Positions 1 to 64,000 of a stretch of 64,000 nucleotides of DNA are shown in pieces. A program made the position numbers and the translations under genes. Every line of letters starts with the position of its first letter. Position 1 is the stretch's first letter. The notes beneath the pieces were generated by a model that was not told the origin of the DNA, ran no database searches, and was given only the letters and a program-made list of their open reading frames with translations. This stretch comes from Polytrichum commune. Taxonomy: Eukaryota > Streptophyta > Polytrichopsida > Polytrichales > Polytrichaceae. The stretch lies in the NCBI GenBank assembly GCA_950295325.1, contig OX485804.1, positions 59,426,533-59,490,532 of the forward strand, given 5' to 3'.

Positions 1-10
1 TAGACTGCAG

Positions 11-163
11 GGTGGAGGTTTGAACGAAGAACAATCTGCATCAGTTATGAAGGGTTCAAACTCATATTGCCATCTCAAGGGATGCAAAAATGAGTTTGGC
101 CCTTAATGAAGCGAAATAGATTGCTCCTCAATCAAATTCAAACACTACCTCCGGAAAGCACAT
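11..163. repeat. Fold-back (MITE-like) repeat, family F1, left copy
   Basis: This stretch shares order and sequence with 15,273-15,447 and 18,457-18,630. It opens with a 'ggtggaggttt' arm, has a middle around 'gagtttggcccttaatgaa', and closes with 'caaacactacctcc', the inverted form of the opening arm. The outer part of the left arm is missing or lies outside the window. The flank after it (about 165-240, 'ggaaaatcataggggac') also recurs near 15,490 and, inverted, near 20,380, so the repeated unit may be larger than the fold-back. I see no coding sequence. Confidence 0.6.
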
Positions 164-411
164 TTAGAGAGGAATAACTGATATTTTGTGGAAAACAACC
201 CATGGAAAATCATAGGGGACGTAATCCCATCGAAAAGTTTTATCACAATTGAAGGTTAACTCTAGTGTCCTTGGAAGAATTTCTTGTGGGAAAAATTGGG
301 TATGATGTTTCACATTGCTTTGTATGACTCATGAATCACATAGAGTCGACTACCGAAAGGTGGCAGGAGTCTGTAGGCGAAGAGATCCTCATTCACGCTT
401 GCTTGGTCAGG

Positions 412-415
412 CAGA

Positions 416-448
<33 letters not shown>
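412..448. repeat. (ctat)n microsatellite
   Basis: About eight tandem copies of ctat/atct lie upstream of the first visible SDR exon. It is a simple sequence repeat with no other feature. Confidence 0.95.
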
Positions 449-566
449 GCCTGATGGGATTCTTGGTACTGTGTTGGTCGGGATTTCTTTCCTGGTTACA
501 TCTCATCTGTCCGTTAAACATTTGCTTGGTATATCATTTATGATTTGGGATTATGGAGGTGAGCAG

Positions 567-2080
567 GTGAACAATGCGGGAGCTAACATGTTCGAGCTCA
601 CTCACGAGGGTACTGTGTTAGTTATGGAGACTAACTATTACGGCGTGAAGAAAGTCATCAAGGGTTTATTACCTATATTACGAGCTTCTCCAGCTGGTGC
701 TCGAATAGTAAATGTTTCCTCCCGGGCAGGCCGCATGCGGGTAAGCAAGAATACTCTCTTCATTTTCATTTGAATAGAGTATGCTTTTCTTTTGTAAAGA
801 CCATGATAAAACATCATATTCAGAATTATAGTGCCACTTGTCATCTTGTGGAAAGTTTGGCACTGCAAACCTTTCTTAGTTTCTGTTATGTGTCACCTCT
901 AAATCTCGGTAATTGCTGTAGCGTATCTACTGTTAGAGGTGGCTTAAACCCAAAGCCTTAACCTGTATCTCTTGCTTAGCTCCAAGATTAAGCCACCTAA
1001 GGCGGAATAGTACTATGTACACCCAATTATACCAATTATGTAGGAACGGAGGGGCTCGTCCTTGGGGAGATAGGTTCAGGTTGGTTGTCCGCACCCATTG
1101 AAGGTGTTCACGTTTAAAAGGAGGTAATAGTCTTTACGAGCTCTTTAATTCTCGTGATGTCCGATTTTGGCGATTTTGGATTACACACCGACTTACACCA
1201 ACTTGAAGATGAAGCAACGCCATAATTTACTCCGGTGGCAGCATTGAAAACATGATCTCTATCATGTTTGATAAAAGCATCCGGCGTGTGATAAAATCTG
1301 AGTACGGGCCAGTTTGTCCATGCCGATTGAAGTTGTCCCCCTTGAAAAGGAGGGGGCGTAGTCTTCAGGGGTCCCCGAATTCTCGTGTTGCCCGTTTTGG
1401 GATTACATACAGACTTAGACGAACTCAAGGATGAGGTAACGCCATAATTCTCGCCGGTAACAACCCGCGAGTCATGATCTCTATCCTGTTTGATAGAATC
1501 TCAATGTGAGTACTTCTTGTCCTGAGTACAAATAAAGACAACCAACTCCTCATCCTATAGCAATATATGTGCATAGCACTCGCTAATTGCACTCGCTTAT
1601 CATCCGTCCTGTTTGATGCAGTTTCTCCAGAGCGAGGAGTTGAAGGAGAAGCTCACAAATGCAGACACCCTTACCGAAACAGAGGTCGATGCACTTGCCG
1701 CAAAGTACCTTGAAGACTGCAAAGCCGGTCTACACAACCAAGAGGGATGGCAGTGGGCGGCCTCTCACCATGCGTACCGTGAATCAAAGATGTTCTTGAA
1801 CGCGTACTCACGAATTTTGGCAAGAGAGTTAGAGGAACAACAGACACTGGACCATCGAATCTTTGTGAATTGTATGTGCCCAGGCCCTGTGTACACGGAT
1901 ATGGCAAAGGCAGGAGCTGAGTGGGCCAAGAAGCAAGGGTTTGATGTGACCAAAGCAGCTACACCGGAAGTGGGGGCTGATACTGCCGTTTGGCTAGCGC
2001 TGTTACCGAAGGAAGACTACCCTAATGGCCAATTCTTCGGTGAGCGGAAACAAGTTTCTTGGTCGGTGGCCGATCCCTAG
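567..2080 (+). CDS. Short-chain dehydrogenase/reductase, plant carbonyl reductase type, 5' exons missing (exons 567-740 and 1622-2080)
   Basis: The likely role is NAD(P)H-dependent reduction of a carbonyl group, as in the neomenthol/salutaridine reductase branch of the SDR superfamily; the substrate cannot be told. Exon 567-740 opens after an 'ag' with VNNAG and holds the catalytic-serine region IVNVSS. The second exon holds the active-site YRESK (YxxxK), the PG-containing CPGPVYTDM, and a C-terminus with GADTAVWLALLP, all typical of this branch. Donor 741 is gtaagc and acceptor 1620-1621 is ag, both in phase 0. Together they encode 58 + 152 residues, about two thirds of a normal protein. The N-terminal cofactor-binding exons (TGxxxGIG) are not visible in 1-566 and should lie left of the window. 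A (ga)n tract follows the stop. I see no disabling mutation. Confidence 0.85.
1116..1510. repeat. Imperfect tandem duplication inside the SDR intron
   Basis: Two diverged copies of a roughly 230-bp unit. 'aattctcgtg' occurs at 1146 and 1378, 'aaaaggagg' at about 1116 and 1345, and both copies carry 'acgccataatt' and 'catgatctctatc'. The duplication lies wholly within the intron 741-1621. Confidence 0.75.
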
Positions 2081-2256
2081 AGAGCGAGAGAGAGAGAGAG
2101 ATGTTATGCACACGAGGCTCTCCTTGATGAACGGAGTGATACAATTTGTACCGTTTGATTGTATCAAGAGCAATGGTGATACAATCTTTGAATTTGTAGA
2201 CACTTCATTGGTTTTTGATTTGTCTAAGTTTATGTTGTTCTTGATTGACATGATCA

Positions 2257-2389
2257 CATAACATTAGATCCATAACAGTGTATTGGGAGGCTGCAGGTAG
2301 TATGCCACGGAATATTATTGAATGTGGGGAACATTCTGTGGATTGACGTCAATCCCACAAAACATTGTTATGGATCTGAATGTTATGCA
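2257..2389. repeat. Small inverted-repeat element
   Basis: The left arm 'cataacattagatccataa' (2257-) is answered by the right arm 'ttatggatctgaatgttatg' near 2369-2388 with one or two mismatches. The arms enclose about 85 bp. It lies about 180 bp downstream of the SDR stop and looks like a fold-back or MITE remnant. Confidence 0.7.
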
Positions 2390-3735
2390 TATTTGCACTG
2401 ATAAAGTAGTAATTATGAGCGAACATTTGATGATGATAAAAAAAAATGGTTCACACGCATGGAGATTCAGTTGGAGCTGAACATTGGAGGTATCATATAA
2501 CCTTGGCCACTTAATTCGGCACCAATGTGTTGAATAGTTATTTGTAAACAAAGAATATATTACAGTAGCTCAATACTGTAATTTTAAAGTTGTATGCATT
2601 TGGTATTGTATTTATGAACATATTTTTTTCCAAAAACATTTGGCATCTTCAAATAATAAAATAGAATAGTGCCATGGGCCTAGATGGTGTTGTAGGAAAT
2701 AAAAAAGAAAGAGAACAATACACTTTACTAAATGCAATTTTTTTCTCTCGAAGCGATAAAATATTTACCTCCAAAAACATGCAAAAACCCTTGGCCATGT
2801 GTAGGACCCACACACACCAACACCAGTGGCATGTAATTTTCTACAATGCTAGGATCCAAACGGCATAGAATCATTGGCACCTCTGTTCTCTTCGAGTTGT
2901 AACCCTTGGTGCACATCCATTTAGGCAATCTTTCTAAGTACTTTTGAAAGTCCATGGTGTGTGGGATGGGGGCCTTGGATGGGATTAGGTGGTGCCCACG
3001 TGGACACAACTCATTGGGCCTTTGGGGTTCATAGGTGGTTAATGACACTCTCAAGATTGACTCAACCAAAGTTTGTATTAATTTAATATGCCTATGTAGT
3101 TCTAGGCAAATCATAGTATTCATGAAAGTGTCAAATTCTTTTTTTTCATTTTTTTTCATTATATATATATATATTTCAAGGCTGACTCAGTGTCTAGTCT
3201 TATGGAATGCACTTCAACTTTGGGAAAAGTTGTAGTTGACAAAAACTCGTGTAATTAACAAAAATTGCCTCTAAAGTCCAATTCAAGCCAACACTCCTTG
3301 CATTCGGAAAAACGACATATATGACATATTTATGTGCCATGTGATGTATTCACGATTACCATGTTTGATGTCCTCCAAAATGAGTTTCCTTTACCTATGC
3401 ATCCAATTACTATATACCACTCGAACATAGGTGGACCACATAAAGATGAGTTTGTACTTGAATTCAAGATCAAAAAACTCCAAAATCAAGCTATCCTATA
3501 GGTCATTATTTTCATTAAATGAAAAATTAACAAAAAAATTTGAAATTAATCAATCCTTCTTAATATTAATGGGGATGCTTCATGTGACCAAGGCAAGATG
3601 AAGAGATTGTTCATCCATAATATTAAAGGAATATAATTTAACAAATTCTCATTATATTCTCATTTAAAAGAAATTACCTACATCCTTTCACATACTTTTT
3701 TTTGTTTTCTTTAGTCATGCATGGGTCATCCTACA
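2390..3735. other. Intergenic, no gene seen
   Basis: AT-rich sequence with short ORFs only. A (ta)n microsatellite sits near 3160. I see no conserved motif. Confidence 0.6.
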
Positions 3736-3739
3736 CTAA

Positions 3740-4905
3740 ATATTGTAGTTAGTGTCATGTGGTATTTTATGCCATTGTGGTAATTTTTCTAACAATGCAT
3801 CATACAAATAAGTTTACAAATACTATCATCCCAACTTATATTTAGGTCATCCAAATGCCAATTATTGAAACAAAGTATGGTATATTTTCATCCTAACATG
3901 TATGTAATGAATAATGTCATGGATGATTGATTTTGGATTAAAAAAGACTCAGTAAGTGATAATAGTTGCACCGTTGTATATCTAAAATGCCCAAATTCTT
4001 CAGACCTTGGACAGAGTGGCCAACTAGCATCACCTAACTAAATTTTTCAGGCCCCTATTTGTTAGTTAGCTTTAGTTAGCTTTAGCTAGCTAGGTTCACT
4101 GAACCTAGGATTCTTACTTAGCTTTAGCTAGCTAACTTTTCCCAAACTCTCATTTTCACTAAGCTTTGACTAGCTAAAAAGTTGTGCGACATGCTTATTC
4201 ATTCTAAACCAGAGAGAAATCCATTCAAACAAAACAAAACAAAACAATATATATATATATATATATGATTGTATTGCTCTCAGTTGGCTATGTATTTTCA
4301 TGTTGTTGCACAAGGAAATTGAAAGGCTTAAAATTAGCACATGTAGTTGGCTTTCTCACTTTCGACTGGCACTAGTGATAGATCTTCTTCTTCTTCTTCA
4401 TCTTTATAATGGGAATCATCAATGTCATCTGACAATTCAGGACGAGATGGAATCAAGGTATTCCAAATTGGAGATTCCACGACATCTCTTCGATTATTAG
4501 GAATCACGCTCATATTCAGTTTCAAAAACATCGTTGCTTCAACGAGTCTAGGTTTGAGAGATGACCGTTTGGGTGCAATGACATCATTCATTCCACCAAG
4601 ATCACATTCAAAATCTAGCTAGCTATTAGGTAACTTCAACGAGCTAACTTTCCTCGCTTGGACTATGGCACTTAGTTTGACCTAGCTATTCTTTTTAAGG
4701 CCTCGAATTCCTGCGTAGCTTTAGCTAGTCGGAGCTTTTAGCTAGCTAAATAGCTGCCCATTAAGTTAACTGTACAAGGTTTGAAAAATAATGACAAATA
4801 ATTTTAGGTTTACATTTAGTGTTGGTGGACAATGCACGGGCAGTTTACAATTAGTATGGAGCAAGACAATTAGAATTGGTGACAATAAATACAACATTTA
4901 GTGTA
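3740..4905. repeat. MITE-like repeat family M1, copy split by a nested insertion
   Basis: Copies at 60,841-61,200 and 62,640-62,996 share order and sequence: 'tagtgtcat' start, 'tcatggatgat', 'gtaagtga', 'aataatgacaaataat'-like block, 'acatttagtgttggt' and a closing 'ggtgaca.taaat'. In this copy the blocks at 3,740-4,045 and 4,770-4,905 are separated by about 720 bp of unrelated sequence (4,051-4,766), as expected from a later insertion. Confidence 0.65.
4051..4766. mobile_element. Nonautonomous TIR element nested in an M1 repeat
   Basis: The left end ('cccctatttgttagttagct') and the inverted right end ('gggcagctatttagctagct') are similar. Both sides carry many ttagctagct motifs in opposite orientation (4070-4170 and 4610-4750). 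It contains no transposase. An (at)n tract lies at about 4248-4266 and a (ctt)n tract at about 4385. I cannot fix the target duplication, so the superfamily is unassigned. Confidence 0.55.
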
Positions 4906-5168
4906 ATTTTAAAATTTGGTGAAGTTTATTTTTGAAAATATTAGGACGAATCTTAGATTTGAAGCCGCCCAGGCCGATACGTAGTATCTTTGTATCCATC
5001 AACGAACATATGTATTTTATGCGAAAAGGAAGGAAGTAAAATTTGGCACCAATGTGGCTGTTATAAAGCGTATAGCTTGAAACCCTATCCCTAGTCCAAG
5101 TAACACAAGGACGGGCAAAAGAGTATCGGAGCGAGCGGCAAACGAAAAAAGGGAGAGTATCATAAACC

Positions 5169-5472
5169 TCAATGAGTATGCAAATCAACTCATTGGTATT
5201 ATGATGTACTTAAATGAAGAAGATGAAAGTAAAGATATGTATTTATATATTAACTCTCATGGTGGAGCAATTTTAGCAGGAGTATATGTTTATGATGCTA
5301 TGCAATTTGTAGTTCCCGATGTACATACAATTTGTATAGGATTAGCTGCTTCAATGGGATATTTTATTTTAACTGGTGAAGAAATTACTAAACGTATTGC
5401 GCTATCCCATGCTTTCCACCAATGCTTGTTTTTATTTATTAATTTTAACATGTCTAAACCAAATGAAGGGTG
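5169..5472 (+). pseudogene. clpP: Chloroplast clpP exon 2 fragment in nuclear DNA (NUPT)
   Basis: The frame reads from about ANQL through [19 protein letters not shown] and [20 protein letters not shown] to [11 protein letters not shown], the middle exon of chloroplast ClpP (ATP-dependent protease, proteolytic subunit). The serine motif AAS is kept. The start, the exon for the N-terminus and the histidine/aspartate region of the last exon are absent. Against the usual plastid sequence I see several replacements (for example INSH for INSP, SMGY for SMGS, ALSH for ALPH) but no stop over about 85 codons. The exon ends at the usual HA junction, where the plastid gene has an intron. Flanks on the left are not plastid-like. 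I infer a transferred, non-functional fragment. Confidence 0.8.
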
Positions 5473-5990
5473 AAAATAGCCTGACATTAAGGCTTGATAT
5501 AAATACTATAATTTTTTTTTCAATATCAAGATAATTAAATACTATTTTTGATCAATTTATTTTAGCGTCACAAATTTTTATTTATTTTTATTTTTTGTAT
5601 CTGATAAAAAATATATAGATAAAAAATAGAATTTTAGCTAAAGTTTAAATTTAGCTATATTTTTTAGACAAAAAACTTTGGTATTACTTAATGAATTTTT
5701 TAAAAGTAACAAAACCATAAAAGTAAAAATGGTTTATAAAATTTAAAATAAATATGAAAAGAAAAATTTCAATAAAATTTATTTAATTATGAATTAATTA
5801 AGCGATTTGTTTATATATATATATGATTTAATACAAATAATTTTAAAAAGTTATATTATTGCAAGAACAGGATTATAAGGCTACCTGCTCAGCAGACTAT
5901 TAAAATAAAATATCGTTTCTAGATTAATAATTTTTTATTTTAATAAAACTTTTATAGTATTTAATAACAAGAAAACGGTAGAACCGTGAG
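5473..5990 (+). pseudogene. AT-rich tract continuing the clpP insertion (plastid intron-like)
   Basis: About 500 bp following the clpP exon are extremely AT-rich, unlike most nuclear sequence nearby. They end near a 'gaaccgtgaggctttgt' block that could be the remains of a group II intron domain. This fits the plastid clpP intron being carried along. It is an inference from composition and position, with no alignment. Confidence 0.45.
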
Positions 5991-6512
5991 GCTTTGTCCT
6001 ATACTAGGAAAGACTATAATTATAGTTGTCCACTTTGCTCATGCCAATCCATGGCTATTTACTATACCAAACCTTTCTTGGATTTTGTGCACCTTCTTCT
6101 CAAATGCAGGTCAAGGATTTTGATATCACCCGAAATTTTTAGAATAAATAATCAAGAACTGCCGAAATAACTATAATTAACTAGATTTCTTTCAATGCAT
6201 TTTAGGGAGCAACTATAGTTCTATATATACATATACATATAAATACATATATTTATAATATAAATACATATATAATTATAGTTAACATCCACATTAAATA
6301 AAGTGGATAAAAAATAACAAGAACAAGTAACGTCCAAGTGTGAACGCAAAGTGGTTAGGAAATTTGCTCTTGAAACGAAGAAAGTTGATGCATAGCCTCT
6401 GTCCTACAGACGAAGCCAATAAAAAAACTCATCGACGCTCGCCCTTCCTGAGAGGGTTTACATCATCGATGCTGATGCTGCTGCTGCGAGATTTCACCGC
6501 ACTTCCAACAAC

Positions 6513-9386
6513 ATGTTTTCCTTCGTGCGTAATCGCGCGGCCACTTCCGAAGATGACGAAGCTTCATGGTGGAGCGATCATTCCAGCGACACCGGAGATG
6601 GCGAAGATGATTCATCGTGGAGTGAGGATGCTTCGGCCAAAATAGATGGTGATGACGAAGGCGGAGAGAGCGACGGCAGGAGGGAGAGAGAGGGGAAGTA
6701 TACGTGTTCGGTGTGTGGAATGTGTCTCCACAAACCCGCGTTGCTGAAGCAGCACATGGCTTCCCACTCTGACAAGGTAAGCGCATAGCGTTAGGGTTAA
6801 GAGTTTGTGTGGCTTGGAGCTCTTTTTGATGCGTTGCCGATTGTCTTTAGTGTGTTTTGGATGTATTGTAAGCCTTTGAGAATTGCTTTTGAAATAGTGC
6901 CGGTAGTTCCATATGTGGGCATTGTTGATTGCCTATGTTGGAAGAGGGTCCTGGAGTTAGGGTTGGGTAGGGTTTTGGTTACATAGGATTTGAGTTTATG
7001 AGAATATTTTGTTGAATTGGTGGCGTTGGCTTTTTTTCAAGAAATGAACAGGTTGCGACTTGGAGAAACTAAGGCCTACCAGATCCCATCCGAACTCTGA
7101 AGTCAAGGTGCCTTAGGCTGGATTAGTACTGGGAAGGTAGCAACCCTCCCGGGAACATCCGGTGCTTCATTCTCCTACTACTTTACTTATTATGTCACTA
7201 CTGATGGATTTGCTCTGTGATGCTGCTGCTCACAGTGATTGTATTGGAGAAACTAAGGCCTACCAGATCCCATCCGAACTCTGAAGTCAAGGTGCCTTAG
7301 ACTGGATTAGTACTTGGAGGGTAATAACCTCCGAGGAACATCCAGTTTCTTCAATCTCCTTTTCCTTATATTATTGTTGATGATTTTCTCTATGATGCTG
7401 CTTCTTACAGCAATTATTTGTTCTGGAGAATCTTGCTGTTAGGGATGTACGACTTGTGAGATGTGTTTTTGGGTAACTCGCCCAAAAACTGGTCAATGAA
7501 CTTCATGATATGAGCTATTTTAGAAAGTAAAGTTGTTGCAAGCTGTGAGAGTGAATCACTAAGACTCTCAGCTCTGCTTGTATTGCAGAGACCATACACA
7601 TGTCCTGTGGAGAATTGTGGCAAATCTTACAAGCGACAAGATCATCTCAATCGCCACTCTCTAACTCACAAAGGGAAGCTTTTCATGTGCCCAGTGAAGG
7701 GTTGTGATGTTTCATTCACGATGAGTTCTAATCTTCAGAGACACGTGGGTCTGCATGAGAAATGGGACTCAGAGTTGCTCTCAGGACAGAAAGGAGTAGC
7801 ATCTGACAGTTTGAAGTGCCCAGAACCTTGCTGTGGCAAAAAGTTCAAGTACCCATCACTTCTACAGACCCACATGGAGAATGTTCATGGTTAGTTTCAT
7901 ACCCACCCCAGTTCTGGCATGTGACCTTTCATCATGTAATGATTTTGTAGCTATGTTGTTGTGGCTTGGTAGGTGGTATTTGATCATCTGGGCGAGCCTT
8001 GTTTTCTGATGTTTGTGCTAGATTAGATATGTTTAGGAGTTATCCTACTAACAAGGCTGAAATGTCACACAGAAGAAAATCTAAGTGATGCTTGACCAAC
8101 TTGAAATGTTGATTTTCTGAACTTATTTTCCTTTGGGTATGCAATGCAGAGGCCATGGTGGTTGACCAGGTAGTGTGCATGGAACCGGGGTGTGGGGAGG
8201 TATTTGCTGATGTTTCTCAGCTACAAGCACACCGCAAATTGTCACATTGTCATGTCGTCTGTGATGTATGTGGCTTATCCATGTTGAGAAGACAGCTGAA
8301 GATGCACATTTTACTGCACACTGGAGGAGCTCCTCGGATCCAGTGCCCTCATCCTGGTTGTCTGCATACATATAGCTCGGTATGGTTCCTAGCTTCATTT
8401 GAGCACATCCTTGCATTTCTGTGGTTATAGGACTATGTGGTACATATGTTATTGTGAGGTGCACTGGCAGCCAAATACTGAGAGGATACATAAGCAGTTT
8501 GTCAGTCAAGTGAGTCCCTTTGGATGCAAATTTCTGTCCCTCACCAAGTAACATTCAGAGATGAAGGAATTAAGATGCTGGAATGAGAGTCAGTGTGCAA
8601 ACATGTTCAGATCATGAATAGGCTTGGTCATCCTCCATGAGGTGTGCATTACTAGGTGATTGATATTTATAAGATGATCTGTTTTCAGAAGTCCAATTTG
8701 GACACACACATCAGAGCAGTTCATATGGAGTTAAAGCCTTACAAGTGCTCACAGTGCACTATGCGAACTCCATACAAGGTTGTGCGTGACAAGCATGAAG
8801 CTGTTGTTCACTCCCAGCCATCAGAGGTACTAAAAGTGTTGCACTCAATTCTAGTAAACCATCATCTCTTCATTGTGGAAAGTGTGCATACATGAGGTCT
8901 TAGTTCTCACACATGTGACAAGGCTTCTCCAGTTGGCTGTACGTTTCCTTCACATTGGATTTACTTCTTGATAGGAATGTAACTCTTATGTCTTCAGGAG
9001 CAAGTATTTTCTTATAGGTTATTCAAGTCTAAGTGTACAACAATGATATACGAGCTATTTTTTGGTGATAGGTGTCTAAATCAATGTTTCTGGTTCTCTT
9101 AGGAATATATTGTGCTCAAAGAGCACAGTGACCTACTTTGCAGCAGGTCTCATGGCAAAGAACGTTCTGAACTAATACTACCATCTCTCAAAATTGACCT
9201 ATTCATTGACATTACTTCTGGCTGGTACAGGTTGTAGATTTTGAAGCTGAAGATATTGAATTTAGAATGCGACCACGAGGTGGCAGGAAACGTGTTATGA
9301 TTCAACATGTTGATGACCTTTTTGCCAAACGATCTGCCTTCAAAGTCCTGTCGGAGTTGTCAGGAAGGAAGTGTCAGTCTTGCTAA
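6513..9386 (+). CDS. TFIIIA: Transcription factor IIIA, C2H2 zinc-finger 5S rRNA gene factor
   Basis: TFIIIA binds the internal promoter of 5S rRNA genes and 5S rRNA itself. Predicted coding exons are 6513-6776, 7589-7889, 8150-8379, 8689-8826 and 9231-9386, all with GT-AG junctions and matching phases, giving 362 aa. An acidic N-terminus (residues about 8-58) is followed by eight C2H2 fingers: finger 1 alone in exon 1 (CSVC..H..H), fingers 2-4 in exon 2, 5-6 and half of 7 in exon 3, the rest of 7 and 8 in exon 4. The last exon has a basic RPRGGRKR typical of plant TFIIIA. The family usually has nine fingers; I count eight. ATG 6513 is the first in frame after a stop near 6424. Intron 1 carries two 5S-rRNA mimics, which are described separately. 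Confidence 0.9.
7052..7161 (+). promoter_or_regulatory. 5S rRNA mimic (P5SM) poison exon, copy 1
   Basis: The segment reads like 5S rRNA: 'gatcccatccgaactc' (helix III/loop B), 'ttagtactggga' and 'ctcccgggaac' (helix IV side). In land plants such an element inside TFIIIA pre-mRNA is an alternatively spliced exon, bound by ribosomal protein L5 (uL18), which causes its skipping. Here an acceptor 'aacag' ends at 7051 and a donor gt lies at 7162-7163, giving a 110-nt cassette. Entering in phase 0 after exon 1, it reads six codons and then TAA, so inclusion truncates TFIIIA after finger 1 and should trigger decay. The element identity is strong; the exact splice sites are my reading. Confidence 0.88.
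7236..7344 (+). promoter_or_regulatory. 5S rRNA mimic (P5SM) poison exon, copy 2
   Basis: A second, tandem copy starts 184 bp after the first. About 50 bases from 'ggagaaactaagg' on are nearly identical. An acceptor 'ctcacag' ends at 7235 and a gt donor lies at 7345, giving a 109-nt cassette. The first codon after the acceptor in phase 0 is TGA. The helix IV region differs from copy 1 yet still pairs: 'cttggagg' at about 7312 can pair with 'cctccgag' at about 7328, including one G-U. That argues against simple decay. Alternatively it is a recent duplicate with no role of its own. Confidence 0.82.
7345..7440 (+). repeat. Trailing edge of the 5S-mimic tandem duplication
   Basis: The sequence before copy 2 ('gatgctgctgctcacag.gatt', about 7218-7240) recurs after copy 2 as 'gatgctgcttcttacagcaatt' (about 7393-7415), followed by 'tggagaatc', a stub resembling the mimic start. 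This marks a unit of about 184 bp duplicated head to tail and leaves a spare 'cttacag' acceptor at about 7410. Confidence 0.65.
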
Positions 9387-12316
9387 ATCTGGTACTAGTG
9401 TGTACATACCATCCCTTTACAGGGGAAATCATTCATGTAGGAATACAAACTTGTAGTGAAAACTTAACTGGGAGCTGGATCAGGGCCTTTTTGGTCATTA
9501 AAGAATCATGAACACAATTCAATACACATCCCTCAAAGGGTCATTTAGGAACAAACTTTGACACATCAAAGTTTTTTTGCAACAACACCAAGAAAACTTT
9601 GATGTGTCAAGTATTAGCTACAAGTATTAGCTAAATTATGGGACTGTAGAATACTATGTGCCATGCGAGAGATTCTCTTACTCCAGGCAATTGGACATCA
9701 GCACTAGGCTGTCCTCCCAACATAAACTGTACTTTTAGCATTATTGTATAAAGTGAAATGGACTTTGTAGACAATTTACTGTGTATTGTTTGTAAAACAT
9801 TTCAGGGCTTTTATGTTGGATGAATGAGAGGTGTGCTTTTATGCAATAATTCTTATCTCTTTGAAATGTTTTTTTGTGTATAAGATTTAGCTACACTAAT
9901 TAGCCCAATTAGGGTGTTGTACTGATTCCCGAAACATGAACTATTTTGCCATGTCTCAAAGTTAGTGAGGGTTGAAATGAGTGATACTAAATTCGTGAAT
10001 ACATGCTCATTTACCGTACATTTCAAGAAAATTAGTGTGTGCTCTAAGGGGTTTGTAGAGTGATAACTTTATTATATGTCAACACATGCTTGTTAGCATA
10101 ACATCACTCATCCCTATGGTTGATTTTAGTTTCTATATTTAACATTTGATGAGGGCTCTAACATCGTACCTTTATGGAAAGAAACTTAGATAATAGGAAG
10201 GAATTGATGTTGGTATGAATAGTATGAGTATTGTGAATATTTTTGCTATGGATATATTATTTTTAGTAAATAGTGATGGTACTTTCCGTGAAATAGTGCC
10301 GGGATGAACAATGCTTCCTAGATCTTATGGTGGCACTAATTTCATAACGTGAAGAAATTTAATATCACCTTCACTAATTTCCCACATGCACTAATTTCCC
10401 ACCCTCACTAATTGGGATAATTAGTGTAGTCAAATGTTGAGTTTTATAGCAACCTTGTGTTATTTTTTTCACAAATAAAAACTGTAGAAATACCCTACCA
10501 TGGTAATTAAACTTCTCTTTGCATGCTGGCAGTGCCCTCAAAATGCTTGCTTGTGGGACAATGTCAAGGAAAAATATGGAATGGAATTGCTTGCTTGAGT
10601 TCAATCCCTAAGCGTTGGTGTTTATGTACCTTGCAGAGACGGGTGCCATGAACCTTTGGCCTAAATCAAGAGGCAATGCACATATGAATAGAGCCAGGTG
10701 TTGATATTTTTAGTGATTAGTGCCAAGTGCATGTACTTTAGTGCATAGTGCCAAGATGAACAATGCTTCCTAGATCTTTTGGTGGCACTAATTCATAGCA
10801 TAAAGGAATTCAATACCACCCTAATTTCCCACACTCACTAATTGGTATGTTTAGTGTAGCAATATCTCATAAATACCTAGAGAAAGAAAACTTATAGAGG
10901 TGCCACGACCTCGGAGAGTTGACTATATATACTCTAACAATAAACAAGTAAAATTCATCTTGTAACTCTTTCCTCCTCTCTCTTTCTTTACTACGTTATA
11001 CATTCCTAGGTAAGTATTTTATCCTCTTGTCTTTGTTTACATTGCATTCATCGAAACTTTTGTGAACTTCAAAACCGACTGACTATTACAAGGAGAATGT
11101 GGAGGCATGCAATAACTGATGAAATAGTTAAGAAAAATAATGACATATCACACTTGGATTAATGTGGACACATTAAATTATATATGTAGTGTAGAGTTAC
11201 ACAAATCTAAATACTACATTGACGTCTTGGGTAGTCCGATGCATCCTCCATTTCACTTTAAATGGTAACGATTGTCCAAGATATAGTACGCAAGTGATCT
11301 CTAGGTCCCAACCTTGGTCCCTTAGCATGATTATCCCTAGCTCTCATTGGTTATTGTGATTTAACTTCGAAATATTTACGACCTCCCAAAACCAATGACC
11401 CAAGGCCCACATATGTATCATGATATATATATGTGCATGTGAATGTTTCATGTGTAGGGGTTGGATGGGGGGTTAAGGTAGATGTGCCAAATTCAGTTAC
11501 TTACTTCAATGGAACACCTATATTTGAGTGGTATGTGGTTCATTGCGGCTTCAAGAGCGGATATCAAAAAGATATGTATCTTGAAGAGATTGGACTGCAT
11601 GCTCATAATATAGTAACCATTCTAGATTCAATAATCACATGATTGGAAGGGAAGACGTATATGACCATTTCATGAGCACGAGAATCTTCACTTTGACAAT
11701 GAATGAAATGTTCACACGAGCTCCAAAAATGATGAGGAAAGTGGCCATGGCCTCAATATATGACCTCCTAATCTTCTCGTAATAATCACGTGTTTCATAT
11801 CCTAGGAGAAATGGGCTAGTCGGAAAAGTAACCATTTAAGACCCATCCACCTTGTGTATGTGTGTGTCATGTGGAGGGGTATGGGCGGTTGCCATGAGAG
11901 CCTTACTGCATCGTTTCTTCTCTCTTCAGCCGAGAAGTTGCCACCCCATCACAGCTTACCTACAGCTCCTAATCTCAACTCATAAAATGCATACACTAGT
12001 TTTGTTTCCCCTCTCACAGATTCAATGCTAATGGCTGTGAAGATGTAGGATTTGTGTGGATATGGACTAGTTTAGTTACAAGAAGTTTCATATATTGTGA
12101 CTCCAACACATCGCAGTTCTGTAAGGAAATCCAGCAACACATGCATGTGGGATGAAGAGATTTTTGTGCCAACAATCTTCCAAAACACACGAGGAATGCC
12201 ACTCTTGGGTGTGAAGTAAGAAACAATTCTTGCTCAAAGTGGCTGAATGCATGCGTCGCCGAGGAAAATGAGATTGAGGTCGCCACAGTTGGAGATGTTG
12301 GATTGAGGCACCCAAA
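9387..12316. other. Intergenic between TFIIIA and the helicase
   Basis: No convincing gene. Two copies of a short repeat lie at about 10,295-10,445 and 10,735-10,865 ('gatgaacaatgcttcctaga', 'ggtggcactaatt', 'tttcccac.ctcactaatt'). An (at)n tract is near 11,422. A 69-aa ORF at 11,433-11,642 has no family resemblance and no splice context. Confidence 0.55.
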
Positions 12317-15300
12317 TTGGTGTCAATGGGTAGGAATGTAGAGATTCCGGATTTGAGCACGAGTGCAAGTCGAGCGAAAGTGGTCTTTGCTCGAGGGGGG
12401 AGAGGGGACGATCAGTACCGGTGGCGAGGGGCGGGCTACAAAGATGTGGGAGGGAGGAGGAGTCGCCGAAATGGTGGGGGTAGTGGCGGGGTACAGCATT
12501 GGTGGGATGCTGCGTGGCGAGAGGAGCGCATCAAACAGCTTCAGGGAGAGGTAGCTTAGATGGTTGCAATCCAATCATCAATTGCTTGTGCCGGTTCAAT
12601 TACTTTACAAAGTTAACAAGCCACTTCACAAACAGGCTTGACATTTTCTATGGCAATGACTAAAATTCTTAATAAATCGCCACTTTCTCACAAATCACTG
12701 GATAGCAGCATAGTCCCATGGTGTTTTTTTCTTCATTACATTCTTCAGCAATCTGTTTAGGTTCCAATGCAAGTGAAATTATTCTTAGGTAATCCGGATA
12801 ACCTGAGATGATTCCATCGGGGATGCACATCTTCAATGAATCTTGGTAGATGGAAGAAGACTTTGTGTCCGAAGATAGGCATCAACAATGAGGTGTCGAC
12901 TAATGAGAGCTCACTGCCGCTTCACTATGCTTGGCATTCATGCATGTTGACTCAAGGACCTTGATTCTTGAAATTTTATTCTTAAAGCCAGAAGAGAAAG
13001 AGAGTCCTTACACATGCTTGAGAATGTTATGTTTGAAATTAGGTCTTGGAAGAAGGAAAAAGGTTGTGAGGGTGCTCCCGGGCATCATGCAGGTCCTCCC
13101 GGAAGAGGAGATTAACGAGAAGGAGTGGTGGAGCACTCTGGAGAAGGTGAAGGAGGGACCGGATGGACAGGAAATTGTGATCAAAACCAACTACGGCAAG
13201 AACGGCGCCGAAGTTTTGCAAAACTTTTGTCGTCAACTAGATCTCCACTTGTAGGACTCGCATTGCCCATCCACACCGATTCTTGCTTTTCCTCATTCGC
13301 ATCTCCATTTTTCAGGGTGGAATTCCTAAAATCACTAATTCGCATGTTGCACCACCTGGGTTAAATGTGCACATGTGATACATTTCCTCCGAGCTTTGGG
13401 GGAAACACTGGCGCTGAAGTTTACAAAAAACTTTTCTCGCAAACTGGACCTCCACTTGTAGGATTGGCATTGCCAACCCCACCTCCGTAGATCATCACAC
13501 CATCCTACTTGTATTCATCCTTATCTCCATTTCTCAGGGTGAAATTTCCGAGACGATTAATTTGCATGTTTCACCACCCGGGTTAAGATGTGCACATGTG
13601 ATAACATTTCTTCCGAGCTTCCATGCTCTTGTGTTCTTCTTCTGACGGGGTGTGGGTGGGTTATAAATGCTGGGAAGGAAGTCGCGCTTATAATCAAGGC
13701 CAGAATACAGCAATTGTGATCAGCAAGAGTCCTTTGCCGAGTTACCGTCCTCATCTTGATTTGCGACCGGGGAATTCCAATCAGCACCAGGTATGACGAT
13801 GATTCTACAAAGCGGGTTTCGCGATTTGGTAGCTTATACTCACAAACCAACATTTAATTTGATTGGTTCCATTGGTTATTACACGCACGCCAAATTCTCC
13901 TTTAGGTGCTTCTATTGCAGTATAAGTAGAGGAAACCGGTATAGAAAAACCTTCTGTATAGAGTTTAAGTAGTGAATGAAAGATTCCATGGATTGTTTGG
14001 TATCTCACACTCACAAACCATCATTTATTTGATTGGTTCCATTGCTGACTAAACACACACCAGATATTCTTTTAGGTGCTTCTTTTGCAGTGTAGGTAGA
14101 GGAAACTGGTAGAAAAAAACCTTCTGTATAAAGTTTAAAATGGTGCACTAAAGATTCCATGGATTTGTTTGGTAGCTTATACTCACAAACCATCATTTAT
14201 TTAATTGCTTCCATCACTGACTAAAAACACACCAAATACTCCTTTAGGTGCTTCTACCACAGTATAAGTAGAGGAAATTGGTATGGAAAAACCTCCTGTA
14301 TGAGGATTAAAATGGTGAATTAAAGATTCCATAGATTGTTTTATTTGAGATCGTGAGGGAGGACATAGCTTGCAATCATCCGCTTTAACCATGCCAATAG
14401 GCGTTTGATTAAGACATTGCATAATGATTCAAATACTTTGTAGCACCTCTTCAATGTAGCACCTCTTCAATACGATTACATTTGTGGGTACTCACTCTAT
14501 GAGCACCTTGCAATCTATCATAGGCATCTTCTTCTAAGTTGCCGACCTAATTGCATGTGCCTTAAAAATCTGGTTGCAGGTTCTCTTGACCGCCGCCACG
14601 GAATTTCGAGTGGAGAATATGTTGGCAAGTATGCGAGACAAGAATGGTGGAACACCCACAGGAAAATTTAGAGACTGGAATGGTGGAAAGTCTCCAGTCC
14701 GATCGCCTGCCCGCCCTAACAAGTTTCCAGCCTCAAAATTGTCCAAGGGAACTCACCATGGCAGCGAAGCACAAGACAGTATTCAGTCCCAAGATGCACA
14801 GGTCAACCTTGAGAGGTCTATGACCATATTAAGAAAACTAAATGTAGTCAAATTCACGGAGCACGTCTGTCTGTAAGTAAAACTAAGGAAATTAGAATCA
14901 TAATTAGATTCAATGTAGATTCTGTTGTAGAATTTAACTTGTAGTTGTGGAAAATGCCTCGCAGGTGAGTGAAAAGGTGCAAGCCATGCAAACATTTCGA
15001 GAAACCCTACCTGCTTACAAACTGAAGGAGGAGTTCTTGGAGACAGTATTTAAGAACCAGGTGCACATTCATGATCTTCTAAGCCTTCAGTAGGAGTTTT
15101 ATGTCGTCTCAAATTATTGTGTTTGAGTGCACAGAAACATCATGGTGCCAAACTCATCAGAACAAAAGCTTTGCATCTCGACAAGTTAATAGAGTTATTC
15201 TCTAACTCAACATGACTTTTGATTGGGATTTGGTTATTTTGGATACAAAACCTTCCATGTTCGGTGAGTTTCTGGTGCATGCTTGGAGGTAGTGTGGAGG

Positions 15301-18300
15301 TTTCAACGAAAAACATTCTATAACGGTTCGTTGAGGATCAAACTCATTTTGGCATGTGCAGAGGTGCTAAAATGAGCATGGCCCTCAATGAACCGAAATA
15401 TGTTGCTCTTCAATCAAATTCAAACACTACCTCCAAGTATGCACCACAAGCAGAAAGAAATTATTGATAATGTATGCAAAACAACCAATGGAAGACCATA
15501 GGGGATCAACTCCCAATGGAAAGTCCTATTGAGTTAAAGGATAAATCTAATGGTTTGCACCAATTTCTGATAATGTGACTGATGATGCTCTTTGCAACTG
15601 GATCTGTGTGCACAGGTGGTAGTGGTTTCAGGAGACACAGGGTGTGGGAAAACTACTCAGCTTCCTCAATATCTGTTGGAAAAGGAGATAGAGGAAGGGA
15701 GGGAAGCAATATGCAGCATCATTTGCACACAACCTCGTCGCATTTCGGCTATGTCTGTGGCGACACGGGTCGCAACTGAGAGGGGTGATACACTGGGAGA
15801 GAGCGTGGGTTATCAGATTCGCTTGGAGTCAAAGCGCTCGTCACAGACACGACTGCTATTTTGCACCACAGGCGTGTTGCTTCGCCGCACTGTATGTCTT
15901 CAACACAAGCCTCATTGTGCGCGAATTTGAGTTCTTAAATGGATAATAGGTCTTTTTTTGTACTTAAGGTAAGCGAGTGTTAAATGGTCACTCTAAGCTC
16001 TGCACCAACTTCTCGTAGGTTGCAAAACATGCAATGAGTGTGAGACAATTGCTACAGCAAATACAATTTTCCCTAAGAAAATGCTACAGAACTCCCTTGC
16101 ATTCCTTTAGCAAGGTCTTGTGATTATGCTCCTCAATACGTTATTCTTGATGTTATTGGGGGAGTATTTGATTTTGATTTTTGTTTCAGTTGAAAGATCC
16201 AATGTTGCTGGGAGTGACTCATGTGATGGTTGATGAGATTCATGAGCGCGGCATGATCGAAGACTTCCTCCTTATCCTCATGCGCGAAGTCCTTCCGCGG
16301 CGTCCAGACCTCCGGCTTGTGCTCATGAGTGCCACCTTCAATTCAAAGCTGTTCTCATCCTACTTTGGAGATGCACCTATGATGAACATCCCTGTATGTA
16401 CAATCAAGAATTCCTTGGCTGCTTCAGCTTTTGTTTTTGAATCACCGTTCTCTTTGATTCCTTGCAACATGTAGATTCTTGCACAACCAGTATAGGTATT
16501 GAGTTTCATCATTTTCGCTTAGGAACAAGAGGGGCTTTCCAGCACCACCTGCACGAGATCTTTAGCTTTTGCAAGCCTGTGATTAATCACTTTTTGAAGC
16601 GACTCCAGCTCTTGCATTGGTGGTAAGAAATTCATCAGCAGAGTTTTGGCATTTGCAGGGATTTATGTATCCAGTGAAAGAACTATTTTTAGAGGATGTT
16701 CTGGAGATCACAGGGCACACACTAACTGGGGTTGAATCAAGCTGTCCTGGCGCAAGGGAGTGGCACAGGAAAGAGCTTCAAAGGGACCCACTCTTTGAAG
16801 TTTTTGAGGCAAGTGCGGTGCTTGTACTTTATTCCTGTAGTTTTTCTTCACAACTTAGTAAAACCGCATGATCATTTATTTTGATCTTGTTACATGGTGT
16901 GACCTTGTTAGTGTTTTCGTTGGCCTCCATCACTGCAACTCAACTATCAATCATCATATTTAACTTAGATGCAAGATTCTTTCCTATCACCTATGCAGGC
17001 CGCTGATGTGGAGGATGAGTATAAGGATTATAGTGAATCCACACGACATTCTCTCCAGTGTTGGAAAGCCGACACAATCGACCTCCGGTTGGTGAGACAA
17101 TTCTGTTAGTTCTGTGCACTTTCCAGATACATCATTTCACCTTTTCCTTCATAACATTTATGAAGCTCCATAAGAGCAAACCCACCAGCTGCCATATCCA
17201 TATCCACAAATCCTCCGACATCCATCCACATTTTGTTTTCCGGATGCGGATGCAAGTGAATTCTCCCACCAGCTACTGAATCCATCTGTATACAAGGAAT
17301 TGTTTTTTATTTATTTCACGTTGTCTTGCAAAAAGACAGTTCATCAATTCTAGTAATCTAAACCATTCAGGTAAATGAATCACCTTTAGGAGGAAATCTG
17401 AGAGGATACAAGGTCATTGATTGCTCATTTCATTATGTTGGTTGAGAGTTTGCGGTGGCAAGAAATGGACTCAATTTGTTGGAAATATGGATGGTCGCAA
17501 CCCTTCCCGCATTCAAGTGCAGATGAGCGCAATAGGTGGGAGCCATCTAAACATATTCCAACAAAATATTCACTTTTCATCCATATGAAAAAGTTTATGA
17601 AACCAGACAAAGCAACCAGTGGGATTGCTCTAAGAGTGTTGTGTGGAACTGGGAATCAAACGCACTTTGATGCAAGCACCAAAAGTCATGAAAGAGAATA
17701 TTGTGCAAATTTGAAGTCTTAACTTTCTATCACTCATTTTGGACAGTGAGGGAGTGGGTGCTGAATCTTGTAGGTGGAGGCATTGATTCAGCACATATGT
17801 ATTCATGAACAAGAGGGTGCAATTCTGGTGTTCCTATCAGGGTGGGATGAGATCTCCAAACTCATGGACCGACTCAGAGCAAATGGCATGATTCGAGACA
17901 CCTCTCGATTCCTTCTCCTGCCGTTGCACGGTTCAATGCCCACCATGAACCAGAGGTTGATTTTTCAGTCTCCACAACCAGGCGTCCGGTGAGGCTCTTC
18001 CCGTGTTTTTTACTTTTTCTTCTTTGAATGACTTTCAGGTCCTCTGTTCCATTGAAACTTTTCTCCTCTCAAAATCACCTCCAAGGTATATATGCTAATT
18101 TTGTGCAAGGAGAGTTGAGGTTGTTTATGTTTCGTGTACATGTGATTGCAGAAAGATAGTGGTGGCCACCAACATTGCTGAAACAAGTATCACGATCGAT
18201 GATGTAGTTTATGTGATTGACTGTGGGAAAGCTAAAGAGAGCAGCTATGATGTTCTCAACAAGCTAGCTTGCTTGAGACCTTCCTGGATTGCCAAATCCT

Positions 18301-21300
18301 CTGCTAATCAGGTCTCTTCAGCTTCTCTTGGACATCAGCCAATGTCTTCACTACAATATAATTACCCTTAATGTAATGGGACTTTTCATCGGGTTGGTCC
18401 CCTATGACTTTCCTTTGATCGTTTTGCATACAATATCAATCTTTTCTTTCCACTTGTGGTGCATACTCGAGGTAGTGATCAAATTTGAATGAACAACCTA
18501 TTCCGGTTCACTGAGGGCCAAACTAATTAAAGCACCTCTTCACATGCCAAATTGAGTTTGGCCCTCAATGAATCGATATTGAATGTTCTTTGTTCAGACC
18601 TGCACGCTACCTCAAAAGCATGCCCAATCACTTACCGAACATGCATGAATTGTATGCATGACAACCAACTCCCAACCAAAAATGAACTCAATGTGACTCA
18701 TATTGGATTCTATACACTGGGCTGTTTTTTGTTGGAAGTGTAGTTATACATATGAAGCTGTGTCTAAATATCAAGAAGTATGTGAACGGTTATATGAACA
18801 TCAGTCTTCATCTAGATATCAGCATCAGGATATAAAAGCAAGCGACAGCAAGAGGTTTATGTTTAAACAATGTAATTAGACATGAGAAAATTGCTACTCA
18901 TGTTTTGAGTTTGTCAAAAATCTGTGATGCAGAGGCAAGGCCGCGCAGGACGGGTTACCGCAGGCAAATGCTACCACATCTATCCCAAACTGATTTATAA
19001 AGCCATGCCTGAATACCAGCTGCCAGAGATTCTGCGGACTCCTCTGCCAGAGCTTTGTTTACAAATGAAGCTGATGCATTTTGGCAGCATTCAGCATTTC
19101 CTTCAGAAGGCCATGGAGCCACCACAATTTGGTAGAGTGCAGGATGCTATCGAATTGTTAATGATCATGGGAGCATTGGATGATGAAGAGCAGTTGACTC
19201 CTCTTGGTATGGAAAACAGAAGGGCACCTCACTTGTTTCATATATCCTTGTCTGTCAACATGTACATCTAGTATGCAGTTTTTGGAACGTTGGAATGGCT
19301 TGGGCGCTCGGGCATTGACGAGTTGCCATTCCCAAGTTCCAAATCAGCCAGCTGTTGACAGTCGCATGTTGAGAGGACAGTGCGGGGATGGCCCGGAACA
19401 TAATTCATATGCACAGGTGCAATGAGCTGGGATGGCACAGGCCCTAAATAATTTTCTATATGCCAAAGAATTCAAAGACAAGATGGCATTTGTTCTCTCC
19501 AATAAACTCATACTGACATTTTACCATGTGCTACAACTTGTGAGACACTAGTGCGAGAGAGCAAGGAACTGTGGATGAATTCATTGTCCCCTTATTGTCT
19601 TAGCAGGGACTCATTTAGCGACACTTCCAGTCGATCCAAAAGTTGGGAAGATATTGCTCATGGGAGCCTTATTTCAATGTCTTGCACCCGCCCTCACAAT
19701 GGCAGCAGCAATTGGCTACCGAGATCCATTTGTGTGCCCTGATGAGCACAGAGATGAAGCTCTCAAAGCTCGCAAAAAATTTGATCATGACCAAAATAGG
19801 TGATGTGCATAACGTTCATGTTTCAGCCTTCCATTTCCTTTTAAACCCTAAACCTCACACTTTTGGTTTGCTTCGTTTCTCTGTTGACACATAAATGTAC
19901 TGATAATGTTCAAACTGTGGACAGTGATCATCTTGCAGCCCTGCATGCATATGATGAATGGCAAACCTCCAAACAAAGTGGTGCGGAGCGCAGCTTTTGT
20001 TGGGACAACTTTTTGTCCTTATCAACATTGCAGACTATGGAAGATATGCGCTACCAGTTTTTGAATGTGTTGGCTGACATCGGTTTTGTCGACAAATCGC
20101 GCAATCAACAGGTGATTTACATACTTTATGAAGTTGGTGCTTTACAAAAGCAGCCTCAGTGCCACAACCTCTTGGTTACCCATTGTATGAGATGCTGCTG
20201 AATATTTGTAATTGTTAAGCAAACAGCAACTGAAGTCGTTCTCCTTCTGCAATTGTTTCTTGAAGGTGGAGGGTGAGGCTGCATATGTTGATGATGTTCC
20301 TCACCTCCCTCTCGTTATCCCTTTATTTGCATTCTGAATGAGTTATCCTTGAGCTCAATGGGAATTTGCAGTGGAGTTGGTCCCCTATGATTTTCCATTA
20401 CACCATTTATGGTATTTAGTGTCACATGCGTAACAGTGTCACTTTCCCTATTTTGAGGCATATGCTAGGTTACACTGATCATTAACTACTTCACCATTAG
20501 TGTCACCTCATGACACTTGGATTCAAGTGTGCCTACTAATATCTTGGCATGAGTATGTTCAATAGTGTTATGATGTGCATGCCTATGTTACACAATGGTC
20601 TACAAGTTGACCAAAGTGTACACAAATGACACAGGCCATTAGTATGCTCAAGAATATCTTCCTCTTGCATGCTAGAATGTAAACATATGACACGTGCCAT
20701 TAGTACGCTCAAGAATATCTTCCCTTTGCATACTAAAACCCAAGACTATCATCTAAAGTATCTCAATGTGCTAGTCTACATTAGAGGCGCCTATTCCTGA
20801 CCAGGACCCCATCAGCAATCGATAGGGTACTAGAATTTTGACAAGGTTGGGACTGAATATTGATTAAGCCAATCTACCTCGAAGCATGCCCTGTAAAACT
20901 TACCGAACATGGAAAGTGGTGTATGCAAAACAACCAACTCCCAATCAAACGTTACAGGATTACTCTGATATCCAAGAATCCTGAGAGTTCAAACTGTGAA
21001 CACTTGTGGTTGTGGCAGGTTTACAACAAACACAGTCGAGACATGGAGATGGTGAAGGCAGTTCTATGTGCAGGCCTCTACCCACAAGTCGCGATGTGCA
21101 AAATACGCAATGCCCGATTTGCCCTCTTCACAAGGGATGAGGGAAGGGTGGAGCCAGATCCATCATCTTTGATCACCGGAGTGCACAATCTACCTCTGCC
21201 ATGGCTGGTGTACACTGAAATCGTAAGGGGCACATGTTATATCAGAGACTTGACAAATGTTTCCAACTACATGGTGCTTATGTTTGGAGGGCATCTCGTC

Positions 21301-22647
21301 TGCAACAATAAGAATGCGTCGAGTGCCGAGATGCTCGGTGGTTTCCTGCACTTCTCAGCATCAAAAAGGGCAACCACGATTGTCAGAGTATGTTTCCACA
21401 ACCCTCCCCACATTGCCATGTATTGGCTCTACCCTGGGGGTAGAGACCTGAGGGGGTCTTTGCAATGGGTCAAAGTTTGGCGACCGGTCATATATGGTGT
21501 TAGTAACTCGCTCTTCAAGTGGAGTCCAGTTGCGAGTCACTGTTGATGTGAATTGGTCTCTCAAATGAGCCAAAGGTTGGTCTTGGTCAGACAGCCAACC
21601 TTGATTGGCCACTGTCGATGTGCGAGATGATACTAGGGCGTAGCACCCTTGCGAGTAGCCGTTTGTTCAGTATCCAGCATTGTGTATTGTAACATCATCT
21701 CTATTGCGCCCTACAAGTAAGGTAGATGCGTCTTGAATGGTCAATTTTTCCAATTAGCCCACTTCTCCTAGAATATGAAACACGCAATAAGTACAAGATG
21801 GTTAGCAAATCCAAATCAAGGCCGTAGCCACTTTCCCTTATAGTTTTTGGAGCTCATATGAATATCTCGTTCAATATTGAAGTGAAGATTGTCGTGCTCA
21901 TGAAAAAGAAAAGAAATATAGGTCCATGATTTTGGTGAGTATTGAGCCTAGAATAACTAGTAACATATTTTAAGCACATAGTCTAATCACTTTCAACCAT
22001 GTCTTTTTGATGTATGTTCTTAGATCCACACCTGACCACATACCACTCACAATAGATGTCTGATCAAGATCAATAACCAAATTAGACACGTTTACCTTAC
22101 CATCACAGGAGCTCATGCAAGAAAGCCTGGCTTATACTTCTTATGATCATGTCTCGTGAATATCTAACCAAAGAAATCAATTTCTTGTGTCACCAATACC
22201 CGGGCCAATACCTTATGTGTGTATGCTCTTTACTTGGATCAGGAGTTGCGGAAGCAGCTAGAACTGTTACTTGAACATAAGTTGAAAGATCCCACGCACT
22301 TTGATATTCACTTGCAAGCCAAACCTGTCGTGAGTGCTGTTCTCGAGCTGGTTCACAGCAGCAACCCGACGAAGAAAAGTGATGGTCTACATGGTGCCGC
22401 ATGGGGTCAAGAGGAAGACCATATCTACTCCAACACTAACAAAATTCCTCTTCGAAGGTATAATGTCTATGTGAATAGTTTCTACTCTTTTTCATAGCAC
22501 TCTTTTCAGTTTTAAGTGAGATGGATTAGTCCAAGATTAAATTGTTGCAGCAACCAATCAGACAACTGTAGTCTCAAATTTACTAAATATTTTGGAACCT
22601 TTGGAACGGCAAGGGGGCATGGGGCACTGACGCAATCACTGTTGTAA
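12317..22647 (+). CDS. DExH-box ATP-dependent RNA helicase, DHX36-like (plant DExH1/3/5 group)
   Basis: Family members unwind RNA, and DHX36 relatives resolve G-quadruplexes. Predicted coding exons: 12317-12550, 13093-13250, 13682-13790, 14580-14801, 14965-15060, 15616-15891, 16190-16393, 16659-16808, 16999-17091, 17774-17988, 18152-18311, 18933-19206, 19607-19799, 19925-20111, 21019-21387, 22243-22457, 22551-22647; all phases agree, giving 1,083 aa. The N-terminus is Gly/Arg-rich with [16 protein letters not shown], then EWWSTLEKV. Motif [10 protein letters not shown] (about 279-287), DEIH (380-383), [12 protein letters not shown] and QRQGRAGR (639-646) are intact. The helicase-associated domain and OB fold follow, the latter with [11 protein letters not shown] and [12 protein letters not shown]. 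The intron at 16,809 starts with GC. Exon 4's donor (gtcaac) and the last exon are the weakest calls. ATG 12326 is an alternative start. Confidence 0.85.
13203..13625 (+). repeat. Tandem duplication of the end of helicase exon 2 plus intron
   Basis: The end of exon 2 and about 150 bp of intron (13,203-13,408) are repeated at 13,409-13,625. 'ctccacttgtagga' occurs at 13,243 and 13,450, and 'gcacatgtgata' near 13,369 and 13,592. The second copy of the exon end is frameshifted ('gaagtttacaaaaaacttt') and cannot serve as a clean exon, while it keeps the gtagga donor. The first copy is in phase with the exons on both sides. Confidence 0.7.
13826..14422 (-). pseudogene. nad7: Triplicated mitochondrial nad7 fragment (NUMT) in helicase intron 3
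   Basis: On the minus strand three successive copies of a roughly 172-bp unit (steps at 13,826, 13,997 and 14,169) encode segments resembling NADH dehydrogenase subunit 7 (complex I, 49-kDa subunit). The rightmost copy is longest, reading [20 protein letters not shown], then SMESLIHHF and [20 protein letters not shown]. The other two repeat SSTYTA.EAPK and G.NQI with changes and breaks. Each unit ends soon after a GTN or GSN motif, then restarts. It is antisense to the helicase, without start or full-length frame, so I call it a transferred and locally amplified fragment. In some bryophytes nad7 has moved to the nucleus, but these repeats cannot form a working protein. Confidence 0.75.
15273..15447. 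repeat. Fold-back (MITE-like) repeat, family F1, complete copy in a helicase intron
   Basis: The ends are inverted repeats: 'tggtgcatgcttggaggtag' at the left answers 'ctacctccaagtatgcacca' at the right. The inner halves also pair roughly ('aaactcattttggca' with 'aaaatgagcatgg'). It lies in the intron before the Walker A exon. No coding sequence. Confidence 0.75.
18457..18630. repeat. Fold-back (MITE-like) repeat, family F1, diverged copy in a helicase intron
   Basis: Left arm 'gtgcatactcgaggtagtg' and right arm 'cgctacctcaaaagcatgc' are inverted. The centre again holds 'gagtttggccctcaatgaa', shared with the copies at 11-163 and 15,273-15,447. It lies in the intron 18,312-18,932. The sequence just after it ('cttaccgaacatg', 'acaaccaactccca') recurs at about 20,896-20,945. 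Confidence 0.7.
19275..19425 (+). repeat. Dispersed repeat R2, copy in a helicase intron
   Basis: This segment ('tttttggaacgttggaatggc' to 'cataattcatatgcacagg') matches 22,590-22,740 in the same orientation with moderate divergence, including the shared 'gggatggcc.gg.acat.aattcatatgca'. It begins shortly after the donor of exon 12. Confidence 0.65.
20340..21000. other. Repeat-rich part of a helicase intron (20,112-21,018)
   Basis: Contains 'ggtatttagtgtcaca', the terminal motif of the 45,013 element, a pair of close direct repeats ('cattagtatgctcaagaatatcttcc' type at about 20,638 and 20,698), and a piece shared with the F1 flank near 20,890. No exon-like sequence. Confidence 0.5.
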
Positions 22648-22740
22648 AGTTTCAAAACGGCTAGCCAATGATAGTGGTATGGTGTGTGGATGATGTGGGG
22701 ATGGCCTGGGACATTAATTCATATGCATGGGTCCAGTGGG
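22590..22740 (+). repeat. Dispersed repeat R2, copy overlapping the predicted last helicase exon
   Basis: Matches 19,275-19,425. The predicted terminal coding exon 22,551-22,647 runs into this repeat, so the last 15-20 residues of the helicase would be repeat-derived. Alternatively the true terminal exon lies elsewhere (see the finding on the C-terminus). Confidence 0.6.
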
Positions 22741-24550
22741 TTGGGACAACAGAAACCCAAACTAGTATGTTCCCAATTGCAATCACCAAGATTTTGTTTT
22801 TCCATAGAGAGATGCTAGTGACACGAAATGGGAGTTGTACCAACGTCGGATTGGTATATAGGGGAATGCATGGTATATAGGTAAAGGAATGTAAATCCTC
22901 ATTATATGTGCCCAAGCGCTTTATTCAAATAAAAAGTGTTTATCAAAATTATGTGCTAACATGGTGTCAGGAGTTGCATGTTGAACGTCAGGTTTCCAAG
23001 CCCACCAGTGAAAAGGAGTGAAGGACGGCTGGGCCCATTAGATAATCTGTTTCATTCACCCCTTGCCTTTCCTGCTGATTTGTGTACATGAATTGCCAGT
23101 ACTCGGATCTGTATTATAGTTGGGTGCTTGAGGAGAATATGCAGCCACTTCCTCAGCAACTTTATGTCTATCAATATCAATGGGATGTTGATAAAGATGA
23201 TTGATGCATTTGCCAACTTCTAGGTCTTCTGATGGCATATGTGACATATTTGCTGTTACCTATTGACAAGGTTAAAACATTTGTCTCCTTTTATAGGCTC
23301 TTTGCACAATGTTTGCAGGGACAGGTATGGTACAATTCATCACTCTAGACAGCCTCTACTAAAACATCATTCCACATCAATTCACTGACTCGAACAAGAA
23401 TCGAGAATGATTGATTTTATAACACGAAGTACTGCAATGCTCATCGCAAAATTCCGTTGCACTTCAGATTGGCTGCAATTTCGTTTTCAACGTAAAAGGT
23501 CTTTTGCATTCTAAAGTATCATTTTTCAAAGGCTCTCACTTCACAGTGGAAATTTCTTACCGAAAGCAAAATTTAGAGGTCTCCAAATCTATCAAACGAT
23601 CGCATCCGCAAGATTAAATAAGAAAAATACCAATCTCATATGAGCTTAAATCCAAAACCTCCCAATCGTAATCACAATCACAAGTTCTAGTGAGAAAATT
23701 CATGTGATAGTCCAGAATTCCATACTCTTTTACATTGGTGGAAAGTTGTAAGCTTACCGTCATCTGCCAGTGATGAAACTGTCATGAGGTATAGAGTATG
23801 TGCTCAAGCGCTATGAACAAAGGTCAGGAGCTGACATTGTGGGGATTACGCAATTTCTTGTAGGGATAAAGCGAGAAGAACCGATTCCTTTGAATTAAAA
23901 GTCACCTTTTGGTATGTTTAAATAGTAAACCCCATTTATCTAGGTTAACTCTTCAAGTAACAAGTTCAGCAGATCACTTCGAGATGGACACTGATTATAA
24001 CAAGGCCATCCGCCAGTTTTAAATTGACAAACAAAACTAAACCTAGACTAAGTCTGTCTTAACCTATAACAAGGCTGTTGCCCTTCAATCTAATTTGACA
24101 TACAATAGCAATTCCCTGCAATGCGGCACCACCTCAGCATATTTACAGTTTGAACTTTCCCCTTAAATACCATCTGTAAATTGTGAATATCCAAGAATAA
24201 ACGCACCGCATTTGTTTCCAACGCCATGTTTTAGGAATGTCGGAAGTTATCATGTTTATCAAACATCATGTGCGATTCAAAAGGTACTTTGAAGACCCAT
24301 GTAGAACCACTAGCCCAGGTTTGTGAATGCATGACAGGTTCGAATGCCAAGATTACGATCACAAAGTTAAATCTACATTCTGCACAATGAAAAAACTCTG
24401 AAGAGGCCCCATTTAGCCATCAAAAGGGCATCTCGGAAATTACGTCGAAAACTGGAAATACAGTACATTCCATTGTCACCGGCAATAACAGGATACACCT
24501 TTCCCCTATACTCATGAAAACTGTCAAAGAAACATACGCTCGAGAATACC
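22648..24550. other. Helicase 3' region and intergenic space before RPS25
   Basis: The first 600 bp may hold the helicase 3' UTR. A short open stretch at about 23,086-23,202 (+) has a coding-like, Tyr/Gln-rich composition but no family match. From 23,250 to 24,550 I see no gene. The right end should hold the RPS25 3' UTR on the minus strand. Confidence 0.5.
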
Positions 24551-25294
24551 CTAAGTGTTGGTGGCCCTAGTGTAAATCTGCTGGTTGGCATGAGCGGCAA
24601 CCAGCCTGATGGTGCCCTTCGCCATCAACTCCTTAATAGCCCGCCGGGCCAAGGAACCGGTGATCTGCATGTCCATATGCACGCAAGTGAGCTTCTTATT
24701 GAGATTATGTGTGTCCAGATGATAAACCCGTCCAACCAAACATGATATGCGTCCAGATGATATATGTATACATATCCGGACGCACATATGTGAGTCTCTT
24801 GTCCCCGAAACAAATATGGCCACTTCTTAAGGAAGAGATAAGGAAACCCTAATTAATTTGTAAAATTCTGCGCGCTCTACCAAAATTTCCTGTAGCGCCG
24901 ATCTGAACAATAAGAACAAGGACAAAGTAAAGAAAGATGAGATACTTACGCGAAGACGGTCGGACAAGACTGAAGGCGTGATCAGCTTGTATTTAGGAAC
25001 CTCAACCAACAACTTGTCATAGGTACCCTGGTCGAACAAGACCATGTTGTTCACCTTCTCCTTTTGCTTTCCCTTGCTCCACTTCTTCTTCTTCTGCTTG
25101 CCACCGCCTCCGCTCTTGGGGGCCTTGGCGGCAGGCTTCTCCTCTTTCTTCTTGGGAGCCTGGACCACAAGCAAAGGTTCAACACAACAAGCAGATCACA
25201 AAACGGCAAGTGAGGCAACCGTGGAAGAAAATTGCATGAAGAGAACGTCAAACTGGAGAAGGAGCAGACAAGATATGTGTGCGCAACTTACCAT
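24551..25294 (-). CDS. RPS25: Small ribosomal subunit protein eS25 (RPS25)
   Basis: A component of the 40S subunit head. The predicted CDS is complement(24551-24664, 24950-25159, 25292-25294), 108 aa, the usual plant length. The first coding exon is only the ATG, followed directly by gtaagt. Exon 2 encodes a Lys/Ala-rich N-terminus ([19 protein letters not shown]), then [19 protein letters not shown] and [21 protein letters not shown]. Exon 3 encodes [20 protein letters not shown] and ends [10 protein letters not shown], the conserved C-terminus. All four splice sites are GT-AG. The winged-helix domain is complete and I see no defect. The promoter region carries a telo box and a site II motif. 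Confidence 0.95.
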
Positions 25295-25420
25295 GGCTGG
25301 AGCGTAGCAGTGGTCGTCGGCAGGGACGCTCGGAGCTTGAGCGGATGGAGCGACAACAAAGGGGTTTCGATAGCTTGCCTTGTTCGCTACATAGGGCAGC
25401 CGCGCAGGAGGACGACCCCC

Positions 25421-25526
25421 AAACCCTAATTTCCTCCCGCGGGCAGTTGGGGCAGCTACAAACGAGGATTTCCAGGCGGGGAAGAACGAAAGGATGAATG
25501 CATGGGAGGATGAAAGAGCTGGGCCC
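25421..25526 (-). promoter_or_regulatory. RPS25 promoter motifs: telo box and site II
   Basis: 'aaaccctaa' (telo box) lies at 25,421-25,429 and 'tgggccc' (site II, TGGGCC/T) at 25,520-25,526, about 130 and 230 bp upstream of the RPS25 ATG. In plants this pair is characteristic of ribosomal protein gene promoters and is linked to TCP and telo-box-binding factors. Confidence 0.75.
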
Positions 25527-25559
25527 AATTATCATCGACGCCAAATTTCTTTAAGTTAC

Positions 25560-26870
25560 TAGGGCAATGACATATAGAAGTAACTTACATGTACTTTTGT
25601 TATATTAGCGTTCCTAAGATTGCAAATAAAATCCTTTATGCTCTATAATATTTTTCAAATTAAAAGTTTGAAGTACACAAGATAAATGAAATGCTTCATT
25701 TTTAGTCATTTCTCAAGAAATAGGTCATCCTTCTAGTGAGATTCTCCACTTGTAGACATGTTGAAATTGAGGTGGAAATATGTACATTACATGAAGGATC
25801 ACAACATAGGATTCCTTGCAACATTTAGTAGTTTTAGCCACCATACCTCCACATAATTGTATTTTTTTTACAAATCATAATTTTATGTTGTACATAGGTT
25901 GGTTTTGAGCCCAGGACACGATTACATGACATAATGCCTTGTTATACATTATATTATGATTTTTTGCAATCACAATATTGTACATGACATTGTGCCACGC
26001 ATAACATTCTAAAGATAGACCGACTCGATCTGTCAGACCGCTAGATTCCCCTACAATATTCTAGAATCTCTCTCCATCCACGATTGGGTGTTTACTTTAT
26101 CTACATCTAAGCAGCTACAGAAGGCGACTACTCACATGGTGCATAATACGAAGCAATGAAACCGCTATGGGGTTCACTGGTCCTTTAAGTGCCTAGAAAA
26201 ATCTTTGAGAATTGTGTTATATGGTAAGGTATGTAAGCCTAAATGCAACACTTCCATGAACTTTCAGCCTTTCGAAAGAATTACACAACTTGGAAAAATC
26301 TCAAAACAAATCTTATAAATATGGAAGTGTATCATGACTCTAAACAAATAAAAATTAAATTAAATCGAAATTCATATGTGTCCTCTAGAAATTCTTAAAG
26401 TTGTTTAAGGGAATGTGCCTTTCATTACACCCTAGATGGTTCCACTGCTATTGGATTCTTTGGTGAAAATGGTCACAAAATCAGCCTTATAGTATGTAAG
26501 AGTCTCCTATTAAATGAGACTACAGTTCACCTTTTGCGAAACACTTCTTACACCACCTCATTAAGCGGGTAGATCCTAGATTGACCACTTTGATATATCA
26601 AAGTTGGTGCTCTTCTTAATCCCTTCTTACATCCTTCATATGAAGTTGACCATTGCGATTAACCAAAGGTGATGAAAATTTAAACTTGTTGCCACAGATG
26701 ATTAGTGAATTCTATATTTGACTTAGCTATGCACCGTCTCACTCACATGTTGACATCAGAGATGAAATATAGATGTCATTTTAAGGTTACTGTTACTTTT
26801 AGGCACACATATCTTACCTTAACTCTTAACTTTGTGAGAGGCCACTTTTGGCCATATATGAATGACTCTT
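25560..26870. other. Intergenic, no gene seen
   Basis: AT-rich sequence with no long ORF or recognisable repeat. It ends where LINE similarity begins near 26,880. Confidence 0.55.
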
Positions 26871-26879
26871 AAAAGCCAA

Positions 26880-28146
26880 ATTCATCCAAAAAGAAGGTGC
26901 TATGAAGGTCACAATATGTATCATTATGCAAGACTTACCAACCAAGACATCTATATCCTATACATAGACTTTAAAAACACATTTGGCTTCATTGACCATG
27001 CTAGACTCCGTGCCATTATGCAAGACCTTGGCTACCCACAAGATGTCGTAGCACTAGTAGGTAATATATATTCACAATCCTCTACAACATTTATTGGTGA
27101 ACATTTCTGAAAAATACAACCAATACCTATACAAAGAGGAACAATTCAAGGCGACACATTGAGCCCATACCTCTTTATCATCTTTCTTGAACCACTTCTT
27201 AGATGGCTACAACAAGAAAATAACGGATATACCTTCAATATCTCCAACACAAAATTAAGCTCCGCGGCCTACGCCGATGACCTCGCAGCCATATCCAACA
27301 ATATAACATCCCTCCAACACCAACTAAACAAATTAGACAAATATTGTGAATGGGCCGGCATGGACCTCGGAATTCCAAATTGCGCCATCACAGGTTGCCC
27401 AATAAATCAAAACTAAATCCCCAAGCCTTTAGAACACATTTTAGAAATATTAACATAAATTTCCGAAACCACTCCATACCTATCCTAAGCCAACATGAAC
27501 CATATGTCTACCTTGGAATCAATCTAGTGCCATCACTACAATGAAAAATACAAACACACACTACGACAACTAAACTAATCAACCAATGCAAACTACTAAC
27601 CACATGCCCAGCCACCATAAAGCAAAAAATTCAAATGATAGACACAGTTATAAGAGCCGGTATCGCCTATAGCTTCTATGTCGTACCATATTCACTCCCC
27701 GCCATCAAAAAATTAGACAAGAAAATAATTGCCCTCCACAAAACCATATGCGGTCTCCCGAAATGCCTATCAAACGCCGTTACACAATTACCACAAAATA
27801 TGTTTGGCACCGAAGCCTTCTCACTAAAAATGCATATATAATATGTATAGGTGAACAACTCATCAACGCCCTAAATGACAAAGGAAGACTAGGAAGAATC
27901 TATAATGGCTTAACCAAGTACACACTTGCCAAACATGGCGGCTCATTTAATATATCACGCATAACCCAACATGACTGCCTAAGATCACCAATCACAAGAA
28001 CATTATTTCTACTCAAAACCATTAGTAACACCCACCTTAGAAGCACACTAGAAAATTTCCCCCTCCTACCCACACCACTAGAAACACAATGGTTATGCCA
28101 AGCACAAAATAATGCAACATTAACCCCCACTACCTCCCTCAAATAC
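26880..28146 (+). mobile_element. LINE retrotransposon, left part (reverse transcriptase), 5'-truncated and degenerate
   Basis: The + strand encodes RT motifs: YILYIDFKNTFGFID (motif A aspartate), GTIQGDTLSPYLFIIFLEP (motif B) and AYADDLA (motif C, two catalytic aspartates). These follow at the spacing of non-LTR RTs, then thumb-like sequence runs to 28,146. The endonuclease and the start of RT are absent; similarity begins abruptly near 26,880-26,930, as in 5'-truncated LINEs. In-frame stops (for example TGA at 27,107) and frameshifts near 27,415, 27,540 and 27,838 break it. The frame is interrupted at the left target copy of the MULE and resumes after 39,487. The strand is strikingly G-poor and rich in A and C. 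Confidence 0.85.
28138..28146 (+). repeat. Left 9-bp target site duplication of the MULE
   Basis: 'ctcaaatac' directly precedes the left terminal inverted repeat and is identical to 39,479-39,487. Nine bases is the usual Mutator-superfamily length. Confidence 0.95.
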
Positions 28147-28606
28147 CCCTAACATTACCAAGCCCAATGGAGGTAATTACGGCCCCCATATCGAGGCTTG
28201 GCAGAGCCTTGGCAGGCCTGAAACTATCTGGCACGCCCCCCGCAACCGTGACCCGCCCTTGCCCGGGAACCTCCCTCCGGCCGACCCGGGCCACAGTGCC
28301 AGTTACGCTGCTGACGAGGCGCCACTCAGCTACCGGTGCCACGCGGTACCGCCACGCTGGCAATAACTCACCCGTCGCCGCCACGTCCTCGCGACTGGGC
28401 CACGTCATGCCATGCGCCGGAGCTCCCATCTCAAGTTACAATCACATCCCATGTGCTTCCATCATGGCATGACGGAAACCATGGCAGACATGCACCCACC
28501 GAGGCAAACTAGTTTCCCTCTATGCCTGCGGTTTGAATTTTAGGTTTATGTTGTCTCCAGCCACCGATTGCAGCTCTTTCTTTGTAACCTGCACGGGAGG
28601 ATCGCA
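28147..28606 (+). repeat. MULE left terminal inverted repeat (460 bp)
   Basis: Pairs base for base with 39,019-39,478 with no indel. I see about five substitutions, including those at the reading positions of 'gcctgaaact' versus 'gcccgaaact' and 'catgacgga' versus 'catgatgga'. GC-rich outer 300 bp. Similarity decays inward, but short blocks continue to about 28,690 ('gcagtgaatggatta'). Confidence 0.95.
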
Positions 28607-28689
28607 GGCGCAATGGATTGGCACGCTTTGATTTCAACAATGATGCAGTGAATGGATTAGGGGCATGATTAAGATCTTCAGCGCATCAT

Positions 28690-29850
28690 TTCGAATATGA
28701 TGGTTTAGGGACAAGGTAAGTGATTGAGCTCTCCAATCAAGCATCTTTTATGATATAATTGTTTGTTGCACACCCTCGATGATTGTTGCAGTACATTTTC
28801 TCCCACAAACTAATGGTTAGGCAACAATGATGCTCCGAAGATTGCTTTGTTTTCATATTGATATGCAACTGTCTATTCAACCCTCGTTTCTCAGTGATTG
28901 TAACATAATCATTCGCCGAAGATCTGCATTTTTCTTGCCGCAGTACAATCTCCACTGACAAGTTTAGGACAATGATGCCCTAAGGGGTTTCATCATTTTA
29001 GGGTACTTTTTTCCAACACTCCATTCAACAGTCCTCTCAACCTGTTTAATTGTAACCTGCTCATTAGTTGCACTACAGTCCTATCCACTTCCTTCTAAGT
29101 TTAGGGTAATTATTTGCAACAATCCATCAACCTTCCTTCCTCTTTTAGGGTAACCTAATCATTACCTACACTGCAAACCGGTCCACCTCCTTGTGTGTTT
29201 ACGGTAATTATTTGCAGCAACACTCTTTCACCGTAACCTAACCATTAGGGTCACCACTGTCCTCTCCACTTCCATGTGGCTTTACAACAATGATGTGCTA
29301 AACTTTCATCTCATGTGCCATCGATCTATCTTTTCAGTAGTCCATTCAATCGTCCCTTTTGTTTTTTGTAACATAATCATGTCTTGCTGTACATCAATCT
29401 CCACTTCCTGCTTGCTTTTCAGCAATGATGTCTTGCTCCATGTGATTTCATGTTTCATCACTTTGTCCAGTAGTATTCTCAACCTTCACGCATCATTTAC
29501 TGTATCCTATGCACTAGTTGCAGGGTAGTCCACTTCATGCTTGGTTTTGGGTTTAGAGATGTTTAAGATCTCATTTTGGGTTTCATGTTTAGTTGCAATA
29601 GTTTTCTCAACCCTCCCTCCTCATTTTCTTTTACCTACTCCATAGCTGCACTACAATGGGGTCCAGCTTGGTTCAGGGTTAGGATATGCTTCAGATCTCA
29701 TTTCGGTTTCAAGTTTAGGGTCACATTGAATAGTCTTCTCAACCTTCTTGGCTCACTTTCTGTTACCTCTGAAGTACCTGCACTGCAAGGGTTTCCAGCT
29801 TGGTTGAGGGTTAGGATATGCATGCATACCTCATGTTTATAGTAATTCCT
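28690..29850 (+). repeat. Subterminal repeat field of the MULE
   Basis: Diverged units of roughly 100-130 bp recur about nine times. Recurring words are 'ctcaacc.tcc', 'tgtaacctaatcatta', 'tgcactgcaa', 'tccacttc' and 'gtttagggt', for example near 28,880, 28,990, 29,100, 29,170, 29,340, 29,470, 29,610 and 29,735. Two further units flank the captured chaperonin piece (about 30,370-30,470 and 30,480-30,560). Arrays like this can be transposase or promoter sites; that role is inferred. Confidence 0.7.
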
Positions 29851-29926
29851 ACCCTGTTCAATGTGCAAATCTGCAGGATAAGTTCTACTCTTCTCAAAAC
29901 TGACAACAGCTTGTGTTCTTGGGCAG

Positions 29927-30297
29927 GCTGGAGTTCACAAGCTTGCCGACCTTGTTGGTGTGACCTTGGGACCAAAGGGGCGTAATGGTGTTCGTCATCG
30001 CAAGTATGGATCCAACAAGATTGTGAACGATGGTGTCATTTTTACAAAGGAGGTGTGTACTCTGGGGTTTATCCTTTACATCCCATTTTCCGAATTCTAG
30101 CATTTGATTGTGCTCAATTTCCTGCACCGGTAAACCTGTTTGTTAATTCGAGTGGAAACTACAGGGTGACTTATGTGCTGTAAGTCGTTGTGCATGTTCA
30201 GCTTCAGGATCCCGTAGAGCACATTGGAGCCAAATTGGGTGACGGGACCACAACATTTGTTCTACTCGGAGAAGGCCTCATTGCTGAGGGTGTCAAG
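29927..30297 (+). pseudogene. Captured chloroplast chaperonin-60 beta gene fragment (two exon pieces)
   Basis: 29,927-30,052 reads [15 protein letters not shown]...[17 protein letters not shown] after an 'ag', and ends at gtgtgt. 30,208-30,297 reads [20 protein letters not shown]...GLIAEGVK, again after an 'ag' and ending at gtagga. These are adjacent exons of the Cpn60 beta subunit (Rubisco-binding protein) apical and ATP-site region. About twelve residues normally lying between GAKL and GDGTTT are missing, and several conserved positions differ. Intron borders are preserved, so the capture was from genomic DNA. No other chaperonin exon is visible; it is not a working gene. Confidence 0.8.
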
Positions 30298-30958
30298 GTA
30301 GGACTCTTTCCAGAGGTTGCCTTTTGGAGTTGCAACAATTTCTAGTGATTTTGGTAGGGGCGGATATCAATTGAATAGTCTTCTCAACCTTCCCTCCTCA
30401 TTCGCTGTTACCTATTGAGCACCTGCACTGCAATGGTTTCCAGCTTGGTTTAGGGGTTTAGATATGCTAAACTTCTCATTTTCTGTTTCAAATATAGTTC
30501 CAATTTGAATAGTCCACTCAACCTTCCCTCCTCAGTGTGCACTTACCCTAACAAGGACCTAACATATCATTTCCTGCACTTCTAATTCCTGTGCTCTATT
30601 TCAAGGCAGCCTTATTATCGTCTACCTTCATCGTCGCAGGAGCAGTCTAACTTCATCGTCGCACGAGCACACCGCACACGGTGGTTACTACAGGTGTGTG
30701 CCGTCACAGTAGCGTACATCCTTGTAACATGTTCCTGGTTTTCCGTTGTGTAATTTGTCGTTTTTTCCGGTTTACTCCTCATTCGTGGGAGGCCACATAC
30801 GTCTCTTCTATTTTGTATTTTAAAGGATGGGTTTTTTTGCTTTCTGTCTTTGCAGCTCATGTGTGAAGCTCACTTTAGTTTGATGCCTGCACTCATGTAG
30901 TTTCAGACGTTAGGGTTTAAGGTGTGTAGGTTTAGGCGCTTGCAGCCTGTGTGTGAGT

Positions 30959-33900
30959 ATGGCGTTGGATGCGATCCCTCCTCGGGGGGGTTTGGGCGAC
31001 CCACACCCTCCTTCATCGCGACATATTCCTTGCTCCGCAACCACTCATCCCTCCCCATTCCAGCTCGGGCCTCTCAGTGCCTTGTTCTTAGCTATTGACG
31101 AGCAGTGTCGTTTGCAGGATATGGACAATCAAGCAGACGCCGCTATGCCAGAAGACGACCATGTGGTGTACTACGTGAATAGGGATTCGGCGGGCTGGGT
31201 GGAGCAACACGTCAGGCGGCATGTCTACATCGAGTTGAAGTTGGAGTGTACTCGCAACTGCACTTGGAACGAACACAGGGCCAAGGACGATTGGGTGTGC
31301 CTCTATTGCAGAGGATCCTTCCCGAGTAAACTGCGGCTGACAGATCACCGCTGCGGAGGCTGCCCTTCTGGACCTGTCAACTCTAGGGGGTTCAAGTGGG
31401 AACTGCCCGTGTACCCGAATTTGAAGACAGCAAAACAGGGGAAGGACCTGAAGGCGGCTTTGCAGCGCGGTGATGTGTGGGACAACCTCCACCTAGAAGA
31501 GGTTTGGTTTGGTCTAAACCCGGAGCTCCTCGATGTTTGTAAACCCCCTCCCGGAGCGAGAGTGCAGGAGCGTTGGTTTATGGAGGCGACACTTGAGACG
31601 TTGACGGCCCAATCCACCCCCCGCGTATCTTCCCCATCTCAGCCAAGCCGTCCGACACCAAGATGCAAAGTGCCAGGCCCTCGCAAGCGACAACCTGCCC
31701 CTTCCGTGACTCCAGCTTTTGTCGACATTGCTGATGACGAAAGCGACGAGGATGAAGCGCCCCCTCCCCGGCCGACCAAGCGAAGGTATGCCGAAATGGC
31801 CGACAACCAACGCCCATTCCACTCTAGCCGGCAGTTCACAGCTCATCAGCGGAAAGAGAGCTCTTTGCCCTCGCGCCAAAGTGTTGGTGGAGATCAACGC
31901 CCACCAATCCATCCACGACCTGCACAACCCTCGGCTGCTGGCGTTGGGGGACCTCCGACAAACCCCATTCTCGTTACACCTATACAAACCCGCAGCCCCT
32001 CTCCAGAGAGGGGGGTCATTTTGGCTAATCCAGCAGATGTGCCGCATGAAGAGCCAACGCCGCCTGATGCGGCGCCCCCACCTGGGTCTCCCCTTTCGAA
32101 CTCACATGTCCAACCTGATGCAGGACCGCCACCTGTTACACACGAGACCGCAAGAGGGGAGCACGATATGGCGATGGGGCTTCGAAAGGAGCGTCAATCT
32201 TTCTTGCTTCAAGCCGCAAGTGCAACGCGGGGGAGCGTGAAGATGGACGTCCCCAAGCCACCTTTGAGGCCTGCACTTCAACCCCCTGGATTGTTCCACT
32301 TGATGGCATGTGGGTTGTTGCAATTTGATTTGGACCGCGGCAACCTTGAGGACTTCGAGGCTCGGATTCACGAATGGAAAACAGGCCCAATGTTCATGGA
32401 CAAATTGTTTGCTGCATACGGCAGATTTTACAAGCCATCACATCAGGTACCAATTTTTTGTTTATTCCATGTCCCCGTGCTCTCCTCCGATAAACTCTGA
32501 ACACTGTAACATTTGTAACATCTCCTTGGGGTCTTGTGGATGTAGCACTTCAGCGTAACATCTCCTTGGCGCTTTCTATGATGTTTTGCATCTACTCTTG
32601 TGGATGTAGCATCTGAGCGTCAATATTGTGCACTAAATGAAACATGCCGTTCTCATTGTCTTTATCTTCATCATGTTACGAACATGTGTTTGTCTAATTT
32701 TGTGACATCGTTCAATAGACTCTGCTGAACTCGTAACGTGTGTTCAGGTGGTTTTCCTGTCGTCGTAACGTGTGATATACTTGTTGATGCAGGCCAAGTA
32801 AGAAGTAACGCCAACAATCACCGAGGCTGTGGTGGGGGTCGTCAACAACATTGATGATGCCGCCGCCGTGGACATGGAGATTGCTGCTCTTACCACTTAC
32901 GTTCAACACATCTTCGTCATGCGGGAGGTCGTGAAGGCACGAAAGCAATGGGAGGACGATTGCCAAAAAAAGGTGAGCGAAGCCATCGCCGCCGCCATGA
33001 AACAATGGGACGACGAGCACTACCCGCGTCTGCTCCAAGCAACTTGGGGATGGCACCCATTTTATTCAGCTTTCTTGGCCAATCCTATGTGCGTCAACTT
33101 CATTCCCAAGTATCCTTTGTCTCATTCACCTACCGAGGGTTGGGATGTGCATGAGGTCGTTTTGCAACAATGCCAGGTGAAGCGGGTGTACCCGGTGCCT
33201 TGGTCCGTCCTCCTTCTCAGATGTTTTCTCAAGTATTTCAGCCTACTGCCGCCGGTGCTATTACATCCGCAAAATGGCCTCACCGGAGCCAACATCACGC
33301 AATGGTTGAAGCTTGCAAAAGAAGCAGATGGACATGGCACTCATGCGTGGCAACTGGCAACGAGGCACTTGAAAGAAGAAGGCTTCGTGCTGTATGCGGG
33401 AGCGAGGCCGGTGGACTCCCAACAGCAATGGGTCTCAGATGTAGATGGTGCTTGGAGGGAGTTAAGAAATCCCAATCGACAATGGTGGGCAGAGTTGCGG
33501 CATTGGTGCAACGTAACGCAGTTTAGGGCAGTTTAAGACATGGCATTCCATGACAAGCAGATGTGGATCCAGGCCTGGGTGATTCGGGATCCTCCCGGTG
33601 CGGCTTCACCCTCGCTGGCACGTTACACACGGTGGCTAGAGTTTAGAGAGGACATGGACATTGGATATGTCCTCGCTAACCCGGGTAACATTGTCAACTT
33701 CCAATCCTTACATGATGTACTGCACGGAACATACAAACCAGGATGTTACGAACATAACTATGTGAATTGTGAATTGTTTGGCATATTATATGGTCCCACC
33801 TCCGGAACCCATGGAGTTTTTATATGAGCTCCGAGCTGTTGCAGAGAACATCAACAGAGAGCGTTCCGAACAGGTGGAAGTACAACATCCAGAGCCAGCC

Positions 33901-34332
33901 CACGGCGAACTGCCCATTCATGTTACTGAGATGGACGTTACAAATGCTAGCAACTCCGACAACGTCTGCAACTCTAGCACACCACAAGATGCAGAGGTTG
34001 CGCAACCCCCTGTGGAACCAGAGTCTGCTTTTGGCGTCCAAGCTGGACCTGCATGGCACATACCTATGACTCAAGTAAGGTCTTTGGAGGACTTGCCCAG
34101 TCAATTGGATTTGGACTGGCAAGATTCCACGCCCTCACTTGCTGCTCCCACGCCCTCACTTGTTGCAACTCGAAGTTTCGGGGAGGAGCTTGATGCGGTC
34201 GGGTCAGCTCAAGTGGTCGAGGAGGCGGTCGGGTTATCTGAAATTGCCGAGCCTGCCGTAGTCGTGCCCAATGACGGCTTTGCAGAAGTATCCCAGATTG
34301 CACAAGAGGCTGTCACGGAAACTACTCAATAG
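30959..34332 (+). pseudogene. MULE accessory gene (mudrB-like position), unknown protein, interrupted
   Basis: ATG 30,959 opens a 513-codon frame. Near residues 105-140 lies a Cys/His cluster, WVCLYCRGSF..K..LTDHRC, resembling one zinc finger. A long Pro/Ser-rich stretch (about residues 215-420) follows, then a block ending EWKTGPMFMDKLFAAYGRFY just before a gt at 32,447. A second block at 32,829-33,536 (acidic, then Trp-rich) ends in TAA, but the same frame continues from 33,537 (DMAFHDKQMWIQAWVIRDPP) to 33,827. An acidic tail in another frame runs to 34,332. I recognise no family. The intron near 32,447-32,800 and the frame change near 33,770 are not resolved. By position it parallels mudrB, but no sequence similarity is claimed. 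Confidence 0.6.
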
Positions 34333-34955
34333 GTGTACTTGCAGTCGTTCGAAGCGGGTGGAATACCCTTCACATGCATTGTAGGCTCGATAACGTTGTA
34401 GATTACAAGTTAGATACATGTAACAAATTGCCTAAACTGTTGGTGCATGCATTCATTGACTTGCTGGGATTATTCATGGACTAAGTTGGGATTGCAAACG
34501 TGATAGCTTTGCAAAATTGTAGGAGCATTGAAATTATGGTTAAGACATACACTCAGACATACCCTTAGGGATGAACTCTGAACACTGTAACATTTGTAAC
34601 ATGGGTCCAGTTTGTTTTCATTCTTGGAGAATGAGTGCATAATGCTTGTGGCATTGGTCTGAGCATCTGGTTGTGCACTGATAGCTTACTAGTTAGAGAC
34701 AGAATACAGTTACATATAATCGTTACAGATGGAACACTCGCATGAATACCCAAAACAAGGAGCATGTATCCTTCATTTCCAAACAGCGTATGCAATGTAA
34801 TATGGAGAATTATTGAAGAGCAAAGTAGGGCGCAATGTTACAAATGCATGATCACCTAAAACCAGGCCCATGTATCCTTCATTTCCAAACGTTATTTGCA
34901 ATGTAACGTGGAGAGTCAATGAAATGCCAACTAGGGAACATGTTACAAATGCGAA

Positions 34956-35327
34956 CTATGGAGCCCAACTCGGCCTATACACCTTAATTGGGCGTTGGTA
35001 TGCCAACAACGGGCCGTGTGGGGAAGGCGTGACGGTAGGAGGTGGGGTGGTGAGCTGCCGGACTGCCTGAGCATGTCGTCGCTGAAGTCGGGCAGTCTGC
35101 GATGGTGATAGTGACCCATGCACCTGCTGCTTGTGGGACATGAAGTTAGTAGTGACGGCGGGACCATTGGCCATGGGCGGCTCCTCGGCAAGGCGCAGAG
35201 GAGTTGTTGGCGGCGTGTAGAACTCCTCATCGCTCGAGCATTCTTGGACTGGCCCAATGGCTTCAGGGCATCTGCAAAACCATTTCCAAACAGCTGCACT
35301 TATGCGTGCTACGTGAGGGGGCGCCAT
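34956..35327 (-). CDS. Small ORF downstream of the MULE transposase, 123 aa, unknown
   Basis: MAPPHVARIS opens a Pro/Ser/Thr-rich frame with no recognised domain. An intron-like 'gttttgcag' occurs inside its 5' part, so it may be a terminal exon of the transposase or a separate small gene. Its retention of a 123-codon frame is the only evidence. Confidence 0.3.
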   Translation of the reverse strand: MAPPHVARISAAVWKWFCRCPEAIGPVQECSSDEEFYTPPTTPLRLAEEPPMANGPAVTTNFMSHKQQVHGSLSPSQTARLQRRHAQAVRQLTTPPPTVTPSPHGPLLAYQRPIKVYRPSWAP

Positions 35328-35499
35328 TGGGAAAGTGAAACAAGATAGTGATATAAAGGTTTGGCCCTTTATATGGGTAATGGTAGGTCCTCACGCACGT
35401 GGGAAAGGCATACACATGTGCAATGGCCTGTAACACGGGTTCTCGTGTGTAAGAAGTACTTGTTACAAAACAAGGATGATCACTGTTACATGTTATTGT

Positions 35500-38275
35500 C
35501 TACCTATGACGCTCCAGGAAGTCCTTCCTCCGCTTAAGAGACATGTTATTGCCATCATCGTTCGGGGTGAAATGTAGGTCCACTTGCGATGGCTCCACCA
35601 AGCCATGTTTCACTTGAGCCAACAGAGTTTGTTGTTTCCCGTGGACGATGTGGAAGTCAGCTAAGAGATGTTTTAGCAAGAAAGTATCCCCTCTGGCAGC
35701 ATCCATGAACTCAGTTGCTAGGTTACCCACATTGGTTTCCAGCTCCTCTCCACATGGGGCGGTGCGTTCGGCATTAGAACCATGGTGACGAGTTGTAGCA
35801 GCGCAAGATGGCCCCGTATAGTCACAATCCTCTGGGAAATGTACGACAGGATCCAACATGTGCCTGCAAGTGACCCACAGTAACGTGTGATTGTGCCTTC
35901 CGCAAGTTCGGGATGGAGTATCATGAGGACTTTTATCTGATGCTTGCATATATTGCCCTTAAGTGCCCACACACAATCACAACAACCCCACTCACAATCT
36001 GGGCTATACACAGAGTACAACTTGTTTGCGTTGTTCATGGACGTTACCAATGCAGGACCGTCGTCTGCAATCGGGAGGGTGACACAACTGTCAGGGATTT
36101 CCCTCGCCTTAAGCACGGCGTTGATAACAAATTGTTCATGTTTCAAGTTTGGGACGAACCCGTGTTGTTTCCTCATTGCCTGGTACCAGTAGTGGGAGAG
36201 AATTTCCCCTGTCAACTCGTATATGACCCAATCCAAGCAACGTCCATGCGCCCTACCCTTTGATGCGCGCAAGGTGGCTTTCAGGTTAGAGTGGTAGCTC
36301 TCAATTGCAGCATTTGTGTCATGCCCTGCATATGGCAAGTTACGATGTCCAACAACCCACATGTGAGTCTTGTCTGCCCATTGTTTGTCAAAGTAAGCCC
36401 AGAAATTGCTAACAATGGGGAAGCTATCCCTAAGAGCATTCAATTGGCGAATGGCCCAAAGTCCAATTCCATCTCCTAGGGGGCACTCCGTGTCATACAT
36501 AATACGACCCAATCCCTTAAGCACCGCAGCCCGTATAGCATGGTCTTTGATTTTCGCCACCACTTGCTTCAACCATGCACGACGAACATGCCAAAGGCAC
36601 AGAAATACTTTAACTCCAGGCCACACAGATTGTAACCCTCCAATATCCGCTTACGCACAATCTGTGATGAATGCATTCGGCGCCCAATCACGTTGTAGGG
36701 ACGCCAACTTTTTTGCGAGCGCCCTCATCCATGGCTCAAGATCAGGTTGCTTGCAGCTGGACGTGATAATGTACACCACTGGCACTCCATTCAGCCAGTC
36801 ATCAAACACCATCAAGATATACAATGGAAACTGCAAGGGAAAAAAAACAATATGTTACGTTTTCGGAAACACATTCCCCAAAAACAACCAAACGTGTTAC
36901 AGCAAACCACTTACAACAGACATGGTGTGTAACATGCTGGCAATGGGTCTATGGTAACAACATACCTTGTTCTCATTAGTTGCAAATGTGGCGTCAATGG
37001 AGACGGTTTTTTTGTGCCCGTGCTTTAGCATCATCTCTTCTTGCCAAGATGTTTGGATGCCAATTGTGAATGGAATATTGTCACGTGTAATAGCGCCCCG
37101 AACATGTACGTCTGACTCCTTGTAGTAGAACACGATAGAAGGATGTTCCTGCACCCACATGCGAACAGATTTTGCGTCATTGTTGTCACGTTTGTATGTT
37201 TCTATTGCCAGGCGGCCAGCGACGTTACGGATGTCTTGCTCCGAAATGAAGAGGTCTCGGGTGAGTTCCTCCCCTCGCTCGCACACTTCCATGAAGCGTT
37301 TTCTATGTTTTCCCATTATTTGGGGGATAGACAAACCCAACCGCAGATGACACATGATGAATTCCTGGACTTGCACCGACAAATGGCTAGAGAATCTGCT
37401 CTTATGGCCAATCTTTGTAGACCCATGGCAAAATATTCCATTGAGGTTCACATGTAACATCTGATGGTATGTTATTTCTGCAACTGAGGGCTCCAGGTAC
37501 AATTGTTTCACAACAAATCCACACTGGCATCCCCTTCGTTGACCAGATCCACGCATCCTCGCAGATGTGCGTGGTCCTATGTGACCTTTTCCGTTTGGAA
37601 CATATTTTCCCTTCATGTCCAGCTTTCGTTTCTTCTGGTACATGTCCTTCGTAACTATTGGTATGTGTGAGGCATTGTCATTTGGCCCATACTGACAATG
37701 ATACCTGATAGTCGGGCATGGAGTCAACAACATGTGGAGGGAGTGCAACTCACATATAGATGGAAACTGTTGATTTCTAAACCTGTAACATGACAACATG
37801 CACAATGGAACTCAAAATACATGTTACAAACACACCTCATGACGGCGGAGAAGTTGTTCCATCGGGGTCTTGTAAGTTTCCCCTGTTGATTCGACGGAGT
37901 GCCCTGGCAAACAAACTTGTAGGGACCATCAATGCGAGCCTCCTCACCTTTCACGAAATCATGTACTCTTACCCATGGTATGTAAGCTACCGAAACTGGA
38001 CCCTGAGTCCTAGGATCGTCCCTCCTCCCTTTTGCGCGGATCTGCATTGCCCACGAAATATCCTTGTGCATGAAAGTGCCTGGTCCGGGTGTCTGAACCA
38101 AACCACGGACCCGCTCAAGGTTCGCTTTGTACACCTCCTGGTAGGTAGACTCATAAGAAGGCTCCGACATACAAGGTGGCCGTTGGGAGGCAACATCTTC
38201 ATTCCGAAGAAGTTGTGCGTCGGTATGCAATGCAGCAGAAGACTAACCAACGGAGTCAATAGCAAAGTCACCCAT
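35500..38275 (-). pseudogene. MULE transposase (MuDR-type DDE with SWIM zinc finger), stops in frame
   Basis: Predicted exons on the minus strand: 38275-37836, 37782-36966 and 36830 to about 35,900, with a frame change there into a C-terminal block ending at 35,500. Introns 37,783-37,835 and 36,831-36,965 have GT-AG ends and matching phases. DDE residues are visible: D in VSIDATFATNENK, D in AFITDC, then CLWHVRRAW (the C..H motif) and E in DTNAAIESYHSNLKA. A SWIM-type finger, CDC..LKGNICKHQIK, follows. ATG 38,275 is followed by TAG at 38,243-38,245; the frame then stays open. A TAA at 36,651-36,653 sits between the second D and the CLWH block. Both could be single C-to-T changes from glutamine codons. 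A copy without these stops would be expected to be active; this one probably is not. Confidence 0.85.
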
Positions 38276-38383
38276 TGAAGCCCTATATCGACAATTCTGC
38301 CTCAAATCCGTTTTTAGCTCTATATGCCTCTATGAAAAACACCGAGTTGCAGCTTAAATGTGACCCCTGCCCTAAACTATTAG

Positions 38384-38680
38384 ATGCGATGAAACAACAA
38401 CGAAAACCTAAAGCAGATCTGCAGATCCAGAAATATGTATGAGAAACGAAGTTGGTGAGGGCACTGTATGTGGAAAGAGCGCATGCGATGAAACAACATC
38501 CTAAACCTAAAGCAGATCTGCAGATCTAGAAACCTGTATGAGAAACGAAGTTGGTGAGGGCACTGTTTGTGGAAAGAGCGCATGCGATGAAACAACAGCG
38601 AAAACCTAAAGCAGATCTACAGATCTAGAAACCTGTATGAGAAACGAAGTTGGTGAGGGCACTCTCTGTGGAAAGAGCGC
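38384..38680 (-). repeat. Three tandem 99-bp repeats upstream of the MULE transposase
   Basis: 'atgcgatgaaacaac' recurs at 38,384, 38,483 and 38,582, exactly 99 bp apart. The units are more than 90 percent alike, each ending in 'gtggaaagagcgca'. They lie about 110 bp upstream of the transposase ATG, in its promoter or 5' UTR. Their multiple-of-three length produces a spurious repeated ORF. Confidence 0.9.
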
Positions 38681-39018
38681 ATTTTCTGTCTGGTGTTATT
38701 TCCTATTGGCTCTAAACCCACCAGGAAGTGCACGACACTATAGTGCCACTATGGGTTAGGTTTATGTTGAATGAGGAGGGAAAATGAATGGACTGTTCTG
38801 CCGAAATGCGAAATCCGGAACCACAGTTTAGCGAACCTAAACCCTCATTGCCATAAATTCCTGCAAGAGATTGTAGTGTTGCAATCACTGAAAACCCCAA
38901 TCATTCACTACATCCATTCACTGCATCATTGTCGCCATCTCAGTGTTGCACTCCATTGCGGCATAGATCTGATCTTGCCCGTAATCCATTCACTGCAACA
39001 TTGTCGCCATCTCAGTGT

Positions 39019-39478
39019 TGCGATCCTCCCGTGCAGGTTACAAAGAAAGAGCTGCAATCGGTGGCTGGAGACAACATAAACCTAAAATTCAAACCGCAGG
39101 CATAGAGGGAAACTAGTTTGCCTCGGTGGGTGCATGTCTGCCATGGTTTCCATCATGCCATGATGGAAGCACATGGGATGTGATTGTAACTTGAGATGGG
39201 AGCTCCGGCGCATGGCATGACGTGGCCCAGTCGCGAGGACGTGGCGGCGACGGGTGAGTTATTGCCAGCGTGGCGGTACTGCGTGGCACCGGTAGCTGAG
39301 TGGCGCCTCGTCAGCAGCGTAACTGGCACTGTGGCCCGGGCCGGCCGGAGGGAGGTTCCCGGGCAAGGGCGGGTCCCGGTTGCGGGGGGCGTGCCAGATA
39401 GTTTCGGGCCTGCCAAGGCTCTGCCAAGCCTCGATATGGGGGCCGTAATTACCTCCATTGGGCTTGGTAATGTTAGGG
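39019..39478 (-). repeat. MULE right terminal inverted repeat (460 bp)
   Basis: Inverted partner of 28,147-28,606. It ends in ggtaatgttaggg at 39,478, directly followed by the target copy. Confidence 0.95.
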
Positions 39479-39487
39479 CTCAAATAC
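39479..39487 (+). repeat. Right 9-bp target site duplication of the MULE
   Basis: 'ctcaaatac', identical to 28,138-28,146. Read through one copy, the LINE frame continues (SLKY joined to LHKLILQN). Confidence 0.95.
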
Positions 39488-40139
39488 TTACATAAATTAA
39501 TACTACAAAACATAACCGAACTCAAACACATAACACACCCCAATGGCATACAATTAATGACGAATGATAATTTTAAACATTATTATACCCCCCCCCCCCA
39601 CTAAAACAATTAAAGCCGCCCTAGATCACGCAAGAATACTCTTTTGCGAACCTACATGCCACAATCAATGCCCAAACAATTGTCCAACACACGCCATACC
39701 AAATACCCTCAAGAACGCATACAAAATACAAAACCATCACATTCACATAAGAACTAATAGACATAACCTACAACCCCCGCCACCTCCACCACCAAAGTAT
39801 CCAACCCCCCCCCCCCCCCCCCCGCATATCCAAAAAAAACCATACCCAATTTCCAATACACTCTATAATAAACAACCGTACTCACACTTCCAAAGATAAA
39901 AACAATACACATCCTATCTATGCCAATGGCAACTTCCAAACGGAACAAATTACAACAAATGGCTTCCACAAAGAAACTTATTCCCATGGAACAACCAAGA
40001 CACCATAAATCATAACATACTACTCCTAACACGGTATTACACCCAAAAACAACACAAACACTTCACCAACATCCTACAAGTAAACTACAATAAAGACCAA
40101 TTGAGAGATACAAGATACATTCCCCCCCCCCCCCCACAA

Positions 40140-40890
40140 AATATACCCCTATGTCATATCCACATTCATGAATGCAACCCCGACAATGACATTGCATGTA
40201 CGCAACATACCATCCAAAGCCAACATGGCGCATCACATATCTACGACAATGATGGTCGTCACTTAGTTACCATCCCGGAACAAAGATTACAATGGTTATG
40301 GGAACAATACCAAGCCGCACTAATTAAAGTACATAACTTAGAACCCCCCATACAAACATTTGAAAAAAAAGTGGCGTGGTTGTACCAAAGGTACAAATAT
40401 AGAATGCCCAAAAATGACCCTCTCAAACTCGCACAATACACCCTCCCTAATGCCATCATTGAACACCTCATCAACTCCTTCCACATCACCCACTCCTATT
40501 TTTCGTCCCCTGTAACATGTCCTACCACGCTAAGACAAAGTATTCGGTTCAATAGGAACAACATTCCAACATAAATGGATAGGGAATGGGTATGCCCATC
40601 CACATACAGAAGCAGACACACAACAAGCCCTACACTGGGCAAGACTTGCAGCCCAAAATAACCCAGATACAATTACAATACTCATAACAACCGGCCCAAA
40701 TTGGTACCAAAACCTCCAACCTCAAGTAGGCCCTTTCCCAGATTCACATGTCATAACACACCTTAAGGCGGACACCATTATATACGATGAACCCACTATA
40801 CCACCCGAATTACGAATTGAACCACGCATAGAAAGCCGTGACATCCGCATACTATGTATACATCATAAAAACACGGCACTCGGCCCGAGA
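40140..40890 (+). pseudogene. LINE segment resembling a PCIF1-type adenine methyltransferase domain
   Basis: Frame 40,101-40,574 ends with a helical LPNAIIEHLINSFHITHSY followed by FSSPVTC. After a short break, frame 40,572-40,890 reads KWIGNGYAHPHTEADTQQA, then HWARLAAQ, TITILIT and NWY. The order (FASPLN-like motif, then an acidic 'NPPF' position followed by helix and a hydrophobic strand ending in a W) is that of the PCIF1 cap-adenosine methyltransferase core. The catalytic NPPF position reads AHPH here, so this copy would be inactive. This rests on remembered motifs; chance resemblance is possible. Confidence 0.4.
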
Positions 40891-41089
40891 AATTACGCAC
40901 ACCAAATGGACATTATTAGCAATACCTTACAAATACCCACTACATTTAACACAACGGCGCCACCCACACCCATAAACACCCTAGTAAACCGTAGTAAGAA
41001 ATGGTCACAACTCATATACCCTCCCCCACCTACGACCCAAGTTACTGATGTCCCTATCTTCCCCAACCAAGATATATGCCTTCCCCTCA

Positions 41090-42573
41090 AATATCAACCA
41101 CAGTTCTGCTATTACATAGACGGATCATTCATCCCACCCAAAGAAACAACCCAAGGACATTGGAAACGAGAAAAAGCAGGATATGGCATATACAACCCTT
41201 TCAAAAACCTCTAAATCACAGAAAGACTACCCGGACTACAAAATATACTAAGAGCCGAACTAATGGCCATACACCATACTCTCCGCCTCCTCACTACCAC
41301 ATATCGCAACGAACTGGCACACATCTTCACAGATTGTCTTAATGTGCTATACCTATTAAACACACAAATAAAACATCCAACCCTCCATAATAGCCACCCG
41401 GACAAAAAGATACTCAAATCTATAATTGAAATGTTGCAATCCCGCTCACAAACCACTACACTCCATAAAGTCAAAGCTCACACAAACATTAGTGGTAACA
41501 AACAAGCGGACAAATTAACCAAAATGGGTTGTGAACTCAAACATAGAGATGCCACAACCACATATGAACATGCACACCCTACGCCATACTACCTACAGAG
41601 AGACTGGTGGCACTCAATGCAAGAAACACCAGATAAAGACCCCATCCGACACCTTGGTAAATACATCGCTAAACATGACAAAAAACTTAACCTATCCATC
41701 ATAGCAACCCAAACACATCAACTCCACAAGTGGCTAGACAACAAAGATATTGACAAAACACTATCAAATGATTTTTGGAACAACCCGATTATCACAGACA
41801 AACAAAAAACGTGCCTAGTCAAATTCAAAACCGGACAATACATGGGACATGCAAGAAAACAACTCTTCTTCGGAAGAAATGCATACCCCTCACATACGTG
41901 CCCCATATGCAACACACAAGAAGCAGACACATGGTTACATGTACTCCTCAAATGTAAACAACAACACATTCACGCACTAATAACCAAAAGGCATAACAAA
42001 GCCGTATGGGAAATACGCAAACTTCTCATCTCAAACAAAAAGACAAGATACTACACACTCATGAATGCAGGTACATATAATGAGCTCCCCCAAGAAAACA
42101 CAGTACCATCATGGTTACTTCCATGCACATGTACCACCCAAAGATGTCACTGCAACGCTAGGCTCAAACTTGACATATTATGCATAATAGGGCACCCATA
42201 TAAATCCCCACCACCAGAAGTACCCACACCGGAAATTACAGTTCAATTCATAGAATTCACATACTGTAATGACAGATTCTCCACTGAAACCATAAATCAA
42301 AAAATTACAAAATATCAACCACTCATAAATAATATTATTGCAAAGGGGTGGAACGTAGCCCCACTTATTGTATTAGCATCTGGTGCTAGAGCCACAACTC
42401 ATATCCCCTCAATGAACGAACTTGAAACAAAGCTTAAACTTCCTACATCACAAATTAGGAATACATTCAAACAACTTAACACAATTGCCATACAATATGC
42501 ACACTCAATATTAATCCACAAAAGACGAATAGAAAATAGACAACCCATCACAGACCTACAAAATCATGATTAA
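41090..42573 (+). pseudogene. LINE RNase H and C-terminal Cys/His domain
   Basis: RNase HI catalytic residues are all visible: D in YYIDGSF, E in ILRAELMAIHH, D in IFTDCLN and D in NKQADKLTK, the last preceded by KVKAHTNISG. A single in-frame TAA at 41,212-41,214 separates the first of these from the rest; the remaining 436-codon frame is open to 42,573. Further on, CPICNTQEADTWLHVLLKC is a CCHC-type knuckle as found at the end of many non-LTR ORF2 proteins. About 200 residues follow it, ending near IHKRRIENRQPI. Confidence 0.8.
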
Positions 42574-43125
42574 AATTAGAGAGGGGTAGTGGTCAGACCA
42601 CTAGTTATTAAGTTACCACCTATAGCTCAGAAAGGTGGGGAGTAGCCGGTTGGTTGGCATAACTTTCTTGCCTATGATTAACTCACTTGCAGCACCAAGT
42701 CAAAGTGTATTGCACTAACACGCTCAGACGGATTCAACGCGAATCGAACCCGGACCGTATTAATATAACACGCACGTCCTCATCCAACCAACCTTGGAAC
42801 CATGACTTGGCGACCAACTATACAACCAACCACCACTTATACTCCAAACAAATACGCACGCTTCTCGTCCCAAACAAAGTAGCAAAACCCACAAAACTCT
42901 AAATTAAAACCCACGCACCCTACATACCCCCCTTCCCCCCCCCCCCCCCGGTTTAACCGGTTAAAACGTCAGTTACTAACATAGTGTCTACTCCCTGCAA
43001 AGGGTGAAGTAGTATTACACCCAACGCCGCTACCCTGGGGTACAGCCACGGTTGTCCTACGAACAAACACTTTATTCACTCCGGTGCCCTAATAGGGACC
43101 AGAGTTCTTCTTCTTCTTCTTCATT
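42574..43125 (+). other. LINE 3' untranslated region
   Basis: Non-coding. Contains a tRNA-D-arm-like 'agccggttggttggc' (42,645-42,660), a 15-base C run (42,935-42,949) and a closing (ttc)n tract, the likely 3' tail. I found no clear target duplication at the LINE ends. Confidence 0.55.
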
Positions 43126-43530
43126 GTGTTCCTCATGAACTTATCTCGTCAATGACGATGACCCCCATTCCAATATGAAAAGATGGTTGTTCACAAGAAA
43201 CTTTTAAAGCCAAGAGTGAACTAACTTTTTCCCTTTGTTGATACATTACTCTATATAATAACTTCAAATTAATTTGATCGCAATTATCAATTTTTGATGG
43301 ACTCTTTTTTATTCTTAACATAATGTTGAAATTTTGGACTATAATTTTATTGCGTATATTTATCATGATTTGTTGAAGTTTAATGGTCCTAAATTGATTA
43401 TAAACAAATCATGAAAATTACTAATTATTTTTACTATATTGATGTGATCTTAAAATCATTAGCAACAACTCTTCTTTTAGGTTAAATAAAAACAGAGTTC
43501 TAGAAAGCTTACTTTTTAGATATTCTAATG
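43126..43530. other. AT-rich intergenic, no gene seen
   Basis: No ORF of note and no recognised repeat. Confidence 0.55.
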
Positions 43531-44193
43531 AGGACCACTTCACACTATAGTGGAAGGTCAAGGGGTTGTTGATTTCCACCAATCAGATCGCAAGAAACCA
43601 AGAAATCGGCCTCTTGACCCTTCACACTGGAGGCCAAAGTTCAAAGGTTGTCGCAATTTAAAATGCCTACATGGTAGTATTTTTTGACCAAGGCAACGGA
43701 CTCTCAAAGAAAATTTGGGTAGGACAAGATTGGAAACCCAAACTATGGTCAAGAGGCCGTCGATTTTTTTCATTAAAAAATTTTAAAATATGACAAGATC
43801 TTAGCCGTTAGATTGGAGGGGCTATTTTGGGCAGGGAATAAAGTAGGATGCTCCTTCTTCCTTTGGTCTTTGGGCTTCGCCTTTGAAGGCTTCACACTAT
43901 GACCGTCCAAGTCAAGAGGCCATGGGAGTTCATGACCAAAGGTTTGGACTTTGGGCTTCGCCTTTGAAGGCTTCACACTATGACCGTCCAAGTCAAGAGG
44001 CCATGGGAGTTCATGACCAAAGGTTTGGACTTTGGGCTTGGCCTTTGGAGACTTCACACTATGCCCAGCCGAAGGCTCCAATTCTTATAGTCTATCGCCT
44101 ATTTTCAACCCATTTCTTTGGACTCTTAACCAGGTTTGGCCATTCAATCCCACGACCTCTCAACTTGGACAGCCATAGTGTCAAGCGGCCCTA
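43531..44193. mobile_element. Nonautonomous TIR-type repeat, family T1, with internal 81-bp tandem repeats
   Basis: The left end 'aggaccacttcacactata' and the inverted right end 'agggccgcttgacactatg' are similar. The outer parts match 52,117-52,476 ('caaaggttgtcgc', 'gaccaaggcaacggactctc', 'gttagattggaggggttatt', and at the other side 'tttggccattcaatcccacg'). Inside, an 81-bp unit repeats from 43,874 and 43,955, with a partial third unit from 44,036. No transposase. Confidence 0.75.
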
Positions 44194-45012
44194 AAACCAC
44201 AATACACTCCACGAAGTTAAGGGTTTGTTCTCCTACCAAAACTATCCAATTCACATCGACGACAAAATAATTAGGAAAGTACAAAGCCCGCAAGTGGACC
44301 CAAGATTTAGACCATGTTAGTTGCGAGGTTTTGTGTGTTAGGTGCATAGCACTTTGTAAGCTTTACAAACAAAGGCCGTAGGCCGACTTTTTTGGAGACG
44401 ATGATCTCCAAGCAACATTATTACCTAAATTATGTTACCACTTTTGTGCATGTGGCACAATTAGTCCCGTCCTTATAGCAAGAGAGGTTATGTGTCGCTT
44501 ATCTTCAAGAATATTTTGCATTTATTTAGGGGCCACACTTTGAAGTTCGGTACTAGTACTAGATTGGTATGCAAACTCTAGCACGTGCATGTTGTTCGGG
44601 TACCACGGTCCGCAAGGCTTACATTCGTGGTTAGAAAAGAAAAGAAAAAAGAAAAAGATAAGATAAGAAGAAGTGACGTTGGTGTTATTATAACATTACA
44701 TAGCTCCTTGGTTGCGTTTCATGGGACCTTGTACCACGTAAGCATATTTCTTCTTTAATTTTGGGATTCCTTGTTTATGAGGAGCACTCATGCTACGTAT
44801 TGTGAACTTTTCAACAAGCGATTGTAGATTATTAAAGTTTTTAAATCGCATCCTCTTTTTCTTTGGAAAGAACCCATCATGTAGGTGCTTAATAATGTCA
44901 AGATGTTCTCAAAGTGAATATAGACCCATTAGCCCCAGAATGTACCTAAGCACACCCTTGTAAAGGTAGATGGGTCTTAAATGGTTACTTTTTTCATCTA
45001 GACTACACTGTT
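44194..45012. other. Intergenic, no gene seen
   Basis: Only short ORFs; no recognised repeat. Confidence 0.5.
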
Positions 45013-45217
45013 ATGGTATTTAGTGTCACATACTATTTAGAGTCATGTTGTTCTATAAATTGTACTGTAGATATCATTTTTTAACAACAAAGGTCAAATT
45101 GGTTTGTTTGGGACATTATAGAACATCTACATCTTTACTTGGTAAAACTTTACATTGACAATAAAATGTCATAACAATGTGTGAACTTTGAATTGTAAGT
45201 GACACTAAATACCATAA
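45013..45217. repeat. MITE with 18-bp inverted ends
   Basis: The left end 'atggtatttagtgtcac' is inverted at the right end, 'gtgacactaaataccat'. About 205 bp, AT-rich, non-coding. The same end motif occurs alone near 20,408 in a helicase intron. Confidence 0.8.
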
Positions 45218-46890
45218 ACGGTGTACTTCTTCTAGGATTTGAAATACGTGATTAGGTCAAGAATTGAGTTCATCGGTTTGAGTCACCTTAAGATAATTGC
45301 ACTTTGTGTGCATGTCAAACATGGTTGCTTTGAGCAATTTACTCTTAAGAAAGCACATTCTCCAATCACTTGAATCCAAATAGTAGATAACGGATGCATA
45401 GATTTAGAAACAAATATGCATTTTCTCAAAATTTTGGTCATTGCAATTCTAATCGAAAGCATCCACATGTACTTGCCTTGATGCCAAAACAAACTTCCAT
45501 GTCCCAAAATATCAAATGTCATCAAATGTTTTCATTTTTGGCCAACATGTAAAACTCTACAAGCCTCACCTCCCGAATTTTAGAAATTTATAATTGGATA
45601 TAAGCCCAACTTTGTAACACATAAAAAATGGAAAGGATAATCCTACACTATATTATGTATCCTTTCATATCAATCAAATCTTCCAATCATGGTCATAGGA
45701 CACACTTCCCATGTGCTAGCCAAGTCGATTAATGAGAAAAAGTTAGACCCACGTCCCCATGGAAGTGTGTGTTGGTTTTTCTACAAACAAAAAGAATCGA
45801 CAACCAACACAATTGTAGGGGGGGGGGGGGAATTGAGGTTTGAGGGTGGGAGTTCACTAACTCTCTAATACCTAGAATTGGAAATTGATGTGCACAATCA
45901 TGTTGGTGTGGACCCCAAGATTGTCACATTTACACTCTTTCATTGTGGCATGGTGATATGTTGTCATTATTCACACATTACCCTATTTTTTATTTCCACT
46001 TTTGTTTCCATTTTATTAATTTCTCAAGATATGTAGTTCAATAAATCCACTCATCCAATATTTCAAAATGGATAAATACGATGACCACCACATTCCAACT
46101 TGCAAGTTTGACAACAAGGCAAATCTACTCTCTTGTATATTGGCCTCCCTACTCCAACATTAAAAGTGCTCAACAATCAAAATGTTTGGAGATACCAACC
46201 AAAGCTTTGCATATGCAACGATATCCATTTTGCTTCACCAAACCAGCCAACACATGGAAGTCAACCCTTGTAAGATACACATAGATTTGGTGGGCCAAGG
46301 TATATATATATAAAATCGACCTTTACATGTGCCTAAAATGGTGAAGCTTTTAATCCTCCTTTCTTTGGATGGAATTTCAAGTTTAAGCCCAAACTTGGAT
46401 AACTTAGCATTCTTAAGCACGTGTAAGGACATTCTCTTATGGCTTCAAGAACAAATCCAAGAACCAAGGTCCTTGATTACATGAACGAATGCCACATTGT
46501 CAAGTGGCAAGGTCTCATTAGTCAAAACCTCATTGTTACCTATCTTCGAATGAAGCATTCTCCCATCTACCAAGAGTCAACTTAAACACCTTGGCAAAAA
46601 AGAACCTCGCCTAGTATATACTTTCCAAGATGCTTGTGTAGGGAGAAGCACCCACCACACCACTTTAAGAATGTTATAAACACGTGGCGATTGGACTTCT
46701 AAAACTCTACAAGTTCATGTTTGGACTTTTAACTTGAAGACCAATTCATAAAAGAAAAAGTGGGGGACCAAGCTTAAGACAAAGCTCCACCATCTAAAGC
46801 ACATGCATGGACTCAAGCTCTTCCACCTTGATCCAAGTTGTGTGTGGCAACCCCATTAGTACTTAAGTTGATGCAAGGATCGACACTTAT
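45218..46890. other. Intergenic, no gene seen
   Basis: Short ORFs only. A G12 run lies at about 45,819-45,830. Confidence 0.5.
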
Positions 46891-46894
46891 ATGT

Positions 46895-47590
46895 AATAGT
46901 CAAATATTCGGATAACAAACTTGTGAGTTCTATAGGTCGCAACTATGGAGTAGTCGTGACTTCGATGCTTCCTTCCTGACTCTATCCAGACTGCAAGTGA
47001 CCCAATTGATTTACCTATAATAATAATAATAATACAACAACTCCTGTACTTTCTTTCAGGGTCAGCTCTACTAGGATTGTGGGCCCTGGAACACACCTCC
47101 ATTTGACACAAGCAGTCACTGCATCTGCGACCCCCATTTACATTGTCATACATTGGACTCGACACATGTAAATGGGTCGTGTCAAATGGAAGTGTGTTCT
47201 AGGACCATGTTTTCTAGTAGTGGGACATCATCAGCAGCTTGTGCAAGGATTCTTTGGAGTTGAAGGCAAAGCATCATAACCCAGTGAATGCAGGGAGAAA
47301 TATCTGTAAGGAAGTGCAAAACATTTGGATAACAGACTTGTGAGTTCAATAGGCAGCAGTATTAACTTAGACTCCTCCTTCCTTCCTTCCTGACTCTATC
47401 CAGACTGCTAAGTGGCCCAACCGATTTACCTATACAAATCATTTGTCAAGATTTTTTTCAGAAATACAACTACATACTGCTTTCTTCCAGAGTCAGACAC
47501 CAGCAGCAGTTTGTGCAGGGAACTTTGAGTTGAAGGCAAAGCATCATAACCCAGTGAATGCAGGAGAAATATCTGCAAGAAAGTGCAGTG
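46895..47590. repeat. Diverged local duplications
   Basis: 'ttcctgactctatccagactgc' occurs at about 46,972 and 47,386, with matching flanks ('cttgtgagtt', 'gatttacctat'). 'gttgaaggcaaagcatcataacccagtgaatgcagg' (split here only to name it) occurs at about 47,258 and 47,530. The segments overlap as two out-of-phase duplications. A 9-copy (ata)n tract lies near 47,022. Confidence 0.65.
47081..47212. repeat. Fold-back element
   Basis: The left arm ('cctggaacacacctccattt', then 'gacccccatttaca' further in) is inverted at the right ('tgtaaatgggtc', then 'aaatggaagtgtgttctagg'). Arms of about 60 bp enclose a short loop around 47,155. Confidence 0.7.
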
Positions 47591-48919
47591 ATGACCTGCA
47601 GGGTAAATTATTCGTCCTTCCTCTCCCACACAGGAACTCTCAGCTTGTACCACACCACAGGGGTCCCAAGCAGCTTTGGTCCAAGATGACGTCGTCCAAA
47701 GCTCACAATCATATACTTGATTCCAGCTGGAATTCCTGCATCCACTCAGTCCCACAATATTCCAGGCGAGTCATTCTCAAACATTTAGATATTATGTTTC
47801 AAGCTATAGCTTAGCTGCTGGGTCCTAAACAAATTCTTGATTGAGCCAGCTCCAACCTGTTCATGGCAGAAAGCCTCCATTCCAGTCTCAAGTGTGACTA
47901 AGTTGGTACCTGCGAGCATGGAAGGTGGAACGAGGTTCACAGAATTCAGCAAAATATCTATTTATTCAGCGTATGCTGCTGCAGTGGGAAATATGTTGGG
48001 GGAATATTCGATCCCGAAATTATTGTATGGCATTATTCCACCCCAAGTTCCAACACCAACACAGTATAGCATGTTTTCAGCACGTGCTCTGTGCTTCTAC
48101 CTGATTTCTCATGCGATACGCGAGATATTTAACCTTTCAGTCTGGACTACCAAGGCACAGACTAGTAAATGCACTGGCATCTGGAGTAAACATTAACCTG
48201 GGATATTATGATTGGAAGCCAAAGGTGGCAAGATCATTGACACAGTTGACACAAAAGATTGTAACAACAACAACCAGCCTACACCAAGATGGAAAACTGC
48301 AAGCTGATTATCCAAGAAGCAGGCATATGCAAAGACGTGTCGAAACAACAACCGGGGCTAGAGAAAATTCTGTGTGCATAGAATAGCAAGTAAGAAGGCG
48401 TGAGAACAAACTGGACATGTACACATCAGCAGCAACAAGAGGGATTTCGAAAGGCGGCTCTTTAGAGCCTCTTCTTGATATTCACAATTTACATTTTTTT
48501 AGGATTGTACACAGGGTTGTCCTAAACCTCGAAAAGTTAAGCAAAGTGGCAAACCCCTCCATATGCTGTTTGAATCATGCACTGTCCAGCACAGGAAGTA
48601 GAAACTTCCGGCTCCTGAATGCAACCGATTTTAGGTTAGCGCAGAACTTGGTGCACACGATTATGCAGCATCCGTTTTTATCCGTGAAGATACAACTCTT
48701 TTTGATCTTGTCCACTCATTCATGAGTGGAAAAACTGCAGGCCAGGGAAAAGAAAGACCCTGGCCTCTAACTCTAATACTACACTCTGGAGATGTCCTGA
48801 TGCATATCTTCAAGACAAGGGAAAAGTGAGTTTAATATACAGCGTAGAATAATGTTTATTCCATTATTCAGAGAAACGATTCGACGCAGCCTGTTGGTAA
48901 ACCAGAGTGGATCTAGTTT
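47591..48919. other. Unassigned stretch downstream of the small gene
   Basis: Open stretches at 47,837-48,196 and 48,417-48,725 (+) resemble no family I know, and I see no splice-linked exons. 48,741-48,766 is an 8-bp perfect hairpin (ggccaggg / ccctggcc). The right end (48,720-48,919) should be the 3' UTR of the minus-strand gene at 48,920. Confidence 0.4.
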
Positions 48920-50440
48920 TCAGGCAAAGTTCCTAATACTGGTCCGGCGCCTTTTAGGCGAATCTAAAGGATTGTGAGAATGCTGTAGCATGGACCACAT
49001 GACGTGAACATCCTCATAGTGGCATGAGCGAACTTCATTGTAGAGCTTTCCCATTCCTCGACCTGCGAAAAGAAAGACAGACAGCATCATCAATCATGGA
49101 GTTCATCCAACAACTTAAACAATGCTCTCCACAAAACAAACAGTTATAAATATTATCATCTTGTTCAAACCCTAATTGGTGTAGACTCTATACGTATCCC
49201 AAAAATTGCGCTGTACTGGCTCCAACTATTGAGACGATGAGACACGTGTAAGAAAACAGAAGTAGGAAACAACAGATAAATTTTAACTTAATGAGCAGGC
49301 CCGCATCATAGCTGGGATGAATAATTTGAAAGAAGGATAAGATTCCCGACTGCTAGAAGAAGACGAGAACTACTAAATTCTGTGGAGAAAGAGAATACAT
49401 TCTTTTTTACGACGCTTGACCAGCCTACTCGAACAAAGCCTTTGCATACTAAAGAAACATTGTCCGCAGTTTCCAAACACTACAAGTACTATATAGAATC
49501 GAGCGATTTCCATTTTCTCCGAGAACCTCGAAATCACAAAAATTGGAAGGCGGGACTTTGACCCGCTCAAGTTCCGTATCCAAGACAAGAGGTAAGCGTC
49601 GTTATAACCTACCAAAACCTCCTACGAAGACTTAGGTTCAGCGCTAGTGGGATGGCGAAATGAAGAATAACATATGGAAATCTACGTAAATAACTCGATT
49701 TACTGCGCAAAACTCTCCGCTAGTTCTCGTCAAGGTCCACTCCATGCTCTACCTCGCCATAGTCAATTCGGTACAATAGTGAGGCGATAAGATGCTAGAC
49801 TGAAAAATCAAGAAACTGCGGAGGATAGACTAATTCCACATCGTAGAGAGAAAAATCTGATCCTGAACACTCGGCTAAAAGACGGCTTAGTGTCCAAGCC
49901 TTCGACGTGATATGGCTGAGACAAAATTACCCCGACAAGATATACACACAGCCTATTTCATATGAAGCATGTCTACGTGCTGTAGGGAGGCGGTGAAAGG
50001 CTAAACTGCGAAACAAGAAGTGCTCAATCCCAGAGGCCTAGAGGATAGACTTATCGAAATCGTAGAGAGACAATTTGATCCTGAACACTTGCTAAACGAC
50101 GCCTTAGTTGTCCGCTTTGACGTGATAAGTCTGGGACACAATTAGCCTCACAAGATGTGCTACAGCCGATTTCAAATGAGCCTTTAAAGCGTATCTACGC
50201 GTTTTAGTGAGGCGGTAAGAGGCCAAACTGCAGAACAAGAAGTGCCCAATCCGAGAGGCCTAGAGAAATGGACTAATTCGGATATGGCTAGGACGCAATT
50301 AACCTCACGAGGCTGTTACCACAGCCGGTTTCAGATAACCTGTAATAAATATTGTGTGTCTACGTGATACGAGATATGTACTCACCACGCTTGTCCGGAC
50401 GCATTCTCAAAAGCACGACATTCTGCATCGCACTCCACAT
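48920..50440 (-). CDS. Small 65-aa plant protein, two exons, function unknown
   Basis: Predicted complement(48920-49062, 50386-50440). Exon 1 starts MWSAMQNVVLLRMRPDKR and ends in a strong gtgagt donor. Exon 2 follows 'ttttcgcag' and encodes GRGMGKLYNEVRSCHYEDVH then VMWSMLQ, with a basic tail KRRRTSIRNFA. Phase 1 agrees on both sides and the total is 66 codons. The pattern MRPDKRG-GMGKLY-EV-SC-YEDV-VMWSML looks like a conserved small plant family that I remember but cannot name. No signal peptide or membrane segment is evident; the basic tail could favour nucleic acid or nuclear contact. Intron 1 (49,063-50,385) holds a tandem repeat, and the promoter side holds another. Confidence 0.65.
49815..50330 (-). 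repeat. Tandem repeat of about 218 bp in the intron of the small gene
   Basis: 'tcctgaacac' lies at 49,861 and 50,079. Matching runs include 'gaggatagact', 'gaaacaagaagtgc/gaacaagaagtgc' and 'gaggcggt'. Two full diverged units and a partial third, up to about 50,330. Confidence 0.7.
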
Positions 50441-50689
50441 TCTTCTAAACGGCGTCGTCACCTTCCTTAACCAGCCCATCCTGTCCACACCACACCCTCA
50501 CCCTCTCCTCGAAGGCTCTTCTTAACAGCCAGCTCCCGCAGCAACCGGTGTCCTGCCTGAATAAAACTCCTGCACACCAGCTGCAACAGCAACCGATCCA
50601 GACACCACCTCCAAACACCACACCCTCGGGGCTGCTAAGCCAATGGAATAACACTCCACAAGCGGCTGTGACATAGTCCACCAGACAAA

Positions 50690-51215
50690 ATTCGCAACCG
50701 AGAGAGCAGATCTTGGCACAATATTTGAGACAGAGGCACCACTTATGCCCCACACACACCTCCCTCCCTGACGCTTCAAAGGCTGCTCCGGTATGATCTG
50801 TGAGCCAAATTCCGCAAGAATTGGTATCAATGGACAGCTTACGAGTTCGCGGAGCAGATCTTGGGCAACCTGGAGCCTCAGAATTAGCGGAGAGGTTCTT
50901 GGCACAAAATTGTGAGAGGCAAGCACCCACTTGCTACGCACACCCCGCTTCCTGGAGCCCCAATGGCCGCTACAGTATGGTCTGAGCCAAATTTCGCAAG
51001 ATTTGTATCAACGGACAGCTTAAGAGATGGCGGAGAGTTGGCGGAGCAGATCTTCGCACAAATCCACCACTTGTTCTTACACACACACACACACACACAC
51101 CGCTTCCTGACGCTTCCAAGGCTGCTACGGTATGGTGTGTGAGCCAAACTTCACCAGAAAAATCTACCTATGGACAGCTTAATAGATGGCGGAGCGGATC
51201 TTAGCGACCTGGAGG
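50690..51215. repeat. Diverged repeat array upstream of the small gene
   Basis: Units of roughly 160-180 bp carry 'gagccaaattccgcaaga' (50,802), 'gagccaaatttcgcaaga' (50,984) and 'gagccaaacttcaccaga' (51,141), each followed by 'ggacagctta' and a 'ggcggagcagatctt' block. A partial unit lies before 50,800. A (ca)n tract lies at about 51,079-51,100. The array covers about 250-780 bp upstream of the ATG, so it may include promoter sequence. Confidence 0.7.
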
Positions 51216-51736
51216 CAGGTGAATTGAGGTGAACGAGGCTCGAGGGAGCCACGACAACGGAGCGCTGGAGGCACTCGGTCTGGCTATGAAGACCACTCCC
51301 AGCCTGCCTTTCTTCCTCTTCATCATGTGTGGCGAGAGAGGGCGCGGGTGGGGCTGGGGCCGGGGCGGGGGCTGGGTCGGAATCCAACCCAGGTTGGGTT
51401 AGGAAGTTACCGCACATCCCACAATAGTAAGTGTCGGCAGTTGCCCGTTCCTGACCGTGGTTAGCCGCCGAGTCGGAAGTTGCCCAATTGGCAGGCCTAA
51501 TGCTGCTGACAATGAATGGCCACGTTTTGGCTCCTCGTTAGGCCAATTCACTATTTATTGTTGCACAAGTTGCATGAGCCGGGTGTCACATTGAAGTTGT
51601 GACGACTCCCTCTATTAGTGACCTAATCTCTTCTCAAGAACTACACTAACCACACTAATTAATTACACACCACAAAATATGATATTTAGTGTTTGATTAT
51701 ATTTAGTGTTGTTACCACCCTACCCTGCTCAACACT

Positions 51737-52036
51737 AATTTTTTCAATTCTTTCACAATTAGTGTTAGACATGAATGTGCCGCTACCTTCCCTACTGCCA
51801 CCTCCCTTATTATATCCCTTTTTTCATGTCCTTATTAACACTAAATTCAAACATGTAACTTCCAAATATTACCATAGTTGATATTTAATTTTTTCAATTC
51901 TTTCACAATTAGTGTTAGACATGAATGTGCCGCTACCTTCCCTACTGCCACCTCCCTTATTATATCCCCTTTTTCATGTCCTTATTAACACTAAATTCAA
52001 ACATGTAACTTCCAAATATTACCATAGTTGATATTT
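51737..52036. repeat. Recent 150-bp tandem duplication
   Basis: Units 51,737-51,886 and 51,887-52,036 differ at about one position ('tatatccctt' versus 'tatatcccct') apart from the boundary. Near identity implies a young event or an assembly question. Confidence 0.9.
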
Positions 52037-52116
52037 AGTGATTGAATTTACATTTAATGTTACTTACTTTCATAGGGGTATTGATATTTAGTGTATGTGT
52101 TCGTATTTATGTGTTG

Positions 52117-52315
52117 AGAGGCCAAAGTCCAAAGGTTGTCGCTCTCCAAAATGCCTACATGGTAATGCTTTTTGACCAAGGCAACGGACTCTCAAAGGAA
52201 GTTTGGGTCCGACATGAATGAAAACCCCAAATACGGTCTCTAGAAAACTAAAAAACTGACAAGATCTTGGTTGTTAGATTGGAGGGGTTATTTTGGGCAA
52301 GGAATAAAGTGGGAT

Positions 52316-52350
<35 letters not shown>

Positions 52351-52476
52351 CCGAAGACTCCAATTCCTATATTTTATTGGCTAATTTCAGCCCATATCGT
52401 TTTACTCTCAACAAAGTTTGGCCATTCAATCCCACGGCCTCTCAACTTGGACGACCACAATGTGAAGCGGCCCTTA
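52117..52476. mobile_element. Nonautonomous repeat, family T1, second copy
   Basis: Shares both flanks with 43,531-44,193. Where that copy has 81-bp tandem repeats, this one has a (ct)n microsatellite (about 52,317-52,348). The right end 'tgtgaagcggccctt' matches. Confidence 0.75.
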
Positions 52477-52479
52477 GTA

Positions 52480-53540
52480 ATCTTGTGAAGTTGCCCAATT
52501 AGAAAATCAATATTTTGCAAGGTGCATGAATTTTGCCGCATCGAGGTTGCAACCTCCTATTTGTGATCGGATGTCTCACCGTGACGTGCAATTGCAAGTG
52601 GTTTTGTTGTAAACCCTAAACCACCGAGGGAAGTTGCCCAATTGGATTAGCATCACGGAGGACAAACACAATTGGCCACTAATGCCATGGAAAGGCACGT
52701 TGCAACATCAACACGAGAAACCCGTATTTTATGAGGCACGTTTCCCTTACCAAGAACCTCGCTTGAAGTGTTATCGTAACAAGGTGGTCTAGCTTAAAAT
52801 AAGTTAGTCGCTTAAATAGAAACTCGTGCAATGGTGATTAGAAGTGTTCCAGACCTTGGACAACTATCAAAATAATTATAATTAATTCTATTTATTTCAA
52901 TACATTTTAGGGAACAACTATAATCAACTAGAAACAACTATAGTTAACTAGACAAATTCCAAGTATTATGATATATTTGGAGAAGTTCGCCTCTTGATTT
53001 GCTTCTAGTTGAGGGTCTTTAATATGCTCAGGCCACTAAGGATCGTCAAGAAACGCATGTATACGATCACTCGCAATGTTGGGCTCTAGAACAACCTCCA
53101 TGAACACCACCGACACAAATAACACACTAATGACACCACAACACTACAACAAAATTCCATGAACGGGTTGCACTCAATTTTAGTTAACTAGATATAACTA
53201 TAGTTTACTATAATTTTTGACATACCAAATTTAAAACAACTATAATTCACTACATTTTTTGGCAGGTCAAATCGCGAACAACTATACTTACAAAAGGCAA
53301 CTAGTTAACTAATAGTTGAACTAGTTGGTTAGTTGTTCAAGGTCTAAAGTGTTTGGTGACTAACCCTATACCTATTTCATTCTATTGAAACGGCCATGTT
53401 GCACTACAACACAAAGGAAATGTAGTCTAAGATCTATCACCATAAATTGTGTGCCATTGAAACTATTGTTGTTGAAGATTGGCCATGGACGCTAGTCATC
53501 AAGTTAGAAGATGCTCAATAAGGATTACCAAGGCTGGTGA
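52480..53540. other. Intergenic, no gene seen
   Basis: Clusters of 'aactatagttaactag'-type palindromic motifs at about 52,870-52,960 and 53,180-53,330, also seen near 6,165-6,220, suggest a further small repeat family. Confidence 0.45.
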
Positions 53541-53753
53541 CTACACCGTTTTCTCTAATTAGTGTGGGTTCCCATTGTTGCTATAGCTTTTTACCAACAT
53601 TATCATTTTTTACCAACTAAGTTAGATCACATTCTTTGGTGTGCATGCTAACTACTTATGTTATTTGTGTCGAAAATGATGCTCTCAAAAAAAATGTTAT
53701 AGCAATGCGTAACTTCAAATGGTAACCCACACCAATTAGACAAAAAGGCGTAG
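53541..53753. repeat. MITE, family M2, copy 1
   Basis: The left end 'ctacaccgttttctctaatt' and the inverted right end 'ctacgcctttttgtctaatt' match, and pairing continues into 'gtgtgggtt.ccatt'. It is about 213 bp with inverted ends of nearly 40 bp, and non-coding. Confidence 0.8.
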
Positions 53754-56700
53754 TTGGCCAAACTAATATCACAATAGATTTCCCAAAATGCCCTTCACCT
53801 TGGATGCAAGTATGGTCAACTCGATCATTCATGTGCCCTATGAAGGTTCAAGAATAGAAGGCTCAAAACTGCACACTAATTTGAATATTGTGATTTTTGC
53901 TCCTAGAAGGTATAAGAGTGTATTTTAATATTCAAAAAACGATGTGAACGATTTTGAAGATACTATAAGCACATGTAGTTATACAAGTACTTTCCATCAA
54001 GTTTAATTTATCTATGCACCAAACAAGCTAAAAGCAAAAATAACTAATCTTCTTCTACGTTTTCTTTTTGATAAAGCCCAAGGAAGGCACCTCTATAGAA
54101 AATAGGCATACATGTGTGATAATTGCATGGGGAGATCATAAGCTATATATACTTTGGGAAACCACATACGTCGGTGTTTGATTGAAGATGGGCTATTTAT
54201 CTAAATTTCTTAAATAATTGGCACCCTGTCAGTAGATTAAATGATGCTTTGAGATATTTTTCAAGGCCATGTAGGCTTTAGTTTGTTTATAAATTGCATA
54301 GTTTATCAAAATCTTGACATAAATCGATGTTAATCCATAACAAAACAACAATAATATATCAACGGTGGATACGAATAAAATTGTAAGTGTATTTGATTGC
54401 AACACTATCTTGAAATTCTCAAAGACCACCCCAAGCTTGCACACAAGACCAAATCATTATTGAGTCAATGCTTCCAATCACTATTTGTTTGGCAACTCTC
54501 TCTCTCTCTCTCCCTCTCTCTCTCAGCCAGCCCCCTTGTGGGGCCTCAAACTCTAGTCAGTATGCCATGCCCTAAGTCCCCTTGTAAGTTGCCTTTATCA
54601 TAAAATATTAGAATAAAAAAATACAAGTTATTATAAATCATGAAAACATAAATAAAAATGTAAACCTCATTGGTCACCTGATGTCAAATTTGTCACAAGG
54701 AGAATTTTCCTTGAAGTCAAATAATTAAACCTTTCATACACCTAAAGTTTATCCAACATCTAAATTCAACGATTTTTGGTCAATTGAGACAACTTCTCAT
54801 CCCACCAGAAAAATCCATTGAACCTCATAGAAATGATTTGTTCTTCCAAATAATATTATATTAAAATCCATTCTTCATTAGTAAAATGTAATACTACCTA
54901 CACATTTCACTTACCTTATTTTAGACATCATATTGTATGGGTCATTTCATCCAAGCTATAATAATTCCAAAATACGTGTAGATTTTTTCTCTATTGAATT
55001 AAAAGTACACTATGTTTTTCCTCACATGCTTTGATAAAATTTCAACACTAACTCCCCATGGATAAATGAGGGTTTGTTTAGGGGCCATTTATCTTGGTCT
55101 TTGAAAAATTTTAGGACCCTAAAATTATTGAAATTCCTATCTACCACCAGTTCCCTCAACCTTATTGGGAAATATCAAATTCCATAATTGTGCAATAAAG
55201 TTCACCCAATTTTGTTTCCTCATGGTATTGGAGTAAAGATCCTTGATTATTGATGTTTGTCATGTAAGAAACATAGCAAAATGACAGATTGTCTAAGCAA
55301 TTTGAAGATGACGTGACTATGCGGTTGAAGGAGCTATGCAAAATGACAATGGAAAGAAAAAAATTAGCTCAATGTGCTTCTAGCCCTAAAACCCTCATTT
55401 TTTTGTGTGTTTCATCCACATCAAACCAATGTTCCTCCACATCTGACCAAAGTTCATTCACATTGAACTAAATATCATCCATAGTGATCGAAATGTCTTT
55501 TATGTTTTCAACGAAACCCCGCTATTTGTTTCTAACATAAGTTAACTTACCTTCTAAACATATTCATCCTACCAAAAAGAAAATCATTCCGAATTTTGTA
55601 ATAAAGGCTATTTTACAAACAAAAAGAAAACCATAACCAAAGTAGCCCAATTTAAAGTACCGTATGTTATGTATAAATTATTGCTGCATATATAATGAAA
55701 CCTAATTCAGATCCAAATAAAATCTAAAATGTACGTCTTATGAATGTACTCTCACCCTATGTAAGTTGCCCAGCGAACAACCCCCCCCCCCCCAACCCCA
55801 AATTCATGATGAGCTTGAAAATTTTATTAAAAGGTAAAAAAAAACAATTCCATATATTTAAGGTCACAAAATTTTCTTCTTGAACCAAATAAAACCATGT
55901 GTTTTTGGATAGATATCAAAAAAACAAAATTAAATGTATTATTATCATGTTAGACATGTTAATACGTATAACAGAAATTGAAGAAATCAATCCATGACAA
56001 CTAATTATTTATTATACATAAAACCTAAAGGACGTTTCGGTACTACTTAACAAGCACATACGATCAACTTTGCGGTCCAATCGATCATCCTTACAACCAC
56101 CCCCCCCCCCTCCCTCCCCCCTTTTCACATTGGGTGTACTAAAGACGTTACCAAGCTTGTTACAAACGGTTAAGAACGTACCGATCTTGATACCGCCAAC
56201 ATCACGGCAGGTATTTGGTTCCCAATTACATCATAGATGTTGTGTGGATCTAGGTATTGTGACAAGGCTCGTTTTCTTGCCTTGGGCCTTCTTCGAGCGT
56301 TGCCTATGTATGTTTCTCAAGGCTTAATTCTATTCTAACCACTTTCGATGCCTTCTCTCAAGCCTATGATCAAAGAGCAAAAAAAAAGTGTAGTTCTAGG
56401 ACGGGGCCTACACACCGAGAATTCAATCCAACTACTAGAACCGATAGCCTTCTTTCGTGCTTGGAGATGGGCACCTATGTGATGTGTGGGAATAGGTGAC
56501 TATAGAATTTGAAGGGAGACCCAAAACACATCTACAACCACTTGTCTACTTGCGTGCTTGTCTCATGGGGATGATGCTTGGGTTGATATTTTGTGACCCG
56601 AATGTGTGTATGCATGTGAATATACGGCATCGGATAAGTGTCGGATCACTTGAAGATCACACCAAGAACAAGAAACAATTTACTAAGGTATGCGGGTGTT

Positions 56701-58220
56701 ATTTGTCTAATTTTCTTAACTTGACACTTTGTTTGAAAGGTGTGGGGATCTAAGAACAAACACCAACAAGACGCATTTAGAAAATAAAATAGATGCCTTT
56801 GTTTACATTGCTTCGTACTGCTTTGGGTTCAATAGTCAACACGGTTGGGAGGAATCGACACATATGTACTGGTAACCACAAATAAAATAGGGAAGGTCGG
56901 ATGTTCAACCCAAATTATGGTGTGATTATGTTCATATTTCATCTCAAGATGTACATACGATCGATATAAGACATGGTTACAACAACAAGATCAAGAACAA
57001 AAAACAACAACAAATCATACGTGCGTACCTTAAAACACCAAACTAGATTGTTGTGCTGATACAAAATTTGAAATTAAATATAAATAAATTCACGCATGGG
57101 CTTGAATTACATGTCTATATCTTGTGTATAACAACCTTTCAATTTGAGTTTGTGTGTGTTGGCGTAGTTTTCTAGATTTGGGAGAGTTACATCTCTAGAA
57201 ACTTCAAATGTGACATGATTAAGAACTTTATGTCCTTTTTGAGTGAGACTCGTCATCTTGGGATGTAGAAGAACTATTATGAGCCCGTGTCGTCCATTTG
57301 CACCTGTGTATATGACACATCACTTTGATGTGGTCCTCCTACCTTTCTGGAACAACGTGGCAACGACCTTACTCCCCCCCCCCCCACCCACCCACCAATC
57401 CTTGTTATGTAGTAGATATCTTCCTCTGTGATGTGAAGTATGAACTCCATGCCCAAGGATATATTTATTTATTTTTGGCAAGGTATGGAAGATATGGGGG
57501 CCTCGTGCAGTCGTTCTTCTTAAGAGAGACACCTCTATGAAACGCCTTGTACCAAAAAGATTGGACTATGTGCTCAAGATAAAGGCACTATTCATAACAC
57601 GGTTGTAATGTGACCACTTAAAGAGAAAGGTAACATTTACTCTTGCTCCCTATATTTTTTTGCATATCAACAACTCACAATTCAATTCCATGTACAAAAT
57701 TTGGCCATTCAATCGGATCGAAAATTATCTCATCCGGTAAGCAATTACGAATCACGCATGTTGTTGTTTCAAATTCCAAAATCAGAGTTGAGATGCAAAA
57801 GTTATAGGAGGTCACATTGAGGCTCGCTTTCTTCCAAAGTCATCACATAGGTTCCTGGTTGTGGTCTTTGCTATCGAACCTACAATGGAGTACATATGTT
57901 GAGTAGATAGTCCAATCTCATCGTAACACGTGTCTTCTTGATGTTCTTTCTTAGCTACAAGCCTTGCCATTATACCACATAGCAATCAATATAATGCAAG
58001 TGAAAAAATCCTAATTATACCAAATCGAAATGGCTACCATGAAAATAATGTGTTTTTAAATAAACATGGATCATGTGGAGCTCACATGACGTCCACCTAG
58101 TACCATCCTCCTTCGATGCTTGTGGTCAAAGGTTCAATGCATGGGTGGATGGGGTAGAAGGGTTTCACCTAATCCATAAGTTTTGTCACATTTTGACCAT
58201 GGATGGTGGGGTATCCACAT
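53754..58220. other. Long intergenic stretch, no gene seen
   Basis: AT-rich with only short ORFs. Simple repeats: (ct)n near 54,498-54,523, C runs at about 55,781-55,793, 56,101-56,110 and 57,376-57,384. I found no family-level signal. Confidence 0.5.
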
Positions 58221-58427
58221 CTACATTGTTTTGTCTAATTAGTGTGGGTTACCATTTGGAGTTACATGTCGCTATAATTTTTTACAAACATTATCATTTT
58301 TTGTCAACTAAGTTATGTCATATTCTATTCTTTGAAGTGTATAATAAGTACTTGTGTTATTTGGGTAAAAAATGATGCTTTCAATAAAAAGTTATAGCAA
58401 CACGTCTAATTTGACAAAACAATGTAG
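58221..58427. repeat. MITE, family M2, copy 2
   Basis: Same order as 53,541-53,753 ('aattagtgtgggtt', 'acattatcattttt', 'aaaatgatgct', 'gttatagcaa'). The right end has lost the inner part of the inverted repeat but keeps the terminal block 'gtctaatttgacaaaac'. Confidence 0.75.
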
Positions 58428-59178
58428 TGGTTGGCAATCACAATGTGGTGGCCCCAAACCCTTGCCCCTCGTGCGGGTACAAGCCCTAGTGCATACTCCA
58501 TGAGTAAGGCTAGTTCATCATCATTGTGTTGTTGTTGTTTTGATGAAAATTGAGCACTAATTATTATAATGCTCAATTGAAAAATTTCAAGTACTTCATC
58601 ACAGCTCAAAAGTGAATTGAGGACAACAATGTTCTTTGAAACATACAAAGACAACGCATTTGGTTTGTTGCTCTTACATCAAAAGTTTTTTTTTTTTTCT
58701 TTCCAAGATTTTATCTTCATGACTCCAAGATTTTGCAGGTTTTCATGATTTTGATTTTGTGATTAGTATTGACAAGCAAGGTCATTGCTACAAAAACTCA
58801 ACAATAGCCATCTCAATTTTGTTTCTAAAATGAAAATTTTGGTTGCCACGTAGTTGTCCGACTACTAAGAGCGGGCACATAGGACCGAGTAAATTAGAAT
58901 TAACCATAAAATCACCATAAGTGGGGAGCAAACCCCCCGTTGTGAAGGAATTTGTCATATTTGCCACATGACCCAAAAAATAAGAAAAAAAACAAACTCC
59001 TTTTGCTTCTATTCCAAGCATACAAAACCTTTGAAAGCCTATGGTGTTCTTTCTCTTGAGTTTATGGTCTATTTTGAAGTAACATGAGTGGTGAGAGGGA
59101 TGCTCGTATAAGAGAATTCCCTCTCTCTCTCTTGGTGAGAAGAGCAAGTCGAAGCACTTACACAAACATATGCATACA
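58428..59178. other. Intergenic, no gene seen
   Basis: An open frame at 58,788-59,240 (-) shows no family resemblance or splice context. A short T run lies near 58,687. Confidence 0.45.
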
Positions 59179-59749
59179 CTAAGGGCCACTTCACACACAA
59201 GATTGAAGGCCCGTGACCATTGCAATCTAAGAGCTCTCATTGGTTGAAAGGGCGGAGACCATCCAAGTTCACTTCACACACGAAGGTGAAGGCCTTGAGG
59301 CCCAAAGAAGACTTCATGGATGAGAAGTCTACATGGAGTCCTACATGGAGGACTATGGATAAGGTTTCATGGTCTCCGGGAATTTTCGTTAGGCGCCTAA
59401 CGCAAATTCCGTGAGACCGTGACTTTTTTAAATATATTTTTCCAGCATGACAAATTTCATGACAGATTGCAAGGCATATTCCAGGATAGACAAACACCAC
59501 CGAATAATTCTCTTAAATTGATAGAGATTGAGACAAATTATAGTAAACCAAATCCTCCAATCTTTTTCCACCAACAAACTATGCAATAGTCCCGCAACAT
59601 GGTCCATTCTCACTTCACACTATGCTTGAGGGCCCGTGACTACATAAAACAACTTTCCCAACACCCATGGTACGACCTTTGGATGAGAGTCAAGGATCCT
59701 CACCATTACAAGGTCACAACTCTTGGCTCATATGTGAAGTGGCCCTAAG
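59179..59749. mobile_element. Nonautonomous TIR element with T1-like ends
   Basis: The left end 'ctaagggccacttcacac' and the right end 'tatgtgaagtggccctaag' are inverted repeats. Internal copies of the end motif occur at about 59,608. The ends resemble family T1. It contains no transposase and encloses a strong hairpin (59,367-59,422). Confidence 0.75.
59367..59422. repeat. 56-bp near-perfect hairpin inside the T1-like element
   Basis: 'tcatggtctccgggaatttt' on the left pairs with 'aaattccgtgagaccgtga' on the right around the palindromic centre 'ttaggcgcctaa'. About three mismatches over 28 base pairs. Confidence 0.85.
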
Positions 59750-60840
59750 CCGCAAAGAAAAGGAGAAGAGCCTTCAATTTAGCTATACGAAGATGAAACA
59801 TGTCGAAGCATAACACTCAAAGAAACCCTCAACAACTTTCCGGTCGCTCTTGAACAAAGGGCCGTTAAGGGTTTTTAACCTCGTTTGATCCCACATGTAT
59901 ACATTAAAAGCTTTACGGTTTAGCTCTACTAGGATTTTGTTTAGGGAGATTTCCAAATTGTTTGTTGGCCCATTGTTGTTGTTGTTACCTATGGCCCCAC
60001 CCGTTTCATTATTAAGGATGGATGAACGGGTCATTACAAGTGACTTGTTCCGGAGTTCTTATTAATAAGGCTTTGAGAGTTGGGAAAGGCCGGGCAATCA
60101 TCATAGGAGGCTTTAGGGGCTTTAGGCCTGGGTTTTAGCAACCCTGATGAAGCTATTGAAAAAGCCTGCTAGCTTGTAAGTAACTGTACAATCCCACACG
60201 ACTTATTACACAAACACCGGTAACTTACCTCATAAACTCCCTCCACCCCCACCACCCAGTACATAACTGCCACGTGGCGTCCACGTGGCATCACTTGAAA
60301 TAGCATTGCTGATCTGGCAGCACTCTCATGTTAACCCTTCAAAGCACGGGGGTTGTAGCTCGAACCAAAGACGTACTATAAAGTTTGGTTTTGAAACTTT
60401 ATTTGGTGTTGGCATACAAGAGAAAGTTTTAGGAAGTTCATTTTGAATTATATAATATTGTGCGGTTGGAATATGGGTCTTTATCCCTGGTCTCCACCAA
60501 ATCATCTTACGAGCATTTTCCTTTGTAAAGTAATTAAAAAAGAAAAAAATAGGAAAGTTTGTATTGAGAGATATGTCTTTGATAAGCGCTCACAACCACT
60601 TTTTGGCTTCTTGGGCATTCATGGGTTAACAACTAGGGCCACGATTGTCGAATTCTTGATAGGCTCAAGGTGAGTGTAAGGTATGTGGATGTTAAGGGCC
60701 GCTTTTCACTGGTCCGATATGACCCTAAACTACCGGAGGATAATGGACTAAAACCCAAAAGTGAATGAAGTGGTTGGTGGTTTGAATCCTGGCCATGAAA
60801 TCTTTGCTCTACTTGACGGAAAAAAACTACATTGAATATA
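59750..60840. other. Intergenic, no gene seen
   Basis: Short ORFs only. A tttagg-rich patch lies near 60,110-60,135 and a T1-end-like 'aagggccgcttttcact' near 60,692. Confidence 0.45.
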
Positions 60841-61200
60841 ATATTTAGTGTCATATGGTATTTTATGTCACTATGGTAACTTTGAGGTGACTCTTCTTAT
60901 GAATAAGTGAAAAAATAGTATTATGGATGATGGATGAATTCGTCCATTGGCCAAAACCATGCCTTCTCTTGTCAGCAACTTGTGATGAAATATTGTCATG
61001 GATGATCAAAATTTGGATGAGAGATCACTTGGTAAGTGACAGTAATCGCAACACTCAGAATCTATGGTCCCCCAAAACATTTACAAGGAATGACAAATAA
61101 TGTTGGGTTAACATTTAGTGTTGGCGACACTACACCGTGGTTTTGAATTAGTATTGAGCAAGACAATTGGAATTGGTGACACTAAATATCATATTTAGTG
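60841..61200. repeat. MITE-like repeat, family M1, uninterrupted copy
   Basis: Begins 'atatttagtgtcatatgg' and ends 'ggtgacactaaatatcat', inverted ends. It is the intact reference for the split copy at 3,740-4,905. An (aac)n microsatellite follows at about 61,246-61,270. Confidence 0.75.
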
Positions 61201-61602
61201 TAGTCAAGTGGCCATGCCCCTCATGTGTTTGAAAAAACAATTAGAAACAACAACAACAACAACAACAACAAATGCCAAGAGCCGTGACCATATAAATCTC
61301 TAAGTGCCTTGTACATCCTACAATGGCCATACCATGGGAATACAAACCCAATTTTGCAATGGAAGGGCCCTCAAGCTTTGGGTAGAATGAAAGTGGACCA
61401 TGTTGAGGATGTCATGTAGATTTGTCCATCCATTTTTTGGTCCTCAAGCCTTTAAGGTCTAGTGTAAAGTGAACTTGAACTATATCCGGCTTCTTGACCA
61501 ATCACATAATTGTTATGTCATTGGTCAAGGGCCTTCAAACATTAGTGTAAAGTGGTTGTAAGTGACTCAATTTTTCTTGTTCGCCATTCTTTCTTGGTCC
61601 AA

Positions 61603-61689
61603 CTTTACCTCTTGAAGTTCATGTTCCATTAGCTAATGGAACGTACGATGGAACATTAGCTAATGGAACGCGAACTTCAAGAGGTAAAG
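61603..61689. repeat. Near-perfect fold-back
   Basis: The left arm (61,603-61,642, 'ctttacctcttgaagttc' then 'gttccattagctaatgg') is inverted at 61,650-61,689. Each arm is about 40 bp with two or three mismatches and the loop is short. A further 'ttcacgtgaa' palindrome follows at about 61,697. Confidence 0.85.
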
Positions 61690-62639
61690 TTCATGGTTCA
61701 CGTGAAGTTCACGTTCCACGATGGAACGTCAATAAGAATCATATTGAAAATCAGACGTCCCCTTAGTTAATCACGATCATTAAAAGTGCATTATCACATT
61801 GGTTCCCAACGAGGAAGAGCTCCCACGCAAGTGTGAACAGGAAGGCCATGCAGCGAAGGAGGCATTGGAGGGGCGGACCCCAACCAAATGAAGATGTGAT
61901 CTAGCCCCGGGCACCTATGGAGACCATTAAAAGTGAGGACCTCTTTTGGGTCGAAATCACTTGTTTAGGCTTAACTTCACTTGCTAGTTGCCGCCTTGCC
62001 CATCATACTTCCATGTGGCGAGTTCAATTCTACCACCCAAAACCGTCCGCAACAATAAACCCTCCATGCGGGATTCAAATTCAAACACCACGAGGAGGTG
62101 ACTCCGTAGGCATAAAGTAAAGTAGGTTTTTAATTAAAGCTCGGTTGTTGCTCTAGTGAGTTAGTTGGAGCTTCATTAATTACATGTATTTAAGTTAATC
62201 CGACGACTTCATTTCACATGCTTATCTAGTAGGGACTCGGATTGAATGAAATTTGAACCCCATCCCGATTCCCAATTATGAGCCTACATGAATAGTTGAT
62301 ACGTAAATCATTACACGGGCCTTCAATTATAAGGGTGAGTATTGTAAGGTTGTACATGCATCGACACTTGAAGCTCCTCTCGTGCGGTGGGCGTAGCCAC
62401 TTCCATCATCCCGAGTAACAATTATGTGTGAAGAGTACTAAACCTACTAGGCTTCCATCGATTCCACCGTGCTTTGATGGTAGAGTTAATCGACTTGGGA
62501 CGGTGCAATTGGGGGAAGAGATTGCAAATTACTTCTTCCTATGGTGAATGATAGGGCACGTAGGCCTTGAGGCACATGTCCATGTGTTGATCGAGTTGAT
62601 GAAAATTACACGAATTCGTGTATTTAGGGTGATAGGGTA
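61690..62639. other. Intergenic, no gene seen
   Basis: Only short ORFs; nothing recognised. Confidence 0.5.
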
Positions 62640-62996
62640 TTTGTTGTGACTTTCTAATGATGCTTCTTATAAATAATTTTATAAATATTGTCATGGAATG
62701 ATTGAAATTTGGGTGAAATCCATGGTACTATTGAAATAAAGCATGGGATATTCTACATCTTAACAATTTTGTAATCATGTGTTGTCATGGATGATTGATT
62801 TTTGGATGAAAAATCACTTAGTAAGTGACGTAATTACAACATTGCAAGTCTATGATGCCCAAATTTTTTAAAACAAATAATGAAAAATAATGTTAGGTTA
62901 TGTAATTTAGAGTTGGTGGCACTACATGGGCGATTTACAATTAGTATCAATCTAGACAAATAGATATGGTGACACTAAATGCATTAGTTAGTGTAG
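62640..62996. repeat. MITE-like repeat, family M1, diverged copy
   Basis: Shares 'tgtcatggatgattga', 'agtaagtgac', 'aaaaataatgttaggtt' and the closing 'ggtgacactaaatgcatt' with the other M1 copies. Confidence 0.65.
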
Positions 62997-64000
62997 TAAA
63001 TGACAAAGCATGCATAATTTTCCTTAGAGAATGGAACTCGGCGGACGATATAATTGTTTTGGGGGGGGGGGGTGTGTGGAGTTTGCGAAAGGGCAATTGA
63101 CCACATTTTTATCTCAACATCAGAACTTAGCTTTTGGTTTAAAAGGGAATAGGAAAAAACAAACTTGCACAAACATGTTGACGTGGACCCGTGATTGTCA
63201 TATTCAACACCGTATTATTTAATGATGGTATAGTCTTAACATTTTATAATTTCCCTCTTCTTTTCAAAACTTATTTGGAGAATTTATCAAATGCATCCTA
63301 GCAAAGAAAAATATACTACCTTGTACGTTGGCCTCCTTGTTCCCAATGGAAGTGCTCAACCAACGACTTGCACTACGCGAATATTGCTTTGCTTCACCAG
63401 AACATATGGCCCATGGAAGTTTTTGATGATTAAACATGTGTATGTGAGTTGTACATGGCAATGGTTGCTTGTTGTTAAGAACATGCGCTAAATGGCACAT
63501 GTTAGGTTGATATCTCAATGAGATTGGAACATGTGCTAAAGACACGTCCACCACTATGTGATTCATGATCCATAGAATTGGAATGGCCTATGTGATCATT
63601 TGCAACAAAATAAACAAGGGTCTAGTCGCGAGAGTGTTCTACTGCATTATTATCATGCACACGAGACTAACTTATCTACAATCATGAGTTCCCATGTACC
63701 TAGTATATGTGTGACGTTCAAGGTAAGAAGATCACTTTTACTTTTTACTTAGAGTAAGGGTTTGGCTTTTACTTGAGTGAGTTATACTAAACTCCTTAAG
63801 GATAGAGGCCATATTTTGAGCTTATTTCATATTTAATCACTAAGTCTCTCCCCCACATGGTAGAGCTGATAAAAGATGATCTTCACTTTGACCTTGTGTA
63901 ACTTTTGCTTCATTACTTCGATTATGGAACTTGAGATAACAAATTGCATGATTTGCAATTCCTAACCAGACATGGCTATTCGTAAATTTCCAATCCAAAT
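62997..64000. other. Intergenic to the window end, no gene seen
   Basis: A G12 run at about 63,060-63,071. Short ORFs only. Confidence 0.5.

Follow-up and report, generated by a model that had tools for sequence, protein, structure and literature searches.

The closest described system is P5SM of the TFIIIA gene, a 5S-like element carried by an alternatively used exon, the inclusion of which leads to a stop while its skipping gives the full-length protein (as set out in passages of PMC6164485, PMC5568362, PMC5972288 and PMC4538838). The same passages have the mimic included by default, with a stop that is premature, and the exon skipped on binding of L5; in one published model, given in a section of PMC4538838, L5 acts by displacing a splice factor. 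On the side of the ligand, the part of the review PMC6164485 that treats RPL5 has the protein binding 5S rRNA at helix II and loop C. P5SM is counted among the few structured RNAs known to control plant splicing (in a passage of PMC12218528), and Fu et al. 2009, according to a passage of PMC4374538, compared the mimic-exon event in mosses among others. The element has also been engineered: the HyP5SM suicide-exon cassette is a single P5SM exon layered with a promoter, and the account of it in PMC4538838 includes the argument that two leaky controls, when layered, make for a tighter off state.

The moss locus described here follows the same plan, its usage being predicted, and departs from it in number. 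Unlike the single-copy P5SM, it has two mimics in head-to-tail order, each with its own acceptor and its own stop, and both within one intron of TFIIIA. Like 5S rRNA (RF00001), the two match the covariance model over its whole length and fold around a three-way junction; unlike 5S rRNA, they are degenerate in helix I and in loop D/helix IV and lie inside the intron of a protein gene. The predicted stop comes once a single finger has been encoded, out of eight counted by pattern, whereas the passage in the review PMC6164485 puts it after the first two (of nine). HyP5SM, as described in the same part of PMC4538838, is likewise a P5SM poison exon under the control of L5, a control that we would expect here too, but where the cassette combines an engineered exon with a promoter, the moss intron layers two natural mimics.

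A sequence-only reading of this DNA had supposed that only single copies were on record, and the published accounts do, in their passages on the mimic, give one per gene. Two mimics in one gene are not mentioned in passages of PMC6164485, PMC4538838, PMC4374538, PMC5568362, PMC5972288, PMC12218528, PMC12857756, PMC8617911 and PMC5423905. The kind of element is known and the tandem arrangement may be new, an earlier mention of two copies in a moss being possible. A natural duplicate is a ready experiment on how two poison-exon sensors in series affect the leak, threshold and steepness of a feedback on ribosome supply; a duplicated P5SM could also guide the design of tighter suicide-exon tools, and the locus shows that a gene can survive duplication of the element.

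The host gene and its two 5S-like elements

The window, by which we mean the whole 64-kb stretch of DNA that was analysed, corresponds to C2:59426533-59490532 in an assembly totalling 407.8 Mb; positions without a contig name are counted within it, and all features that we describe there are on the forward strand. Contigs C1-C7, of 42-78 Mb each, sum to about 406 of the 407.8 Mb, which points to seven chromosomes. C8, the presumed chloroplast contig, encodes a PsaB with 8htu, 6l35 and 7ksq, Physcomitrium patens entries, as its three best PDB matches (1700.6-1704.6 bits, the next at 1667.2); we take the organism for a moss, perhaps one of the Polytrichaceae. A gene of five exons, with all introns of the GT-AG type, encodes a protein of 362 aa. 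Exon 1 (6513..6776) supplies the ATG, an acidic N-terminus and the first zinc finger and ends in phase 0 at the donor AAG/GTAAGC; intron 1 (6777..7588), which contains both 5S mimics, is followed by exon 2 (7589..7889), exon 3 (8150..8379), exon 4 (8689..8826) and exon 5 (9231..9386), the last including the stop codon. Besides the eight C2H2 fingers found by pattern, a Pfam search of the protein matched four families of the C2H2 type, two with scores above the cut-off, and its PDB matches comprise many C2H2 proteins, including entries named transcription factor IIIA. Two such entries are among the best matches, 1tf6 (E 3.4e-23) and 8ffz (E 3.1e-19, residues 63-308). From the PDB matches, together with the 5S mimic within the intron, we clearly identify the host gene, on grounds of similarity, as TFIIIA. 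A search of the genome with exon 2 gave seven matches, two of them long (C2 and C4) and five short (65-76 nt); since the long matches are confined to C2 and C4, where the copy is decayed (see below), the window gene is the only intact TFIIIA found.

That the first coding intron of this gene holds two 5S mimics, as had been claimed from the letters of the sequence, is borne out by cmscan against Rfam release 15, in which both exceed the gathering score of 38 for RF00001: copy 1 at 7061..7170 (46.0 bits, E 2.2e-6) and copy 2 at 7243..7356 (51.9 bits, E 6.2e-8). They are the only Rfam matches at gathering threshold in the 64-kb window, and a permissive Rfam scan of 6700-7700 produced one further match, snoU13, with an E of 0.5. 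The covariance search had been proposed with a P5SM model; both copies pass with RF00001, so that the refuting outcome named beforehand, a score for one copy alone, did not arise, but for either element Rfam release 15 reported 5S_rRNA only and no P5SM family. In score and in sequence the mimics stand apart from true 5S genes of this genome, their bit scores comparing with 98.0-109.6 for the best 12 5S matches; copy 1 is 75-80% identical to the 8 of these 12 with which it was compared.

The two elements lie in a direct repeat of 132 nt with 82% identity and a spacing of 184, which a second repeat of 34 nt continues at a spacing of 175. Both the first unit (7061..7244, 184 nt) and the second (7245..7423) start with TGGAGA, and as a third TGGAGA stands at 7424, the sequence suggests that the tandem pair arose by duplication between short direct repeats (TGGAGA at 7061, 7245 and 7424). 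If so, the acceptor of the second cassette would derive from sequence downstream of the ancestral single mimic. The offset from acceptor to mimic (TTGGAG) is exactly 8 nt in both copies, the 8 nt themselves being unrelated.

As RNA, both copies fold into a three-arm junction like that of 5S rRNA. The fold of copy 2 is matched by none of its shuffles (z -4.09, 0/200 as good) and that of copy 1 is no better than shuffles (z -1.17, 26/200 as good). Because MAFFT shifts the 3' ends of alignments A2 and A3 by one base, motifs served to place the helices for counting; across helices I, II, V and IV, 188/196 cells (28 pairs in each of seven copies) are standard pairs, and four of the eight exceptions are the outermost helix I pair in mimics of the copy-1 type. 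Helix III was set by motif rather than measured, and its columns are invariant in the alignment. Alignment A2 holds the mimics and 11 of the 12 best among at least 29 RF00001 matches in the genome, and by alignment the helix III/loop C region of the mimics is almost the same as in the 5S genes of this genome. Six helix pairs differ between the window copies. Four of them can still pair, one thanks to two changes at once (G-C to U-G), and the other two are disrupted in copy 1. The same copy lacks the outermost helix I pair and has a helix IV A-C mismatch that is absent from the other six copies. The keeping of pairs amounts to a handful of changes, mostly transitions on one side only, a kind of change that often leaves pairing intact in any case, and we claim no significance for it. 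At 7130-7138, window copy 1 is alone among the seven mimics in having A for G in helix IV, and this A makes the AAG/GTAGCA; the decayed copies, with GGG or GGC in that context, are further from the donor consensus.

Candidate splice sites and modelled messages

Cassettes of 109-110 nt had been proposed for the two copies, and the dinucleotides that would bound them exist, with AG before 7052 and 7236 and GT after 7161 and 7344. The premature stops are also as proposed: cassette 1 (7052..7161, 110 nt) has TAA after six codons, and in cassette 2 (7236..7344, 109 nt) the first codon is TGA. The donors of these cassettes are the weaker part of the proposal. When scored with a plant consensus matrix written by hand, the originally proposed donors at 7162 and 7345 reach 0.02 and -3.03, whereas two other GT, at 7137 (2.25) and 7321 (2.22), come out at the top of all GT in 7045-7588; with the same matrix, the four constitutive donors of the gene score 1.6-6.19. 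The two better sites, AAG/GTAGCA in copy 1 (7137..7138) and AGG/GTAATA in copy 2 (7321..7322), are homologous, and each is placed apically in helix IV of its mimic. Judged on sequence, it may be that these donors are the ones used and that both cassettes measure 85 nt (7052-7136 and 7236-7320); the length of the mimic exon also varies in soybean, in the account given in a passage of PMC5568362. On the acceptor side, the AG of cassette 2 ends a segment within repeat unit 1 that also provides a branch-like CTGAT and a pyrimidine-rich tract (7201..7235), and its homologue, a third acceptor-like AG, follows repeat unit 2 (7409..7410).

We modelled eight inclusion isoforms, covering either cassette, both and the long composite with either donor set, each isoform using a single donor set throughout. 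All eight stop at 88 or 94 aa, and the only modelled form encoding TFIIIA is the one that skips both cassettes, with 362 aa. Nonsense-mediated decay of the inclusion isoform is a feature of P5SM; in the inclusion messages modelled here, 0.9-1.1 kb of CDS, with the later exon junctions, would follow the first stop. Each inclusion isoform also has a downstream in-frame ATG from which a 242-aa C-terminal form could possibly be made, and this is, speculatively, reminiscent of the TFIIIA-7ZF isoform in a passage of the review PMC6164485.

Burial of the donors in the fold was considered as evidence of regulation and rejected, the donors being no more paired than other GT sites. In folds of 115 nt, the originally proposed donors, located in helix V/I, are mostly paired at 0.8-1.0; once 100-nt flanks are included, they average 0.68 and 0.72, compared with 0.62-0.86 for the four constitutive donors and with a mean of 0.61 and a 95th percentile of 0.87 for 112 background GT. 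The donors at 7137 and 7321 are less paired, at 0.43 and 0.34.

Proposed poison exons in series, and other readings of the pair

The reading that we put forward, and hold to be evenly balanced between right and wrong, is that the sole intact TFIIIA found carries a tandemly duplicated P5SM that works as two poison exons in series, both relieved by L5. Carried over from the published single-copy system, each mimic would be included by default as a poison exon, and excess free ribosomal protein L5 would bind the mimic and cause the exon to be skipped. With two in series, both must be skipped for full-length TFIIIA, and its output would therefore be the product of two skipping probabilities. It is by analogy with that system that we expect both copies to be used, and to be used through L5.

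The idea that two sensors could sharpen the response to L5, part of the original suggestion, holds to a slight degree: in a model of independent identical sites, the EC90/EC10 ratio goes from 80.9 to 39.9, equivalent to an effective Hill coefficient of 1.19. The larger effect is on the leak, which, as a matter of arithmetic, is squared by two sites in series. Because the leak is squared while the effective Hill coefficient is so modest, the model makes a tighter off state the likelier benefit, with only a slight sharpening of the L5 response, and in this it agrees with the layering argument in the relevant part of PMC4538838. A bolder version, which we regard as doubtful, would make the locus a natural RNA AND gate, in which TFIIIA is made only when L5 sits on both mimics, both are kept by selection, the work is shared unequally between the better-folded copy 2 and copy 1 with the better of the originally proposed donors, and the donors are displayed in apical helix IV. 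The genome has two L5-like loci, at C4:29.81 Mb and C7:35.46 Mb; the possibility of a mimic in the L5 gene as well was discarded, neither locus being near any of the at least 29 RF00001 matches listed.

A substantial minority of our confidence goes to a simpler arrangement, in which one copy is a working poison exon and the other a passive duplicate or, at most, an unspliced extra site for L5. Duplication of intron sequence between short repeats is an ordinary event, and each copy has its own weakness, copy 2 having the poorest of the originally proposed donors (-3.03), whereas copy 1 folds less well and scores lower as a mimic. A passive duplicate fits less well with the fact that neither copy has been lost and that each retains an AG acceptor, a stop in the same frame and a fair donor (2.25 and 2.22). 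It also fits less well with the pattern of divergence within the repeat. The 5' halves of the two window mimics are identical at 56/56 positions (the full stretch of identity spans 57 nt), and the 3' halves at 38/45 aligned positions with 2 gaps, while the repeat spacer is identical at 56/73 aligned positions (77%) with 16 gaps. A Fisher test of the 5' half against the spacer (56:0 vs 56:17) gives p 2.9e-5, a value that is descriptive since the 56-nt boundary was chosen after inspection of the sequence. Helix II and helix III/loop C both fall within the identical half. As the 5' halves have stayed identical while the spacer has diverged, the sequence suggests that both copies are under selection or are subject to gene conversion, and this identity is the best evidence that neither may have been free to drift since the duplication. 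The part of the argument that appeals to selection is weakened by the alternative, as gene conversion could produce the same identity.

Rather improbable, in our judgement, is that the copies are not independent gates but form one composite poison exon (e.g., 7052-7320, 7052-7344 or a retained inner intron) or a pair of mutually exclusive exons. The inner intron would be just 74 nt with the donor at 7162, or 99 nt with that at 7137, a branch-like CTGAT some 40 nt past donor 7162 could hinder splicing between the copies, and composite inclusion likewise stops at 94 aa; on the other hand, lengths of 74-99 nt are workable for a plant intron, and the acceptor of the second cassette has a good pyrimidine tract.

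Paralogous loci and other 5S-like sequences

A search by DNA match shows the mimic pair again at C4 (54347753 and 54347952) and at C7 (14288303 and 14288123), within decayed TFIIIA copies at C4:54345000-54352500 (L015) and C7:14284500-14290500 (L005). Both are, in pieces, 88-95% identical to the window locus and begin at the equivalent of position 6637 in exon 1, and the blocks upstream of them are 91.6% alike over 1076 nt; the common start in exon 1 and the shared upstream block suggest a duplicated chimeric block. At C4, exon 2 has a 2-nt gap and a stop in its best frame, and its 3' end is divergent; at C7, exon 2 is absent and exon 4 is gapped and has lost its AG. The upstream block at C7 holds a short reading frame, which we take to resemble the N-terminus of TAF5.

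Five of the six mimics at C2, C4 and C7 pass the Rfam cut-off, the second copy at C4 falling just under it (37.2 vs 38), and the differences that tell copy 1 from copy 2 are common to all three loci, which are on chromosome-sized contigs. With two decayed paralogues carrying the same pair, the duplication cannot be put down to chance or to an error in the local assembly, the latter a danger that the sequence-only reading had itself raised. An artefact of assembly, or an error of recent copying, has a negligible chance of explaining the pair, given its recurrence with the same copy-specific differences at three places on contigs C2, C4 and C7 and the difference between the two copies at 18% of 132 nt.

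Within the paralogues, the 5' halves of the two copies are identical at 56/56 positions on C7 and at 53/56 on C4; spacer counts for C7 were left out, the alignment running past a deletion in unit 2. The decayed C7 locus, which has kept all 56 and is too young for much divergence, does not decide between selection and gene conversion. When the loci are compared with the window, copy 1 differs at 8/110 positions on C4 and 6/110 on C7, copy 2 at 4/109 and 2/109, and the upstream intron at 15/273 and 14/274; by these counts alone, neither cassette is clearly more conserved between loci than the rest of intron 1.

A fourth place, on C1 (L016 4340-4551; 41.3 bits), holds mimic copy 1 only, together with about 93 nt of upstream intron, and no TFIIIA exons matched beside it in 8 kb of C1. 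This mimic has lost the donor GT at the helix V position. Searches with exact core patterns found no match in either viral_contigs or genome_contigs, which is unsurprising for collections without plants.

None of the seven exon 2 matches is a spliced retrocopy of TFIIIA, the five short pieces sitting in dispersed repeats. These pieces, of 65-76 nt and corresponding to 7701-7776 of the window, recur at five places with 89-94% identity, inside two repeats that are otherwise dissimilar (L032/L033 and L034/L035/L036), and resemble a gene fragment captured by mobile elements. Among the other 5S-like loci of the genome, one at C2:52.46 Mb (L014 751-1681) has LSU rRNA followed some 220 nt later by a degenerate 5S of 63 bits; linkage of LSU and 5S rDNA is a bryophyte feature. 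Two more, L007 and L009, have their 5S-like elements in a 1.2-kb stretch that is 96% identical between C2 and C5 and is perhaps a 5S-derived repeat.
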